64,000 bases of DNA from an uncultured Alphaproteobacteria bacterium. GTDB taxonomy: Bacteria; Pseudomonadota; Alphaproteobacteria; UBA3830. Both the position numbers and the translations under genes were made by a program. The stretch is taken from positions 19,353 to 83,352 of the forward strand of contig CALXQM010000020.1 of the NCBI GenBank assembly GCA_944390765.1. Reading direction: 5' to 3'. Of the stretch, positions 1-64,000 are shown piece after piece (within the stretch, counting starts at the first letter, position 1; each line of letters begins with the position of its first letter). The notes beneath the pieces are model-generated. The model saw only the letters and a program-made list of their open reading frames with translations. It was not told the DNA's origin and ran no database searches.

Positions 1-1
1 G

Positions 2-907
2 TTGGCGGAAGAAATAGGTTTCCCTGTCTTAATTAAAGCTGCTGGAGGTGGCGGTGGAAGAGGCATGAAGATAGCGAGATCAAAGGATGATTTCATTACA
101 TCATATGAAATGGCGCGTCATGAAGCTAATATTTCTTTCGGTAATGATAGGGTATATTTAGAAAAATATTTAGAAAATCCTCGTCATATAGAATTTCAGA
201 TAATTGCAGATAAATATGGTAATGCAGTGCATCTTGGTGAACGAGATTGTTCTATGCAAAGACGAAATCAAAAAATTTGGGAAGAAGCTCCAAGTACTGT
301 ATTAGATTCCAAATTTAGAGATGAATTTGGAAACAAAATTACTAAAGCTATTTCTGCAATCGGATATATTGGTGTTGGAACGTTAGAATTTTTGTATGAA
401 AAAGGACAATTGTATTTTATCGAGATGAATACAAGAATACAAGTTGAACATCCGATTACTGAAATGATTACAGGTATAGATATTGTTCGTGAGCAGATCT
501 TAATTGCAGGCGGAGAAAAATTATCATTCAAGCAAAATGATATTAAATTTCACGGACATGCAATAGAATGTCGTATAAATGCGGAAAATCCGGATACATA
601 TATGCCTTCAGCGGGAGTGATAAAAAATTATCACTGCCCTGGTGGCCCAGGAGTTCGTGTTGATAGTGCGTTATATGAAGGTTGTAAAATTCCACCTTAT
701 TACGATAGTTTAATTGCAAAATTGATTATTCATGGTTATAACAGACAACATTGTTTAGCTAGACTTCGTAGGGCGCTTGGAGAATATGTTATTAGTGGTG
801 TTGATACACTAATACCTTTACATTTGAAATTAGCTAACAATCAAAATATAATTAATGCTGATTTTAATATTCATTTTTTAGAAAAATTATCAGAAAAAAC
901 AGATTAA
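2..907 (+). CDS. accC: Acetyl-CoA carboxylase biotin carboxylase subunit, 3' part (5' end outside window)
   Basis: This is the C-terminal two thirds of biotin carboxylase, which uses ATP and bicarbonate to carboxylate biotin on the carrier protein AccB in the first step of fatty acid synthesis. The reading frame is open at the window edge, so the first codon here is internal. Visible family motifs are the glycine-rich ATP-grasp loop (GGGGGRGM), MEKYLENPRH-like text, ERDCSMQRR, and the catalytic FIEMNTRIQVEHP segment with the metal-binding Glu and Asn. The end matches the usual AccC C-terminus. accB probably lies just upstream. radA follows after a gap with its own promoter. Confidence 0.97.
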   Translation: MAEEIGFPVLIKAAGGGGGRGMKIARSKDDFITSYEMARHEANISFGNDRVYLEKYLENPRHIEFQIIADKYGNAVHLGERDCSMQRRNQKIWEEAPSTVLDSKFRDEFGNKITKAISAIGYIGVGTLEFLYEKGQLYFIEMNTRIQVEHPITEMITGIDIVREQILIAGGEKLSFKQNDIKFHGHAIECRINAENPDTYMPSAGVIKNYHCPGGPGVRVDSALYEGCKIPPYYDSLIAKLIIHGYNRQHCLARLRRALGEYVISGVDTLIPLHLKLANNQNIINADFNIHFLEKLSEKTD

Positions 908-932
908 AATTAAATAATAGAAAAACAATATT

Positions 933-961
933 TTGTTACAGTTAATATACTGTGTTATAAT
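933..961 (+). promoter_or_regulatory. Sigma-70 type promoter for radA
   Basis: TTGTTA at 933-938 and TATAAT at 956-961 are separated by 17 bases, close to the consensus. It sits in the gap between accC and radA, about 30 bases before the radA start, so it likely drives radA-cvpA. Confidence 0.7.
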
Positions 962-989
962 ATGTCTTTAGATTTTAAATATAATTATT

Positions 990-2348
990 ATGGCCAAAAG
1001 TGAAAAGATTTTTTACTGTAGTGAATGCGGTGCTAGATATCCTAAATGGTTAGGAAGATGTGAGGATTGCGGTCAATGGAATACTGTAATTGAAGATATA
1101 CGTTTAACAAAAAAAAATATTTTGGGAAATGGAAATATAAAATTTCAAGAAATTTCAGAAAAATACAATAAAATTAATCGCATTTATAGTGGATTAAATG
1201 AATTTGATCGTGTTTTAGGAGGTGGGGCAGTTCCAGGTTCTGTAATTCTAATTGGAGGAGAACCTGGTATAGGTAAATCTACTATTTTATTGCAGATTTT
1301 ATCTGCTCTATCTGATGAGTATAATTGTGTATATATATCTGGTGAAGAATCCTCAGAACAAATTTGCTTAAGAGCTGAACGTCTAGGATTGTCACAATCT
1401 AATATTAGATTAGCTTGTGAAACTAACGTAGAATCTATTATTCATTCATTAGATAATAATATAGATTTTCTAGTTATTGATTCTATTCAAACTCTATGCA
1501 GTACTAATATAGATTCTATACCAGGGACACTTAATCAGTTGCGAACCTGTACTTTCTCATTAATAAATTTTGCAAAAACAACTAATACTACTATCTTTTT
1601 AGTCGGTCATGTTACGAAAGAAGGTGTTATTGCAGGACCTAAAGTTTTAGAACATATGGTAGATACAGTATTATATTTTGAAGGTGAAAGAGGTAATTCT
1701 TATCGTATTCTACGAACAGTTAAAAATCGTTATGGCTCATGTGATGAATTAGGTGTGTTTGAAATGAGTTCAAATGGACTTATTAGCGTAACAAATCCTT
1801 CTATTTTATTTCTTACACAACGTTCTGAAAATATTCCTGGGACTATAACATTTTCAGGAATAGAAGGTTCACGTCCAATTTTAGTTGAAGTACAGGCTCT
1901 AGTATCAAAAAGTTACTTTTCATCTCCTCGTCGTACAGTTGTTGGCTGGGATATTAATAGATTATTTATGATATTAGCTGTTTTAGAATCTAAGTGTAAA
2001 ATATCTTTTTCAGATAGAGATGTTTATCTTAGCATTGTAGGAGGGTTAAAAATATCTGAACCAGCTTGTGACTTAGCTGTAGTTATCAGTTTACTATCTG
2101 CTAGAAAAAATCTTGCTATTAATAATAATACATGTGCTATGGGAGAAATTGGATTGACTGGAGAAGTACGTCCTATATCAAAGTGTTTAGAAAGAATTAA
2201 AGAAGCGGTTAAATTTGGTTTTAAGAGTATTATTATTCCAAAAACAGATAACTTGGATATTAATGAATTTTCTGATATCAATTTAATAAAAGTAAGTACT
2301 CTTTTTGATTTAATAAATTTTTTGGGAGAGAATGGAAAGCGTGAATAA
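990..2348 (+). CDS. radA: DNA repair protein RadA
   Basis: RadA is a RecA-like ATPase that promotes branch migration during recombinational repair. The 452-residue length is normal. An N-terminal four-cysteine zinc finger (C10, C13, C24, C27) is followed by the ATPase core with Walker A GEPGIGKS near residues 90-97. The RadA-specific KNRYGS motif is at 245-250, and the C-terminal part is a Lon-like domain. No clear Shine-Dalgarno precedes the ATG at 990. The 3' end overlaps the start of the cvpA-like gene by 17 bases, so the two are probably co-transcribed. Confidence 0.97.
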   Translation: MAKSEKIFYCSECGARYPKWLGRCEDCGQWNTVIEDIRLTKKNILGNGNIKFQEISEKYNKINRIYSGLNEFDRVLGGGAVPGSVILIGGEPGIGKSTILLQILSALSDEYNCVYISGEESSEQICLRAERLGLSQSNIRLACETNVESIIHSLDNNIDFLVIDSIQTLCSTNIDSIPGTLNQLRTCTFSLINFAKTTNTTIFLVGHVTKEGVIAGPKVLEHMVDTVLYFEGERGNSYRILRTVKNRYGSCDELGVFEMSSNGLISVTNPSILFLTQRSENIPGTITFSGIEGSRPILVEVQALVSKSYFSSPRRTVVGWDINRLFMILAVLESKCKISFSDRDVYLSIVGGLKISEPACDLAVVISLLSARKNLAINNNTCAMGEIGLTGEVRPISKCLERIKEAVKFGFKSIIIPKTDNLDINEFSDINLIKVSTLFDLINFLGENGKRE

Positions 2349-3195
2349 TAGTGAATTTTTTAATTCATTAGATTATATATATATCCTTATAACTTTTATT
2401 TCTTGTTTATTTGGATTTTTAAAAGGATTTACAAAAGATTTCTTTAGCACATGCGCATGGATAGGAAGTGGTTTTATTTCTGCGTTTATATCACCGTTTT
2501 TAGTAGATACGTTCAAAGAAAATTTAACAAAAAATATATTATTAGCAAAAATAATCGCTATAACTGCATCATATTTAGTAGTACTTATTACATTATTATT
2601 GTTAATAAATACCCTTTCAATTAAGATTAAAAATACTTCCCTTTCAGGTGTTGACAGAGCGTTGGGGTGTTTATTTGGCTTTGTTCGTGGATTTTTAATC
2701 ATATTAACTATGGCTATGATATATGTTTTTTTTAATATGCCATGTAACAAATATGAATTTATAAATAATTCAAAAATTACACCTCATCTGATAAGTATAG
2801 CAAATTGGATTACACCTAAAATTATGAATTATTCTCCTATTTTAAATGAAATAAAGCCCAAATATCCATCATCTTATGAAAATAATAAAAAACGTCATTT
2901 ATCTGAACAACTTCGTAGTAATAAAATTATAAAAGAAAAATTATATGATGAAGATGATTCATATACAAATAAAGTAAAAACGTATATTGACAATATATTC
3001 TCAAGATACTTGAACCGTGATGAAAATAAAGACTATATAGAAAATCGTAAAAAATTAATAAGAAAAAAAGCGCGTGATAAAAATATTGAATTTGGAGCAA
3101 TGTCTTTAATGCGAGCAAAGGCGGAACGTAAAGCTCAAAAAAAGGCCAAAAAACTACAAAAAGATATCTTAAAACAACTTGACAATAAACGCTGA
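2332..3195 (+). CDS. cvpA: CvpA family membrane protein with long charged C-terminal extension
   Basis: The first 150 residues contain four hydrophobic segments and the CvpA-type pattern (GFLKGFTKDFF near the start, GVDRALGCLFGFVRGF later). CvpA proteins are inner-membrane proteins linked to colicin V export and to stress and envelope functions; the molecular role is not settled. The remaining 130 residues are highly charged and lysine-rich, longer than typical CvpA tails. The ATG at 2332 has GGGAG just upstream. A GTG nine bases later at 2341 is an alternative start. It overlaps radA, which supports translational coupling. Confidence 0.8.
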   Translation: MESVNNSEFFNSLDYIYILITFISCLFGFLKGFTKDFFSTCAWIGSGFISAFISPFLVDTFKENLTKNILLAKIIAITASYLVVLITLLLLINTLSIKIKNTSLSGVDRALGCLFGFVRGFLIILTMAMIYVFFNMPCNKYEFINNSKITPHLISIANWITPKIMNYSPILNEIKPKYPSSYENNKKRHLSEQLRSNKIIKEKLYDEDDSYTNKVKTYIDNIFSRYLNRDENKDYIENRKKLIRKKARDKNIEFGAMSLMRAKAERKAQKKAKKLQKDILKQLDNKR

Positions 3196-3206
3196 AAATG
3201 TATGCT
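3179..3206 (+). promoter_or_regulatory. Likely promoter of the tRNA-Ser pair
   Basis: A perfect TTGACA at 3179-3184, inside the last codons of the cvpA-like gene, is followed 16 bases later by TATGCT at 3201-3206. This places transcription start a few bases before the first tRNA. Confidence 0.5.
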
Positions 3207-3221
3207 TATAAAGTATCTGCT

Positions 3222-3315
3222 GGAGAGATGGCCGAGAGGCTGAAGGCAACGGTTTGCTAAACCGTCATACGTTTGTAAAAGCGTATCGAGGGTTCGAATC
3301 CCTCTCTCTCCGCCA
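3222..3315 (+). tRNA. tRNA-Ser (anticodon GCT)
   Basis: The acceptor stem GGAGAGA pairs with TCTCTCC at 3305-3311, followed by discriminator G and an encoded CCA. The anticodon stem ACGGT/ACCGT encloses loop TTGCTAA, giving anticodon GCT for AGC/AGU serine codons. A long variable arm is present, as expected for tRNA-Ser, and the T-arm GGTTCGAATCC is canonical. Confidence 0.96.
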
Positions 3316-3323
3316 TAGATTTA

Positions 3324-3413
3324 GGAGAGGTGGCCGAGTGGTTTAAGGCGCACCCCTGGAAAGGGTGTATATGGGGAACTGTATCGAGAGTTCGAATCTC
3401 TCCCTCTCCGCCA
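3324..3413 (+). tRNA. tRNA-Ser (anticodon GGA)
   Basis: The acceptor stem GGAGAGG pairs with CCTCTCC at 3403-3409, with discriminator G and encoded CCA. The anticodon stem CACCC/GGGTG encloses CTGGAAA, giving anticodon GGA for UCC/UCU serine codons. It has a long variable arm. It lies only 8 bases behind the first tRNA-Ser, and the accessory island begins immediately after its CCA end, so it is a candidate integration site. Confidence 0.96.
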
Positions 3414-3929
3414 TGGAAAAACGCTTGTATTACAAGGTGTTAGCGATAATCTCTGGAATGGAGAATTCTGGCGTGTTCTCCTATGATTTCCTGCAAAAAA
3501 GTCACATGCGCGACCATATCCTCCATATGCGAAGTTCGTATCCTCCATTTTTCGTCTCCAATCTCCAAAAATCGGGACATGGAGAATTTGCCAATACCAC
3601 ACGGATATCTTCTCGCACTGCAGTGTTTGTGCTCTGTCAAATAATTTTTCTGAAAAAAAGTTTAGAGAAAACCATACCGGTCGCAAGTGGGATACGAACT
3701 TTTGAGACTAACGCGCTGATATTACAAGCAATTTCCACATTTTCGTCGATTTTGTGCATGTCGTGGCACATTTACTATAATGAATTGATAAATAAGGAGA
3801 TGAGTACAACGTATCGCCATTCCGAATGCCTAACGAAGTTTTGCAGAGTACGTGTTTTTTTGAATCAGTTAATAGTTTGTTAATCTTTATGGCTTACAAT
3901 TAATGAGCAAAGAAAAACACGGGAACTAT
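3414..3929 (+). other. Non-coding or decayed stretch at island start, less AT-rich than its surroundings
   Basis: No convincing intact gene is seen. About 3420-3720 is visibly less AT-rich than the rest of the window. Both strands have open frames: a plus frame running out of the tRNA and a 66-codon minus frame at 3440-3640. Neither resembles a known family, and the longest minus frame over the tRNAs is a typical antisense-tRNA artefact. Around 3731-3763 the minus strand carries a short WKLL-containing stretch related to the recombinase fossil at 6099-6239. The 107-bp repeat follows. Confidence 0.4.
3731..3837 (+). repeat. 107-bp repeat, copy 1, upstream of first M91 peptidase gene
   Basis: This stretch aligns without gaps to 6218-6324 (constant offset of 2487). 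It contains TGTGC...GCACA at 3753-3770, an imperfect palindrome, and TTGTGC (3752-3757) 18 bases before TATAAT (3776-3781), a plausible promoter. Its left part is also a remnant of the minus-strand recombinase tail. Each copy sits about 100 bases ahead of a paralogous secreted peptidase gene, so the unit was duplicated with its flank. Confidence 0.65.
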
Positions 3930-5462
3930 ATGAGATATATACTGAAAGTATTGCTAATATCGATCGTTGGGTTGTTTTTAGATAATAATACTGAAGCAAC
4001 AACGCAAGTTCAACAGCCAGGTCTGCCAAAAACGGTATTTGATTTACCTCCTGATACGCCGGGACTAATGAATGACAAACAGAATAAAACGATATGCGGA
4101 CAACAAAAAGCATGTGTTCACGTTATTATTCCTCAAACGGAAGCATACAAAGCTTATACAGATAATAGATTAAAGCCGTTAAATTCAAAAGAAAGGGCAG
4201 AACATGCTTGTTCTGCAGATGGTAACATCTATTTTCCTGCCGATGGAACTCAACCAACAGCTAAAGAAGTAGCAGAATACTCTTGTGCAAATATTGACAA
4301 TAGAGCAGATTCTCCGATTACAAAATGGTATATGCAAGTGTTTGGAGTGATTGATAAAAATGGACGAAATTCTACTAACGATAATGATTATATAAAAGCT
4401 GGGTATAATCATAAAAGTGAGGACATTGTCCCTATTTTTACATTTCCAGATGATAATCATTGTGAAAGTTTTATAAAGATTTTCAAAATGGTAGCCAAAA
4501 CTTCGCTTGGGAGATCACTCCTCTATAGAATTATTATAGAAATAAGACGACGTAATGCTAATAATTTTGGGTGTTATCAATCTTCAAAGCAACGACAGTT
4601 CTTTCGTACGCTATCTGTGAAAAGTACAAATCGTTTCTATTTTTCAGGAGGTTCAATAAAGTATTATATACATATCCCATGTAAATTTGAAATTGTAAAG
4701 GATGGGTACATTATTTTAACTAATCCTCAAAACTTAGACATGGACACTGAGCTCAGTATTATTTTATTTCATGAAATGTTGCATTGGTTTCATGATTTAT
4801 CGGATGAAGATTATCACGAAAAAACTGAAGGTCTTAGCTTATGTCATGATTTCGAACATAAAAACAATAATGAATTATATAATTATTACTATGGACATTC
4901 TAGAGACAGTGGTGTATCAATTAAAAATTCTCTACGCGGGTGGTCATGTCAAGGAAACTCGGCGAAAATTAATACGGAAGAATGGCGAACAATTGCTGGT
5001 ATTAATGGGGAATTATCCGAAAATGCCTTTAGAGTTTCATTAGGCGTTCCATTAAGAATATTTCATGAAGGGGCTCATTCTGTAGATGAAGAAATTACAA
5101 CAAATCGGTGTAAATTTATCAAAAAAGAAAGTCTTATAGACTCTCGATATAAAATCAATAAGGAAGAAAATAATAATATTGATGAATATGATGTTTGTTG
5201 TAAATGTTTAAGATGTTGTTTACCCTATATATCATCACAACATGACAATACAAGAGAAATATCAACAGGTTTTATATGTCTAGGGAAAGAGAACACCACA
5301 ACTGTTAACAAAATGCAGGAACAAGCATTGCAATGTTGTCATAATTATGATATTAATAATATTCAAGTTAATATGGTTGATATAGGGATTTCTGAAACAG
5401 ACTTTGATGGTAATGAAAAACAGAAAGGATTTGGGGATGCGTTTTTTTATAAGTCAAACTAG
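3930..5462 (+). CDS. Secreted NleD-like (M91 family) zinc metallopeptidase
   Basis: This 510-residue protein has a signal peptide (RYILKVLLISIVGLFL) and a zincin motif HEMLH at residues 281-285. It is followed by the M91 (NleD) signature: EEWRTIAG near 350, then LSENAFR and GVPLR. The family includes NleD, a type III effector of enteropathogenic E. coli that cleaves host JNK/p38 kinases; other members are uncharacterised. A cysteine-rich tail follows the catalytic part. I start at ATG 3930 because the paralogue at 6425 begins there too and GGGA lies upstream. An ATG at 3903 would put nine extra residues before the signal peptide. A host-directed role is inference. Confidence 0.75.
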   Translation: MRYILKVLLISIVGLFLDNNTEATTQVQQPGLPKTVFDLPPDTPGLMNDKQNKTICGQQKACVHVIIPQTEAYKAYTDNRLKPLNSKERAEHACSADGNIYFPADGTQPTAKEVAEYSCANIDNRADSPITKWYMQVFGVIDKNGRNSTNDNDYIKAGYNHKSEDIVPIFTFPDDNHCESFIKIFKMVAKTSLGRSLLYRIIIEIRRRNANNFGCYQSSKQRQFFRTLSVKSTNRFYFSGGSIKYYIHIPCKFEIVKDGYIILTNPQNLDMDTELSIILFHEMLHWFHDLSDEDYHEKTEGLSLCHDFEHKNNNELYNYYYGHSRDSGVSIKNSLRGWSCQGNSAKINTEEWRTIAGINGELSENAFRVSLGVPLRIFHEGAHSVDEEITTNRCKFIKKESLIDSRYKINKEENNNIDEYDVCCKCLRCCLPYISSQHDNTREISTGFICLGKENTTTVNKMQEQALQCCHNYDINNIQVNMVDIGISETDFDGNEKQKGFGDAFFYKSN

Positions 5463-5466
5463 GCAT

Positions 5467-6018
5467 ATGTTTATTAGTGTAATGTTTGTATTGTCGGTTT
5501 TTTCTGCATCTGCCTGTGATTATAGAAATATAAAAGTTGAAACAGAGAGTAACCAACAACTTGACAAGATGCTGTCTCTTATAGTAAATATAAAAAAAGA
5601 ATCAACTGAACAATCGGAACTTTTTAGAAGAGTAAATACAAAAGATAATAATGCATTGATATGGAGTATATTTGCATATTGTGTAATTGATGATGATAAA
5701 ATTTCTGTTCCATTCGATATTTTATCGAGCTTGAATTACAATCAATTAAAGATAGGTATACCAAATACAAATACAAAAGAACAAGTTGTATACCTCTTGA
5801 GTATTTTCTATGCAAGTATAGCAGATAAGCCTAAAATTGGATTTATAAGAGAACGTAGCATTGCTTTCGAATATTTGGATGATTATTTTTTGTCTGTAGG
5901 TGTTTCTGAAAAAGACGGGAAAATCTTGATTTTTGAACATGACGAAGACAGCGAAAGCATTACGGTGAAACATAATGCTAAAAAAAAGCATGTAGAGAAG
6001 ATGAGTAGCCATTGTTAA
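5467..6018 (+). CDS. Small secreted protein of unknown function, downstream partner of the M91 gene
   Basis: The ATG at 5467 lies 4 bases after the stop of the M91 peptidase gene and gives a hydrophobic signal sequence (FISVMFVLSVFSASAC). This could be cleaved by signal peptidase I or, less likely, serve as a lipobox. The mature part of the 183 residues is mixed alpha/beta with no recognised motif and ends in a basic, His/Lys-rich tail. An in-frame ATG at 5404 would overlap the peptidase and bury the signal peptide, so I reject it. The tight spacing suggests an operon, possibly an accessory, immunity or chaperone-like partner; that is inference. Confidence 0.65.
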   Translation: MFISVMFVLSVFSASACDYRNIKVETESNQQLDKMLSLIVNIKKESTEQSELFRRVNTKDNNALIWSIFAYCVIDDDKISVPFDILSSLNYNQLKIGIPNTNTKEQVVYLLSIFYASIADKPKIGFIRERSIAFEYLDDYFLSVGVSEKDGKILIFEHDEDSESITVKHNAKKKHVEKMSSHC

Positions 6019-6098
6019 AGTAACATTTTTGAAGCTATTACATAAAACTCTCATTATCTCTTGATTTAAGTTTTGTTTTGAGTAGCTGGATGCCCTTT

Positions 6099-6239
6099 TT
6101 ATTCAACCACTCTCTCCACTCCTTCATTACTTATCCTCACTCTAATCCCCTGATCAGACACAGTCGCTTCATCGATCAACAATCTTGCGATTTTGTGTTG
6201 TTCAGCGGGGTAGAGGTATTTCCAGATTTTTACTGATTT
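6099..6239 (-). pseudogene. Fossil C-terminus of a large serine recombinase
   Basis: The minus strand reads IWKYLYPAEQHKIARLL, then a Val-rich strand and GIRVRISNEGVERVVE before a stop at 6099. This matches the C-terminal end of large serine recombinases (LWDELFPAEQ.RIV.LLVE...G..VR...EGL..LV). No catalytic or zinc-ribbon part remains upstream, so only the tail survives. A related shorter scrap (STKMWKLL) is present at the other repeat copy near 3731-3763. It suggests the island was brought or shuffled by a site-specific recombinase. Confidence 0.6.
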
Positions 6240-6324
6240 TGTGCATGTCGTGGTACATTTACCATAATTAATTGATATATGAGGATATTAATGTGATGTA
6301 TCGTCATTTCTAATGCCTAACGAA
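6218..6324 (+). repeat. 107-bp repeat, copy 2, upstream of second M91 peptidase gene
   Basis: This is the gap-free partner of 3731-3837. The TGTGC arm is at 6240-6244 and the facing arm is GTACA at 6253-6257. The -10 like box is CATAAT at 6263-6268 instead of TATAAT, so this copy looks weaker as a promoter. Its left edge overlaps the recombinase fossil. Confidence 0.65.
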
Positions 6325-6424
6325 AAAGCTGATTTGTCGGACAAATAAAATTATTCGTTCAAATTAATATTTTGTTAATTTTTATACGTTATAATTTTAA
6401 TCAAATAAAAAAAACAAGAAGTGT

Positions 6425-7932
6425 ATGAGATATATATTGAAAATATTACTGGTGACGATTATAGGGTTGTTTGTCGGAAACGCAGAAGCAGTCGCACCCG
6501 TATTAGATTTTGATACTATATACGGTGTTGGTACTCAAGTCCCAAGCTCGTTTCAACCGGAGTGGAATAGTGTAAATGCCAATCCTGATGCACGTGGAGT
6601 CATTCCGCCAAATGGAAATTTATATACTTTAATGTAACAGCAAATGAAGTCAATAATTTTGCTCGTACGAATATTGATAACGAAAATCAGAGAGCTCAAG
6701 GAAATTATATCGCGGGAAACGCGAACATCTATTTCCCCGCCGATGGAACTCAGCCAACAACAGAAGAAGCCGTTAAATATTCTTGTGCGAATGTTGATAA
6801 CCGAGAAAATTCTCCAATTACAAAATGGTATATGCAAGTGTTTGGAGTGATTGATAAAAATGGAGGAAATTCTACTAACGATAATGATTATATAAAAGCT
6901 GGATGGAATACAGATGCTACAGCTACACAACGAATTATATCATTCGACGCAAGTGTTGATACTACTCCGGTTAATGATCCAAATATTCCTAGTGCACAAA
7001 TTGGCAAAAGAGATTTATTTGAAAGAGAATTCAGAAAAATTGCTTCTACTTCCGTGGGAAGAGTGCTTTTGTATAGGATTTTAATTGAAATTAGAAGGCA
7101 TAATCACAATAATAGCATAGGGGAACAAGAACAAATTTTAGCAAATCTAAAACGTAGGCAAAATTTGGAACGCAATAAACAAAGAAGTATAAGTATAGTA
7201 TGGGCTAACGATTTTTCATATACCCAAGATAAAAGTGGTATTTATATAAGTAATCGATTGACAAAATTAACATGCATAGGTCATATTTCAGAAAAACAAA
7301 AAATAACTTATATTGTTCCTGTTTACGATACTATCGATATATCACTGATGCATGAGATGCTCCATTGGTGGCATGTATTAAGAAACATTAAGAGAACACA
7401 AGAGGAAAGAGATAATCGAAATCCTGAAAATGGTAGCTATAATTACCACAATATTAGTAATTATTATTTTAGTCAATATTACTGGAATGGTTTGAACTGG
7501 TTGTCTAAATGGAACGGAAATGAAGCCTCAATCTTGCCTTGGCATTTTAATGGTGAATATATTAATTTTGAGGAAATGCGAACTATATTAGGTTTCTCAT
7601 GTACTGATAGTTCAAAGCACTATTTGCAAGGGGATGATTTATCTGAAGATTTGTATAGGGTATGTGTAGGAAAGCCTTTAAGATTCGGATATGGACACCA
7701 AGGTTTTTACGAGGATAATATCGTAATATATCGCGTAATAAATACTAATTTTACCAATTATATATACTATTGTGGTTCAACAAATTTAATAAAGAGACGG
7801 AAACATGCTAGAATTCCTGGCGACAATTCTATTCCTGAAGTTGTTAATTTTAACTACGATGATAAAGATGGTATAGATGGATTAGGAAAGTTTAAATGTT
7901 TACCTAGAGAATTATGGCTTCCGGTAGAATAA
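6425..7932 (+). pseudogene. Second secreted NleD-like (M91) metallopeptidase, frameshifted
   Basis: A signal peptide (RYILKILLVTIIGLFVGNAEA) starts at ATG 6425. The first frame stops at 6637, while the homologous protein continues in the -1 frame (YFNVTANEVNNFARTNIDN onward) to 7932. The second part carries HEMLHWWH (His codon at 7351), then EEMRTILGF, LSEDLYR and GKPLRFGY, the M91 signature. A heptamer A_AAT_TTA at 6616-6622 fits the X_XXY_YYZ slippery pattern, so programmed -1 frameshifting is possible. A simple indel is the more likely explanation. All catalytic residues downstream are kept, so the damage is recent or bypassed. ATG 6832 could start a truncated catalytic protein. Confidence 0.65.
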
Positions 7933-7935
7933 AGC

Positions 7936-7963
7936 TTGTACTAAGAAATGAAAATGTTATAAT
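7936..7963 (+). promoter_or_regulatory. Promoter of the small secreted protein gene
   Basis: TTGTAC (7936-7941) and TATAAT (7958-7963) are separated by 16 bases, immediately after the stop of the peptidase gene and about 30 bases before the next start codon. Confidence 0.6.
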
Positions 7964-7992
7964 GAAACAAGACAATAGAGGAGAAAAGAAGG

Positions 7993-8352
7993 ATGTGCAT
8001 CGTAAGAATTTTGTCAGTTGCTCTGGTATTGTTGTTGTTTGATGTAAATGCAATGCATAGATCTGAGGTATATTACAATGAAGCTGAAAGTAAAATGTTT
8101 AATGAGCTTATGTCTAATTCTGAATATATGCAGTTGCAACAAGCTTATAATGATTATGTAAATAAAAAGATAGATAATATTGATGCTTTAATAGATGGAG
8201 TTAAAAAGTGTGAAAAATATAAAGATGAGATAGTATCAAGAACTGATTGGGGAAAAAATATTAGAGTTTATGATGAGGTTTGTAGTAGGATTAGGACATT
8301 AACATGGGCAATTACTGATGTTTTAGAAGAAAATGGTAAGTTGGTAGAATAA
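7993..8352 (+). CDS. Small secreted helical protein, unknown
   Basis: This 119-residue protein has an N-terminal signal peptide (CIVRILSVALVLLLFDVNA) and a charged, probably all-helical mature part. The region after residue 35 is rich in Glu, Lys, Asp and Tyr. GAGGAGAAAAGAAGG precedes the ATG, giving a strong ribosome binding site, and a good promoter lies upstream, so the gene appears intact and expressed. I do not recognise the family. Its location suggests it belongs to the same accessory secreted set as the M91 genes. Confidence 0.65.
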   Translation: MCIVRILSVALVLLLFDVNAMHRSEVYYNEAESKMFNELMSNSEYMQLQQAYNDYVNKKIDNIDALIDGVKKCEKYKDEIVSRTDWGKNIRVYDEVCSRIRTLTWAITDVLEENGKLVE

Positions 8353-8676
8353 AATATGTTATGTAGAAGTTTTGTATAAATAATATCGTAGCACTTAAGT
8401 TTGTATTCTTTTGTTAAACAAAATTTGGAAGTTGGTGCATGTTGTTCTCCAATGAGGTGTTTTTGTAGTATATACATTCTTTGGAACTCATAAGCCAACG
8501 CAGAAAAAGAAATATCATCCTCTCCTATCGTAACAATATCAATCCCACTCTAGTCTGAAATTGTGAATGGATTTCTCCAAAAAGTTCGCTCTCTATCTGA
8601 TCATTTAGTGATCTATATACCTTCGTGTGCATAATAGTAACCGGCAATATTATCCAATTATGAGGTAGCATGAATT
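8353..8676 (-). other. Decayed minus-strand coding remnant, unknown family
   Basis: No intact gene is seen. The minus strand at about 8353-8547 reads as a protein-like stretch containing ISFSALAYEFQRMY and LIGEQHAPTSKFCL. Further upstream a second frame holds ESELFGEIHSQFQT. The frames are not continuous, which suggests a frameshifted remnant of one gene. I cannot name the family. Confidence 0.3.
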
Positions 8677-9796
8677 TTATTTGTTATGGTGTATATAATT
8701 ATCAATATTCATATAATTTTTGCTTAAAACAGCAATATAAGATTGCAAATTATCATATATAGATTGATATGTATGCTCACCTTTATTCATGAAACCTATA
8801 AGTTCTGCATTTGTCCTTAATTGTGTTTCCCAAGATAACATACGTTCTTCTGGTAAATTACCCCTTTTTGTTATTAATTTATCATTTATATTCTTCAAGT
8901 TAACAGATAAAATCGCTACGAATTCATCATATGGATTTTTATATTTTGATACATCATCTGAAAGATTTTGTAAGGCTTTATGCACTCGTTCATTCAGCTT
9001 TGAAAATACTTTTGTAAGTACTGTTTCTGAAGATTCTTTACGAATAATTTTTCCAATTAAAGTATCTTCTGCAATATTTAATCCTGTTATTTCTCTGTTT
9101 AGAAAAGAACTCAAAATATCCTTTGATTCAAATTCCGAATTAGGATAAACGAAATCAATAATTTTCAAACTACCATGTTGTAATGTATCGCCACATAATA
9201 GAAAACCAAAATTTTCACAATGTAAGTCTCTTAGTCCTAATAGTTTTCCTATGAAATCTAACTCATTAATGGATAATACGACATTTTCATCAAATAAAAT
9301 TTCATTTGGTAGCTTTTTATTTTCAATTTCTTTAAATGTAAGAAAGGATGCATCGTTTAAAGATACATCTTTAGTAGCAATATATATTCCTTGATTAACA
9401 TTCTGCTCCTATTCCCAAACTATCTAAAACAGTATAAATAAAGGATTCTAATAGATTTAATTTAAATTCCTCAACAGAAGTTCCTGAAGTTGCGGAACTC
9501 CTAAGACTTGCTTGAAAAGATAATGAATTGCTAACATACGTACGAGTACCGTATTCACTCTCTTGATCTTTGCTACCTTTTCTTTTTTTATAACTTGCTA
9601 AATGAAACATTTTTATAAAAAATCGATTATTATCACCTCTATCCATAATATATCCAGGATTAACCCCGGAGCCTTTCTTTTTAAATATTACTTGACGTTC
9701 TTTATGTTGCTTTTCAATGGGTGTAATAAATACTTTTAACTCTGAAGAAAGATCTCCTTCAACTTTGCAGTGTTTTAATAAATTTGCTGCGACCAT
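8677..9796 (-). pseudogene. Kinase-fold-like protein, frameshifted
   Basis: Two minus frames, 9796-9395 and about 9405-8677, join into one protein of about 370 residues. The first frame ends LGIGAEC-stop, and a frame shifted at about 9396-9405 continues (NVNQGIYIATKDVS). Kinase-like marks are FFIKMF (candidate ATP-binding Lys), an EEFKLNLLE helix, GLRDLHCENFGF (HxDxxN-like catalytic loop in rearranged form) and LKIIDF (DFG-like metal site). A helical tail follows. It could be a phosphotransferase effector or toxin, but the family is not recognised. The start ATG at 9796 is supported by an in-frame stop upstream. Confidence 0.45.
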
Positions 9797-10288
9797 ATTT
9801 TTGGTTTTTCCATAAATTTAATGAAAAAGAACATGATATATACACGAATTTGATAGCAGGAGCTTTAAATAGAATTATTCATATGGAAAATTATGATCCG
9901 ATAATTGTAGGAGAACACTTTAATCGTCAAACTGTATTAAAATCCGTTGTTGAAGATTATTTTAATAAATTTATACTCAAAAAATAATTTTTTTATTAGT
10001 AAAACAATGTGAGAAATGTCATATTGGTGCAAAAAGCGCTAGCATTACAGATGAAGTTGGTTAATACAGTGCTTGTAAGGTACTATAACGAGTCCAATAG
10101 TTCATATGTAGTGTAGGAATGAATTTGACATGTCTTAAAGCTGATGACAGACATCAAAATTTTCTATTGGAGAGGGAAAAGCTCACATTAATGGCTATGA
10201 AGTCGAATTGGTGCATGCTTCGCACCGTCGATTTGGGAATAATTTTGATATACAAACGGTAACATCGTATCCGTATTTGTTATATTAA
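9784..10288 (+). pseudogene. Decayed plus-strand gene fragments, unknown family
   Basis: Three protein-like segments lie in order on the plus strand but in separate frames with stops between. They are one ending at 9987 (containing LIAGALNRIIHMENYDPI), one at about 10004-10064 (QCEKCHIGAKSASITDE) and one at 10148-10288 (IGEGKAHINGYEVELVHASH). This looks like a single gene broken by indels. I do not recognise the family. The first segment overlaps the start of the kinase-like gene on the other strand, so its beginning is uncertain. Confidence 0.35.
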
Positions 10289-10537
10289 TCTTATAGGACT
10301 ATTTACAACAAAATGTGGTCGAGCTTCATATACTGTATTTGCTATTTTTAGATCTATAGCTAATGGAAAATTATTAAACATAGGTTGATGGTTTTGATTA
10401 TATAAGTTAGCGTTAATGAGGTTGTAATTTCTGCAAGAAAAATCGAAACAGTATGTAAATATGATTTGGAATAATTAAATCTCGCTCTGGAACACGAATT
10501 GGGAATGGAATTTTATCTGAGCAAAAAAAATTCTAAA
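10280..10537 (-). pseudogene. Decayed minus-strand gene fragment, unknown family
   Basis: The minus strand reads a protein-like C-terminus (NHQPMFNNFPLAIDL, then YEARPHFVVNSPIRLI) ending at 10280. Upstream in another frame is IPFPIRVPERDLIIPNHIY. The two halves join with one frameshift near 10455-10465. It has no start codon and is tail-to-tail with the preceding plus-strand fragments. The family is not recognised. The rest of the gap to 10660 holds nothing I can support. Confidence 0.35.
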
Positions 10538-10659
10538 ACCATTAAGGAGAATTTGAGATTGGAGAAATCTGAAATAAATAAGGATTGTGAGAATTATATT
10601 TGCTAATATAATATCTAAAAAATTACTTTCTAATAGCTTAAAACTTTATATTTTTCGAA

Positions 10660-10689
10660 TTGAAGAAATATATTTTTTTATTGTATAAT
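10660..10689 (+). promoter_or_regulatory. Promoter of the outer-membrane barrel gene
   Basis: TTGAAG (10660-10665) and TATAAT (10684-10689) are separated by 18 bases, about 30 bases before the ATG at 10718. This suggests an active gene directly after the decayed island. Confidence 0.6.
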
Positions 10690-10717
10690 CAAAAAAAAAT
10701 GTTAGATTTGGTGACAT

Positions 10718-11422
10718 ATGAAAAGGGTTATATACATATTATTAATTTCATCTAATATTATGACGGCTGATGCTACACACGCAATTATTAACAGCAATTC
10801 TAATGATTTCGTAGAATTAGATGAACCTACAAGAAAAATAAGTGGAGCTTATTATGGAATTGGATACGATTTATCTTTTATAAAACATGAAATACAAGCT
10901 CGAAATGAAGGGAAAAATATAGATAAAAGTGTAAAAAAATCAGCAACACAAAGTGCAATCTCACTATTAGCGGGATTTGGAAGTAGCTTTTACAAAGATT
11001 ACTATATTGGTCTTGAATTTGAAATAATGAAACGGTTTTCGGGAAAAACGTCTTATGAAGATGATTTAGGAATTAAATTTAGCCAGCAGTTTGGTATAAA
11101 TATGGATGTACGTTTTGGTTATTTATTCCCGAAATACGGAAATATGGTATATTTAACACTAGGTTTTTCTCGTACATTAGGAAAAGTAGTCGTAAAAGTT
11201 GATGGTCAAAAGGATGCTGAAAAAGGGTTTGGCTCATATTTTCCTACGATAGGAATAGGATTCCAACAAAAATTAAATTCAAAATGGAATATCCATATTG
11301 ATAGTCGCTATTCTATCACATCTAAAGATAAAGATAATCGTTTGGTAGGAAATAATAATTGGAATTACAATGTACAACCAAAAAGAATAGGAATTAGGCT
11401 ATCTTTAACACGTAACATATAA
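10718..11422 (+). CDS. Outer-membrane beta-barrel protein (porin-like)
   Basis: The 234-residue protein has a short signal peptide (MKRVIYILLISSNIMTADA). It then shows alternating hydrophobic and polar strands with aromatic ends typical of eight-stranded OmpA/Omp25-type barrels (YYGIGYDLSF, YYIGLEFEIMK, VYLTLGFSR, WNIHIDSRYS, RIGIRLSLTRNI). The last strand ends in Ile rather than Phe/Trp. GGTGA lies before the ATG and a promoter is present. It is 17 bases upstream of dnaN, so read-through into dnaN is possible. The exact function is unknown; surface exposure is inferred. Confidence 0.7.
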   Translation: MKRVIYILLISSNIMTADATHAIINSNSNDFVELDEPTRKISGAYYGIGYDLSFIKHEIQARNEGKNIDKSVKKSATQSAISLLAGFGSSFYKDYYIGLEFEIMKRFSGKTSYEDDLGIKFSQQFGINMDVRFGYLFPKYGNMVYLTLGFSRTLGKVVVKVDGQKDAEKGFGSYFPTIGIGFQQKLNSKWNIHIDSRYSITSKDKDNRLVGNNNWNYNVQPKRIGIRLSLTRNI

Positions 11423-11439
11423 ATAAAGGAGTTTTGATT

Positions 11440-12543
11440 ATGAGAGCAAAAGTACAAAAAAAAGATATTTTACCAGCAATAATGAGAAGCGTCAGTATTG
11501 CTGATAGAAAATCAATTGTTCCTATTTTATCACATGTTTTGTTAGATTTTAATTCTAATGGACTAACATTAAAAGCAACAGACTTAGATCATTCTATTAT
11601 AGAAAATATTCCTGCAGATATAGATACATTTGGCTCAGTAGCTGTGCCTGCAGGTATTTTATGTGATATTTTGAGAAAAATACCAGATAATTTATCTCTT
11701 GAGTTTTCATTATTAGATAAAGGAGCTAAATTACAAGTTATTTCTGGAAATTCAAAATTCGAATTATCTGCATTATGTCCAGAAGATTTTCCAACTATTT
11801 CAAAATTAGAAAGTACATGTCATTTCAAATTAAATATTCGAGAGGTAAATAAATTAATCAGTCGTACTAAGTTTTCGATTTCTCCCGAAGAAAGTCGACA
11901 CAATCTAAATGGAATTTATTTACACAAAGAAGAAGATATATTAAAAGCAGCATCTACAGATGGACATCGATTATCTGTTTCTTCTATTCCATTAAAAGCA
12001 AAAGAAAGTATCCAAGGCGTTATAATAGCTCGTAAAACTGTTTTTGAAATAAAAAAATTATTGGATGTGTTCGAAGGTGATGTCGTAGTTACGTTTAATG
12101 CAAATCAGATTCAATTTGAGTTTGAAAATATTACTTTCATATCAAAATTAATTGATGGGACTTTCCCTGACTATAAAAGAGTTATTCCAAATAGTGATGG
12201 TGAGTATTTTATTATAAAAAGAACGAGTTTTATAGAAATTGTAGATAGAATTGCAGTCATTTCAGATGATAAGGCTAGAGCTGTAAAATTAGAACTTAGT
12301 AAAAACAAATTGAGTTGCTACGTTGTAAATAGTAAACTCGGTAATGGTCGTGATGAAGTAGATGTAGTCTACGATGGAGATGGTTGGTCAGCAGGGTTTA
12401 ATGCAAATTATTTACTTGATGTTGCGCAAACATTACAAGGAGAAGAACTTAAAATATATGTTAAAGAAGCTTTAGCTCCAATATTGATAACTGATACATC
12501 AGAACCGGAATCATTATTTGTTATAATGCCAATGAGAATTTAA
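11440..12543 (+). CDS. dnaN: DNA polymerase III sliding clamp (beta subunit)
   Basis: The ring-shaped clamp tethers DNA polymerase III to DNA. The protein is 367 residues, the usual size. Motifs seen are SIADRKSIVPILSHVLL at the start, LKATDLD, the second-domain segment SPEESRHNLNGIYL, DGHRLS, FPDYKRVIP and the C-terminal VIMPMRI characteristic of DnaN. The ATG at 11440 has AGGAG at 11427-11431; a TTG six bases earlier is in frame but badly placed. recF follows directly, the common dnaN-recF order, without dnaA in view. Confidence 0.97.
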   Translation: MRAKVQKKDILPAIMRSVSIADRKSIVPILSHVLLDFNSNGLTLKATDLDHSIIENIPADIDTFGSVAVPAGILCDILRKIPDNLSLEFSLLDKGAKLQVISGNSKFELSALCPEDFPTISKLESTCHFKLNIREVNKLISRTKFSISPEESRHNLNGIYLHKEEDILKAASTDGHRLSVSSIPLKAKESIQGVIIARKTVFEIKKLLDVFEGDVVVTFNANQIQFEFENITFISKLIDGTFPDYKRVIPNSDGEYFIIKRTSFIEIVDRIAVISDDKARAVKLELSKNKLSCYVVNSKLGNGRDEVDVVYDGDGWSAGFNANYLLDVAQTLQGEELKIYVKEALAPILITDTSEPESLFVIMPMRI

Positions 12544-12556
12544 TAGGTGTAGTTTT

Positions 12557-13669
12557 TTGCAACCTACAATTTTAAGTTTATTATGTCGTAATTTTCGATC
12601 ATATAAGGCTTTGATGTTAAATTTTTCATCGAAGTTCATATGTTTCTATGGGAAAAATGGGGCTGGTAAAACTAACATTCTAGAAGCGATTTCTTTGTTT
12701 TCTTCTGAAAGAGGACTAAGAAAAGCTCTAATTTCTGATTTTACTAATATTAATTCTATAGATAACAGTTGGAATCTAGAATTAGTATTGAAAAAGGATA
12801 TTTATAAAACATTTTTAGCAACCAAAATAAATAATAATAAACGTATTGCATTTATTGATGGAACCATATTATCTTCCCTTTCAAAACTAGAAGATTTTTT
12901 GTGGTTATTATGGATTACACCAAGTATGGATAATGTTTTCATCACTTCTAAAAGTGATAGACGTGGTTTCTTTGATCATCTTGTAACTGGGTTTAGTAGG
13001 CAATATAAAGAAAAATTAAAAAAAATAACTTCCTTACAAAAAGAGCGATTGCATGTAATTTTATTTAGAAATAATGAAAACTGGCTAAATATTCTTGAAG
13101 AAAAAATAGCTGAAGAATATATTAATATTACGAAAATCAGATTTGAATTTCTAAATATTTTAAAAAAGACTTTTGAAACTCATAGCTCTGAATTTTTAAG
13201 ACCTATTGTAAAAATATCAGGGATTATAGAAAATATTATTGAAAAAAATAGTGAAGAAAATTCTATTTTAGAGATAATGGATGCCTTAAAGCAAAATAGG
13301 ATTATTGATTCGGAAAAACAATCCACTCAGATTAGTATATTTAAAACTAACTGGTCAGTATATCATCCAAAATCTTATTTTGAAGCAGCAAATTGCTCTA
13401 CTGGAGAACAAAAAGCTTTTTTGATTTCATTAATATTAGCTGTTACAAGGATTTATCAACAATCTAGAGCTGGTGTTCCTATTTTACTTTTCGATGATCT
13501 AATGTTTCACTTAGATAAAGGAAGAAGAAGAGCATTAATTGATGAGCTTATAAATTTAAACGTTCAGACTTTTTTTACGGGCACAGAGCTTAATCTTTTT
13601 GACGAAATTTTATCCTTAGCACAAATATATCATGTAGAAAACTCTATATGTACAGAAATTAAAAAATAA
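12557..13669 (+). CDS. recF: DNA replication and repair protein RecF
   Basis: RecF is an SMC-like ATPase that loads RecA at single-strand gaps with RecO and RecR. The protein is 370 residues. Seen are the N-terminal LCRNFRSY strand, Walker A GKNGAGKTN near residues 32-40, the ABC signature-like STGEQKAFLISLILA and Walker B PILLFDDLMFHLD. The start appears to be TTG at 12557, because no ATG or GTG in frame lies near the expected N-terminus. It is 13 bases after dnaN, so the two form an operon. Confidence 0.94.
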   Translation: MQPTILSLLCRNFRSYKALMLNFSSKFICFYGKNGAGKTNILEAISLFSSERGLRKALISDFTNINSIDNSWNLELVLKKDIYKTFLATKINNNKRIAFIDGTILSSLSKLEDFLWLLWITPSMDNVFITSKSDRRGFFDHLVTGFSRQYKEKLKKITSLQKERLHVILFRNNENWLNILEEKIAEEYINITKIRFEFLNILKKTFETHSSEFLRPIVKISGIIENIIEKNSEENSILEIMDALKQNRIIDSEKQSTQISIFKTNWSVYHPKSYFEAANCSTGEQKAFLISLILAVTRIYQQSRAGVPILLFDDLMFHLDKGRRRALIDELINLNVQTFFTGTELNLFDEILSLAQIYHVENSICTEIKK

Positions 13670-13695
13670 TATTACTATTCTACTAAATTAATTTA

Positions 13696-14073
13696 TTATT
13701 CACTATCTAAAATAAAAGGGGGAAGCTTATTATCTATTCTTTTACGATTAATAAAAACCATTAATTTACTTTCAGTAACAAATTTACCATTCAATATATA
13801 ATTATTATTTATATATTTTACATTTATATTTTGTTTAATTAACCATGTAATAGCGTCTTTAATTGTATCAGCTTTACTTACACTATCAGAATTTTTGTTA
13901 TTAGAAATTTTCATTTTAATATTAGTTTTTTTTGTTAAAATATGCTTCATTTCTATTGGTGAGCCTGCTTTAGTCATATTTAATTTTTCTTTTAATAAAG
14001 TACCAGATATATTTGAATTATAACGTTTAGTAGTGTTCTTGCTTCTTACAAGTTTATTTTCTAAAACTTTCAT
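13696..14073 (-). CDS. Small basic protein, unknown
   Basis: This 125-residue protein is very lysine- and asparagine-rich in its first 70 residues. A more ordered C-terminal region (AITWLIKQNINVKY, then FVTESKLMVFINRKR and LPPFIL) could form a small helical nucleic-acid-binding domain. It is convergent with recF and divergent from the XRE regulator. No signal peptide or known motif is seen. It may be a regulator; that is a guess from composition and place. Confidence 0.5.
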   Translation of the reverse strand: MKVLENKLVRSKNTTKRYNSNISGTLLKEKLNMTKAGSPIEMKHILTKKTNIKMKISNNKNSDSVSKADTIKDAITWLIKQNINVKYINNNYILNGKFVTESKLMVFINRKRIDNKLPPFILDSE

Positions 14074-14357
14074 ATTGCATCCGTCGTTTATATTTTTACA
14101 TCAAAACAACAAAAGACACCGAAAATGAAAACACAAAAACAACATTGCTTAGCAACAATCTTATTATTATATAAGCATAAATATGTAATTTATCAATATA
14201 CAATTCAAAAAATTTCTAAATATTTCAAAAAGCTTTTTATTATTTATTTTTAATAAATTTTAGTAATATTAAGAATATTTACCATTTTTATACTTTTCTG
14301 TCTTGTACTTATTTTTGACATTTGTTATACATCTAATATGGTTTTTAAGAGGTTGTA

Positions 14358-15146
14358 ATGGCAAGACAAAGTTTAAGTCCTATGAAAGACTTAGAATATC
14401 CTGATTTATCAATATTGAGTGTTCCAGGAACAGTTGGTAGGAAAAGAAAAGGAGCACCGATGACTCATTTAAAATATTTGCGCAAAAAAAATGGATACAC
14501 TTTAGAATCATTGGCAGATGTTACAAGTATTTCCGTTTCTTATTTATCACGTTTGGAATCAGGGTCAAGGAGATTAAATACTGATCTTATAAGAAGATTA
14601 TCACATGCATTTAACTGTTCACCTGCGGAACTATTGCAAGAGACAATTCATGAAAGTAATGTTGTAACACCTGTAGAATTTTCTAATCGTACACAAAAGA
14701 AAAGGCAAGAGATTAATGTGCGTGAAAGTAGTATGCCTTTATATGAGATAGTTCCAAGTAAAGAAGATCAAAGTATGTTGACAATTTCTATTTGTCCAAC
14801 GTCTGAATGGAAGCAACGCCCTCAAGAATTAAGAACAAAAAGCGATGCTTTTGCTCTTAAAGCGAATAGCTATTTTAAACCACATTTCAGTGAAACTTCT
14901 ACTTTATATATGGAACCTGCGAATAACTTGGTGCCTGAATCTACTGTTGTAATTTTAAATCGCGGTCAAGTCATGATTAAAAAGATTTGGAGTGTAACAC
15001 CTACTTCACTACAATTATGTGATATTTCAGATATGGAAGCGTTAAAAAAAGGTAATTTATCTACTAGTAACTTAATGACATTAGAGCGTAATGCTTTAGA
15101 AGCTACTTACAAAGTTGTTGGATATTCTGATTTCGGTTTAATTTAG
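14358..15146 (+). CDS. XRE-family transcriptional regulator with S24/LexA-like C-terminal domain
   Basis: Residues about 37-90 form a helix-turn-helix of the XRE/Cro type (LKYLRKKNGYTLESLADVTS, SVSYLSRLESGSRRL). The C-terminal half resembles the S24/LexA sensing fold (LKANSYFKPHF, YMEPANNLVPESTVVILN, MIKKIWS), although the usual GDSMxP motif is degenerate. AGAGG lies before the ATG, and TTGACA at 14315-14320 with TATGGT 16 bases on is a possible promoter. It probably binds DNA; its targets are unknown. Prophage-repressor ancestry is possible. Confidence 0.75.
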   Translation: MARQSLSPMKDLEYPDLSILSVPGTVGRKRKGAPMTHLKYLRKKNGYTLESLADVTSISVSYLSRLESGSRRLNTDLIRRLSHAFNCSPAELLQETIHESNVVTPVEFSNRTQKKRQEINVRESSMPLYEIVPSKEDQSMLTISICPTSEWKQRPQELRTKSDAFALKANSYFKPHFSETSTLYMEPANNLVPESTVVILNRGQVMIKKIWSVTPTSLQLCDISDMEALKKGNLSTSNLMTLERNALEATYKVVGYSDFGLI

Positions 15147-15162
15147 TAAAATAGAAGTGAAT

Positions 15163-15205
15163 AAACGGTCTCTTTTAGTTAAATTAGTTAAAAAGACCGT
15201 TTTAT
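15163..15205. terminator. Bidirectional rho-independent terminator
   Basis: The inverted repeat AAACGGTCT (15163-15171) and AGACCGTTT (15194-15202) can extend inward, with A/T runs on both sides. It lies exactly between the convergent XRE regulator and folate cluster ends, overlapping the last codon of the folate-side gene. Confidence 0.75.
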
Positions 15206-15924
15206 TGTTTTAATGAATTAAGTATTGGATAATATAAATCTTCTTCTTTTTCTATACAAATACTACTTTTTTCTTCTAATGTAGGTACCCTATTTAAAAA
15301 TTTTATACGAGGGATGTCTTCTATAATAGCAATAGGAGTCTGTTCATTTCCTTCTCCCATAAGAAATACCGCAGAAGTAGCTAACGCATCTACAATATTT
15401 ACTTGTGTCACTTTTAAAGCTCTGTTATATAAATCAGGTTTGTTTATATATGAATATAATGGACTGAAACCACACCAACTGAGACAAATACCCGTTACAC
15501 CTCTACGCATTATTGTAGTATGACTGTCTGTAATTATGATTCCTAAATTTTTTAATTTGTATTTTTCACGTAAATAAATCCATATATATTCTGCTGATTT
15601 CCAAACATCTGCAGGATACATAATATAAACATTATTTGTATTTGATTCATCGATACCTGCAGATGGAATTAATATTCCATTTTTTATAGTCAGATATATG
15701 TTATAAGGATTTTCTTCCATAGGAAAAATAAAATCCGCTTCACGTTTTATTAATTGATATTTATCAATTTCACTTTTATTTTCATATCTTCCTTCACAAA
15801 TACTAATAACTTTCGACGTTATTGCTACAATTGTATTCTCCTTTAATTCTGGTATTTTATCTAAAACACTATTCAAAGAATCATTTAATTCTATTCTAGG
15901 TGTTTTTACAGGTTTAATATACAT
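15202..15924 (-). CDS. folC2: CofE-like gamma-glutamyl ligase, probable alternative folylpolyglutamate synthase
   Basis: The 240 residues match the COG1478/CofE family (F420-0:gamma-glutamyl ligase). Marks are ITSKVISICEGR near residue 35, SAGIDESN near 90, ITDSHTTIMRRGVTG near 135 and NIVDALATSAVFLMGEGNEQTP near 180. Coenzyme F420 is unlikely here. In Chlamydia a CofE-like protein encoded beside folA and folKP acts in place of FolC, adding glutamate to folate. The gene overlaps folA by 11 bases and folKP precedes that, the same order, so a FolC2 role is inferred. It is cytosolic. Confidence 0.8.
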   Translation of the reverse strand: MYIKPVKTPRIELNDSLNSVLDKIPELKENTIVAITSKVISICEGRYENKSEIDKYQLIKREADFIFPMEENPYNIYLTIKNGILIPSAGIDESNTNNVYIMYPADVWKSAEYIWIYLREKYKLKNLGIIITDSHTTIMRRGVTGICLSWCGFSPLYSYINKPDLYNRALKVTQVNIVDALATSAVFLMGEGNEQTPIAIIEDIPRIKFLNRVPTLEEKSSICIEKEEDLYYPILNSLKQ

Positions 15925-16426
15925 TATCCAACTCCTTGTATTCAGGATTAATTAATTGATAAACATTATAATCTTGATTACTATACATTCTTTTTTTAGT
16001 CCAATTTTTAAAATATTCTAAATTTAAATATGTATCTCCTCTGTAATATCTATTAATTTCCGTTAAAAAAAATTTAGAAATTAAATTATTTTGTAGAAAT
16101 AAGTGGGCAATTTGAGCACCTCCTATCATAAAAGAAACATATATCTTGTTTTTTAATAGATAACTTAATAACTCTTTTACAGAATAAAAAAATAAAGCAT
16201 TATCACTTTTATAATGTATATTATATGAAAGGGCTAATGCGTTTCTATCAAAAAAAATTTTAGAAGGAACAGACTCATAAGTTTTTCTTCCCATAATAAT
16301 AGTTTTATTAAACGTAGTTTGCTCAAAAAATTTTAAATCTTCTGGATAATGCCAAGGTAAAGTACCATTTAGGCCTATAATACCATCTTTTGTAGCTGAC
16401 ATTATACCAATAATATTCGGTAACAT
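15914..16426 (-). CDS. folA: Dihydrofolate reductase
   Basis: The enzyme reduces dihydrofolate to tetrahydrofolate with NADPH. Diagnostic segments are IIGIMSATKDGIIGLNGTLPWHYPEDLKFF at the N-terminus, MGRKTYESVP near 45, and FMIGGAQIAHLFL near 100. The 170-residue length is normal. It overlaps the downstream CofE-like gene by 11 bases and follows folKP by one base, so the three are one transcription unit dedicated to folate. Confidence 0.93.
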   Translation of the reverse strand: MLPNIIGIMSATKDGIIGLNGTLPWHYPEDLKFFEQTTFNKTIIMGRKTYESVPSKIFFDRNALALSYNIHYKSDNALFFYSVKELLSYLLKNKIYVSFMIGGAQIAHLFLQNNLISKFFLTEINRYYRGDTYLNLEYFKNWTKKRMYSNQDYNVYQLINPEYKELDNVY

Positions 16427-16427
16427 A

Positions 16428-17687
16428 TTATTTAGTAATTTTACTAGCCACTAATGCTCTCATATGAGCTTCAATATTATGTACTCTTAGAAAATCTATA
16501 TTATTCGCTAATACTTGTGAAATAGCTAAAGTTTCTATATCGCGATTCATAGCGTTATTTTCGACAAAAAATGAACTAATATATGATTTCCTTGAATGTC
16601 CTACCATAATTTGGCAATTTAATTGTTTTAATTTTTTTATATTTTTAATAATATAAATGCTCTGATATGAATTCTTTCCGAACCCTATTCCAGGATCTAA
16701 GATTAATTGTTCAGAAGAAAATCCCAAATTTTCTATCCTATTTATAAATTTCTCTCCCCATTTTTTAACATATAATATTGGATCAGTATCAATAGGAATT
16801 ACTTGATTATCTACAGGGGCAGATAAAGAGTGTGTACAACAGAAATTACATTGGCTTTTTAATATTTCTTTCAAACTATTATCATCAAAAGACCCTTTTA
16901 CATCATTAATTAAATATATAGGGTATTTTTGTATCAATTTTAAAGCTATTTCTGGTCGAAATGTGTCGATACTTATTTTAATTTTATTTTCATTGATAAT
17001 AGGTAATGCCTGATTTAAAACTTCTTCCAATTTTGATAATTCGACATCTGGAGATTGGATTATAGCGCCATTTCTTGTTGACTGAGCGCCAAGTTCTATA
17101 ATACTAGCACCAGCTTCATTTAAGTAATTAATTTGACTTAATATCTTATCTATATTATAATACTTCCCACCATCTGAAAAAGAATCTTCTGTAATGTTTA
17201 TTATTCCAACTAATTGAGGATCTAATATATAGCTTTTTATAAATGAATTTTCTGCATTTTGTATCGAATAATTTAAATTGATTCCCATTAACTTTAATAA
17301 ATGAATAAAAAATGGACGATTCTTTATTTCTGGATGAGGAATAATTAAATCGGGTTCTTTAATAGTAAAATTGTTATAAAAAAGAATATCCAAATCAATA
17401 ATTCTAGGAGACCATCTATCATAAAATTTAGGTCTTCCTATTTCTCCTTCTATAGATTTTAATTGAGAGAGTAACTCTCTTGGAGATAGAGTAGTTTTCC
17501 CTTTTATAATCATATTTAGGTAAGGTTTATTCCAATCAGAAGGAGCATTATCTGGAACTATAGCTTCTGTTTCCAAAATAATAGACTCCTCTAGATTAGA
17601 TAAACACCGATGTTTCATTAAACTAACAGCTTTATTTAAATTATCTAAGCGATTACCTAAATTGGTTCCTAAACTTATAACAACCAT
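16428..17687 (-). CDS. folKP: Fused HPPK-DHPS (folK-folP) folate biosynthesis enzyme
   Basis: The N-terminal 150 residues are 6-hydroxymethyl-7,8-dihydropterin pyrophosphokinase (VVISLGTNLGNRLDNL, GRPKFYDRWSPRIIDLDILFY). The C-terminal part is dihydropteroate synthase (VGIINITEDSFSDGG, IELGAQSTRNG, LILDPGIGFGKN, VGHSRKSY). Together they activate the pterin and join it to p-aminobenzoate. The DHPS has GAQST where GGEST/GGQST is usual. I start at ATG 17687; a GTG at 17696 immediately after the upstream stop is possible. Fusions of this kind occur in Chlamydia and Rickettsia. Confidence 0.92.
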   Translation of the reverse strand: MVVISLGTNLGNRLDNLNKAVSLMKHRCLSNLEESIILETEAIVPDNAPSDWNKPYLNMIIKGKTTLSPRELLSQLKSIEGEIGRPKFYDRWSPRIIDLDILFYNNFTIKEPDLIIPHPEIKNRPFFIHLLKLMGINLNYSIQNAENSFIKSYILDPQLVGIINITEDSFSDGGKYYNIDKILSQINYLNEAGASIIELGAQSTRNGAIIQSPDVELSKLEEVLNQALPIINENKIKISIDTFRPEIALKLIQKYPIYLINDVKGSFDDNSLKEILKSQCNFCCTHSLSAPVDNQVIPIDTDPILYVKKWGEKFINRIENLGFSSEQLILDPGIGFGKNSYQSIYIIKNIKKLKQLNCQIMVGHSRKSYISSFFVENNAMNRDIETLAISQVLANNIDFLRVHNIEAHMRALVASKITK

Positions 17688-17696
17688 GAAAGTCAC

Positions 17697-19316
17697 TTAA
17701 TTTATATCATCCGTTACCATACGTATTGAACCACAAGGACATTCTTTTGCGCAAATACCACATCCTTTACAATAATCATAATTGAACTCTAACGTCCCAT
17801 CTTCATGTTTTATAATTGCATTATCAGGACAATAAGCATAACAATTATCACAATGAAAGCAATTTCCGCATGAAAAACATCTATTAGATTCTTGAATTAT
17901 TTGTTCATCAGAATATGATACATCTTTTTCCTCAAAATTTAATTCACCTAATCTGCATACCTCTTTACGTTTATCGCTTTTGTAATATTCTGTATTTAAT
18001 TTTTTAAAGTTTGCAATTTCATTTTTTAAATTAGGTTCATATTCTTTTCCATTTAAAAAAGCATCAATACTTTTTGCCGCTTTTTTTCCATAACCTATAG
18101 CATGAGTAACTGTTCTTTTTCCGTGAATAACATCTCCACCTGCAAATACGCCTTTGACCCCTGTTTGCATACTTTTATTTATTTCAATAACTCCTTTATT
18201 AGAAATTAATATACCTTTAGTATTTTTAACAATAGAATCTTCAACTGATTGTCCTATAGCAAAAATAACACTATCAGCGATAACTAACTCTGTTTCTCCA
18301 GTCTTAAATAAATTATTAGTCTCTTCATCATAATTCATTTTTGCTAATAAAATTTTTTCTCCTTTAATAGAACTAATAGTTCGTAAGCAATGAATTTCAA
18401 CACCTTCACTTAAAGCTTCTTGAATTTCACTTTCATGAGCAGGCATATTATTTATAGTACGTCTATAAATTATTTTGACGCTTTTAGCTCCTAATCTTAA
18501 AGCTGTTCTAGCGGCATCAATTGCAGTATTACCTCCTCCGTATACTAATACCTTTTGACCTAAATTAGGAACTTCATCGGGATAATCTTCTAAATTCTTA
18601 AATAAATCTATAGCATCTACAGTCTTTGAATCATCACTGATTTCAATATCTGTTTGCGAAGCTAAACTGGCTCCTACGGCTAAATATACAGCGTCAAACT
18701 TATCTTTAACATCATTAAGACAATCAACTTTTTGATTACATTTTATATTAACACCTAGATCAATAATTCTCTGAATCTCAGCATCTAAAATATGTCTAGG
18801 TAATCTATATTTGGGAACACCGTACCGTGCCATTCCTCCTGGTAGCTTATGAGATTCATATATAGTAACATTATGTCCAAATTTTCTTAAAAAATAAGCT
18901 GCAGATAACCCGCTAGGTCCTGCACCTATTATAAGTACATTTTTCCCGGAAGATTTTTCAGGAGGAGAAAATTTCCAGTTTTTCGATATAGCTATATCGC
19001 CTATAGACCTTTCAATGAGATTAATATTTACAGCCCCATCAAATTGAACCCTATTACATGTAGTTTCACAAGTATGATAACAAACACGTCCCATAGTAGC
19101 AGGGAAGGGGTTATCTTTTATCATTTCTAGCCAAGCTTCAAAGAATCTTCCTTCTTGTGCCAAAGATAACCATTGTTGGATATTTTCGCCTGCTGGACAT
19201 GTAACATTACATGGAGGTAATCTATGAACATACTCAGGACGTATTGTTCTCCACGAACCAGTTTTATTATTTAAGCTTGTTCCAGGATCTAAAACTGTAG
19301 CAAAAGGCTTATTCAT
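17697..19316 (-). CDS. NAD(P)H:ferredoxin oxidoreductase (GltD-like) fused to a two-[4Fe-4S] PFOR delta domain
   Basis: The order is an N-terminal cysteine cluster (CNVTCPAGENIQQW, CYHTCETTCNR), then a pyridine-nucleotide oxidoreductase of the GltD type. That part has an FAD motif IIGAGPSGLSAAYFLRK near 130 and an NAD(P) motif VYGGGNTAIDAARTALRLGA near 260. A C-terminal ferredoxin domain has two clusters (CGNCFHCDNCYAYCP, CKGCGICAKECPCG). It can pass electrons between ferredoxin and NAD(P). The start is ATG 19316 with AGGAG at 19326-19330, overlapping the beta subunit by 8 bases. It is the last gene of the PFOR operon and acts as its delta subunit; the electron direction is inferred. Confidence 0.88.
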   Translation of the reverse strand: MNKPFATVLDPGTSLNNKTGSWRTIRPEYVHRLPPCNVTCPAGENIQQWLSLAQEGRFFEAWLEMIKDNPFPATMGRVCYHTCETTCNRVQFDGAVNINLIERSIGDIAISKNWKFSPPEKSSGKNVLIIGAGPSGLSAAYFLRKFGHNVTIYESHKLPGGMARYGVPKYRLPRHILDAEIQRIIDLGVNIKCNQKVDCLNDVKDKFDAVYLAVGASLASQTDIEISDDSKTVDAIDLFKNLEDYPDEVPNLGQKVLVYGGGNTAIDAARTALRLGAKSVKIIYRRTINNMPAHESEIQEALSEGVEIHCLRTISSIKGEKILLAKMNYDEETNNLFKTGETELVIADSVIFAIGQSVEDSIVKNTKGILISNKGVIEINKSMQTGVKGVFAGGDVIHGKRTVTHAIGYGKKAAKSIDAFLNGKEYEPNLKNEIANFKKLNTEYYKSDKRKEVCRLGELNFEEKDVSYSDEQIIQESNRCFSCGNCFHCDNCYAYCPDNAIIKHEDGTLEFNYDYCKGCGICAKECPCGSIRMVTDDIN

Positions 19317-20271
19317 AGACAACTTCTCCTAATTTATATTTTCTTATATGATTATTTGCTAATTCTTGAATAACTTTCCAAGAATTTACTTGAGCATTTT
19401 TTCCAAACAAATGTGCAAAACGTTTCTGTCCTTTTAAATAAGATTCAACCGAAATGATATTATCAATGGCTGTTGAATTTACTACGACACCATTTTCAGC
19501 TTCAAATAAAGGATATAAACCACATTTTATAGCTAACTTAGCTAGTTGAATTGTATTTTCTGTAGGATATCCCCATCCTAATGGACAAGGAGAATGTATT
19601 TGTATATACTTAGCTCCTTTTATATGAATAGCTTTTTTTACTTTTTTTTCTAAATCATGGATATCACCTATACTAGCACTTGCAACATATGGAATACCAT
19701 GAGCCATAGCAATTTCTGGCACATTTTTACCTGTTCTGATATCATTTCCCATGTATTGTCCATTTGGTAAAGTAGTAGCTGTTCTTGCAAAAGTTAAAGT
19801 AGCGCTTGATCGTTGTACGCCTGTATTCATATAAGCTTCATTATCATAACATATGTACAGCACGTCATCATTGCGTTCAAACATACCGGATAAACATGCC
19901 ATTCCGATATCAGTTGTACCTCCATCTCCACCTTGAGCTATAACTCTAATATCTTTTTTCTGACTTTTAAAAGCTGCAGCAACTCCACTTGCAACCGCAG
20001 CTGCATTTCCAAATAATGAGTGTACCCAAGGAATATTCCAAGAATTTTCTGGATAAGCACAAGAAAAAACTTCTAAACATCCAGTGGCATTTACAACAGC
20101 GATATTTCCTTTTGTCTCAATATAAGCAGCATCTAGAGAACAACGAGCAGCTAAAGCCTCTCCACATCCCTGACAAGCACGATGACCACTAGTTAATGAA
20201 TTTGGTCGATTATTTTCTGATTGGACTGTCGTATTACGTCCAAACCTATTTCCCATAGTTAAACTAGACAT
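19309..20271 (-). CDS. porB: Pyruvate:ferredoxin oxidoreductase beta subunit
   Basis: This is the thiamine-pyrophosphate and iron-sulfur subunit of the 2-oxoacid:acceptor oxidoreductase. Seen are HRACQGCGEAL with C33 and C36, NATGC at 65, the TPP motif GGDGGTTDIG followed by YDNEAYMNTG, and SPCPLGWG near 226 supplying the fourth Cys. The length is 320 residues. It lies between the alpha subunit (2 bases away) and the delta/NADPH subunit. The substrate is probably pyruvate, but a 2-ketoisovalerate enzyme of similar build cannot be excluded by eye. Confidence 0.92.
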   Translation of the reverse strand: MSSLTMGNRFGRNTTVQSENNRPNSLTSGHRACQGCGEALAARCSLDAAYIETKGNIAVVNATGCLEVFSCAYPENSWNIPWVHSLFGNAAAVASGVAAAFKSQKKDIRVIAQGGDGGTTDIGMACLSGMFERNDDVLYICYDNEAYMNTGVQRSSATLTFARTATTLPNGQYMGNDIRTGKNVPEIAMAHGIPYVASASIGDIHDLEKKVKKAIHIKGAKYIQIHSPCPLGWGYPTENTIQLAKLAIKCGLYPLFEAENGVVVNSTAIDNIISVESYLKGQKRFAHLFGKNAQVNSWKVIQELANNHIRKYKLGEVVYE

Positions 20272-20273
20272 AA

Positions 20274-21467
20274 TTATTCCTTTCCTACTTTAGATATACA
20301 AGGAGATTGATACTCTTTCTCTATTGTTGCTCTATTTAATCCAAGAAATTGAAATTTATCTTTAGGATTTTCAAAGCATTCCATTAACATTTGCTTGGTT
20401 ATTATCCGTCCTCCAATTCCTGCAATTATTGATATAACATCGATATTTAATCCTTTTAACACTAACTCAATTTCTTGAGAAAGAATGCCTCCTTTTCCTA
20501 AGGCAAAAGCTTTTTCTACCACGATAACTCTCTTTGCTTGATTTAAAGCTTTTTTAATTTCGTTTTGAGGGAAAGGCCTATAAGAAATAATTGATAAAAC
20601 ACCAAATTTTTCGTTGCCAGAGGCGTTTAAATTATCAACTGCATCCTTTATAGTTCCCAAAACTGAACCCATCGCAACTATAACTGTATCCGCACCATCA
20701 ATATTATATCCCCTTATGAGTCCACCACTGTTTCGATTAAATTTACTTAAAAATTCTTCTCTTACGTTACTTATTACATCTAACGCATCTAGTTGTCTTT
20801 TATGAGCTAAATAACGAACTTCCATAAAATCATTAGGAGATACCATTGCTCCTATAGCATATGAATGTTTTTTATCCATTGATATATGAGGATTATATTT
20901 TGGTAAAAATTCGTCGACTTCATTTTGTTCAGGAATATTAACTTGTTCATAAGCATGCGTTAAAACAAATCCATCTACACAGACCATAACAGGACATTTT
21001 ATAGATTCAGCAATTTTAAACGCTTGAATATGTAAATCTACAGCTTCTTGATTATTTTCTGCAAATAGCATTAGCCATCCAGCATCTCTTACAGACATAG
21101 CATCCGAATGATCATTCCAAATATTAATAGGAGAACCAATGGTTCTATTACCCAACGTCATAACAATTGGTAATTCCAATCCTGAAGCATTATAAACCGC
21201 CTCCATCATATATAATAGTCCTTGACTAGATGTTGCGGTATAACTACGAACACCGGCTGCTTCAGATCCAATAGCAACGCTAATAGCTGCCATTTCTGAT
21301 TCTACATTAAGAAATTCACAATTTTTAAGTGTTCCATTTCTAACTAATTCTCCTATGCCTTCGACAATATGAGTTTGAGGTGTAATAGGATATGCACATA
21401 CCACTTGTGGTCTGCATAACGCTATAGCTTTAGCTAATGCTTGCGAGCCTTCTAATTGTTGTAACAT
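20274..21467 (-). CDS. porA: Pyruvate:ferredoxin oxidoreductase alpha subunit
   Basis: The protein of 397 residues begins LEGSQALAKAIALCRPQVVCAYPITPQTHIVEGIGEL, the classical alpha-subunit N-terminus (YPITPQT). It continues with EFLNVESEMAAISVAIGSEAAGVRSYTATSSQGL and a C-terminal segment VVVEKAFALGKGG. It contributes the substrate-binding and interdomain part of the enzyme, which converts pyruvate and CoA to acetyl-CoA, CO2 and reduced ferredoxin. The start overlaps the gamma subunit end by one base. Confidence 0.93.
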   Translation of the reverse strand: MLQQLEGSQALAKAIALCRPQVVCAYPITPQTHIVEGIGELVRNGTLKNCEFLNVESEMAAISVAIGSEAAGVRSYTATSSQGLLYMMEAVYNASGLELPIVMTLGNRTIGSPINIWNDHSDAMSVRDAGWLMLFAENNQEAVDLHIQAFKIAESIKCPVMVCVDGFVLTHAYEQVNIPEQNEVDEFLPKYNPHISMDKKHSYAIGAMVSPNDFMEVRYLAHKRQLDALDVISNVREEFLSKFNRNSGGLIRGYNIDGADTVIVAMGSVLGTIKDAVDNLNASGNEKFGVLSIISYRPFPQNEIKKALNQAKRVIVVEKAFALGKGGILSQEIELVLKGLNIDVISIIAGIGGRIITKQMLMECFENPKDKFQFLGLNRATIEKEYQSPCISKVGKE

Positions 21468-22009
21468 TACATTCCTCCTAAAGTTTGTTCATATGCAATT
21501 TGTGCAGCTTTAACATTTTTTTCTGCAATAGAACCTGAAAATTTAGTATTAATTGCCTTAATAACAGAATCTATTTTTATAATATTAGTGAGAGCAGAAA
21601 AACTTCCGAGTAAAACAGCATTAGGAATAGGGCGACCGACTAAATCTAATGCTATTTCAGTAGCGCCAATACATTTTATTTTTAAAGATTTAGATAAACT
21701 AACATTAATTTTTGTAGAAGAGTTTATCAATGCATATCCATTCTCTTTTAAACCACTAAATGCGTTAGCTGGTTCTATAACTGTTCTATCTAAAATAATT
21801 ACAGCATCGGGATTCATTATTGGCTCTCTCGATCTTATTTCATTTTCTGAAATTCTACAAAAAGCTTGTACTGGTGCTCCCATTCTTTCAGAGCCAAAAC
21901 TAGGGAAAGCTTGTGCGTGTTTGCCTTCTAAAAAAGCGGATATAGATAACATTTCAGCGGCTGTTACTACACCTTGTCCTCCTCTTCCATGAAGTCTTAC
22001 TTGAAACAT
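21467..22009 (-). CDS. porG: Pyruvate:ferredoxin oxidoreductase gamma subunit
   Basis: The 180 residues open with VRLHGRGGQGVVTAAEMLS and carry FGSERMGAPVQAFCRIS, both gamma-subunit hallmarks. It is the first gene of the four-gene operon gamma-alpha-beta-delta/NAD(P)H. AAGGAGAG precedes the ATG. A 125-base gap separates it from the ATP synthase genes upstream. Such split PFORs are common in anaerobes and archaea and less usual in alphaproteobacteria, so horizontal origin is possible. Confidence 0.93.
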   Translation of the reverse strand: MFQVRLHGRGGQGVVTAAEMLSISAFLEGKHAQAFPSFGSERMGAPVQAFCRISENEIRSREPIMNPDAVIILDRTVIEPANAFSGLKENGYALINSSTKINVSLSKSLKIKCIGATEIALDLVGRPIPNAVLLGSFSALTNIIKIDSVIKAINTKFSGSIAEKNVKAAQIAYEQTLGGM

Positions 22010-22134
22010 TTACTCTCCTTATAATAAAACTAAATTTTAACTTCACAATACACAAAAGTACATCAAAAATAAAGCTCTTTGAAATTAATAGATATATAAA
22101 TTATATTAAAATAAAATTGATTTTTACTAAGATA

Positions 22135-22602
22135 CTATTGTAGTTTTTGAAGATCTTCTTTTGAAAAATCGAAATTTTTTTTCAAAATCTTTTTACTACT
22201 TTCCTTTTCTATTTTTTCAATAATCAATTCTGATAATTTTTTAAATAAAATCTGCTTTTGATGCTCAAATTCAGCTTTTAATTGATTATTAAGTAAAATA
22301 TTATTGTGTAATTCTAAATTTTTTAAATATTTTTCATTTTCAAATTCTAATTGAGCTAAACGTTTTTTAGATTGTTCCCTATATTTTTTTATTTCTTCTT
22401 CTACCATATTTCTTTGTTTTTTTGCTTCATACAAAGCAATTTCGGCTTCTTTCTTTAATTTATTAGCTTCTTCTATTTTATTTTTTATATTTTCGATATA
22501 ATTATCAGTTCCATCTATGAGAAAAGGATATACTTTTTTGAAAAACAAAACCAAAAAAACAAGAAAAGAAACTAAAATCGATAATTCTGGAATATTTTCC
22601 AT
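22135..22602 (-). CDS. atpF: ATP synthase F0 subunit b
   Basis: This is a peripheral-stalk protein of 155 residues. An N-terminal membrane segment (LSILVSFLVFLVLFF) is followed by a long charged coiled coil (EEANKLKKEAEIALYEAKKQR). It is the last gene of the F0 cluster and starts in a one-base overlap with the b' gene. It connects the membrane part to F1. The alpha, beta and other F1 genes are not in this window. Confidence 0.85.
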   Translation of the reverse strand: MENIPELSILVSFLVFLVLFFKKVYPFLIDGTDNYIENIKNKIEEANKLKKEAEIALYEAKKQRNMVEEEIKKYREQSKKRLAQLEFENEKYLKNLELHNNILLNNQLKAEFEHQKQILFKKLSELIIEKIEKESSKKILKKNFDFSKEDLQKLQ

Positions 22603-23039
22603 TATTTATACCCAAATTTATCCATAGCTAAACTGATTAAATCATCCAAGTTGGCTGATAATTCATTTAATGTTTTTTCTGACATTTCTTTTATTTTTTC
22701 TTTTTCATTTTGAAGTCTATCCAAAGAATTCTTATATAACTCTCTTTTCTTTTTTGAATTTTTCTTTTTTAATTCATTACTGAGATCATTTTCAGCTTGA
22801 ATTATACTTTGTTTAGATTGATTAAATTCTTCTAATGAAGAAGATACAATAATATCTGTTTCTTTTTTTAATACTTCAGCTTCTTTCAATAGATTATCGA
22901 TATAATTGCTTCTATTTTCTAGAGTAGACCGTAATTTCGGAGAAACCAATAAACTCATAAAAGTAAAAACACATATGAATCCCAACAAAACCCAAAAAAT
23001 TTGCGAAGGGAATGTGGATACAGCCAACTGAGGTAACAA
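22602..23039 (-). CDS. atpG: ATP synthase F0 subunit b'
   Basis: The second b-type subunit has 145 residues, an N-terminal transmembrane segment (IFWVLLGFICVFTFMSLLV) and a coiled coil. It has LPQLAVSTFPSQIFW at the start, typical of alphaproteobacterial b' (AtpF2/AtpX). Two different b subunits forming a heterodimeric stalk are a mark of Alphaproteobacteria, cyanobacteria and chloroplasts. The gene lies between atpE and the b gene. Confidence 0.85.
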   Translation of the reverse strand: MLPQLAVSTFPSQIFWVLLGFICVFTFMSLLVSPKLRSTLENRSNYIDNLLKEAEVLKKETDIIVSSSLEEFNQSKQSIIQAENDLSNELKKKNSKKKRELYKNSLDRLQNEKEKIKEMSEKTLNELSANLDDLISLAMDKFGYK

Positions 23040-23049
23040 TTTAAACCTC

Positions 23050-23277
23050 TTATTTGAATAAAATTAGTAATGCTACTAATAAAGCAAATAAACCTATAGA
23101 CTCTGTTAAAGCAAATCCTAACATACCTACAGAACGCATTTTATCTTCAGCATCCGGATTTCTTGATACGGCATTCAACCATGCTGAAAATAAATTTCCC
23201 ATACTTAGTCCAACTCCATAAAGAGCTATAGCTGCTATTGCTGCCCCTAAATAACGTGCTGCTTCTACTGATAACAT
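23050..23277 (-). CDS. atpE: ATP synthase F0 subunit c
   Basis: The 75-residue proteolipid forms the rotating ring. Two membrane helices flank the polar loop SRNPDAEDK, with the ion-binding Glu59 in the second helix (FALTESIGLFALLVALLILF). The residue after the Glu is Ser rather than the common Ala. The first helix lacks the Gln needed for Na+ in known sodium-type rings, so proton coupling is the safer call. Confidence 0.95.
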   Translation of the reverse strand: MLSVEAARYLGAAIAAIALYGVGLSMGNLFSAWLNAVSRNPDAEDKMRSVGMLGFALTESIGLFALLVALLILFK

Positions 23278-23300
23278 TTCAACTCCATCTCAATTAAATA

Positions 23301-24095
23301 CTAGTGTAAGTGTACCGCATCATTTAAATATACGCAAGTCAATACAGTAAATATATATGCTTGTATTATCGCTATAACGATTTCAAAACCTGTTAAAATA
23401 ACATTTATACCTATCGGAATTAAACAAAATAATATCTCACCAAATCTATTTAATAATACCCCATCTATTGTTTTACAACTTTTAGCTAAAGCACCAAATA
23501 CTCCTATAAGCATAGCAACAAATCCACCAAAAACTTTCATCATTGTGTGTCCAACCATCATATTTGCAAAAAGACGAATTGATAAACTTATAGGTCTTGA
23601 TAAGTACGAAATCATTTCAACTGGAACTAGTATTGGCGCTAAAAAAGGTGAGGCGCCTTTGGGCATAAACAATGAAAAAAAGTGAAAGCCATGAAGTAAT
23701 AAACCCAAAATAGTAATAAATAAGAATACAATCATCGCCAATAAAAATGTTACTATAATATGGCTAGTAAACGTAAACATATATGGTATCATCCCTATTA
23801 GATTACCAAACAAAATGAAGAAAAATATTGAGAAAACAAAAGGAAAATACCGTAAACCTTCTTTACCTATATTATCATTCAATAATCCAGCGACAAGATT
23901 ATAAGACATTTCTACTAAAGCTTGTAATCTTCCTGGAATTAAATTCTTTTGTTTCAATCCTATTAAGAAAAAGGAAAATACTAACAATACCGCTATTAAC
24001 ACAGATAAAGAAGAATTAGTAAAAGATAAATCCATACCAAAACAATTAAAATGAAATATAGGCAATATTAAAAATTGGTGTAAAGGATCCATCAT
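23301..24095 (-). CDS. atpB: ATP synthase F0 subunit a
   Basis: This is the membrane stator with the proton half-channels. Seen are the PLHQF start, the essential Arg in SLSIRLFANMMVGH, and the last helix FEIVIAIIQAYIFTVLTCVYLNDA. The protein has about 264 residues when started at the ATG at 24095, where AAGAG lies upstream and the N-terminus matches relatives. The upstream ATG at 24116 lacks a binding site. It is first in the a-c-b'-b order. atpI is not seen upstream. Confidence 0.93.
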   Translation of the reverse strand: MMDPLHQFLILPIFHFNCFGMDLSFTNSSLSVLIAVLLVFSFFLIGLKQKNLIPGRLQALVEMSYNLVAGLLNDNIGKEGLRYFPFVFSIFFFILFGNLIGMIPYMFTFTSHIIVTFLLAMIVFLFITILGLLLHGFHFFSLFMPKGASPFLAPILVPVEMISYLSRPISLSIRLFANMMVGHTMMKVFGGFVAMLIGVFGALAKSCKTIDGVLLNRFGEILFCLIPIGINVILTGFEIVIAIIQAYIFTVLTCVYLNDAVHLH

Positions 24096-24148
24096 ACCAT
24101 CACTCTTTAAAATCATTATGATTTATTATATATTTTTTATATAAAATA

Positions 24149-24742
24149 TCAAGAAAATGTTTTAAATACCTTATCTGAAAAATTTGAATTATATTTAGGA
24201 TTTTTTAACTCTATTCTTGTAAATCTTCCATAATCATTATTTTTATCATAAAAAATTATCCAACTTATTAATTCAAATGGCTTTTTTGAAAAAATTAACA
24301 TGATAGCCCCACTATCATCATCTTTAATTTTAGATAATTTTATTGCTACTAAATCATTACGTTCTACAATATCTACTATTTTAATATTATTCTGTAAATC
24401 CAATATTCTATCTAAAAAAAATGATAAAGGAGAAGAATAAATTGAGGTTTCTGTTTTTTCTTTTAGTTCTTTATCATAATGAATTAATCTATTGTTGGAT
24501 ATTATCAAAATATGCGGATTAGGTTCATCATATACTAATTTCATACAACGTTTTTTGCGTTTTAAATAAAAATGTCCAGTAGATATATCGCCTATGCTAT
24601 TCGTTTGTTCAAAATCAGATTCGCAACTATCATGTTCATTAAAATATTTTTCTATTTTTTCTAACCACTTTGTATTTTCATTATTAGCTGTGACACTAAA
24701 CGTTAGAGGAATAATTATTAAGAGTATTAAAAATTGTTTCAT
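24149..24742 (-). CDS. lolA: Outer-membrane lipoprotein carrier LolA-like protein
   Basis: The 197 residues have a signal peptide (FLILLIIIPLTFSVTA). The LolA pattern follows: FEQTNSIGDISTGHFYLKRKKRCMKLVYDEPNP, with the hydrophobic-cavity strands after it and a C-terminal NPKYNSNFSDKVFKTF. LolA shuttles lipoproteins across the periplasm. It overlaps the end of ftsK by 4 bases, the usual alphaproteobacterial arrangement. Confidence 0.85.
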   Translation of the reverse strand: MKQFLILLIIIPLTFSVTANNENTKWLEKIEKYFNEHDSCESDFEQTNSIGDISTGHFYLKRKKRCMKLVYDEPNPHILIISNNRLIHYDKELKEKTETSIYSSPLSFFLDRILDLQNNIKIVDIVERNDLVAIKLSKIKDDDSGAIMLIFSKKPFELISWIIFYDKNNDYGRFTRIELKNPKYNSNFSDKVFKTFS

Positions 24743-26883
24743 TTCGTTAGAATTTCTCTTTTTCCTACATGATTAGCTGCAGAAACAATCCCTGCTTCTT
24801 CCATCATATCAATGATTCTGGCTGCTCTATTATATCCAATTTTTAAATGTCTTTGAAGAAAACTTGTTGATGCTTTTCCTTCTCTCAAGATTAAGTTTAC
24901 AGCCTCTTTATACATTGGGTCATTATTTGGATCCGAATCTTCACCGTCTAATAACGAATCATCTTTTATATCTATCACTTCAGATATGTATTGAGGAGAG
25001 CCTTGCTGACGTAAAGCTTGAACTACTTTTTCTACCTCATAATCACTAACAAATGGACAATGAATACGCATAGTTCTTCCTCCAGAAGCCATATATAGCA
25101 TATCACCTTGTCCTAATAATTGTTCCGCTCCAGACTCTCCTAATATAACACGACTATCTATTTTAGAACTTACTTGGAAACTAATTCTTGATGGAAAATT
25201 TGCTTTAATAACACCAGTAATAACATCTGCAGATGGTCTTTGTGTCGCCATAATAAGATGAATTCCTGCAGCTCTGGCCATTTGTGCTAGCCTTTGAACA
25301 GCAGATTCAATATCTTTACCGGCAACCAGCATTAAATCTGCCATTTCATCTACCACCACTACAATATAAGGAAATATAGACATTTCCATTACTTGTTCTT
25401 CATATACTGGTGCACCTGTATTTGGATCGAATCCTGTTTGAATAGTTTTAGTTATTTTTTCTCCAGAAGCTTTGAAACTAGCCAGTTTAGAATTATATCC
25501 TTCTATATTTCTTACTCCTAATTTTGACATAGCTTTATAACGGGACTCCATTTCTTTTACTGCCCATTTTAAAGCAGCTACAGCTTTTTTGGGATCTGTT
25601 ACAACTGGAGTAAGCAAATGAGGAATATCGTTATATACAGATAATTCTAGCATTTTTGGATCTACCATAATAAATTTACACTCATCAGGTGATAATCTGT
25701 ATAGTAAAGATAATATCATTGCGTTAATACCAACAGATTTACCAGAGCCCGTAGTACCAGCAATAAGTAAATGAGGTGTTTTTGCTAAATCTATTGCTAT
25801 AGGATCTCCAAAAATATCTTTGCCTAATGCTATAGGAAGAGCAGCGTTAATTCTTCCATAAATACTTGATTCAAGAATTTCTCTAAGGTAAACCGTTTGA
25901 CGTTTAACATTTGGCAACTCAATTCCTAACGCGTTTTTTCCAGGAATAACAGCAACACGAGCTGAAATAGCACTCATGTATCTAGCTATATCGTTTGATA
26001 ATCCTATGATTCTAGAAGATTTTATTCCTGCAGCAGGTTTTAGTTCATAAAGAGTTACTACAGGACCTGGACTGACTTTTTGAATTTCACCATCGATACC
26101 AAAATCTTTAAGAACTTTTAATAACTCATTTTTCCTGTCTTGTAAATCATGCTCACTAGGTCTATTTTCAACATTCTTTGTTTCAGATAATAATTGAATT
26201 GATGGAAATACAAATCCTTTTTTTTCTTTTTGAGGCTCTCTAACTGTATTAGTTTTTTGTCGAATTTTTGTTCTATATTGCTCGCTATTATTAATAAGAT
26301 TATCAGAATTTTCATTGTTATTCCTTTTCTTATCGAAATAATCTTTAATAAATAACCAGCATTTCACGACATCTGCAATTCTAAATCTAACTGCAACTAA
26401 AAAACAAAATATACAAAATAAAGCGATTAAAATTTGAAACTCAAAAAACCATTTATTAAAAAAATTATATCTAATTAATAATTCTTTTATATAAATACCA
26501 ATAACGCCACTTCCTTCTTTTTCAAGTAAACTAACTAAAATAGAGCTACTTACAATACATAATATTCCAAAAATAAATCTGATAAATGATAAAACATGAT
26601 ATCTAATTAATTGATATCCAAATGACATTAAAATTACTGAAAATATATAAGAAGAGTTCCCTACACTTTGTATCAATATATCTGCGTAATAACTTCCAGG
26701 ATATGAAAGCAAATTTGAAACAAAACCATCAATAGCAGTATTCAATGAAGGATCTTCTGGACAATATGTAAATAAAGCAGAAAAGGTAACTATAGCTCCA
26801 AAAAATATACATCCTCCAAAAAACTCTATTAATCGTAAATAAAAACCATAAATGAATGTTATTATTGCACGTTTTTTTGACAT
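24739..26883 (-). CDS. ftsK: DNA translocase FtsK/SpoIIIE
   Basis: FtsK pumps DNA at the division septum and assists chromosome dimer resolution. The 714 residues comprise four N-terminal membrane segments (to about 170) and a linker. The motor has Walker A AGTTGSGKSVGINAM near 385 and Walker B VVVDEMADLM near 515. TQRPSADVITG follows, and the C-terminal winged-helix gamma domain recognises KOPS-like sites (FLQRHLKIGYNRAARIIDMMEEAGIV). The short linker matches a small-genome form. Confidence 0.95.
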   Translation of the reverse strand: MSKKRAIITFIYGFYLRLIEFFGGCIFFGAIVTFSALFTYCPEDPSLNTAIDGFVSNLLSYPGSYYADILIQSVGNSSYIFSVILMSFGYQLIRYHVLSFIRFIFGILCIVSSSILVSLLEKEGSGVIGIYIKELLIRYNFFNKWFFEFQILIALFCIFCFLVAVRFRIADVVKCWLFIKDYFDKKRNNNENSDNLINNSEQYRTKIRQKTNTVREPQKEKKGFVFPSIQLLSETKNVENRPSEHDLQDRKNELLKVLKDFGIDGEIQKVSPGPVVTLYELKPAAGIKSSRIIGLSNDIARYMSAISARVAVIPGKNALGIELPNVKRQTVYLREILESSIYGRINAALPIALGKDIFGDPIAIDLAKTPHLLIAGTTGSGKSVGINAMILSLLYRLSPDECKFIMVDPKMLELSVYNDIPHLLTPVVTDPKKAVAALKWAVKEMESRYKAMSKLGVRNIEGYNSKLASFKASGEKITKTIQTGFDPNTGAPVYEEQVMEMSIFPYIVVVVDEMADLMLVAGKDIESAVQRLAQMARAAGIHLIMATQRPSADVITGVIKANFPSRISFQVSSKIDSRVILGESGAEQLLGQGDMLYMASGGRTMRIHCPFVSDYEVEKVVQALRQQGSPQYISEVIDIKDDSLLDGEDSDPNNDPMYKEAVNLILREGKASTSFLQRHLKIGYNRAARIIDMMEEAGIVSAANHVGKREILTK

Positions 26884-26884
26884 T

Positions 26885-27466
26885 TTATATCGTATTTAGT
26901 TTTATATTACAAATAAGATTTTCATAAGGAACTTTTTTTAAATCTGTTTCAAAAATAATTTTCTGATTTGGTAAAAGTTTCTTATACATTAGTTCATGAG
27001 TCCATGATGTTTTAAAAACTTCTGAGGAACTATCATCATTGCGTAAAGAAATTGTTACACTTGGTACCATCTGTACCTCATCTGTTGTATTTGATAATTC
27101 TCCTTTTATTCCCATGTATAATTTTCCATTTTTCTTAATAAAAAAACTCGAAATATTTTTTATAGAAAAAGCAGATTTATCATTATTACTTTTTACTCCT
27201 ATTAAGTTATAAAAGGATGTAGCTGCTGGCCAAAATTTTATAACTGTTTTCTTTGCAAATATGAATGGAAATACAAAAATAAATACAGAAAACCAGAAGG
27301 CTGTAACTTTTAAATTTTCAATAACATTTTCTCTTTTTTCTTGTTTGTAAAGAGAGCCTTGTTGCCATGTCATACCACAGATAGCACAACGCACCATTTT
27401 CCCTTCACCTATGGTATCAGCTTGAACTGAATATTTACTTGAACAGTTCGGACATGTTACTATCAT
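26885..27466 (-). CDS. MJ0042-type zinc-ribbon membrane protein (DUF3426)
   Basis: The N-terminus is a zinc ribbon (CPNCSSKYSVQADTIGEGKMVRCAICGMTWQQ), followed by one membrane segment (FWFSVFIFVFPFIFA) and an extracytoplasmic beta-rich DUF3426-like domain (VPSVTISLRND, KIIFETDLKKVP). Proteins of this type are typical of Alphaproteobacteria; their function is not known. It lies 1 base upstream of ftsK, so it is co-transcribed with ftsK-lolA. Confidence 0.8.
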   Translation of the reverse strand: MIVTCPNCSSKYSVQADTIGEGKMVRCAICGMTWQQGSLYKQEKRENVIENLKVTAFWFSVFIFVFPFIFAKKTVIKFWPAATSFYNLIGVKSNNDKSAFSIKNISSFFIKKNGKLYMGIKGELSNTTDEVQMVPSVTISLRNDDSSSEVFKTSWTHELMYKKLLPNQKIIFETDLKKVPYENLICNIKLNTI

Positions 27467-27598
27467 ATAAGAATTCCTAAAACATATATATTAAAGTAAT
27501 ATATTTTACAATAAATTCAAGTTAATATCTATGAAATTAGTGCATACTTTTATTATTTTGCTATTATAACTTTGTTATAAAAATTGAATGGACTTTGA

Positions 27599-29491
27599 CT
27601 ATAATTGAGTAATCAATTCCTTATGAATTTTAACTAGTTTTAATCTATGGCTTCTATCTATCATTGTTGCTGAAATCCATTGTGGGGCATAACCTGATGC
27701 AATAATTCCCGCCAAGTTGTTTTTATTAGCAAATGATTTTGATAATATATATGTTGAATTAGTTTTCAATAGAGCTTGTATAGTAAGTTTTTCGTTATAT
27801 TCATTCCATTGAGTAACTATAAGTGAAGATATTAATCCATCATGTTGCCTATGAAAAGGGACTGCTACAACATTATGTTTTGAGTAATATAATATTTTAG
27901 GTCCCATATATGGATCGCTCATGATTACTTCAGTTTTATCTGAAATATTATTTAATGCTTTGAGGAATTCTATTTCATTAATATTTTTTAATTTAGATGC
28001 TTTAATATTTTCTAAAGATATCAACTGTCCTTGTGGTGAAAATACAATGTATCCCATAGGTGGAACTAAAATACAAAAAAAAGATAATAACCGGTAGTGT
28101 TTTTTATTAACATTGAAAAGCCAATGTATAATTGTTGGAATAATCAATAAATACCAAGTCATAACCATACGGCAAGCTAAAATTGAGAAAATTGCATAGC
28201 TAATACCCAGAACAATAAAAATTAACCAAAACAATTGCTTAGAACTTAAATTATTATAATTTAAGTCTTTGAGTTTTTCATATCCAGCAATGAAAAATAC
28301 AATACTTTCAAACCAAAAAATAGTATTAAAAATTGCATGAGGCAATTTTAAAATTGATACTAAATCTGTAATAGTTGGAAACCAAAAATTACGTAGAAAT
28401 TCTGAAGCATTACCTTCTATTCCTAAAAAGAAATTCGGATAGAAAAAGAGAAATACCGCAGCACATACTCCGCCTATTATACAATCTAATAATACATATC
28501 TTTTCTTTGTATAATTAATTAATATAAAGTATATACAAGCTAAGATATGCAAATTTAAATGGGTTTGTGACAGTTCATCATATATGATATCGTTAGATAA
28601 CATCAAATAGAAACAAAATGATAGAATTAATATTTGAATACCTGAAAATACTATAGGATATTTATTTAATAATGATATCTTGAACCAATTTCTGTATAAT
28701 ATAATTAAAACTATAGTTATAGATGATATATAAATAGAATGATATGCTAAAATAGCACTAATAGAAATTGCAACTATAATATTAATATAAAAAAAGTCGG
28801 TAGGTGAAAACTTATTACGTCCCATAAAAAATAAAACCACTTCACAAAGAAGTATAAATGGCAGAACTTCAACAGAAGTCCATATATTGATAGCTATAAC
28901 AAATCCTAATAATATCTTATTTTTTTCTGTATTATTAAATATAACTCTTTGTAGTTGTCCTAAAAATAAAACTTCCATCATCATAATAAATGCATGATGG
29001 TCTGGGCGACCTAATGAAAAAATTTCTGTTAAATTTATATGTAATAAAAAAAATATAACAACTGTTTTAGCTATTTTAGGAGAATTTTTTAAAAAAATTT
29101 TAAATAAAAAAAATGCTGTTAATAATCGAATTACTGGAGCTATAAAGAATCCTACAATTTCCAAAGATTTATTTGCGGAATTAATGAAAAATGAAGCAAC
29201 CCAAGTTAAGCTAATTAACACAGAGTCATATACATGTGACCAATATAAATCCACACCATGAGGAGTATTTACTCGATTTAATAAAGAATAAGATGTTGTT
29301 CCATGCTGAAAAAAGTCCCGAATACGGGTTAACATCATATAATCGTCGGCATCAAAAAAACAAAAGACAAATTTGTCGTATCCTAAAAGAATTCCATTAA
29401 ATAAAAAAAACCAAAGATATGTTGAAATAAATAAAGCTATTAACATATATACAAACAACTTAATATGTGACTTCTTTATTATATCTATCAT
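27599..29491 (-). CDS. Multi-pass membrane glycosyltransferase-like protein (GT-C type)
   Basis: The 630 residues hold about 12 hydrophobic segments. Between the first two is the motif FDADDYMMLTRIRDFF followed by NTPHGVDLYWSHVYD. This acidic extracytoplasmic loop resembles the GT-C/oligosaccharyltransferase (STT3-like) plan, in which Asp binds metal and a lipid-linked sugar. The C-terminal part is soluble (VIMSDPYMGPKILYY). The likely job is transfer of a sugar from a polyprenyl carrier to an envelope molecule; the substrate is unknown. It stands alone, with gaps on both sides. Confidence 0.65.
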   Translation of the reverse strand: MIDIIKKSHIKLFVYMLIALFISTYLWFFLFNGILLGYDKFVFCFFDADDYMMLTRIRDFFQHGTTSYSLLNRVNTPHGVDLYWSHVYDSVLISLTWVASFFINSANKSLEIVGFFIAPVIRLLTAFFLFKIFLKNSPKIAKTVVIFFLLHINLTEIFSLGRPDHHAFIMMMEVLFLGQLQRVIFNNTEKNKILLGFVIAINIWTSVEVLPFILLCEVVLFFMGRNKFSPTDFFYINIIVAISISAILAYHSIYISSITIVLIILYRNWFKISLLNKYPIVFSGIQILILSFCFYLMLSNDIIYDELSQTHLNLHILACIYFILINYTKKRYVLLDCIIGGVCAAVFLFFYPNFFLGIEGNASEFLRNFWFPTITDLVSILKLPHAIFNTIFWFESIVFFIAGYEKLKDLNYNNLSSKQLFWLIFIVLGISYAIFSILACRMVMTWYLLIIPTIIHWLFNVNKKHYRLLSFFCILVPPMGYIVFSPQGQLISLENIKASKLKNINEIEFLKALNNISDKTEVIMSDPYMGPKILYYSKHNVVAVPFHRQHDGLISSLIVTQWNEYNEKLTIQALLKTNSTYILSKSFANKNNLAGIIASGYAPQWISATMIDRSHRLKLVKIHKELITQL

Positions 29492-29587
29492 TTATTATTA
29501 CCAATAACACAATTAATTTTATTAAAATACTATATAATTTTTATAGCATAATACATATATTTTTTTAATGAAATTAATAAGAAATTT

Positions 29588-30052
29588 TTATTTGTTATAA
29601 GGATGATTATTCATTATACATTCCGCTCTATAAATTTGTTCAATAAGAAACAAACGAGCTAACATATGAGGTAAAGTCATTTTACTAAAAGCTAAAATTT
29701 CATTGCTTTGTTTCCTAACAGAATTATCTAATCCATGGGGACCACCTATTATAAATATAAATGAAGAATATCCTTTATTTAAATTTTGTTTAATAAGATC
29801 TGAAAATTGCTGACTTGATAGTATCTTTCCTATTTCATCCATCGATATTATAAAAGAATTTTTTGGAATTTTTGACAATAAAAGCTTTGATTCCTCTTGT
29901 TTTATTTCATTTATAGATTGATTAAATGTTTTTTTTATTTCGTACTCATAAATATCCAATATACTATGAATACGAGTTCTATATTCATTAATTAAATCTA
30001 GAACTGATGATTTTTTTAACTTTCCTATAGCATTAATCTGAAATTTTATCAA
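29588..30052 (-). CDS. rlmH: 23S rRNA pseudouridine-1915 N3-methyltransferase
   Basis: The 154-residue SPOUT-fold enzyme methylates pseudouridine 1915 of 23S rRNA. Motifs are FIISMDEIGKILSSQQFSDLI, FIIGGPHGLDNSV (SAM-binding knot) and the conserved MTLPHMLARLFLIEQIYRAECIMNNHPYNK tail. The start is TTG at 30052, preceded by GAGG six bases upstream. It lies 14 bases after the ABC ATPase gene and belongs to the gyrA operon. Confidence 0.93.
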   Translation of the reverse strand: MIKFQINAIGKLKKSSVLDLINEYRTRIHSILDIYEYEIKKTFNQSINEIKQEESKLLLSKIPKNSFIISMDEIGKILSSQQFSDLIKQNLNKGYSSFIFIIGGPHGLDNSVRKQSNEILAFSKMTLPHMLARLFLIEQIYRAECIMNNHPYNK

Positions 30053-30066
30053 AAAATGCCTCGATA

Positions 30067-31170
30067 TTATGGTTTAACACAACAAATAGTATTTCCATTT
30101 TCATCAAATAAATAACAACTTTTATAATCAAATGCAATTTGTACAGCATCACCAAACTTTTCAGATATCAAATTTTTAGATTTTAATGTTATTTGATTAC
30201 CACTCTTTAATGAAACATGTATAAAATTTTCTCCACCAAGATTTTCGGATAAAACTATGTTTCCATTTAATTTATTTCCAATATTATTAGATGCATTGTT
30301 AACTATATGTATATCTTCAGGACGGATACCTAAATAATATTTTTTATTTATTTCAAATTTATTATTATGGCTGATTGATACAATTTCTCCTGAATCTAAT
30401 GAAAAATTAAATAAATTATCATTTGCTCCACTATAAATAACCGGGAATATATTCATTTCACTAGAACCAATAAATTTTGCAACAAAAGTATTTACAGGAG
30501 AATTATAAATTTCTAATGGAGTCCCGACTTGCTCAATAAGTCCATCTTTCATAACTACAATTTTATCTGCTAATGTCATCGCTTCTGCTTGATCGTGAGT
30601 TACATAAACCATAGTAGTTTTTAATTGGTTTTTAAGCTTAGCAATTTCATATCTCATTTGGCATCTTAGGGAATAATCTAAATTTGATAAAGGTTCATCA
30701 AACAAAAAAGCATAAGGATTCCTTACAATAGCTCTTCCTATTGCTACTCTTTGTCTTTGTCCACCAGATAACTCTTTAGGTTTCCTATCTAATAAATGTT
30801 CTATTTTTAAAATTTTAGCTGTATTTATTACTCTTTCTTTAATTTCATTCTTATTGATTTTTCTCACTTGTAAAGCAAAAGACATATTTTCAAAAACTGT
30901 CATATGAGGATATAAAGCATATGACTGGAAAACCATAGCAATTCCTCGATTACTAGGAGGTACATCATTTACTAATCTATCACCTATATAAATTTCTCCT
31001 GCGTCAGTATCCTCTAATCCACATATAAGTCTTAATATAGTTGATTTTCCACAACCAGATGGCCCAACAAGAACAGTACATTCTCCATCTTCAATAGTTA
31101 AATCAACGTTCTTTATAATCTGACTATTTTTAAATGATTTTTTTATACCTTTTAACTTTATAGATGCCAT
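30067..31170 (-). CDS. ugpC: Sugar or glycerol-phosphate type ABC transporter ATPase (UgpC/MsmK-like)
   Basis: The 367 residues have Walker [10 protein letters not shown], the Q-loop, signature [16 protein letters not shown], Walker [12 protein letters not shown] and a switch His. A C-terminal TOBE domain of the MalK family follows ([28 protein letters not shown]). It powers an ABC importer, but no permease or binding-protein gene is near, so it may serve several importers. I start at ATG 31170 with GTGAGAA upstream; an ATG at 31194 inside gyrA is less likely. It is 7 bases after gyrA. Confidence 0.9.
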
Positions 31171-31177
31171 ATAATTC

Positions 31178-33820
31178 TCACTGATTATTTTCAACTAATC
31201 TTACAGCAGATACAACTTTTTCTGTATTATCAACCCTAAATAATATTACCCCTTTTGTTGCACGACTAGTAATTCTTACACTATTTACGGGACAGCGAAT
31301 TAGTTTTCCACTATCTGTAATAAGCATTACATCATCATTTTCATTTACAGGAAATACAGCTACAACTTTCCCATTTTTGGAATTCATGTCGATATTTTTA
31401 ACTCCTTGGGTACCTCGGCTACAAGTTCTATATTCAAAAGATGATGTTCTTTTAGCATATCCCTTTTCTGTAATCGTCATAATTATTTGATCAAGTTTTT
31501 TCATTTCTTCATATTTAGTTGGAGGCAATAATACTTGGTCAGATAATATTTCTTCTCCAGAACGTCTTAACCAATTTGAATATTTTACATATTCTTCTCT
31601 CTCTTCAACTGTAGATGATCCATTATTTAGTATAGTCATAGAAACGACTTCATCATCTCCTATTAATTTGGCAGCTTTAACACCAGTAGATGCTCTTGAA
31701 GCAAATACTCTTAAATCATCTACAGGGAAGCGAATACACTTTCCTAATTTAGTTGAAATCATCACATCCATACCTTCTTTACATAAAGCAACAGAAATGA
31801 GTTTTTCATTATCTAATTTCATCGCCATTTTTCCGCTAGCACGGATATTTATAAAATCACTAAGTTTATTCCTGCGAATAGTTCCCTTAGATGTTGCAAA
31901 TACAATATCATAATCGTTCCAAGTAGATTCATCGTCAGGTAAAGATAAACCTGTAGCTAAAGCTTCATTTGCTTTTGTCGGGAAAAGATTAACTAGAGCT
32001 TTTCCTTTAGACTGAGGAGAAGCTAAAGGCAGTTTATAAACTTTCATTTGGTAAACCATTCCTGTTGTAGAAAAGAATAAAACAGGTGTATGTGTATTTG
32101 CAACAAATACATCTTGAACAAAATCTTCTTCTTTTGTAGTCATACCTGTTTTACCTTTTCCTCCTCTACGCTGTGCACGATAAGTACTTAAAGGAACTCT
32201 TTTTATATAACCACTGTGACTAATTGTAACTACCATATCCTCTTTCTGAATAAAATCTTCATCTTCAAGATCTATTCCAGTTTCTTCTACAGAAGTGATA
32301 CGAGGAGAAGCAAATTCATTCTTTACTGCAATCAATTCATTTCTAACAATTGTCATAACACGAGATTTAGAGCTTAAGATATTCAAAAAATCTCTAATTT
32401 GCTCAGATAATTGATTTAATTCATCAGAAATTTTAGTTCTTTCTAACCCTGTTAACCTTTGTAATTTCAGATCTAAAATAGCTTGAGTTTGTACTTCTGT
32501 TAATTGACATTTTCCATCAAAATATATGCTATTCGGATCATCTACTAACTTAATTAACGGTTCAATTTCTTCTGCATCCCAGTATATTGACATAAGAGTA
32601 GTTTTAGCATCAGAAGGATCGGCACTTTCCTTAATTATTTTAATTACTCTATCAATATTTGCGACAGCAATTGCTAATCCTATTAATATATGTGCTCTAT
32701 CTCTTGTTTTATTTAAATCAAATCTAGTACGACGTACAACAACTTCTTCTCTAAATTCAATAAATGTTTTTAAAATCTCCATTATGCCCATTAATTTTGG
32801 TCTACCATTATGCAAGGCTAACATATTCACACCAAAAGAAATTTGCATTGGAGTATTTCGATATAATTGATTCAATATAACATCAGCATTAACGTCTTTT
32901 TTTAATTCTATAACAACTCTAACACCATCTTTATCAGATTCATCTCTGATATCTGAAATCCCTTCTATGACTTTTTCATTAACTAATGAGGCAATCTTTT
33001 CTATCATTTTTGCTTTGTTAACTTGATAAGGAATTTCTGTAACAACTATACCCTGTTTATCTTTCCTAATATTTTCTATATGACTTTTTGAACGAATGAT
33101 AATAGAGCCACGTCCTGTTCTAAACGCTGATAATATGCCTCCTCTACCTAAAATTATTCCTCCAGTTGGAAAATCTGGCGCAGGTAATACAGTCATAATA
33201 TCCTCTAGAACAGCGTCAGGATTATCAATTAACATAACACAAGCGTTAATGACTTCTCCTAAATTATGTGAAGGAACATTAGTCGCCATACCAACAGCGA
33301 TACCATTAGCCCCATTTACTAAAAAATTAGGGAAACGAGCCGGTAATAAAACAGGTTCTTTTAAAGAACCGTCATAATTTGGTTGAAAATCGACTGTATC
33401 AGAGTATAAATCTTCTGTTAATTTATGAGCAATTTTTGATAATCTTGCTTCGGTATATCTCATAGCAGCAGCAGAATCGCCATCCATAGAACCGAAATTA
33501 CCCTGACCACTTACTAATTTTTCTCTCATAGAGAATGGTTGAGCCATACGGACAATAGCTTCATAAACAGCAGTATCTCCATGCGGATGATATTTACCTA
33601 TTACATCTCCAACAATACGAGCAGATTTTCTATAAGGTTTATTATAATCACAACCGCATTCTATCATGCTATAAATAATACGGCGATGAACAGGTTTTAA
33701 TCCATCACGAACATCAGGCAATGCACGAGATACAATTACACTCATCGCATAATCAAGATAAGAACGCTTCATTTCCTCATCGAGATCTACAGGTATTATA
33801 TCTTCATTTTCTATTGTCAC
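31178..33820 (-). CDS. gyrA: DNA gyrase subunit A
   Basis: GyrA cuts and rejoins DNA during negative supercoiling. The catalytic Tyr122 lies in [11 protein letters not shown], with the breakage-reunion domain before it, and the C-terminal wrapping domain carries the GyrA box QRRGGKG near 550. The quinolone-region positions 83 and 87 are Thr and Glu instead of the E. coli Ser and Asp. Both substitutions occur naturally in other bacteria. It follows ssb by 24 bases. Confidence 0.97.
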
Positions 33821-33844
33821 AACAAAACTCCATATTTATATATT

Positions 33845-34270
33845 TTAAAAAGGAATATCATCATCAATATTTATAGGCTGTTCTGTCGGAGCTATAGATA
33901 CATCCATATTATCACTTTGTCGAGAATCCAGCAAAGTAATTTCTCCTTTAAATCTAGGGATAATTACTTCTGTTGTGTATTTTTCTATTCCGTCTTTATC
34001 TTGCCATTTTCTCGTCTGTAATTGACCTTCTAAATAGACTTTTGAACCTTTATGTAAATATTTTTCGCATATATCAGCCAAATTAGGATTAAATACAACA
34101 ACACGATGCCATTCTGTATGATCTTTTCTTTCTCCAGAATTTTTATCTTTCCATGATTCTGTCGTTGCTACTGAAAAAGATACAATCTTACTTCCATCTT
34201 GTGCTGTACGCACTTCAGGATCCCTTCCGAGATTTCCTAAAACAATTACTTTATTGATACTTCCAGCCAT
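33845..34270 (-). CDS. ssb: Single-stranded DNA-binding protein
   Basis: The OB-fold protein coats single-stranded DNA. It begins MAGSINKVIVLGNLGRDPEVR and carries WHRVVVF and KGSKVYLEGQLQTRKWQDKDG. The acidic C-terminal tip is DDDIPF, the docking site for repair partners. I start at the ATG at 34270 with GAGTGAA upstream; the GTG 12 bases earlier adds residues not seen in relatives. It heads the ssb-gyrA-ugpC-rlmH run. Confidence 0.95.
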   Translation of the reverse strand: MAGSINKVIVLGNLGRDPEVRTAQDGSKIVSFSVATTESWKDKNSGERKDHTEWHRVVVFNPNLADICEKYLHKGSKVYLEGQLQTRKWQDKDGIEKYTTEVIIPRFKGEITLLDSRQSDNMDVSIAPTEQPINIDDDIPF

Positions 34271-34424
34271 GATAAATTTCACTCGAATATTGAAATAATT
34301 TTATAAGAAAAAGTAAAAAATTACAACAGGTCTATGTTAATGGATTGGCAAATAAGTATTAATTAATGTTATATTAATGAATAAGTATTATAATTATTAT
34401 AGTTAGGATTAGGGGTGAAAAAAA

Positions 34425-35612
34425 ATGAAAAATTTATCTATTATCGCATGTGTATTACTTATGTCTAGTTTAAATGGAATGAAAGAATCTAATGATATTG
34501 TAACTGATAAATTGAAATGTGTCGATATTATGTTAAAACACTGTGAGTGTCCTAAAAATATATCGTTCTCTGCAGATGTTTTACAATGGAGTAGGGGAGC
34601 TTGGGAAAATACTGGAATCAAAATATCTTATGAAAAGGAAAAAGAGAAATTTATATATAGTAAACTATCGGAGAAAACAGCAACTGAAATATCAATACTA
34701 ATACCATTATATAATAATATACCTTATAATAAAGAACTTGTCCAATATTCTTGTAAAGCTGCTTTGAATTATAATGGACATGTTAAAATTATCTTTGGAA
34801 TAGATGATGAGTCTAGTAATAAACAAAAAGAACTAGATAGTTTAGCAGAACATTTAAGAAAAATTGAGTTAAATGATAATGTAAAAATAGAAGCACTTGT
34901 TGCAGATAAAAACAATGGGGTGAATGTAATGAGAATATTGTTACTTTCGAGATTAAAAATGACAACATTATCTCCGTATATATTAATGTTTGATGCTGAT
35001 GATATAATCCACCCAGATTGTCTTAATATATCCATGCAATTTCTAAAAGAACATAAAGATATAGATATGATCTATGGGGAATATGTTAGTAGAATGTTTT
35101 TTGAAAAAGACTTCGATAAATATAAAGAAATAGAAGCGGTAAAAAAAGCATTCAATAAAGTTTTAGAGGACTCAACTCCAATATCTCAGTATTACACTGA
35201 GGAAGTAGTTAGTCGGTCAGTAGAAGAATTATCACGTATAAATATAAATGACGCTAAAAACGTTTTACCAATAAAATTACAGAAAAACAATTTTTGTATT
35301 AAAATATTGCCATCTAACATATATGCGGATTCAGATTCAGATTGTTTTTTAAAAAATTTTGACATGTCAGATGGATATAGAATAAAAAATAGTCCATTAG
35401 CTTTTCCATTTGTAATAGCTCGCTTAAAAGATGAAACAGTATTAGATCGCACCATAGATTTGATGATGTCATATGATGATGATTCATTAAACGATTTTAC
35501 TATTAGTTTTAAGAATCGAGCATATTTGGATTATTCAGATGAGACAAAAAAGTATCCTTTATACCTATATAGGTATCGTAGTGACTCACTAAGTCACTCA
35601 TTACCACACTAA
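34425..35612 (+). CDS. GT2-family glycosyltransferase with signal peptide
   Basis: The 395-residue protein starts with a signal peptide (MKNLSIIACVLLMSSLNG) and then has a GT-A glycosyltransferase fold. Marks are ISILIPLYNNIPYNKEL near residue 90, KNNGVNVMR near 165, and the nucleotide-sugar DxD motif LMFDADDIIHPDCL near 190. Standard GT2 enzymes are cytoplasmic, so a signal peptide without a following membrane segment is odd. It suggests an exported glycosyltransferase, possibly acting on a host. AGGGGTGA precedes the ATG. It is a lone gene, divergent from ssb. The sugar and acceptor are unknown. Confidence 0.7.
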   Translation: MKNLSIIACVLLMSSLNGMKESNDIVTDKLKCVDIMLKHCECPKNISFSADVLQWSRGAWENTGIKISYEKEKEKFIYSKLSEKTATEISILIPLYNNIPYNKELVQYSCKAALNYNGHVKIIFGIDDESSNKQKELDSLAEHLRKIELNDNVKIEALVADKNNGVNVMRILLLSRLKMTTLSPYILMFDADDIIHPDCLNISMQFLKEHKDIDMIYGEYVSRMFFEKDFDKYKEIEAVKKAFNKVLEDSTPISQYYTEEVVSRSVEELSRININDAKNVLPIKLQKNNFCIKILPSNIYADSDSDCFLKNFDMSDGYRIKNSPLAFPFVIARLKDETVLDRTIDLMMSYDDDSLNDFTISFKNRAYLDYSDETKKYPLYLYRYRSDSLSHSLPH

Positions 35613-35667
35613 ATCGATACAACCATCTAGTCTAATATCTTTATACTACGATAATTGAATATAGTTA

Positions 35668-35742
35668 TGGAGCGGGCGATGGGATTTGAACCCACGACAC
35701 CAACCTTGGCAAGGTTGTACTCTACCACTGAGCTACGCCCGC
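35668..35742 (-). tRNA. tRNA-Gly (anticodon GCC)
   Basis: On the minus strand the acceptor GCGGGCG pairs with CGCCCGC, followed by T and an encoded CCA (35670-35668). The anticodon stem CAACC/GGTTG encloses TTGCCAA, giving GCC for glycine. The D- and T-arms (GGTTCAAATCC) are canonical. Confidence 0.96.
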
Positions 35743-36247
35743 ATGATGAAACACAATATCAAAAAATTGAAAATCATACAATAGCAAATATTAGAATAAA
35801 ATTATAAATAATATCTAATTATAAAATAAAGTTTCTATATAATTATTTTTTGTGATAATTATTACTCACTTCATTATTAATAATTCTTTTTGTTTATAGA
35901 GCGATCCATATAATACTATCATTAATATTATTATAGTTTTTTACCGCGAATCATTACAAATAACTTATATGATTATGTGTAATGGTTATTATATAGAAAT
36001 TAAGAGAAAATATTCAGAGAAAAGTACAAAAAATTTATAAAATTGAAGACATGATAGCTTTATAATTAGAAAGAAATTGCTTTCTATCTAATAATTTAAA
36101 TGAATATTGGTTTGAAATATTATTTTCATTTTTTGTTATACTAATATCATTAATATTGTGTTGATAACTTAAATATAAAATAAAGGCGATAATAAATCGT
36201 TTTTGTTTTCTTATTAAGAATATAAACAAATTTGGTTAAGCCGTTTC
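35743..36247. other. Gene-free AT-rich gap
   Basis: About 500 bases without a supported gene. A 64-codon minus frame at 36035-36229 has no family resemblance and a composition expected from chance in AT-rich DNA. No strong hairpin, repeat or promoter is seen. Confidence 0.5.
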
Positions 36248-39082
36248 TTAGATATCAGAATCAGGAAGGGCAAATGCCTTATCTCTATATGGAGTAAAAA
36301 CATATTCAAAATAATACTCCATTATTTCATTAAATTGTAATAACGTTTTTTCATATAAACTCGGCTGAATTCCTGTTTGACGAGAATTATTTAATGTATC
36401 GCAATTTTTTAAGAAATCGATAATAAGTTGAGAAAAATTTGTTATTACAGGGTTATTAGAATTAATTCCTTCTAATACTTGGTTGTATAAATTTTGTAAC
36501 TCGTATCTAATATTTGAATTTTTATCAGCAATATTTGTAAACATTCCTAAAATTTGTATGGCTTGTTGATCTTCTATAACTTTTAATGGACTGTTTTTTT
36601 CACCTTTTTTAATTCCAAGTCTAAATACACAATATTTTTGCAAAATATGACTTAAAGTTCCTGTTCCGAAAATTCTATCTCTATCTCCGAGATTTATTCC
36701 TGTTTTTAATACGGACAAATCAGCTCCATAATTACTAAATGACATAATTTCAACATATTGCATAACCCATTTTGAAGCCGGAGTTTTTATCATTTCCTTA
36801 GAATCAGGTAAAGGTTTATTACCGATAGCTTCTGTTTGAGTTTTTCTTAAATTAAATGTAATGAACGTTGTTCCTATAACATCTAAGGGTGTTCCAGTTA
36901 ATATACTACTAATGAATGGTACGGAGCCATTACTTCCGAGTAAACTAATTCCATCTGTCGCAATCATTTGAAATGCGTTTCCTAGATTTAGAGAAGAGTT
37001 ATTTTTATCTTTGCCTCTTAATTGTTCACCGCATTTATTTAATACTTCTTGTACTGTTTTTATAGACATAATGCCTGCAGTAGCTAATGGTAGTATTAAT
37101 TTACATGAAAGAAATACGCCATTTTCACTAATATGTGGACATTCTAGTGATGTATCAAGTTGAAAATTTATTCCATAAGAAGAAACGTTCATTTCTCCAG
37201 ATATCGTTTTCGCTTTTGTTTTTTTGCTTAAAGCAAAATCAGCCCTATGGGTTCCTTTTGCAAATTCTTGCAATTGAGATAATCTTTCTAACTCAATATA
37301 TGCCTGAGAGCATAATTCTATTTCTCTATCAGTTTTACATTTCATTCTTAAATTCATTAATGTTACTAACATAGACTTGAAAACGCCTTTTCTCCCTTCT
37401 GAGTTGATTAATTTTTTCCCAATCCATCTATTTTCTATTTCATGTTTAGTATTTTTTGCATCTTTATCTGATGAATTTTGAGCCAAATTTGTTAATGCAT
37501 TGATGTATTTTCTTAAATCTCCCAAAATAATGGTTATTCCATATTCATTGTTTTTTTCATTCATGTATTTATCAAATAAATTGTATTTTTGTCCGAAAAA
37601 TTTATTAATACTATCTGCTGTATAACCCTCAGCTGGATAACAATCTGGTGTGATAAAAGAAGAGAATTCTTGAAATTTATTATAAGTTATGGATTTATCA
37701 GAATATTTTACTGTAAAGCCAAGCATATCAAATAGACTTAGATCGGCTTCTATAAATTTATTACTTTCTGTGCGACTTTCTTGATTTTTGACTTTTGTAA
37801 TTTTAGGCCATTCTAATGGTACACTTAATGGTATTATTGGAACCATTTTTAAAAGTCCTTCTATATATTGAGGAAAAATAGCCAATAATTGTTTTTCGCG
37901 TAATTGCATTTCTTTACGTAATTTTACTCCTTTTTTTGCTTCTTTTTTTATTTCACCACTTAATATGCTGGTTCTTAATTGACCTGTATCAATAACTTCA
38001 TAAATAGAAAACATTAGTGCGGAGGAGGCTAATTCCCAACCTAATGTAACACCAAAATTTGCAAGTAGTTTTTGAAAACCAACATTAACACTTATTGTAT
38101 ATTTATTAGAACATGAAACTTCAAAAAATGATCCATCAGTAGCCTCCTCGCTATAGCTTGTTGTTGAACTAATTTTTACACTGGCAGGACCTGTAGAAAT
38201 AGGAATATTTGAGCCGTAATATATTCCTCTTGTTTTCTTTTGCAACTGATCTTCCATATCAGGCTTTATACGTTCTATAATTTGATCAGCAAGATTTTTA
38301 GCAATTTGTGCTTTATAAAATTCTTTCATGCCATGTATATATTGTCCAAATTTTTGAAATAAACTATCTGTAGAAAATTGAGGACACTGCTCAACAACCG
38401 CATAAACCTCTTTCAATAATGTAGATAGACTAGCCTCATAACTACCTTTAGGTTCAATAACAGTTGTTAAATACAAAAGTAAATCGTTAAGCGCTTCTTC
38501 TAATTTTGGATTCTGCTTGATAATTCCAGGGATAGTGTTTTTTCCGAAAATAAACTGACTTTTAAAATTTGAGTCTAAGAAATTAAGTAATGTATGTATA
38601 AGTGAAGCTTTTGAATTTCCAATATATAATAAATTACATTTTATTATTGGATCTATTTCTTTACTTTCAGAATCTAATTCAATTGCAATATCATTCTGTA
38701 TTAATGTCTTAAGTTCCGATAAACGTTTTTCTTTCTGATATTTTTTTTCAGGTTCAGTTAGAGTTTTGATTTCTTCTTCTAACTTTTTAATACTTTCAAG
38801 CATTATGGATTGTGCTTTTATATGATCTTCACCTAGAATACGTGTTTTATTTTTTTCGAATTCTGAGATGAATTTAGCAAGATCTATGCTTTTATGTGAT
38901 TTTGTAATAATAATTTCTGATTTTGTATTTTTAGGTTTTTTTGAAAATAATGAGAAACTTGTTTTCTTTGTTTTTGTTGAATCTTTAGTTTCTTCGGAAG
39001 TATTAGATTTTGCAAATACCGGAATATTTATTAATGACCAGCATAGTAATGATATTAATATTTGATAAGTGACTTTCTTCAT
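36248..39082 (-). CDS. Large secreted protein, unknown
   Basis: The 944-residue protein has a signal peptide (QILISLLCWSLINIPVFA) and a Lys/Ser/Thr-rich linker. A predicted coiled coil (about 80-130) is followed by a long mixed region. Segments such as GINFQLDTSLECP, VSVNVGF-like stretches and GTTFITFNLRK look beta-rich. I do not recognise a family and see no repeats or catalytic motif. The start is ATG 39082 with AGGAG upstream; an ATG at 39100 would bury the signal peptide. It could be periplasmic, outer-membrane or exported. Confidence 0.7.
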   Translation of the reverse strand: MKKVTYQILISLLCWSLINIPVFAKSNTSEETKDSTKTKKTSFSLFSKKPKNTKSEIIITKSHKSIDLAKFISEFEKNKTRILGEDHIKAQSIMLESIKKLEEEIKTLTEPEKKYQKEKRLSELKTLIQNDIAIELDSESKEIDPIIKCNLLYIGNSKASLIHTLLNFLDSNFKSQFIFGKNTIPGIIKQNPKLEEALNDLLLYLTTVIEPKGSYEASLSTLLKEVYAVVEQCPQFSTDSLFQKFGQYIHGMKEFYKAQIAKNLADQIIERIKPDMEDQLQKKTRGIYYGSNIPISTGPASVKISSTTSYSEEATDGSFFEVSCSNKYTISVNVGFQKLLANFGVTLGWELASSALMFSIYEVIDTGQLRTSILSGEIKKEAKKGVKLRKEMQLREKQLLAIFPQYIEGLLKMVPIIPLSVPLEWPKITKVKNQESRTESNKFIEADLSLFDMLGFTVKYSDKSITYNKFQEFSSFITPDCYPAEGYTADSINKFFGQKYNLFDKYMNEKNNEYGITIILGDLRKYINALTNLAQNSSDKDAKNTKHEIENRWIGKKLINSEGRKGVFKSMLVTLMNLRMKCKTDREIELCSQAYIELERLSQLQEFAKGTHRADFALSKKTKAKTISGEMNVSSYGINFQLDTSLECPHISENGVFLSCKLILPLATAGIMSIKTVQEVLNKCGEQLRGKDKNNSSLNLGNAFQMIATDGISLLGSNGSVPFISSILTGTPLDVIGTTFITFNLRKTQTEAIGNKPLPDSKEMIKTPASKWVMQYVEIMSFSNYGADLSVLKTGINLGDRDRIFGTGTLSHILQKYCVFRLGIKKGEKNSPLKVIEDQQAIQILGMFTNIADKNSNIRYELQNLYNQVLEGINSNNPVITNFSQLIIDFLKNCDTLNNSRQTGIQPSLYEKTLLQFNEIMEYYFEYVFTPYRDKAFALPDSDI

Positions 39083-39177
39083 ATATATTGCTCCTACCAT
39101 TTTATTATATTGTATAAACAGTAAAAAAAGTGTAAAGATTTGATATTTTTAATAAATATCATAATAATTGAATTTTA

Positions 39178-40665
39178 TCAGAAAAACTTTCTAATATAAG
39201 AGAATATAGTTTGATTGGCTTTTTGAGGAATATAGAAATCTATTACACCTGATTCATTGCTTTTTAATGAATAAATTTCTCTACCATAAGCATCAAAAAC
39301 TGAAGCGATACCAAATCCTGTTGCTCTAATCAGGGGTAATCCTTCTTCCACAGCTCTTGTTCTAACTATTTGCAGATGTTGAATAAGAGCGTTAGAATAG
39401 CCAAACCAAGAATCATTAGTAATATTAATAATCACATCTCCGTCTTCTGATTTAGGCATAAATTCACTTGTAAATATTGCTTCATAACAAATGGCTAAAA
39501 TTATTTTAATATTTTTTAACTTAACAATATTAGGTTTATTTCCGACATCGAAATCTCCTATACTATTAGCAACAGCTTGAAAGTTTTTTGGAATATATTC
39601 CCGCAACGGAATATATTCGCCGAATGGAACCAAATGACGTTTATCATATCTATTAACCACATTACTATTGTTGTCTATAATCACGACACTATTGTATATT
39701 TTACCGGTTACATTGTCCTTGCGGACAACTCCAGTTATTAAATACTCTTCTGGAAATAATTTTGATGATAGTTTTTCTTTTAAATACTGAAAATTATCAT
39801 GAAATAAATAAGGAACTGAAGCTTCTGACCAAATAATAAAATCTAAATGACCTTGGTTTTCATATTTATTATTATTTAAATTAAAAGTAGTATTCAAATG
39901 TTTGCTGTATTCTAAATATGATTCTAGATGCTGAAATCTTAATTCTTTATCCATACGTTCTTTTTGTCCAGTATTAAGTTTGACTATTCTAGCTGTATAA
40001 TGTGTAAAAAAAGTTGGATTTTTATATAACCTATAATAACCGAATGAAAATAATATTATAAATATTAATGATATAATAAGTAGCAATGGGCAATATTTTT
40101 TTTTCAATTTATATTGATACATGATAATACCAATAAATGTTCCTATTAAAAGTGTAATAAATGTTTGTCCATATATTCCCCATAAACATAAAGGTTGTAT
40201 AGCGATATCACTGAAATTCCAAATATATCCAGGTAGCAACCATGGAAAAGCGGGGAACCATTGCCCACATATATAAATCATAAAAAAATTACTAAGAATA
40301 TAAATAATTCCTGCAGAATAAATAGTTTTCCCATATTTTTTTGTTAAATAAATAGCCGGTAAAAAATATAAAGATAAAAATAAAGGAACGAATAACAAAG
40401 CAACAGGCATTAAAATTAAATATTGCTTTAAATCAAAGCTAAGCGGAATGACTAGCCAATATAAATTAAAAACAAAAAAACTACTCCAATAATATAAGAT
40501 TTTTAATGATAAATTTTTTACAGAATAATTGTTTATGAATAACTTAAAAAATAACCAACCAAATGATAGAAAAAAGCATGGGAAAATGAAAAAAGGAGGG
40601 AAACTTAAAGCAGCAATAATTCCCCCAAAACAAAATTTAAGATATTCTAATTGCCTATACTTCAT
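39178..40665 (-). CDS. lnt: Apolipoprotein N-acyltransferase
   Basis: Lnt adds the third acyl chain to lipoproteins at the periplasmic face of the inner membrane. Eight or so N-terminal membrane segments are followed by a nitrilase-type domain. It carries the catalytic Glu (IIWSEASVPYLF), Lys (KRHLVPFGEY) and Cys (ILAICYEAIF), and a C-terminal segment with FGIASVFDAYGRE. The 495-residue length is normal. It overlaps the downstream end of the dcd-like gene by 4 bases. Confidence 0.95.
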   Translation of the reverse strand: MKYRQLEYLKFCFGGIIAALSFPPFFIFPCFFLSFGWLFFKLFINNYSVKNLSLKILYYWSSFFVFNLYWLVIPLSFDLKQYLILMPVALLFVPLFLSLYFLPAIYLTKKYGKTIYSAGIIYILSNFFMIYICGQWFPAFPWLLPGYIWNFSDIAIQPLCLWGIYGQTFITLLIGTFIGIIMYQYKLKKKYCPLLLIISLIFIILFSFGYYRLYKNPTFFTHYTARIVKLNTGQKERMDKELRFQHLESYLEYSKHLNTTFNLNNNKYENQGHLDFIIWSEASVPYLFHDNFQYLKEKLSSKLFPEEYLITGVVRKDNVTGKIYNSVVIIDNNSNVVNRYDKRHLVPFGEYIPLREYIPKNFQAVANSIGDFDVGNKPNIVKLKNIKIILAICYEAIFTSEFMPKSEDGDVIINITNDSWFGYSNALIQHLQIVRTRAVEEGLPLIRATGFGIASVFDAYGREIYSLKSNESGVIDFYIPQKANQTIFSYIRKFF

Positions 40666-41183
40666 TTAAAATCTTGGTACATTTTGGATTCTATTGGTCC
40701 CTTCGAATCTTTGTATTTACCTTCATATTTTTTACCGATATTTCCAAATACTTTCCAAAATGTAACCTGACCTATTTGCATTCCCGGATATACTGTGACA
40801 GGTTGAACGGCATTTAATTGTAATGTTAGCTGACTAATTGCTCCGAGATCTATTAAATCAGCTGTAATGTTAATAAATAAACCAAGACGTCCAATAGACG
40901 ATCGTCCTCTTATAACGGGAACAAAAACATCACTTCCTAAAGTTTCTTTCGTATGTGCTAGATAAACTGTTCCTGGGGCTAATGTCAGTCCACTATCTGG
41001 TATATTAATTTCCCTTACATCATTTCTTTTTTTTGCATCTAATACATAGTCACTATATACTAATAGCTTATTCCCTAAAGTAAAATTATATGAATTTGGA
41101 TTTAATTGTGATACATTAAAAGGATCAATTATAATTTTTTTTTCTTCTACATTTTTAAATATTTCACTTCCTGTTAAAATCAT
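40662..41183 (-). CDS. dcd: dCTP deaminase-like protein 1, keeps RSSxxR but lost catalytic Glu
   Basis: The 173-residue protein belongs to the dCTP deaminase/dUTPase fold. It keeps the phosphate-binding and catalytic-base motif R94-S95-S96-x-x-R99 (VIRGRSSIGRLGLF) and Asp112 (DLIDLGA). The catalytic glutamate position (E138 in E. coli Dcd, within LTLEL) is Gln122 (LTLQL, codon CAA at 40818-40820). Alone it is probably inactive as a deaminase. It lies 11 bases downstream of its paralogue, which has the opposite pattern. It may form a mixed trimer; this is inference. Confidence 0.85.
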   Translation of the reverse strand: MILTGSEIFKNVEEKKIIIDPFNVSQLNPNSYNFTLGNKLLVYSDYVLDAKKRNDVREINIPDSGLTLAPGTVYLAHTKETLGSDVFVPVIRGRSSIGRLGLFINITADLIDLGAISQLTLQLNAVQPVTVYPGMQIGQVTFWKVFGNIGKKYEGKYKDSKGPIESKMYQDFK

Positions 41184-41194
41184 ATTTCTTATCC

Positions 41195-41716
41195 TTAATT
41201 AAACTCCTTATAAATTTCGCTAGATTTAGCTTCAGAAAACTTATCATATTTCCCGTTATAAAACATTTTCTTATCACCCTCAGTCATCCAAAATGATACC
41301 TGCCCAATAGGCATCATTGGATAAATTCTTATAGGTTGAACAGCTTTTAGTTCCAATGTCCATTTGTGCTTTGCACCTAGATTACCTAAATCTGCAGTAA
41401 TTTGTAGGAATAATCCTAGTTTTCCTAACTCTGTTTTTCCTATTAGTAATGGGACAAAAACATCGCTACCTATTTCTTCATAAGTATTAGCTAGATATGT
41501 TTTATTAGGAGAAAGGATATATCCATTATCATTAAAATCGATTTCATAATATGAAGTTTGTTTCTTTGGATCTACAGGCAAATCTTCAATTTCTAGTAAT
41601 TTTTTATCTATACGATAGTCACAGCTATTTGGATTTAGTAATTCTTCAGAAAATGGGGATATGCAGATATTTCCATTAGCTACATTTTTTAAAATTTCAT
41701 TTCTAGCCAGTATCAT
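41195..41716 (-). CDS. dCTP deaminase-like protein 2, keeps catalytic Glu but lost RSSxxR
   Basis: This protein is also 173 residues, collinear with its neighbour. It keeps the catalytic glutamate E122 (WTLEL), but positions 94-99 read K-T-E-L-G-K instead of R-S-S-x-G-R, and Asp112 is Asn (DLGNLGA). Each substitution was confirmed from the codons. It starts upstream of the other paralogue in the same unit. In the dCTP deaminase fold the active sites lie at subunit interfaces, so a shared site between paralogues is plausible but unproven. Alternatively, both may have drifted to a nucleotide-binding or regulatory role. Confidence 0.85.
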   Translation of the reverse strand: MILARNEILKNVANGNICISPFSEELLNPNSCDYRIDKKLLEIEDLPVDPKKQTSYYEIDFNDNGYILSPNKTYLANTYEEIGSDVFVPLLIGKTELGKLGLFLQITADLGNLGAKHKWTLELKAVQPIRIYPMMPIGQVSFWMTEGDKKMFYNGKYDKFSEAKSSEIYKEFN

Positions 41717-41764
41717 ATTAACCTCTTTCGGTAAATATATTGAAATATCAAATTAAATACAAGA

Positions 41765-42643
41765 TTAACTTTTCTCTTTTTTGCATTCTAAGAACTTATT
41801 AAAATAATCTGGCAATTGTGCTTCTATACTTATATTTAAAGATGGAATTTCTATTTTTTTTGCGTGTAGAAACAAATGATTATGTTGAACATTTTTATTA
41901 TATTTTACATCACCAAGAATAGGCGCGCCTAACACCTCACTGCAATGGACACGTAACTGATGTTTTCTCCCTGTTAATGGCTTCATTTCTAACAAAGTAT
42001 AGTATTCTATTCTTGTTATGGGGTTGTAATTTGTTATAGCGCGTTGACCTTTTAGGTTTTTCACAACAACCATTTTTTCTTCTCCACTAACAAATGATTT
42101 TCCAATATAGTTATCTATAGTTCCAGTTTTGTCTATTTTACCATCTACTAATGCCCAATATGTTTTTTTTATCTTTCCTGTTTTAAATAATTCTGATAAA
42201 TTTTTAGCTGTATGGCGATTTTTTGCTACCAATAAGATCCCTGAGGTATCTTTATCTAAACGGTGTACTAAATAACTACTAGCATTATAAGATTTTACCA
42301 TAGTTTCAATGCATATTTTTATTTTGGTACCTAGCTGAACAGCTAAACCCGAAGGTTTATTTATTGCCAATATATTATCATCTTCAAAAATTATCATAGA
42401 TTGTAAGCGACTAGATAATTCTTGATTTTTTAAAGAAGGCCGAGCTATTTTTTCAATAAGATTATTTGTAATTAAATCACCTATTGATACGTGAAAATCA
42501 GCTTTTACTTTTTTTCCATTTATACATATTTTTCCAGTACGAAATAATTTTTGTAAAAAACTATAACTAATATTTGGGCAGATACGCCTTATTAATTTAT
42601 CGATTCTAAGCCCATTTTCTTCTGACGAAACAGTATATTTCAT
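41765..42643 (-). CDS. rluC: RluA-family pseudouridine synthase (RluC/RluD type)
   Basis: The N-terminal S4 domain (ISYSFLQKLFRTGKICINGKKVK) is followed by the synthase with the catalytic motif HRLDKDTSGILLVAKN near residue 130. GRKHQLRVH near 225 is also present. It converts uridines of 23S rRNA to pseudouridine. The length of 292 residues is typical. It starts in a TAATG overlap with alaS. The exact target (RluC or RluD sites) cannot be decided by eye. Confidence 0.85.
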   Translation of the reverse strand: MKYTVSSEENGLRIDKLIRRICPNISYSFLQKLFRTGKICINGKKVKADFHVSIGDLITNNLIEKIARPSLKNQELSSRLQSMIIFEDDNILAINKPSGLAVQLGTKIKICIETMVKSYNASSYLVHRLDKDTSGILLVAKNRHTAKNLSELFKTGKIKKTYWALVDGKIDKTGTIDNYIGKSFVSGEEKMVVVKNLKGQRAITNYNPITRIEYYTLLEMKPLTGRKHQLRVHCSEVLGAPILGDVKYNKNVQHNHLFLHAKKIEIPSLNISIEAQLPDYFNKFLECKKEKS

Positions 42644-45225
42644 TAAATAAATTCAATCATATGATTTAATGCTTCTTCTGCGTTACCCTTACCAGAACCT
42701 TGCGCAAATAGGGCATTACCACCCCCTTTACCATTTATAATATCTAATCCTATTTTTATGATATCAGAAGCATTATGGTCTTGTTGTAACTTTTTACTAA
42801 TACCTACTGTAATATTAAGTCTATTTTCGAAATAACTTAACAGAATAACAACACCTTCTATTTTTTTGTGAATATATTCATTGGAAAGTCTTAAATCTTG
42901 TACTGAAAAATTATTCAAAATAACAGAATAAATATTGATATTATTCTTACAAACACAACTTAATTGGTTGAAAATCATTTGTTGATTATGATTCTGTATT
43001 TCTTGGGATTTCTTTTTCAATTCTTGCTGTAAGTCTGTAATTTTTGTTAAGATTCCATCAATATTACATTTCAATTCATTAGAAATTTCTAATAATGTGT
43101 TATTGCAATTACTTAGCAATTTAATAATATTTTCTCCAGTAATTGCTTCTATTCTTCGTAATCCGGAACCTATACTAGTTTCAGATATTATTTTGAATAA
43201 ACCAATACGACCTGTTGATGATATATGAGTTCCTCCACATAATTCAAAAGATACAATATTATCTGCTTTTTCTATTTTAACTGTTCTGACTCTATCTTCG
43301 TACTTTTCCCCAAATAAGGCCATAGCACCATTATAAATAGCCTCTTCTTTATTCATTTCTTCATATTTTACAGGAATATCCAACATAATTGCTTTATTAA
43401 CAAGTAATTCTATTTGTTGTATCTCTGTATTAGATAATGCCTTGTTATAAGAAAAGTCAAATCGCAATTTTTCACTATCAATTGATGAACCTCTTTGAGT
43501 AACTTGTGTTCCGAGTAATTTTCTTAATGCTGACTGTAATAAATGAGTTGCAGTATGATTTGCGCTAATTTTTAAACGTTTTTCTTGATCTATTTTTAAA
43601 TTAACAAGATCAGATACTTCTAATTTTCCAGAAATTAATTCACCTTCATGAGCAATAATAGAATTGCAAAATTTTATTGTATTAACTACATGAAATTGTC
43701 CTTTTGGTGAGGAAATAATTCCAGTGTCTCCACATTGACCACCACATTCAGCATAAAAAGGAGTCTGTTCTGTAATTAAAAATGCTTTATTATTTTCCAA
43801 ACAATCTATACATTGTCCATTTTGTACTATTGCTAAGATCTTCCCATTATCTGTATTTTTCTCATAACCGGTAAACAAAGTTGGCTTTAATTTTTCTTTT
43901 AAAGAATGCCAAACTATTTCCTCTTTTTTTTCTCCTGAACCTTTCCATTTTGTTCGAGACTTTTGTTCTTGCAATGATTTATTAAATCCATCTATATCTA
44001 TATTTATATTGTATGCTTTTAAAATATCTTGAGTGAGGTCTAAAGGAAAGCCGTATGTATCATATAGTTTAAATACTTTTTCCCCACTTAAAATATCTCC
44101 TGCATTCATAACACTAATATCATTTTGTAGAATTTTTAAACCTTTATCTAAAGTTTCTAAAAATTTTTCTTCTTCATTATGAACCGTATTTTTTATTAGT
44201 TCAGATGCTTCAATAAGTTCAGGATATGCATCTTTCATTAAATTTATGAGTGTATTTGATAATTCGAATAAAAATGGTTTTTTTATGCCTATTAGATGCC
44301 CATGTCTCATAGCACGACGTAGAATTCTACGTAAAACATAACCTCGTCCTTCATTACTAGGAATAACTCCGTCTGCAATTAAAAATGAAATTGAACGAAT
44401 ATGATCTGCAATAACTTTATATGAAGGATATACATTATCAAAATTAGTTTTAGATATTTCTTTAATACATTGTATGATTTCTTGAAATAAATCTATTTTA
44501 TAATTATCATCCACTCCTTGCATAACTGCTGCAATACGTTCAAGTCCCATACCCGTATCAATTGATTTCTTTTTAAGAGGAATTCTTTCACCTGTTTTTA
44601 ATTGCTCAAATTGCATGAAAACAATATTCCATATTTCCATATATCTATCGCCATTTTCATCGGGTGTTCCAGGCATACCGCCGGACATTTGTTCCCCGTG
44701 ATCATAAAAAATTTCTGAACATGGTCCACACGGACCTATATCCCCCATAGACCAAAAATTATCAGAACTGGAAATTGGTATAATTGTAATATCTCCAGCT
44801 ACTTTTTTCCAAACACTAATTGCAGTGTCATCCGTATGATATACTGTTACTAGTAATTTGTTTTTTGGAATTTTTAATTCTTTGGTTAAAAACTGCCAGG
44901 CAAAATTAATCGCTTCATCTTTAAAATAATCGCCAAAAGAAAAATTACCTAACATTTCGAAGAAAGTATGATGCCTAGCCGTAAAACCTACCTGATCTAA
45001 GTCATTATGTTTTCCTCCAGCTCGTATGCACTTTTGTGCAGTAGTCGCTCGATTATATTCTCTTGTTTCCAGCCCTGTAAATACATCTTTAAACTGTACC
45101 ATTCCCGCGTTTGTAAAAAGCAGAGTAGGGTCATTTTTAGGCACAGTCATACTAGAGCTAATAATTTTATGTCCATTATTTTCAAAAAACTTTAAAAAGG
45201 CGTTTCTTATATCTGATATAAGCAT
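42643..45225 (-). CDS. alaS: Alanyl-tRNA synthetase
   Basis: The 860-residue class II synthetase charges tRNA-Ala. Seen are the N-terminal RNAFLKFFENNGHKIISSSM and the motif LLFTNAGMVQFKDVFTG. The editing-domain zinc ligands are in ANHTATHLLQ and CGGTHISSTG. The C-terminal coiled region and NGKGGGNALFAQGSG-like DHHA1 segment follow. The start ATG 45225 gives the canonical N-terminus. It shares an operon with rluC, the dcd pair and lnt. Confidence 0.97.
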   Translation of the reverse strand: MLISDIRNAFLKFFENNGHKIISSSMTVPKNDPTLLFTNAGMVQFKDVFTGLETREYNRATTAQKCIRAGGKHNDLDQVGFTARHHTFFEMLGNFSFGDYFKDEAINFAWQFLTKELKIPKNKLLVTVYHTDDTAISVWKKVAGDITIIPISSSDNFWSMGDIGPCGPCSEIFYDHGEQMSGGMPGTPDENGDRYMEIWNIVFMQFEQLKTGERIPLKKKSIDTGMGLERIAAVMQGVDDNYKIDLFQEIIQCIKEISKTNFDNVYPSYKVIADHIRSISFLIADGVIPSNEGRGYVLRRILRRAMRHGHLIGIKKPFLFELSNTLINLMKDAYPELIEASELIKNTVHNEEEKFLETLDKGLKILQNDISVMNAGDILSGEKVFKLYDTYGFPLDLTQDILKAYNINIDIDGFNKSLQEQKSRTKWKGSGEKKEEIVWHSLKEKLKPTLFTGYEKNTDNGKILAIVQNGQCIDCLENNKAFLITEQTPFYAECGGQCGDTGIISSPKGQFHVVNTIKFCNSIIAHEGELISGKLEVSDLVNLKIDQEKRLKISANHTATHLLQSALRKLLGTQVTQRGSSIDSEKLRFDFSYNKALSNTEIQQIELLVNKAIMLDIPVKYEEMNKEEAIYNGAMALFGEKYEDRVRTVKIEKADNIVSFELCGGTHISSTGRIGLFKIISETSIGSGLRRIEAITGENIIKLLSNCNNTLLEISNELKCNIDGILTKITDLQQELKKKSQEIQNHNQQMIFNQLSCVCKNNINIYSVILNNFSVQDLRLSNEYIHKKIEGVVILLSYFENRLNITVGISKKLQQDHNASDIIKIGLDIINGKGGGNALFAQGSGKGNAEEALNHMIEFI

Positions 45226-45372
45226 AAAAAAATTCCAAAATATTTTTAAAAATATAACATTTTTTAAGAAATAAAAAAACTATGACTTATTTCTTTCATT
45301 ATCGGATTAAATTAATTTAATAATAATTTTATATAAATTTTAATTGTGTTATTCTAGAAACAGGAGGATAAT

Positions 45373-46755
45373 ATGAAGCTATATCTTTTCATTTTTTATT
45401 GTTTATTCAATATTTCGAATATTAATGCATTAGAAAATGCATCTCCTGAGATGAATCAAGTGTCTGATTTTTGTAAACAAGCAAATGATAGCAGTTTTAT
45501 AGTTTTGGAGGCTGAAAATTTAATTCAACATTATTTAGACAGCGCTTTCATATATGAAAATGATGATGATGTTAAAAATTTATATAATAATTTTTTAAAA
45601 AAACGTGATAATTTATCTAAAGAGATTAATGAACGTATCGATTTTGCCTTACTGAATGCTCCGAGAAAATTTATAGGGGATCGTATTCAAAGTATATTGC
45701 AAGATAGTATTAAAAATGGAGCAAGAGTTTTAGTTATCTTTAGAAAGAATGATAAGTTTTTATATCAAGGAAAAATATTAAATCTTCTTTGTAATGAAAT
45801 GAAATTTGTTTTAGGGGATTTATATAAAAATTGGGAACCATATTCATCAGAATTTTTTAGAAACGGTATACTTATTGCGAGTAATCAGGATTTAGATAAA
45901 CAACTTAGAGTAATAATAGAATCGCAGCGTAATAAACCTATACAACAAATATTTTATATTACTGCTAATTCTGATAATAAAAAGATTCTACTTGATAATT
46001 TGCATGTAAAAGTATTAAGAATATCAATTCCTATTATTTTGAGCGAAAAATTATCTTTAAATCTATTAAATGAACAATTGAAACTTTTAGAAGGAAATGC
46101 AGATTGGTACAGTGATAATCAAATGAAAGAATTATCTCAAAAATCGCCAAAAGAAATTTTATTTCATATATGTAAAGCATCAATTTTAGATATTTGTTCG
46201 TGTAAAGAAATAAGTGAAAAAATATTATATAAAAAATTGTTAAATTTGCTTCAAAACACAGAATATGAACAATATATTCAAGAAACTATCGAAGATTTTC
46301 AGGAGATCAATTTATCGTTGATTCCTATTTTAGAACTCGTTGGAAATAAATGTTTCATAGAAATCTGTAATCTTTTAAATATAGATAATAAAATAATTGA
46401 ACAAGCAAAAAAAATAAAATCAGGACATGAATTTGTTTTTAATGAATACCTAATTACATCAACGCCTTTTAAGATTTTAAAACAATTAGGATGTAAAGTT
46501 CATTGGAAGGATATTGAAAAATATAATTGGTTAAAAAATAAAATAATGGGCAATTTATATAAAAATAGTAATAATACATTTTATATGGATATAGAACGCA
46601 AGAGAAGATATGTCGAAATTATAGAAAAAATCGCTTTTTATCAAGATATCGATTCTATAATAGAAAAAGCTAAAGTTGATTTTTTGCAGATTATGAAAGA
46701 AGCAGGTTTAAAACAAGAAAAACTTTCAGAACTATCACAAAAAATTGGAATATGA
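45373..46755 (+). CDS. Secreted DUF2608-like protein with degenerate HAD motif
   Basis: The 460-residue protein has a signal peptide (LYLFIFYCLFNISNINA). Near residue 45, FIVLEAENLIQHYLDSAF aligns with the DUF2608/HAD motif (FDIDNTLL...DPAF), but the two catalytic Asp are replaced by Glu (LEAEN). GARVLVIF, GILIASNQD and QIFYIT match later DUF2608 positions. The second half is helical with no family seen. DUF2608 is known from Chlamydia, Legionella and relatives. CAGGAGG precedes the ATG. It is likely an inactive HAD-like binding protein; that is inference. Confidence 0.6.
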   Translation: MKLYLFIFYCLFNISNINALENASPEMNQVSDFCKQANDSSFIVLEAENLIQHYLDSAFIYENDDDVKNLYNNFLKKRDNLSKEINERIDFALLNAPRKFIGDRIQSILQDSIKNGARVLVIFRKNDKFLYQGKILNLLCNEMKFVLGDLYKNWEPYSSEFFRNGILIASNQDLDKQLRVIIESQRNKPIQQIFYITANSDNKKILLDNLHVKVLRISIPIILSEKLSLNLLNEQLKLLEGNADWYSDNQMKELSQKSPKEILFHICKASILDICSCKEISEKILYKKLLNLLQNTEYEQYIQETIEDFQEINLSLIPILELVGNKCFIEICNLLNIDNKIIEQAKKIKSGHEFVFNEYLITSTPFKILKQLGCKVHWKDIEKYNWLKNKIMGNLYKNSNNTFYMDIERKRRYVEIIEKIAFYQDIDSIIEKAKVDFLQIMKEAGLKQEKLSELSQKIGI

Positions 46756-47108
46756 TAAAACTAACTTAAATACTCAAATACGTTATTGTGCGGACTACAA
46801 GTATTTCATCTTTTATTTTAAATATTATATTTCAAAAGTAAATTCCTTAGTTTTTCAGATTCTGATAGTTAGAGGCTATAAAATGTCATGCAAGATATTT
46901 GTATGCTATGCTTAGCGTCATTACGAAGGTTTCTTTATTTCGTCATTACGAAAAGTGAAGTGACTTAGCAATCTATAAGATGATTCAAACAGTAATATGA
47001 TTAAGGTACGCAAATGGATTCTACACTCACTTCGTTCACTCAGAAGAAAGAGACTTCATATTATTTTTTAGAACGTTACAATATTTATAGATTCTTTATT
47101 AAACATGA
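46756..47108. other. Gene-free gap containing a MITE-like repeat
   Basis: The gap between two convergent genes holds no coding frame. Most of its right half is the inverted repeat listed separately; the left part shows nothing I can support. Confidence 0.5.
46916..47041. repeat. Imperfect inverted repeat resembling the CGTCATTGCGAG interspersed element
   Basis: CGTCATTACGAA occurs at 46916-46927 and 46941-46952. The left arm (about 46950-46976) contains AGTGAAGTGAC and AGCAATCTAT. The right arm (47016-47041), read on the other strand, is GAGTGAACGAAGTGAGTGTAGAATCC. The wording matches the widespread CGTCATTGCGAG/GAAGCAATC hairpin repeats of Rickettsia and other bacteria. It is degenerate here. 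Confidence 0.55.
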
Positions 47109-47861
47109 CTATAATTCTTTTGGATCATAAATGACATTCCAAAAATATAATCCATGAGAAGGTGCCGTCATTGCCCCTAATTTACGGTCACACATTTTAA
47201 ATATATTATGAAAATAATCAATTGACCATTCTCCTGTGCCAACTTTTATTAGTGAACCTACTATATTTCTTACTTGATGATAAAGGAATGATTTAGCAAA
47301 TAATTTTATTAAAATTAAATCATCTACTCTTTCAATGGTAATATTATTTAACGTTTTGATGGGAGATAATGATTGGCATCCTGCCGCTCTAAATGTTGAA
47401 AAATCATGTTTACCTTTTAACAATTGAGCAGCTGAATTCATTAAATTTATATCAATATTTTTAGTGATTTTCCAAGCTCTATTATTATCTAAACTTAATT
47501 TAGCCCTACGGTTAATAATTTTGTAAATATATCTACGTTCAATAGCATTAAATCTAGCATTAAATGTTAATGGTACCTCTTCTACATTTAATATGCTGAT
47601 AGATTGGTTTGCTAGATGAGCGTTAATACACTCTTGTATACGGAAAGGTTTCAAATGTTTATCTGTATCAAAATGCGCCACTTGTCCTAAAGCATGGACA
47701 CCGGTATCAGTACGTCCAGCTCCCTGGATAGTTACCAAATCTTTTGTTAAAGGCTGCACAGCCTCCTCAATAAATTGTTGAATAGTAGGAAGATTTTTCT
47801 GTCGTTGCCAACCAAAAAATGGAGTACCATCATATTCAATAGTAAGTTTATATCTATACAT
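47109..47861 (-). CDS. truA: tRNA pseudouridine(38-40) synthase
   Basis: TruA isomerises uridines 38-40 in the anticodon arm. Motifs are RYKLTIEYDGTPFFGWQRQ at the start, the catalytic Asp segment GAGRTDTGVHALGQVAHF near 50, FNARFNAIERRYIYKI and FLYHQVRNIVGSLIKVG. The 250-residue length is normal. It starts in a 1-base overlap with the end of valS. Confidence 0.96.
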   Translation of the reverse strand: MYRYKLTIEYDGTPFFGWQRQKNLPTIQQFIEEAVQPLTKDLVTIQGAGRTDTGVHALGQVAHFDTDKHLKPFRIQECINAHLANQSISILNVEEVPLTFNARFNAIERRYIYKIINRRAKLSLDNNRAWKITKNIDINLMNSAAQLLKGKHDFSTFRAAGCQSLSPIKTLNNITIERVDDLILIKLFAKSFLYHQVRNIVGSLIKVGTGEWSIDYFHNIFKMCDRKLGAMTAPSHGLYFWNVIYDPKEL

Positions 47862-50509
47862 TATTGAATGATTTCTAAATTATGAATTATATATTCTATT
47901 TTACTAATTTTATCATTAAGCTTTTCTACTCTCTTTTTGTGTTCTTCTATTGTGTTTTGAGATGCTTTTTGTATAAAATCTGAATTGTTTAGTCTGAAAA
48001 TAGTAGCATCTCTCATTTTTATAAAGTTTTCGATTTCATTTTTTAAACGTATTTTTTCTTTATTAATATCGACTTTTTCATCAATACCAACATGTAAAAT
48101 AGCGCCATTAAATACTAGTGGAATTTGTTTGTTTACACTATCAACAAAATTAATATTCGCCATGGTTGAAATGATTATACCATGAGATTCAATAAAGTTA
48201 CCCTCGCTAGTATCCATTACTTCTAGTTTTACGTTAAGTTTTTTTCCTACGGACATCTGCAAACATTGTTTTAATGACCGAATAGAAGAAATAATTCCTT
48301 GTAATAATTTCACTTCTTTTATTGATTGTTTAAAATCAATGTTAATGTTTTTAATTTGAGGCCAAGAAATTTCAACAACACCTAATTCTCCACTAAGTTT
48401 TTTTGATATAAACGGAGTTATTGGATAAAGTACTTTTGTAAATTGTAAAATAGACCAAGCCACTGTATCTCTAATTTCTTTTTTAAGTAATGTCTGATTT
48501 AAATTGTATCCTTCTAGCTTTGTATAATCCAAAGATGTTTGTTGTAGGATAGGCTTAATACACTCCATATACCAATCACAAAATGAATTCCATAAACATT
48601 GATAAATAAATCTAGTTGCATCATCAAATCGATAATTCTCTAATGCTTCTTCAACTGAAATAACCATATTTTTTATTTCAAAAATAATCCATTTATTTAA
48701 TGGATGAATGACCTTATTTGGATCATATTCATTATCATTAGTACATCCATTCATTTGGGCAAATCGTACTACGTTCCATAACTTTGTTAAAAAATTTCTG
48801 CTTAACTCTACAACTTGATCATTCATTTTAATATCTCTACCAGGAGATGATAAGTAAGATAAAGTATATCTGACAGCATCAGCTCCATATTTATCACAAA
48901 GGCTTAAAGGATCAACCACATTTCCTTTAGACTTTGACATTTTATTTCCTTTGCTATCTCTTATTAATCCATGTATATAAATATTTTTAAATGGAATTTC
49001 ATTAATAGCAAATAATGACATCATTATCATTCTTGAAACCCAGAAAAATATAATGTCGAAACCTGTTACGACTATCATATTGGAAATAAATCTTTCTAAC
49101 TCTTTTGTTTGCTGTGGCCATCCTAAAGTGATAAATGGCCACATACTAGACGAGAACCAGGTATCTAAAACATCTGGGTCTTGTGTTAATTCTATTGAAT
49201 TATTTCCATAATATTTTATCGCTTGGGCTTTTGCTTCGGATTCTGTTTCAGCAACGAAAATTTGGTTGTTTGGACCATACCAAGCCGGTATACGATGTCC
49301 CCACCAAATTTGACGAGATACACACCATGGTCTTATATTTTCTAACCATTCAAAATATAAATTTTCCCAATGTTTTGGAATAAATTTAATTTTCCCGGAT
49401 TTGACCACTTCAATAGCAGGTTTAGCTAATTTTTCTACATTTATAAACCATTGATATGTTAAACGTGGTTCAAGAATAACACCTGATCTATCCCCAAATG
49501 GTAATATTTGTTTTATATTTTCTATACCAACTAATAGTTCTTTTTTACCTAAAAGTTCTAAAACTTTTTTTCTAGCTTCAAATCTATCCATACCTTGGAA
49601 AATTTCTGGAACTTTATCATTGAGTTCAGCTTTAGTATTAAATATATCTATAATCGGAAGTTTATGGCGATATCCCACTTCAAAGTCATTAAAATCATGT
49701 GCAGGGGTGATTTTTACAGCTCCTGTTCCTTTTTTAGGATCTGCATACTTATCAGCAATAATAGGGATTATTCTATCAATTAATGGAATTTTAACATTTT
49801 TACCAATAAATCGAGTGTAACGTTTATCATTAGGACTAACAGCGATAGCTACATCTCCAAATAATGTTTCTGGTCTACTGGTTGCAATTGTTATAAAATC
49901 TGAACCGTCTTCTAATTCATATTTAATATGCCATAAATGCCCGTCAATCTCTTTTTCAACAATTTCAAGGTCAGATATAGCAGTTTCTATTAATGGATCC
50001 CAATTTACCATTCTTTGATCTCGATAGAGAAGACCTCGTTTATATAATTGTACAAATACCTTAGATACTGCTTTTTTGCTATCCTCATCCAATGTAAATC
50101 TTAATCGAGAAAAATCACAAGAAATACCTATTCTTTTCATTTGATCGAGTATTTTGTAACCAGAACTTTCTTTCCAAAACCAAATTTCTTTTAATAACTG
50201 TTCACGTGTTAAAGTTCCTTTTTGTACACCAGAAGCATAAATTTTTTTCTCTACTAGTAATTGGGTTACTATACCGGCATGATCCAGTCCAGGTTGAAAT
50301 AAGACATCAAAACCTTTTAATCTTTTATATCGAGCAATAATATCCTGAAGTGTAAAACAAAGAGCATGTCCCATATGTAAACTTCCAGTAATATTTGGGG
50401 GTGGTAATAAAATCATAAAAGGTTCAGCTTTGAGATTTCTCTGAGAAGCTTCAATATCGAAGGAAAAATTTGTCTCAAATGATTTCGGGTCAAAAACTCT
50501 ATCTAACAC
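47861..50509 (-). CDS. valS: Valyl-tRNA synthetase
   Basis: The class I synthetase of 882 residues has the HIGH motif as HMGH (PPNITGSLHMGHALCF), the editing domain (TSRPETLFGDVAIAV) and KMSKS (GNKMSKSKGNVVDPL). The C-terminal coiled coil is present (EIENFIKMRDATIFRL). It charges tRNA-Val. A gap of about 200 bases separates it from the divergent amidase gene. Confidence 0.97.
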   Translation of the reverse strand: MLDRVFDPKSFETNFSFDIEASQRNLKAEPFMILLPPPNITGSLHMGHALCFTLQDIIARYKRLKGFDVLFQPGLDHAGIVTQLLVEKKIYASGVQKGTLTREQLLKEIWFWKESSGYKILDQMKRIGISCDFSRLRFTLDEDSKKAVSKVFVQLYKRGLLYRDQRMVNWDPLIETAISDLEIVEKEIDGHLWHIKYELEDGSDFITIATSRPETLFGDVAIAVSPNDKRYTRFIGKNVKIPLIDRIIPIIADKYADPKKGTGAVKITPAHDFNDFEVGYRHKLPIIDIFNTKAELNDKVPEIFQGMDRFEARKKVLELLGKKELLVGIENIKQILPFGDRSGVILEPRLTYQWFINVEKLAKPAIEVVKSGKIKFIPKHWENLYFEWLENIRPWCVSRQIWWGHRIPAWYGPNNQIFVAETESEAKAQAIKYYGNNSIELTQDPDVLDTWFSSSMWPFITLGWPQQTKELERFISNMIVVTGFDIIFFWVSRMIMMSLFAINEIPFKNIYIHGLIRDSKGNKMSKSKGNVVDPLSLCDKYGADAVRYTLSYLSSPGRDIKMNDQVVELSRNFLTKLWNVVRFAQMNGCTNDNEYDPNKVIHPLNKWIIFEIKNMVISVEEALENYRFDDATRFIYQCLWNSFCDWYMECIKPILQQTSLDYTKLEGYNLNQTLLKKEIRDTVAWSILQFTKVLYPITPFISKKLSGELGVVEISWPQIKNINIDFKQSIKEVKLLQGIISSIRSLKQCLQMSVGKKLNVKLEVMDTSEGNFIESHGIIISTMANINFVDSVNKQIPLVFNGAILHVGIDEKVDINKEKIRLKNEIENFIKMRDATIFRLNNSDFIQKASQNTIEEHKKRVEKLNDKISKIEYIIHNLEIIQ

Positions 50510-50709
50510 ATTAACCTCTATTAAAAACTTGAATCATTCTATATAAAACATTGGCATTATTCAATTATTATATAAATATTTTTAGAATTATTATAAAATA
50601 ACTTTTTCAAAATTAAGATAAAATTGAAATAATTACAGAAGAGTATTTTCAAATATCTATGTAAAATTCAATATTATTGATATAATCCAAAAATTAAGGA
50701 AATTATAAA

Positions 50710-51705
50710 ATGCGAATAAAAAGCTTTAAGCTTATTTTTTTGTTAATAGTTTTCAATTATTATTTTTTTATCAATGCTTTTTCTAATGAACATAATTTCT
50801 TAGCTATAAAAAAAACTTGGATTTCAAAAGATAATGAAATATATACACTGAATATAGATTTTTATGATGGTTTTGATTTTACACCTAGAATACATACCCT
50901 TTCTAATGGTTTAAAAATGTTTTTATCATTCAAAAGACCTATTAGTAATCCAAAAATGGATTATGGAAATCACGGAATTGTTAAAGGATATTTTTTCGAA
51001 AAATTTGGGGAATCTTCTTTAATGTTTGTTATGGCATTTAATAAGAATGTTGTATTTACCAAAAAAAGTTATACAAAAAATACTATAAAAATTAGTTTCA
51101 AAGCAGTACAAAAACCTACAATAATTATTGATGCTGGACATGGAGGTAAAGATCCTGGTACTCGTTCTCCTTATGTTGGACAGATGGAAAAGAATATTTC
51201 TCTAGTTACTGCTATTGAACTAAGAAATACATTATTAAAAACAGGTAGATATAATGTTGTTTTAACAAGGGATGAAGATAAGTTTGTATCATTGGATGAT
51301 AGATTATCTATAATTAACTCTTCAAATGGATCTATATTGATATCAATACATACAGATTATAATGATGATAGTGCTCTCAGGGGTATGTCTGTTTATACTT
51401 TACCGGATAATGCATTATCTATATGGGAAAAACAAGGCGTTTATCAAGATAATTTAAAAAAGTCGAAACGTTTTGCACAATATTTAATGGATTATGTGCC
51501 TAAGTTCTGTAAAATAAAAAATAAAACTTGTCGTAGTGGTGATTTAAAGATTTTAAAGAATACAATTCCTTCTGTACTAATAGAGCTGGGATGTATATCT
51601 AATAAAATTGATAGTAATCTTTTATTATCGAAATTATTTCGAGAAAAAGCCATTTATGCTATGTTGTATGCATTGGATAAGTTTTTTAAAACGAGCAATA
51701 GATGA
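50710..51705 (+). CDS. amiC: N-acetylmuramoyl-L-alanine amidase (Amidase_3, AmiC-like)
   Basis: The 331 residues have a signal peptide and an AMIN-like N-terminal beta region. The zinc amidase shows IIIDAGHGGKDPGTRS (His ligand), EKNISLVTAIELR (Glu), SIHTDYN (His) and PSVLIELGCISN (catalytic Glu). It cleaves peptidoglycan cross-strands during cell separation. The ATG at 50710 follows AAGGAAATTATAAA. The stop overlaps the PBP gene by four bases (ATGA), so the pair is translationally coupled. Confidence 0.93.
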   Translation: MRIKSFKLIFLLIVFNYYFFINAFSNEHNFLAIKKTWISKDNEIYTLNIDFYDGFDFTPRIHTLSNGLKMFLSFKRPISNPKMDYGNHGIVKGYFFEKFGESSLMFVMAFNKNVVFTKKSYTKNTIKISFKAVQKPTIIIDAGHGGKDPGTRSPYVGQMEKNISLVTAIELRNTLLKTGRYNVVLTRDEDKFVSLDDRLSIINSSNGSILISIHTDYNDDSALRGMSVYTLPDNALSIWEKQGVYQDNLKKSKRFAQYLMDYVPKFCKIKNKTCRSGDLKILKNTIPSVLIELGCISNKIDSNLLLSKLFREKAIYAMLYALDKFFKTSNR

Positions 51706-54167
51706 ATGATGAAGATATTTATGATAGAGCAAGTCGATTATCTCGGCAGGGAGTAGTTGCTGATGAAAACAAGTTACAAGAAAAAAAGAAAAACGCCAGT
51801 AAGAAATTATTAGGAGTGTATCATTTTTTTTCTCGTATATTCTTTTATTTTATTTGTTCTTTTTTTGCTTTAATAGGGATAGGTGGTGCATGCTTTTTCA
51901 TTATATTGTATTTGATTAATGTAGAGCTTCCTAATCATAATACTTTAAAAAATTATAATCCAAATATCTCTACTAGAGTTTTTCTTCAAGATGGTTCAAA
52001 ATTGTGTGAATATTCTGATGAAAAAAGGTATTTTATACCCATTGATTTAGTTCCAGATAAAGTTATTAACGCTTTTATTGCTGTCGAAGATAAACATTTT
52101 TTTAAACATTTTGGTATTGATGTCTATGGAATATTCCGTTCTTTGTTAACAAACTTAAAAAGAATAGGAACAGGGCAAAGACCTCAAGGAGCATCCACGA
52201 TAACTCAGCAAGTAGCTCGTATTTTTTTAATAAAAAGTAATGAAGTATCCTATATTAGAAAATTAAAAGAGGCTATTTTAGCATATAGGATAGAGAATAC
52301 CCTTAGTAAAAAGCAAATTTTAGAGCTTTATCTAAATCAAATTTATTTGGGATTAAGCGCATATGGTATTGTAGCTGCAGCAAAAACTTATTTCGATAAA
52401 ACAATTAATGAGTTAACGATTTCAGAATGTGCATATCTGGCTATTTTAGCTAAAGGAGCAAATAATTATCATCCTGAAAAACATAAAAATAAAGCTATAT
52501 CCCGTCGAAATTGGGCGCTTGGTAGAATGTTAGAAGATGGATATATAACGAAAATTGAATATGAGAAAGCAGTTCATGAAGACCTTTTAACGGTAAAACA
52601 GAATAGAAATGGATATTTAGCTGAATATTTTTCGGAAGAATTAAGAAAAGATATTAAAAGTAAATACCCAAATGAAATTCTAAATAAAGAAGGAATGATA
52701 GTCAGGGCTACTCTTGATAGTAATTTACAGTATTATGCTTATTATGCTCTTAAAAAGGGTATTGAGAATGTTGATCGTAGATTTGGATGGAGAGGAGCTA
52801 TATCTCATATACAGTTAAATCAAGATAAAAATAAAATTTTATCGATTTTGAAAAGTATTAATTTGCCTAAAGGGGGAGAAAACTTCTTAAAAGCTGTTTT
52901 TCTTGGTTATAATTGTAAAATTTTGTTAGAAAATAAATCAATATCACAACTTACAAATGAAGATTTAAAATGGGCAAAAAATTTAAAAGCAGGAGATGTA
53001 ATTTTAGTAGAAAAAGAAAAAAATAGATATTTATTAAAACAGATTCCCGAAGTTCAAGGAGCTATTATCGTTATGGATGTTCATAACGGGAGAATTCTTG
53101 CTATGCAAGGAGGATATTCATTTGCTCAAAGTGAGTTTAATCGTGTAACTCAAGCAAAAAGACAAATCGGTTCTGCATTTAAACCTTTTGTTTATCTAGC
53201 TGGCTTAGATAATGGATTTGCCCCAAATTCAATTATAGATGCAAGTCCTCTTGAAATAGATTTAGGAGGAGGACAAGGAATTTGGAGACCTAGAAATTAT
53301 CGTGGAGCTATTCTTGATAAGATTACTTTTAGACAAGCTATTGAAAGATCTGTAAATACAGCAACTATTCGTATTGCAAAGGAAGTCGGAATGACCAAAA
53401 TTGCTAAAATTGCTACTGATTTCGGTTTGTTTGAAGAAATGCCTGAATATCTGTCGTATGCGTTAGGCGCAGGAGAAACTACTTTATTAAAACTCGTTAC
53501 TGCATACGCAATGTTAGCAAATGGGGGTAAAAAAATAGAACCAATAATGATAGATTATATTTTTGATAAAAATGGCAAAGTTATTTATAAATCAGATATA
53601 AGAGAATTAGGAAATAATGATAATGAATATCCTCCTCATTTAATCGATATGAGACCACAAATATTAAATGAACAAAGTATTTATCAACTGACTTCTCTAT
53701 TAGAAGGGGTTATTCAAAGAGGTTCAGGAGTATCTGCTAGATTTTTAAATTTTCCAATTGCTGGGAAAACTGGAACTAGTAATGAAAGTAAAGATACTTG
53801 GTTTGTAGCCTACACCCCAGATATTGCTATTGGTGTTTTTATCGGATTTGATGATCATACTAAATCTTTAGGAAAGAATGCTAGTGGTGCGACAACAGCT
53901 TTACCAATATTTATTAATTTTATGCAAAATGCTAAGAAATTGTTTGTTCCAAAACCATTTAAAGTACCAAAAGGTATTAAGCTTCGGAAAATAGATCTAG
54001 TGACAGGAACAAACCCAAAGGGAAATATTGATATAATAGAAGCATTTAAACAAAATGAAGAAATAAATGATGATATTTTAGAAACTCCATATGAAAATAA
54101 TTCAGATCTAATTGATAATAGTAAAACTGATAATTATGAAATAAAACAAGTTTTTGGTATATACTGA
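51702..54167 (+). CDS. mrcA: Bifunctional penicillin-binding protein 1A
   Basis: The 821 residues have one N-terminal membrane segment (near 45-70). The glycosyltransferase GT51 domain includes FIAVEDKHFFKHFGID and QGASTITQQVARIFL. The transpeptidase has Ser491 in GSAFKPF, the SVNTA motif and KTGT (AGKTGTSNESKDTW). It polymerises and cross-links peptidoglycan, so this cell makes a wall. It pairs with the amidase gene upstream. Confidence 0.96.
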   Translation: MNDEDIYDRASRLSRQGVVADENKLQEKKKNASKKLLGVYHFFSRIFFYFICSFFALIGIGGACFFIILYLINVELPNHNTLKNYNPNISTRVFLQDGSKLCEYSDEKRYFIPIDLVPDKVINAFIAVEDKHFFKHFGIDVYGIFRSLLTNLKRIGTGQRPQGASTITQQVARIFLIKSNEVSYIRKLKEAILAYRIENTLSKKQILELYLNQIYLGLSAYGIVAAAKTYFDKTINELTISECAYLAILAKGANNYHPEKHKNKAISRRNWALGRMLEDGYITKIEYEKAVHEDLLTVKQNRNGYLAEYFSEELRKDIKSKYPNEILNKEGMIVRATLDSNLQYYAYYALKKGIENVDRRFGWRGAISHIQLNQDKNKILSILKSINLPKGGENFLKAVFLGYNCKILLENKSISQLTNEDLKWAKNLKAGDVILVEKEKNRYLLKQIPEVQGAIIVMDVHNGRILAMQGGYSFAQSEFNRVTQAKRQIGSAFKPFVYLAGLDNGFAPNSIIDASPLEIDLGGGQGIWRPRNYRGAILDKITFRQAIERSVNTATIRIAKEVGMTKIAKIATDFGLFEEMPEYLSYALGAGETTLLKLVTAYAMLANGGKKIEPIMIDYIFDKNGKVIYKSDIRELGNNDNEYPPHLIDMRPQILNEQSIYQLTSLLEGVIQRGSGVSARFLNFPIAGKTGTSNESKDTWFVAYTPDIAIGVFIGFDDHTKSLGKNASGATTALPIFINFMQNAKKLFVPKPFKVPKGIKLRKIDLVTGTNPKGNIDIIEAFKQNEEINDDILETPYENNSDLIDNSKTDNYEIKQVFGIY

Positions 54168-54243
54168 GCAAATATTCTTAAAATTAATTATTTTTGAAAA
54201 ATTTTAGATTACAATGTAAAAAATAAAAAAAGGATAGGAAAAT

Positions 54244-54558
54244 ATGCAATGGTTTTTTTTATTATTTGCCGGCTTATTAGAGATTGTTTGGGCAGTAGGT
54301 TTAAAGTTATACGGATTTTCCCAGATTTTACCGGGTATTATTATTGTTTTTTGTATGGTTTTGAGCTTTTATTTTCTGATGTTAGCACTTAAAAGTTTGC
54401 CTCTTGGAACTGCTTATGCTATTTGGACAGGCATAGGTACTTTAGGTTCAGTGATATTTGGAATAATTCTTTTTAAAGAACCAGTTACATATATGAGGCT
54501 TATTTGTATTAGTTTTATATTATTCGGTATAATCGGATTGAAATTATTAACAAATTAA
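54244..54558 (+). CDS. sugE: SMR-family exporter, guanidinium (Gdx/SugE) type
   Basis: The 104-residue, four-helix small multidrug resistance protein has the central Glu in FAGLLEIVWAVGLK and the WTGIG loop. The wording is that of Gdx/SugE rather than EmrE (VWAVGLK, SLPLGTAYAIWTGIG). Gdx exports guanidinium. It is a lone gene with AGGATAGGA upstream. No guanidine riboswitch could be recognised in the 76 bases before it. Confidence 0.9.
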   Translation: MQWFFLLFAGLLEIVWAVGLKLYGFSQILPGIIIVFCMVLSFYFLMLALKSLPLGTAYAIWTGIGTLGSVIFGIILFKEPVTYMRLICISFILFGIIGLKLLTN

Positions 54559-54588
54559 TAAATTATTATAAGTTCAATTTAAATAGAA

Positions 54589-55242
54589 TTATTTTTCTTC
54601 TGATAATTCAATTATATAATTTAAAAATTCTTGACTTTGATAATTAGCAATCCCAACATATCCCCATACAAATTGTCCTTTTTTATCTTGAATAATACAT
54701 GTAGGAATACCTTCTATATTTTTTAATGTTTGAGGAGAAATAGATTTGTATTTTTGTAATGAATTAATATTATTAGCTTTATAATAAATGGATACTCCAT
54801 TATCACTGATATTATCTTCTATAATCAGTGGGATAATTTTAACATTTGTAATTTTTAGAGAATTTAGTTTTTCTTGCAATATATCTAAATCTTTAAATAC
54901 AGAAGGGCAATTGGGGCACCATGTTGTTGTAAAAAATAAAATAATGACATTATTTTTTAATTCACTTAATTTATAATTGACATTATTATCAATAGAAGAA
55001 ATTTGCATATTAAAATTTTCAATTTTTTCCATATAACCAGCTTGTTCTGAAAATGGTTTGTTTTTTTTACTAATAGTTCCTGATTTTTCAGAAATTTTAT
55101 TTAAAATTCCGTATATCAAGCCAGTGTTATCATTAGCTTTTGTGTTTTGAGAGCATTCTGTTACATTTATCAAAAAAAAGCCTATACAATATAAAATATA
55201 TTTTTTATACTTCAAAAGATTAAGTACAGATGAAATGCTCAT
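54589..55242 (-). CDS. tlpA: TlpA-like periplasmic thioredoxin
   Basis: The 217-residue protein has an N-terminal hydrophobic anchor or signal (YILYCIGFFLINVTEC). A thioredoxin-like domain follows with redox motif TTWCPNCPSVFKDL and a cis-proline segment (IEGIPTCII). It probably reduces or isomerises disulfides or serves cytochrome maturation. I start at the ATG at 55242 with AAGGA nine bases upstream; an ATG at 55266 lacks one. The start codon overlaps the divergent lptM-like start codon. Confidence 0.85.
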   Translation of the reverse strand: MSISSVLNLLKYKKYILYCIGFFLINVTECSQNTKANDNTGLIYGILNKISEKSGTISKKNKPFSEQAGYMEKIENFNMQISSIDNNVNYKLSELKNNVIILFFTTTWCPNCPSVFKDLDILQEKLNSLKITNVKIIPLIIEDNISDNGVSIYYKANNINSLQKYKSISPQTLKNIEGIPTCIIQDKKGQFVWGYVGIANYQSQEFLNYIIELSEEK

Positions 55243-55375
55243 GAAATATATCCTTTTTTTCGTCATTTTTTTATTTTGTATTTCTTGCGGGAAAAGATGT
55301 GAGCTAATTCCTTATGAAAGAGAGATGCCACCTTATCCAAGACAATACCCATCTAATGATATTAGTATAACCTAA
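55241..55375 (+). CDS. Tiny LptM/YifL-like lipoprotein
   Basis: A 44-codon gene begins with MKYILFFVIFLFCISC, a signal peptide with a lipobox-like end. It continues CGKRCELIP and PPYPRQYP. Alphaproteobacterial LptM (YifL-type) proteins share CG-x-K-G and a PRxYP tail. LptM assists assembly of the LptD lipopolysaccharide translocon. The ribosome site is weak, and the start overlaps the divergent tlpA start codon. Both the length and the motif support a real gene. Confidence 0.6.
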   Translation: MKYILFFVIFLFCISCGKRCELIPYEREMPPYPRQYPSNDISIT

Positions 55376-55401
55376 TATGAACAATAACAAAAGATAAAAT
55401 T

Positions 55402-56982
55402 TTATTGAATTTGTTTATTATTATTAGATGTTGTATCTGAAATAACAGAATTTTCTCCAATTATCTCTAAATCATCGGATTCTATATTGAAATTCTCATT
55501 TTTAATATCGGAGAGATCGTTATTTAAGTTATCAGTATCATTATTTGAGGTTTCTTGTTCTAGCTCAGATAATTCACTATCTTGTAAAGTATTAATTTCA
55601 TGATATTGTAAATCATTTTGATTATTCGCTTCTACAGGTGAGATATTTTTATGTGTTTTGATTTTTTCCATAAGTCTATCAATATCTTCTTGTATTAGCT
55701 CTATATTTTTATTTATTCCTTTTATTTCCATAAGTTTATTATATAGATTAGCTGTTTTATTGAATTGACTTATAATTGTTTTTAATGCATTTGATTTTTC
55801 ATATAAAGAATCTGATTTTTGGAATATTATAAGACAACTTTTTTTATTATTTTTTATTGTATCTTTTGATAAGAGTTGATTAGTTTTCTTAATATTTCTT
55901 GCTACCAGAACTTCTTCATCTAATTCCGCAGTTTCCGAGAAGTTCGCTTCACTCATTACATGTAAATCATCCATAATCTTATCAAAAAATTCATGTTCTA
56001 TCATATTTAGAATAAGATCAGTTATTTCTTGATTATCAATTTTTTTCAATCTAAATGGAATAGTTTTTATAGAATTATATGAATCCACTATATTTTTTAA
56101 AATATAACATTTTTCTTTAAAATTTCCAGATATTGTTTGACTTATATTATTTAGAACCTTTTTTATTTGCTCAGATTGGGAATCTTCTAGTAAATCACTT
56201 GGAATTTTTTTTAGCTGATTAGATATCCAATTACAAAAATTTGTGATAGCCTCTTTATTAGCTTTATCCATCCATTTTATAATACACTCCTTAAGTTCTG
56301 CGGATACTTCAGTACTGAATACTAAGGTTAATTCATTTTTTGCTGCTTCTATGTCTATATAGAATAAAGTATTTTGAACTTGCTCAATCATTGATTTATC
56401 AATATCTTCTAGAAAATATGCTGAGGTTTCACATATTAAATTGTATGAAATTAAAATTTTTTCCAGGATACAAATTTTGTTATATATACTACTAGATTTT
56501 GTATTAAAATCTAATAGTAGAGTTTCTACAATATTTTTTTGTTCTTGTAGTTTTTTATTGTCTCTATTAGATAACCGTCCTTGAGATAATTTTTCTATAT
56601 TATTATTGATTATTTTCAATAAGTCATAAACAGAAAATATTTCTGTTGATTGACCAATTAATATTCCATTTTGTTCATTATTAGGCATTTGCGTATTTGT
56701 TGTAGCTTTTTCGATTTCTTTTTCTTTGTCTTGTATCACTACATTTTGAATAGAAGTTGTTTTTTCATCAGAACTATTTATTTTGTCGAAAGTATTTGAA
56801 ATATGCTCTGTAATAGGTTCCGCTATTTTAGGTCTATCTTGAAGTGTTTCTTCTTTTACAATTTGCACAGGTCCAGTACCTTTAATAAAGTCCCAAAGAC
56901 TAAATTTTGCTTCAGAATTCATAAAGTATAAATTCCCTATTGCTATTATAATTGTAAATTTTAAAAATATATTTTTTTTCAT
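55402..56982 (-). CDS. Secreted coiled-coil-rich protein, unknown
   Basis: The 526-residue protein has a signal peptide (FLKFTIIIAIGNLYFMNSEA) and a Ser/Thr/Glu/Asn-rich disordered stretch. Long helical regions follow (ENIEKLSQ-like, KTNQLLSKDTIKNNKK), and the tail is acidic and disordered. No catalytic motif or family is recognised. It forms a possible pair with the leucine-rich-repeat gene just upstream. Function unknown. Confidence 0.6.
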   Translation of the reverse strand: MKKNIFLKFTIIIAIGNLYFMNSEAKFSLWDFIKGTGPVQIVKEETLQDRPKIAEPITEHISNTFDKINSSDEKTTSIQNVVIQDKEKEIEKATTNTQMPNNEQNGILIGQSTEIFSVYDLLKIINNNIEKLSQGRLSNRDNKKLQEQKNIVETLLLDFNTKSSSIYNKICILEKILISYNLICETSAYFLEDIDKSMIEQVQNTLFYIDIEAAKNELTLVFSTEVSAELKECIIKWMDKANKEAITNFCNWISNQLKKIPSDLLEDSQSEQIKKVLNNISQTISGNFKEKCYILKNIVDSYNSIKTIPFRLKKIDNQEITDLILNMIEHEFFDKIMDDLHVMSEANFSETAELDEEVLVARNIKKTNQLLSKDTIKNNKKSCLIIFQKSDSLYEKSNALKTIISQFNKTANLYNKLMEIKGINKNIELIQEDIDRLMEKIKTHKNISPVEANNQNDLQYHEINTLQDSELSELEQETSNNDTDNLNNDLSDIKNENFNIESDDLEIIGENSVISDTTSNNNKQIQ

Positions 56983-57147
56983 GGTCTTCTATCCAAGCAA
57001 TTGCATATATAGAATAACTTAAAATTATGAAAAAGTCAAGTAACTTATTGATTTTTATTAGTTTTTAACTTTTCATTTACTTTTAAAATTTATATATACT
57101 TTTCTAATATAAATTCATTATAATACTAACTAATTTAAAATCGCTAA

Positions 57148-58629
57148 TTATAAGCCGAGAAATAAAGTATGATTTGATTTATTTTCAAAAGAACTCATTT
57201 TCAATTTTACTAACAAATCATTTTTTGCACTTCTTTCTACAGAATTTAAATCCATTATTGGTTTATTATTTGCAAAATTTACTATTTGAAGTAATGGATT
57301 ATCTTTAGAACGAGAAGCAAAATCTAATGCATTATCATAGTTAATATTATTATTTGAAAAATCAACAACTTGAATATATTTCATTTGATCTATAGGAAGA
57401 CTTTTGATTCCTTGACCTATATTGTTTTCCCTAAAATATAGGTATTGCAATCCGCAGTTATTTAAAGAAGAGCATAAAGAAGCAAATATATTTTCATCCA
57501 TTTTACAATCATTAGCAATTAATGTTATTAATTCTGTAGAGTTTTTAATCGATTCAGATAATTCTTTAGCCGATTTATCGCTTAAAGGATTTCCTGAAAT
57601 ATTTAAACTTTTTAAATGAGTTAACTTAGGTAAAGCTTGAGCGAACATCTGCAAGACTGAGTCATGTAATTTCATATATGAAATATCTAAGAATTCTAAT
57701 GGCATTGGAATAATAGCATCTCTAAATATAATAGCATTGTGATAAGCTTTAACATGATCATGTTTTTCAAAGTCATGGAAGTAAAATTTTAATTTTCTTA
57801 AATTTTTCATATTTTTCAAAGAATTGAAAAATATTGTCGTTTGCTCAGGTGTACTTTCTAATACAGAAAATTCAAATTCTACCAATTGAGTTAATTCTTT
57901 TAATATATCTAAAAATTTATTATATTCTTCGCTTTCTTGAACAGAACTAAAACCTATTGTGAGTGACTTTAAGCTATTAGAAGAAGCCTGTAATATTTTA
58001 CTTAATTCTTCTATTCCCTGTTTCCCTACTGCTCCTAAAGTTATATTAATTGCTTGTAGGTTTTTTAATTGAAATAACGCTCCAATTAATCTTGTTGATT
58101 CTGCTAACTCAACATCTGGTTCAATTAAAGTTATTGCTGTAAGTTCTTCATTTATTTGTAGAACTTCAACAATATCATCGTAATCTTTTTTTGATATCTT
58201 ACATTTATTAATAACTAAATTTTTTAATGTCTTAGGAAGGTATTTTTGTAAGTTTTCTAAAATTTCTCTTGTTAAAACTAATTTATGAAGATCTACACTT
58301 TGTAGATTTTGATATTTAGAAAAAAAATCAATATCATCAAAGTTAAATTTATTATCTAATGGTTCTACATAGAAATTTTTATCACGTCCGAGCATATAAA
58401 GTTTATTTTCAGTAATTCTTAATCCCACTACATCGTCATCTATTATTTTATTATTACTTCTAATGAATGGGTTCATATCAGCATTTTCTATTTCTTCATT
58501 GGATTTTGTATCCGATATAGGGGTTTGATTAATAGAGTTTACTTGTCCATTTCCTAATGTACTGAAAAATATAGATGATAATATGGAAGATAAAATTATA
58601 CTATATGTACCACAAGTTCTAATCTTCAT
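57148..58629 (-). CDS. Secreted leucine-rich-repeat protein, ribonuclease-inhibitor type
   Basis: The 493-residue protein has a signal peptide (IILSSILSSIFFSTLG) and irregular repeats of about 25-29 residues with the pattern L..L.IS.N.L....A..L...L. Examples are LKSLNISGNPLSDKSAKEL, YLYFRENNIG and VVDFSNNNINYDNALDF. This repeat type builds a curved binding surface for proteins and is used in several bacterial effectors. No enzymatic domain is seen. Its partner is unknown; an export or host-binding role is inference. Confidence 0.75.
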   Translation of the reverse strand: MKIRTCGTYSIILSSILSSIFFSTLGNGQVNSINQTPISDTKSNEEIENADMNPFIRSNNKIIDDDVVGLRITENKLYMLGRDKNFYVEPLDNKFNFDDIDFFSKYQNLQSVDLHKLVLTREILENLQKYLPKTLKNLVINKCKISKKDYDDIVEVLQINEELTAITLIEPDVELAESTRLIGALFQLKNLQAINITLGAVGKQGIEELSKILQASSNSLKSLTIGFSSVQESEEYNKFLDILKELTQLVEFEFSVLESTPEQTTIFFNSLKNMKNLRKLKFYFHDFEKHDHVKAYHNAIIFRDAIIPMPLEFLDISYMKLHDSVLQMFAQALPKLTHLKSLNISGNPLSDKSAKELSESIKNSTELITLIANDCKMDENIFASLCSSLNNCGLQYLYFRENNIGQGIKSLPIDQMKYIQVVDFSNNNINYDNALDFASRSKDNPLLQIVNFANNKPIMDLNSVERSAKNDLLVKLKMSSFENKSNHTLFLGL

Positions 58630-58757
58630 AATGTAATACTCCGTAAAACAACATTCATGGATCTATAAAAACACAAAAAAGTAAATAAGTTCTGAAAATT
58701 TTTCTTATTTTTAAATTTATTTTATTATACTAGATAATAAATAAGGAGTAGTTTGTT

Positions 58758-60200
58758 ATGGATGTTTTAGCATCAATTAGGAAATTGTTATGTTTGGATA
58801 ATAATAAATCGATAAAAAAAGAAAAATGCTTATCTGAAAATATTTTGAGGGATTATGATATTCGAGGAATATGGAATGTTAATTTATTCGCAGATGACGC
58901 CTATCATATAGGAAGAGCATTTGGTACCTATTTATATAGGAAAAATTTAAAAAAAGTGGCAGTAGGACAAGATTGTAGAAATTCTTCAGATACTATTTCT
59001 AAGAACCTTATTAGTGGATTAACTCGTTCTGGAATGGATGTTTTTGAATTAAGTGTATGCCATACTCCTATGATGTATTATACTGTTAATAAATTCGAAA
59101 TGAATGCTGGTATTATGGTTACTGGTTCACATAATCCAGGTGAATATAACGGCTTTAAATTTATGCTAGGAACCGATCCATTTTATGGTGATGATATAAA
59201 AAAATTAGGACAAATGATAAATAAGAAAGATTTTATTGAGGCTAATGGTAGAGAAATTATAATGAATGATATTTTCTCTAAATACATTTCTGAGATTTTA
59301 AATGGATTTGATTTTTCTGATGATTTGCGTGTTGTTTGGGATATAGGCAATGGTGCCACGAGTAATGCAATAAAGGAAATTGTTACAAGAATTCCTGGAC
59401 AGCATCATGTGCTATTTGAAGATATGGATGGTAATTTTCCAAATCGTTTACCAGATCCTACAGTTGCTGATAATATTAGCTATCTTAGAAAATTTATAAT
59501 GTATAATAAATTTGATGTAGGATTTGCATTTGATAGTGATGGAGATAGATTGAGCGTTGTCAATTCTGAAGGACAAATGTTGTATAGCGATCAAGTTTTG
59601 GGAGTTTTTGCTAAAGATTTTTTAAAAAAAAATCCTGGTGCTCAAGTAATTGCAGATGTTAAAGCATGTAACAGTTTATTTGATACAGTAAGAGAATATG
59701 GAGGTATCCCTATTATGGAAAAGGTAGGACACTCTTTTATTAAGGCCAAAATGAAAAGTAGTGGAGCCCTGCTGGCAGGAGAGATGAGTGGACATTTTTT
59801 CTTCAAGGATCGTTGGTATGGTTTTGATGATGGAATTTATGCAGCTCTTCGTTGTTTAGAAATATTAAGTTCAAATAAAAATGCGTTTACGAATTTACCA
59901 TACGGGTTTGTTACTCCCGAAATACGTATTCAATGCGATGAGGATAAAAAATTTGTTATTATTAAGGAAATAAAAGAAAAATTAGAGAAAAATTATATCA
60001 AAGTAATAGATGTTGATGGTATTCGAGTATCAAATGACTATGGATGGTGGTTATTAAGGGCATCAAATACCCAAGATGCGTTATCCCTTAGAGTTGAAGC
60101 TAATAAAAAATGCGATATGATAAGATTATTCGATGATATAATTGATTATGTTCAACCTTATATTCATGATATTAGAAATATATTGATACATTATGCATAA
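58758..60200 (+). CDS. manB: Phosphomannomutase/phosphoglucomutase
   Basis: The 480-residue alpha-D-phosphohexomutase has the phosphoserine motif TGSHNPGEYNG (Ser124), the metal loop FDSDGDRLSVV, the sugar loop GEMSGHFFF and a C-terminal phosphate-binding RVEANKKCDMI. It makes mannose-1-phosphate or glucose-1-phosphate for sugar nucleotides used in envelope glycans. An extra 30-residue N-terminal part precedes the conserved LRDYDIRGIW. AAGGAG precedes the ATG. It overlaps dnaG by 8 bases. Confidence 0.93.
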   Translation: MDVLASIRKLLCLDNNKSIKKEKCLSENILRDYDIRGIWNVNLFADDAYHIGRAFGTYLYRKNLKKVAVGQDCRNSSDTISKNLISGLTRSGMDVFELSVCHTPMMYYTVNKFEMNAGIMVTGSHNPGEYNGFKFMLGTDPFYGDDIKKLGQMINKKDFIEANGREIIMNDIFSKYISEILNGFDFSDDLRVVWDIGNGATSNAIKEIVTRIPGQHHVLFEDMDGNFPNRLPDPTVADNISYLRKFIMYNKFDVGFAFDSDGDRLSVVNSEGQMLYSDQVLGVFAKDFLKKNPGAQVIADVKACNSLFDTVREYGGIPIMEKVGHSFIKAKMKSSGALLAGEMSGHFFFKDRWYGFDDGIYAALRCLEILSSNKNAFTNLPYGFVTPEIRIQCDEDKKFVIIKEIKEKLEKNYIKVIDVDGIRVSNDYGWWLLRASNTQDALSLRVEANKKCDMIRLFDDIIDYVQPYIHDIRNILIHYA

Positions 60201-61923
60201 AGAATTTATCGAATTATTAAAAAGTAAAATTTCTATAGTTGATATTGTTTCTTCTCGTATTAGATTAAAAAAAAAAGGTAGTGATTGGTTCGGTCTATGT
60301 CCTTTTCATAAGGAAAAGACGGGTTCATTTAAAGTTGATGAGTCTAAAGGGCTTTTTTATTGTTTTGGATGCGGTGCTGGGGGAGATACGATAAAATTCG
60401 TTATGGATTTTGATAAAATTTCATTTCAAGAAGCAGTAGAGTTGTTAGCTCATCAATATGGTTTAGAAATTCCAAAAGAAAAAGATATAAAAGCATCACC
60501 ATTTCAATATTTATATGACATTTTAAATATTTCGAAAAATTATTTTATTGAAAAACTTAATGATAAAATAGGGAAGGGGGCTAGAGATTATTTAGAATTA
60601 AGAAAAATTAGTAATGAATCTGTTGAAAAGTTTCAACTGGGATTTGCGCCTGATAATACAGAATTATATTCTTTATTGAGGGAAAAAGGATATAACGATA
60701 TTGATTTAATTAGAACTGGAATATTCATAAAATCAAACTCTAACCATATGTTGATTAATAGATACAAACACAGATTAATATTTCCTATTTTAAATAGTGT
60801 AGGACTTTGTATTGGATTCGGTGGACGTATTTTAAGTAGAACAGATCGGGCAAAATATATAAATTCACCTGAAACAGAAATTTATAAAAAGAGTGAACAT
60901 CTCTATAGCTATAATTTGGCAAAGAAAGGTAAGACTCGTAAAATTATAATTACAGAGGGATATCTTGATGTAATTTCTTTACATCAAGCGGGATTTGATG
61001 GAGCAGTTGCTCCTTTAGGAACATCTATAAGCGAGATACAAATTAATATGTGTTGGAAAATTTGTAATACTCCAGTGATTGCTTTAGATGGAGATAATGC
61101 AGGTATCAAAGCTTCATACAGATGGGTTGATAAAATATTATATAATTTACAACCTGGGAAATCATTTAATTTTGCAATTCTGCCTCAGAATACAGATCCA
61201 GATTTGTTATTATACAATAATCAAAAATCTATTATTGATAATGCTATATTAAATGCTAAGCCTTTATCTCAATGGCTTTGGGATGGTGCTTTTATATTAT
61301 ATCCATCACAAACTCCCGAACAAAAATCTGAACTTATACAAATGTTATTAAATAAGGTAAGTAATATACAAAATACTTCGTTAAAAAAATTGTATATCCA
61401 TGATATTAAAAAGAGAGAATATGAATTATATAAAATAAAAAATAAAGTAATAAATCATGAAAATCTTCATGTTACAAAATCAGCAATAGAAAAAATTGAA
61501 CAAATGTTAATTGTAATACTACTGAAGTATCCATATATTATTAATAGTGTTATAGAAGATTTAGTAAAGTGTGAATTTAGGAATGCCAGAGCCCGAAATT
61601 TAAAGGAAAAAATTCTAAACTATTATAATGAAGTTGGATATAAAGAATTTGATAAATTTATAGAATATATGAATTTAATTTTTAATGAGAATATTGGAAT
61701 TTTCACAAGTATTGATTCTTATTCTAAATTGATAGAAGAAAGTATTAGTAGTGACAAAATTGCAGTTGTTTGGAATAAATTATTTTTTAAATATTTATCT
61801 ATAACAAAAATGAATAATGATTTACAGAAAGCTGAAGATAGTTTAAAATACTCTTTCTCAGAAGATGATTGGCAAAGATTTAAGGCATTAAAAAAAGAGA
61901 TTATTTCTGATCGTATAAAATAA
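60193..61923 (+). CDS. dnaG: DNA primase
   Basis: DnaG makes RNA primers for replication. The zinc ligands are C36, H39, C57 and C60 ([20 protein letters not shown]). The Toprim core shows [27 protein letters not shown] and ALDGDNAG. The C-terminal helicase-binding part is short. The length of 576 residues is normal. The gene is sandwiched between manB and rpoD, the common dnaG-rpoD operon. Confidence 0.97.
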
Positions 61924-61934
61924 CAGGAGTTATA

Positions 61935-63755
61935 ATGAGTGCAGTATCAAACTCAAAGATTATTGAAAATGAAGAGCAACAAAATAGTTATAATGAAAAA
62001 AATTCTGAAGTTGAATTTACTCAATTACTAACATTGGGTAAAGAACGTGGTTATATTACTTATGATGAATTAAATGATGCATTACCAAAAGAAAAATTTT
62101 CATCTGAAAAAATAGATATTGCAGTTTCTAGTATTTTAGATATGGGAATTCAGTTAGTTGAAGCTGAAGAAGCAGATACTTTTAGAAATGAAACAGATAA
62201 TGATTCTAAAGTAGAAGAATCAGTTCCAGAAGCCAATAATGATGATTTGCTTCGCACAGATGATCCAGTTAGACTTTATCTTCGTGAAATGGGTGATGTC
62301 GAGTTATTATCTAGAGATGGTGAAATAGAGCTTGCAAAAAAAATCGAAGAAGGATACGCAGAAGTTTTGAACGGTTTAAGTGAAAGCCCTAGAACTTTTA
62401 TTCAATTTCAGAATTGGATTACAGCTTTACAAAATCATAAAATGTTATTAAGAGACATAATTCAAATAGATAATGGGAAAGATCAATCTGATGCTGAAGA
62501 TTCTGAATTAGATGAATTATCAGATGATGGTTTAACTGATAGTATAATGCAAGAATCAAGTGAACAGGAAGAAAAAATGCTTCCAAATATTATAGGGTTA
62601 CTTAACAGAGCAATAGATCTTCATCAACGTGTTCTGAAATCAAAGAATCCTTCTACGAAACAAAAAACAGAAATAGTTTCCATAATCTCACAACTTAATC
62701 TAACACAGAAAATTATTGATTCAATGTGCGAGGATTTAAGTAATTTAAATAGGAAATTAATAAAAAATGAAAGTACTTTATTAAGGTTAGCTCAAGATAA
62801 TGGAATTAGTAGAGAAGTTTTTTTAAAAAATTATTATGGAAATGAAATAAATAAAAATTGGGAGAATTCATTATTAAAATTTTCTAATTGGAAGAGATTT
62901 TTTGACAAATGTCGAGATTCTATTATTAATGCTCAGAATATAGCGAAAAATGTTGAAGATGAAGCTATGTTACCACTTAATGTATTTAGAAAATTAGTTT
63001 CTTGTATACAAAAAGGAGAAAGAAAAGCAAATAGAGCAAAAAAAGAAATGATAGAGGCAAATTTGCGTTTAGTTATTTCAATTGCTAAGAAATATACAAA
63101 TAGGGGATTACAATTTTTGGATTTGATTCAAGAAGGTAATATTGGTTTGATGAAAGCTGTAGATAAATTCGAATATAGAAGGGGATATAAATTTTCTACT
63201 TATGCTACATGGTGGATTAGGCAAGCAATTACCCGATCTATAGCTGATCAAGCTCGTACAATTAGAATTCCAGTGCATATGATAGAAACAATAAATAAAA
63301 TAGTTAGATCATCACGTCAAATTTTGAATGAAACAGGTAGAGAACCAACTCCAGAGGAATTAGCAGAACATTTACATATGCCTTTAGATAAAGTGCGAAA
63401 AGTTTTAAAAATAGCGAAAGAGCCTGTCAGTTTAGAAGCACCTATAGGTGATGAGGACGATTCGCATTTAGGAGATTTTATTGAAGATAAAAATATTGCG
63501 CAGCCTGTGGATTCTGCAGTTAGTTCAAATTTACGAGAAACTACAACATTAGTGTTGGCAAGCTTAACCCCTAGAGAAGAACGCGTACTTAGAATGCGTT
63601 TTGGTATAGGAATGAATAGTGATCATACTTTGGAAGAAGTAGGTCAACAATTTTCTGTTACTAGAGAACGTATAAGGCAAATTGAAGCAAAAGCTTTAAG
63701 AAAGTTAAAACATCCCAGCCGTTCTAGAAAATTAAAAAGTTTTTTGGATGTTTGA
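61935..63755 (+). CDS. rpoD: RNA polymerase sigma factor RpoD (sigma-70)
   Basis: The primary sigma factor has 606 residues. Region 1.1 is present ([17 protein letters not shown]), followed by region 1.2 ([21 protein letters not shown]) and the non-conserved insert. Region 2 has [26 protein letters not shown], and region 4 has [15 protein letters not shown] followed by [29 protein letters not shown] precedes the ATG at 61935. It is in operon with dnaG. Confidence 0.98.
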
Positions 63756-63893
63756 TTAATTTTATTTTCTTTTTTCAAATAAGGTGGTGGTATGTTGTAT
63801 AGAGGCAACAGTTAAAGAAGTATTTAAATATAAAGTTTGTCGAAAATAGGAGAAGTGATAATATGCAGGCATAAAAGAAATATGGAGACAGAT

Positions 63894-64000
63894 ATGAAAA
63901 AGATCGGGTTAGTAGCATTAGCGGGAGTACTCGCGTTAAATGCAAACGCAGAAGATGTAGTAGTAGAAGAAGCAGCAGTAGAACAAAGCTGTTTTGATGC
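63894..64000 (+). CDS. Secreted protein, 5' end only (possible outer-membrane protein)
   Basis: An ATG at 63894, preceded by GGAGACAG, opens a frame that runs off the window. It encodes a signal peptide (MKKIGLVALAGVLALNANA) and the acidic start EDVVVEEAAVEQSCFD. The codons are richer in G and C than those of the neighbours (GCG, CTC), as in highly expressed genes. Major outer-membrane porins often look like this. A three-codon frame (ATG CAG GCA TAA) with AGGAG lies just before it. Confidence 0.6.
   Translation, partial: MKKIGLVALAGVLALNANAEDVVVEEAAVEQSCFD

Follow-up and report, generated by a model that had tools for sequence, protein, structure and literature searches.

The window analysed here is a stretch of 64,000 nucleotides from an uncultured alphaproteobacterium (contig CALXQM010000020.1, positions 19,353 to 83,352). 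Two DCD-family genes follow each other on its minus strand, with subunit A upstream and subunit B downstream. The features of the locus are listed below; the codon ranges were placed from the ORF coordinates, and the gap was determined from the coordinates and the sequence.

41195..41716, minus strand: ORF of subunit A, 173 aa, a DCD-family protein with E122, N112 and a degenerate motif II, K94-T95-E96-L-G-K99
41402..41437, minus strand: A codons 94–105, motif II (K94-T95-E96..K99) and on to motif III
41342..41383, minus strand: A codons 112–125, the Asn112 to Glu122 region in the motif III hairpin
41184..41194, minus strand: intergenic gap between A and B, 11 nt
40662..41183, minus strand: ORF of subunit B, 173 aa, a DCD-family protein with R94-S95-S96-I-G-R99, D112, a C-terminal lid and Q122
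40869..40904, minus strand: B codons 94–105, intact motif II (RSSIGR) and on to motif III
40809..40850, minus strand: B codons 112–125, the Asp112 to Gln122 region in the motif III hairpin
39178..40665, minus strand: next gene in the run, which we take from its sequence to be apolipoprotein N-acyltransferase-like (lnt-like); it has a 4-nt overlap with the end of B

The position of A and B on the same strand, 11 nt apart, is consistent with co-transcription. The original prediction described two proteins of 173 residues that align without gaps and have lost different parts of the active site. The ORFs and a pairwise alignment (172 residues aligned, 0 gaps, 47% identity) bear out the first part, and the residue table gives the same residues as those predicted: K94-T95-E96-K99, Asn112 and Glu122 in A, and R94-S95-S96-R99, Asp112 and Gln122 in B. 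Among the fetched loci of Holosporaceae type, 24 contain the lnt-like neighbour group, including two from the window's own genome; the gene itself is probably not part of the function of the pair.

Both proteins pass the cut-off of the Pfam family PF22769 (27 bits), A with 90.7 bits (E-value 1.3e-25) and B with 128.5 bits (3.1e-37). The narrower model TIGR02274, “dCTP deaminase” (EC 3.5.4.13), has a cut-off of 92.8 bits; B lies above it (100.8) and A below it (68.7). Neither protein of the window combines the catalytic Glu with RSSxxR in one chain, although many A relatives beyond the window's lineage have both. Public annotations often name these subunits “dCTP deaminase”, and this label is probably wrong for either subunit alone. 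Single-chain AlphaFold models have a pLDDT of 85.5 for A and 93.3 for B, and the C-terminal tail is modelled with low confidence in A and with high confidence in B. The best PDB matches found by Foldseek are the dCTP deaminase-dUTPases 4a6a for A and 4xjc, from B. halodurans, for B.

Homotrimeric Dcd (TIGR02274; E. coli 1xs1) and the bifunctional dCTP deaminase-dUTPases (M. jannaschii 1ogh, M. tuberculosis 2qxx, B. halodurans 4xjc) share the fold and motifs II and III with A and B. However, they are encoded by one gene, form one type of subunit and carry Asp and Glu in one chain, whereas A and B divide these two residues between them. The closest likeness to B in motifs is P45 of Pyrococcus furiosus (9ln0), a protein annotated as dCTP deaminase that has RSSxxR, Asp and Met in place of Glu; B likewise keeps RSSxxR and Asp and lacks Glu. 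P45 differs in that it stands alone as far as is known, and its identity with B in a structural alignment is 25%. P45 reportedly acts as a dUTPase and does not deaminate (PMC5122711), so the description of both subunits as half-dead in the original prediction may be wrong for B.

The division of Asp112 and Glu122 recurs far beyond the window. In the best 120 of 245 matches to A and the best 120 of 1414 matches to B, it was found in 120/120 proteins each (with one gap at position 112 in the A list), and none of these 240 proteins has the Asp and Glu of motif III in the same chain, as bifunctional enzymes do. Genomic context was then compared in 157 distinct loci, for which profile matches shorter than 90 positions were dropped and loci with shared sequence were merged; one search contributed 79 loci among its 165 matches, and 40 further stretches were selected by us from the match lists and added to the loci already retrieved. 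Glu122 is present in 114/114 A genes, in which residue 112 is His (57), Asn (39) or Gln (18) and never Asp. Asp112 is present in 113/113 B genes, with Gln (86), Met (22), Thr (3) or His (2) and never Glu at position 122. Genes were classed as A, B or complete by residues 112 and 122, so these within-class counts, as well as the absence of both residues together from all 227 A and B genes, follow in part from the sorting. Two observations are independent of it: no two-gene locus has a complete or a doubly lost member, and A and B are separate in the tree.

Pairs were found in many bacterial phyla. The prediction would have been contradicted by a paralogue carrying all the motifs; none was seen among the A and B genes of the 113 pairs. 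Fetched stretches with a single intact DCD gene (that is, with no further DCD gene within the stretch) carry both residues in 42 of 43 cases, and the exception is the A gene of L055. A third, complete DCD gene is present in 3 of the 113 paired loci. The triple locus L075/L191 contains one A gene and two genes like B that differ in their losses, and the second B-like gene of L191 is the only paired one without Asp112. To judge by the sequences, the split at positions 112 and 122 is not due to chance.

The two genes also occur together. B lies in the same fetched stretch for 113 of the 114 A genes, and for the remaining one (L055) a strong match to B is found on a different contig; because most searches for loci used A-type sequences, lone B genes may be under-sampled outside the order of the window's bacterium. 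In three Streptomyces loci, A and B are 7–10 kb apart. Within the order of the window's bacterium, A and B are adjacent in 25 of 49 genomes, and neither is found intact alone in any of the 49. The distances among A and among B proteins are correlated (r 0.847, a value reached by none of 1000 permutations; for divergent pairs, r is 0.63), which is also expected from shared descent. In a tree of 117 of the 272 sequences, thinned by identity, A forms one clade (SH-aLRT 94) and A and B group together (SH-aLRT 97). Complete genes fall outside the A and B group in 15 of 17 cases; of the other two, L084 branches at the base of this group and L197 within it, on the side of B. We also considered whether a duplicated gene is simply decaying in a reduced genome, because the genome of the window has only 1.03 Mb and a relative (G026) retains a deletion remnant of the pair. 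Nevertheless, the same split in 113/113 pairs across phyla, the open frames and the common tree position led us to reject this explanation as hardly credible.

The second part of the predicted reciprocity is more limited. The original prediction asked whether the substitutions are conserved together in relatives. This holds for Asp112 and Glu122 in every pair read, but motif II (S/T95 and R99) is lost in only 21 of the 114 A genes, in which Glu122 never changes. The other 93 retain RSSxxR-type residues together with Glu122 and miss only Asp112; the fully reciprocal pattern of the window is thus a lineage-specific extreme. On a tree of 102 A rows with the motif columns removed, the loss corresponds to four changes, two of them forced by well-supported branches, and it may represent as few as two events. 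Of the 113 B genes, 112 retain S95 and 112 retain R99. The C-terminal lid is mostly absent from A and kept in B, with weighted frequencies of the lid residue K156 of 0.26 and 0.94, respectively. Read from these comparisons, the original core of the split is Asp112 versus Glu122, and RSSxxR was lost from some A genes later.

In trimeric dUTPases, the active site combines motif III of one subunit with motif II of its neighbour, as described in PMC12524310 and PMC4827122. The subunit donating motif II is described there for dUTPases; for dCTP deaminases, the descriptions go only as far as placing the sites between subunits. The comparative data fit best with a mixed trimer of A and B with shared sites, in which Glu122 of A would meet RSSxxR of B and make a deaminase-type site; we give it a probability of about 0.6. 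It is favoured because every pair read is split and nearly always adjacent, and because motif II has decayed in A in several lineages while Glu122 of A and motif II of B are fixed. Because a single hairpin of each chain holds both positions 112 and 122, the two residues do not combine into one site; a mixed trimer would instead have two kinds of site, one defined by each residue. With a putative stoichiometry of one A and two B, the interface of A-Glu122 with B-RSSxxR is the predicted deaminase site, that of B-Asp112 with B-RSSxxR is a predicted dUTPase-like hydrolase site as in the archaeal P45, and the third interface would be degenerate. The predicted substrate is a cytosine nucleotide.

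A different division of labour would be two separate homotrimers that split the two reactions of a bifunctional dCTP deaminase-dUTPase between them, with A solely a deaminase and B solely a hydrolase; they would stay paired because one reaction follows the other. B shares its motif set with P45, which is a dUTPase of this family, and A is missing the Asp at which replacement by Asn abolishes hydrolysis in human dUTPase (PMC4827122). Motif II is intact in 93 of the 114 A genes, so A may form homotrimers in those lineages. Moreover, a search that covered DCD-family proteins and trimeric dUTPases at an E-value of 1e-5 gave no further match of either kind in 6 of 27 other paired genomes. On the other hand, A loses motif II and the lid in several lineages including that of the window, while Glu122 stays fixed. 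An A homotrimer without motif II would miss the residues thought to hold the phosphates. Furthermore, 11 of the 27 genomes have a further strong full-length DCD-type match (a weak one in G106 is not counted) and 16 have a trimeric dUTPase match, and those genomes therefore do not depend on the pair for the respective step. Overall, we consider the separate homotrimers unlikely. Many of the 27 genomes are MAGs and possibly incomplete.

Besides the pair, the window's genome encodes a Dcd-type protein (L002) and a protein of the trimeric dUTPase type. The idea that the pair replaces a missing Dcd or dUTPase is accordingly not general, and the substrate of the proposed mixed trimer need not be dCTP for thymidylate synthesis.

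One of the subunits, B or else A, could also be a pseudo-subunit that senses nucleotides and thereby controls how active its partner is. The precedent is dTTP, which regulates dCTP deaminases cooperatively through the central channel (PMC4827122), and in B motif II and the lid are preserved in the absence of Glu. Against a regulator stands Asp112, catalytic in dUTPases and invariant in 113/113 B genes (which were sorted partly by this residue), for which a pure sensor has no obvious need; in addition, motif II decays in A and not in B. Such a role appears improbable, more so than the separate homotrimers.

An antiviral nucleotide sensor or depleter, which the original prediction offered as an alternative, finds little support. 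The patchy spread across many phyla, the matches on 28 plasmid records, not all of which are pairs, and a TIR_2 match in an upstream protein of the actinobacterial locus L072 (a relative of this protein in L058 has no Pfam match) would suit such a function. Plasmid pRetMIM1e of Rhizobium etli Mim1 carries one such pair (REMIM1_RS36010 and REMIM1_RS27305). However, no PADLOC-DB family was matched by A or B at an E-value of 0.01, the Holosporaceae pair adjoins the same lnt-like gene in 24 fetched loci, and the neighbours elsewhere look biosynthetic. Viral contigs yielded only one relative, with both Asp and Glu, and phage records six distant matches with 31–36% identity. We regard the antiviral role as very unlikely.

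Complementary losses are known from other proteins. Monomeric herpesvirus dUTPases go back to a duplication, after which the two copies retained complementary sets of motifs and a single site was left (PMC12524310); they are one fused chain from eukaryotic viruses, whereas A and B are two separate bacterial proteins. The two-domain alphaproteobacterial 2'-deoxycytidine 5'-triphosphate deaminase (PRK07559/NF005734, PF06559; A. tumefaciens 2r9q) also consists of fused copies with complementary decay. Its N half has KSSTGR in the 10 loci read, and in the five of these for which the C half was read, this half lacks RSSxxR and has Asp, Glu and a YQxQ tail. It differs from the pair in being a fusion of a different subfamily, in which Glu is present in both halves, motif II is lost and Asp112 and Glu122 are not exchanged. 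B scores 17.3 against NF005734 (cut-off 283), A gives no match, and a search for the two-domain protein in the window's genome gave no match at an E-value of 1e-30; a direct link was rejected, and we treat it as a parallel case in another subfamily. The trypanosome deoxyhypusine synthase and its inactive paralogue have complementary losses as well and make one active hetero-oligomer, although their fold and reaction are unrelated to those of A and B.

The dUTPase/dCTP deaminase superfamily has been described as homotrimeric or as fused copies. The original prediction knew of no pair of this kind, and none was found in our searches of mostly open-access papers. If A and B do contribute complementary halves of active sites across phyla, this two-gene branch would be a natural experiment in the passage from a homomer to an obligate heteromer, and it would also show deamination and hydrolysis placed in separate sites of one ring. 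More tentatively, and with somewhat less than even chances, the pairs may constitute a widespread, previously undescribed obligate heteromeric branch of dCTP deaminases: an ancient duplication would have split the Asp and Glu chemistry, and the two-gene module would have spread across phyla, its rings having chemically different sites and serving dedicated pathways of nucleotides or nucleosides, with a special cytosine nucleotide as the substrate.

The pair also marks uncharacterised clusters with kinase-like, radical SAM, glycosyltransferase and aminoacyl-ligase-like genes. The neighbours in other phyla suggest nucleotide or nucleoside chemistry, and the clusters may produce unusual nucleotides. 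The radical SAM neighbour has weak viperin and pVip matches and its group occurs in seven loci; it prompted the idea of viperin-like chain-terminator chemistry, which we keep as a lead.

Two adjacent genes of the dCTP-deaminase (DCD) family, A and B, are encoded in the window:

41195-41716, minus strand, ORF of 173 codons, upstream gene A
40662-41183, minus strand, ORF of 173 codons, downstream gene B

The two proteins share 47% identity in a pairwise alignment with zero gaps. The genes are 11 nt apart; in transcription order, they are preceded by genes that we take from their sequences to be alaS-like and pseudouridine-synthase-like, and are followed by a presumably lnt-like gene, which shares 4 nt with the end of B. 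Both proteins belong to PF22769 and are predicted by structure modelling to have the DCD fold, and the TIGR02274 cut-off is passed by B only, not by A. In motif II (RSSxxR, residues 94-99) and the motif III hairpin (residues 112 and 122), A carries K94-T95-E96-K99, N112 and E122, and B carries R94-S95-S96-R99, D112 and Q122. The ORFs, the alignment and the motif reading bear out the original prediction as to the position, 173-residue length, gapless alignment and residues of the pair. A 950-aa ORF with a possible N-terminal secretion signal, judged by eye, is located downstream of this run (36248-39100, minus strand).

With A as query, protein searches gave 245 matches, and with B, 1414. Among the best 120 for A, Glu122 is present in 120/120, and residue 112 is Asn (89), His (27), Gln (3) or a gap (one); among the best 120 for B, Asp112 is present in 120/120, and residue 122 is Gln (114) or Met (6). 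In a table of 157 distinct loci, 109 have a single A with a single B, 42 have just one gene, which is complete (Asp112 and Glu122 in one chain), three have A and B plus a complete gene, and one locus each has A and B plus an additional B-like gene, a lone A, or a remnant. Glu122 is found in 114/114 A and 0/113 B of this table, and Asp112 in 113/113 B and 0/114 A. The named pairs of R. etli Mim1 and the Streptomyces sp. NBC_00239 plasmid both display the split. In a comparison set from a Clostridiales survey, all 26 full-length unpaired genes (17 of the nearest type and nine of the B. halodurans type; one of the 26 is from the genome holding the triple locus L075/L191) keep RSSxxR, Asp112 and Glu122 together.

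A and B lie on one strand in all 109 two-gene loci, with A first in 95; by profile match, they are at most 100 nt apart in 106, and the distance is 7-10 kb in three pairs from Streptomyces. Adjacent A and B were found in 25 of the 49 genomes of the window's order, one gene being cut by a contig end in G037, and an intact A or B on its own was found in none of the 49. G007 and G009 of this order each have one complete DCD-type gene. Apart from the cut gene, the order yielded a single partial copy, the remnant L110 (G026:C38:23552-23851), with an A-like start, a B-like end and no motif III; from its sequence, it looks as if paralogues A and B had been fused by deletion. The lone A (L055, 6001-7015) is directly followed by a gene that appears by eye to be thymidine-kinase-like; a different contig of the same genome carries a strong match to B.

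Several loci hold additional copies. G428 has three A/B sets (L194, L195 and L196), in one of which about 9 kb separate A from B, and a complete dcd-type gene lies at a distance of about 6.5 kb from another of its pairs; G103 has two sets (L155 and L153). A complete third DCD-type gene is directly 3' of A and B in Paenibacillus tundrae (L068/L137) and in a Desulfuromonas MAG (L082/L157). In Rhizobium sullae pWSM1592_3 (L238, 7001-7453), an A-type match has no gene in the PLSDB table, and the adjoining gene is annotated as dcd.

The original prediction was to be checked by whether the reciprocal losses are conserved side by side in relatives; this holds for residues 112 and 122, and motif II (S/T95 and R99) is lost in 21 of the 114 A. 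These 21 belong to the window's genus, a single further Holosporaceae locus, Dojkabacteria-type genomes and Streptomyces. On a tree of 102 A rows, computed without the motif II columns, the loss takes four changes, at least two of them forced by well-supported branches. S95 and R99 are each present in 112 of the 113 B proteins. The C-terminal lid residue K156 has a high weighted frequency in B (0.94) and in 23 complete relatives (0.84) and a low one in A (0.26), and AlphaFold confidence over the last three blocks of the tail is low in A (59, 50, 44) and high in B (90, 94, 89). Taken together, these data indicate that A keeps motif III with Glu122, and B keeps motif II, the lid and Asp112.

In trimeric dUTPases, motif III of one subunit meets motif II of its neighbour, and the sites of DCD enzymes are presumably built from the same residues in the same way. 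The best reading of the pair is a mixed A/B enzyme with shared sites, to which we give a probability of roughly 0.6; most simply, one site would combine Glu122 of A with motif II of B. An A homotrimer is possible where A keeps motif II (93/114), which counts against shared sites. Asp112 and Glu122 are on the same hairpin, so a given site in these proteins can contain either of them but not both. The residue set of B (RSSxxR, Asp, and Gln or Met) is the same as that of P. furiosus P45 (PDB 9ln0), reported to be an efficient dUTPase devoid of deaminase activity (PMC5122711). In human dUTPase, replacement of the motif III Asp with Asn abolishes catalysis and leaves binding unaffected (PMC4827122). 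From these three points it follows that a ring of one A and two B would have distinct site types: a deaminase-type site from Glu122 of A and motif II of B, a hydrolase-type site from Asp112 of one B and motif II of the other, and a third site, which could degenerate. At the triple locus, A has KSSxxR, H112 and E122, the first B has a broken motif II (ILSxxQ), D112 and H122, and the second B-like gene has RSGxxR, Q112 and Q122. Of the two possible ring orders, the broken halves meet only in A, second B, first B, which is suggestive support, from the residues of a single locus, for such a scheme.

Two fused parallels are known. In the two-domain alphaproteobacterial Dcd (PRK07559), the N half has KSSTGR in 10/10 loci read, and the C half (in five of those 10) lacks RSSxxR and has Asp, Glu and the tail; the other parallel is the monomeric herpesvirus dUTPases (PMC12524310). 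The A/B pair would show the same complementation in trans, whereas the residues divided are different. No published description of such a pair was found in a literature search.

In a tree of 117 representatives, 17 of them complete genes, A forms a single clade (SH-aLRT 94) within an A + B group (97). Fifteen of the complete genes are outside this group, the viral L084 is at its base, and L197 is on the B side. The topology fits a single duplication followed by joint spread of A and B. L197 (G979, 4097-4609), with both Asp112 and Glu122 and no second DCD gene in the stretch, could represent a state from before the split or a reversion. Pairwise distances among A proteins correlate with those among their B partners (r 0.847; 0/1000 permutations as high; r 0.63 without near pairs), and part of this correlation would be expected from shared descent alone.

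When the genomes of named species were searched with an alignment of 24 A-type proteins, 79 loci were retrieved out of 165 matches; they come from Holosporaceae and other Alphaproteobacteria, Chlamydiae, Actinomycetota, Verrucomicrobia, Desulfuromonas, Cytophagales, Bacillota (Paenibacillus, Clostridia, Bacilli, Enterococcus), and Saccharibacteria and other candidate-phyla bacteria. In surveys with the A-type alignment, matches were found in 28/49 genomes of the window's order, 26/196 of the class of one Clostridiales genome, 238/249 Streptomycetaceae (mostly at ordinary DCD score level), 4/244 of one Saccharibacteria class and 52/286 of the phylum of one Dojkabacteria genome (mostly low-scoring). 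Another 40 stretches were read, most picked from the survey match lists.

The substrate of A/B is predicted to be a cytosine nucleotide. The window's genome has a further Dcd-type gene (L002, contig C12) and a trimeric dUTPase match (C15), so the pair is extra there. Among 27 other paired genomes, an additional strong full-length DCD-type match is present in 11 (a weak G106 match is uncounted), a trimeric dUTPase match in 16, and neither in six. Outside Holosporaceae, the pairs have among their neighbours a 23-gene group of P-loop proteins that match dNMP kinase below cut-off, proteins that match AlaRS below cut-off, NUDIX-type regulators, radical SAM proteins, glycosyltransferases, methyltransferases and LD-carboxypeptidases. 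In R. etli Mim1, a methyltransferase follows the pair, with a NUDIX gene two genes on. The NBC_00239 plasmid encodes consecutively a phosphodiesterase, a TauD-type dioxygenase, A, B, a PIG-L deacetylase, WbqC, a glycosyltransferase and an aminoacyl-tRNA-ligase-related gene; farther along, within about 9 kb, come a second glycosyltransferase, a pair of radical SAM genes, an LD-carboxypeptidase and one more ligase-related gene. The Streptomyces plasmid cluster L235 (NZ_CP108096.1 150611-164905) looks biosynthetic, with genes for a dioxygenase, A, B, PIG-L deacetylase, WbqC, glycosyltransferases, radical SAM proteins and LD-carboxypeptidase as well as aminoacyl-ligase-like genes. A long protein upstream of the pair in L072 (3433-5415) has a TIR_2 match near its C-terminus; L058, L067 and L074 have the same neighbour group, the L058 relative being without a Pfam match, and in L072 and L058 a kinase-like gene is located between the long protein and the pair.
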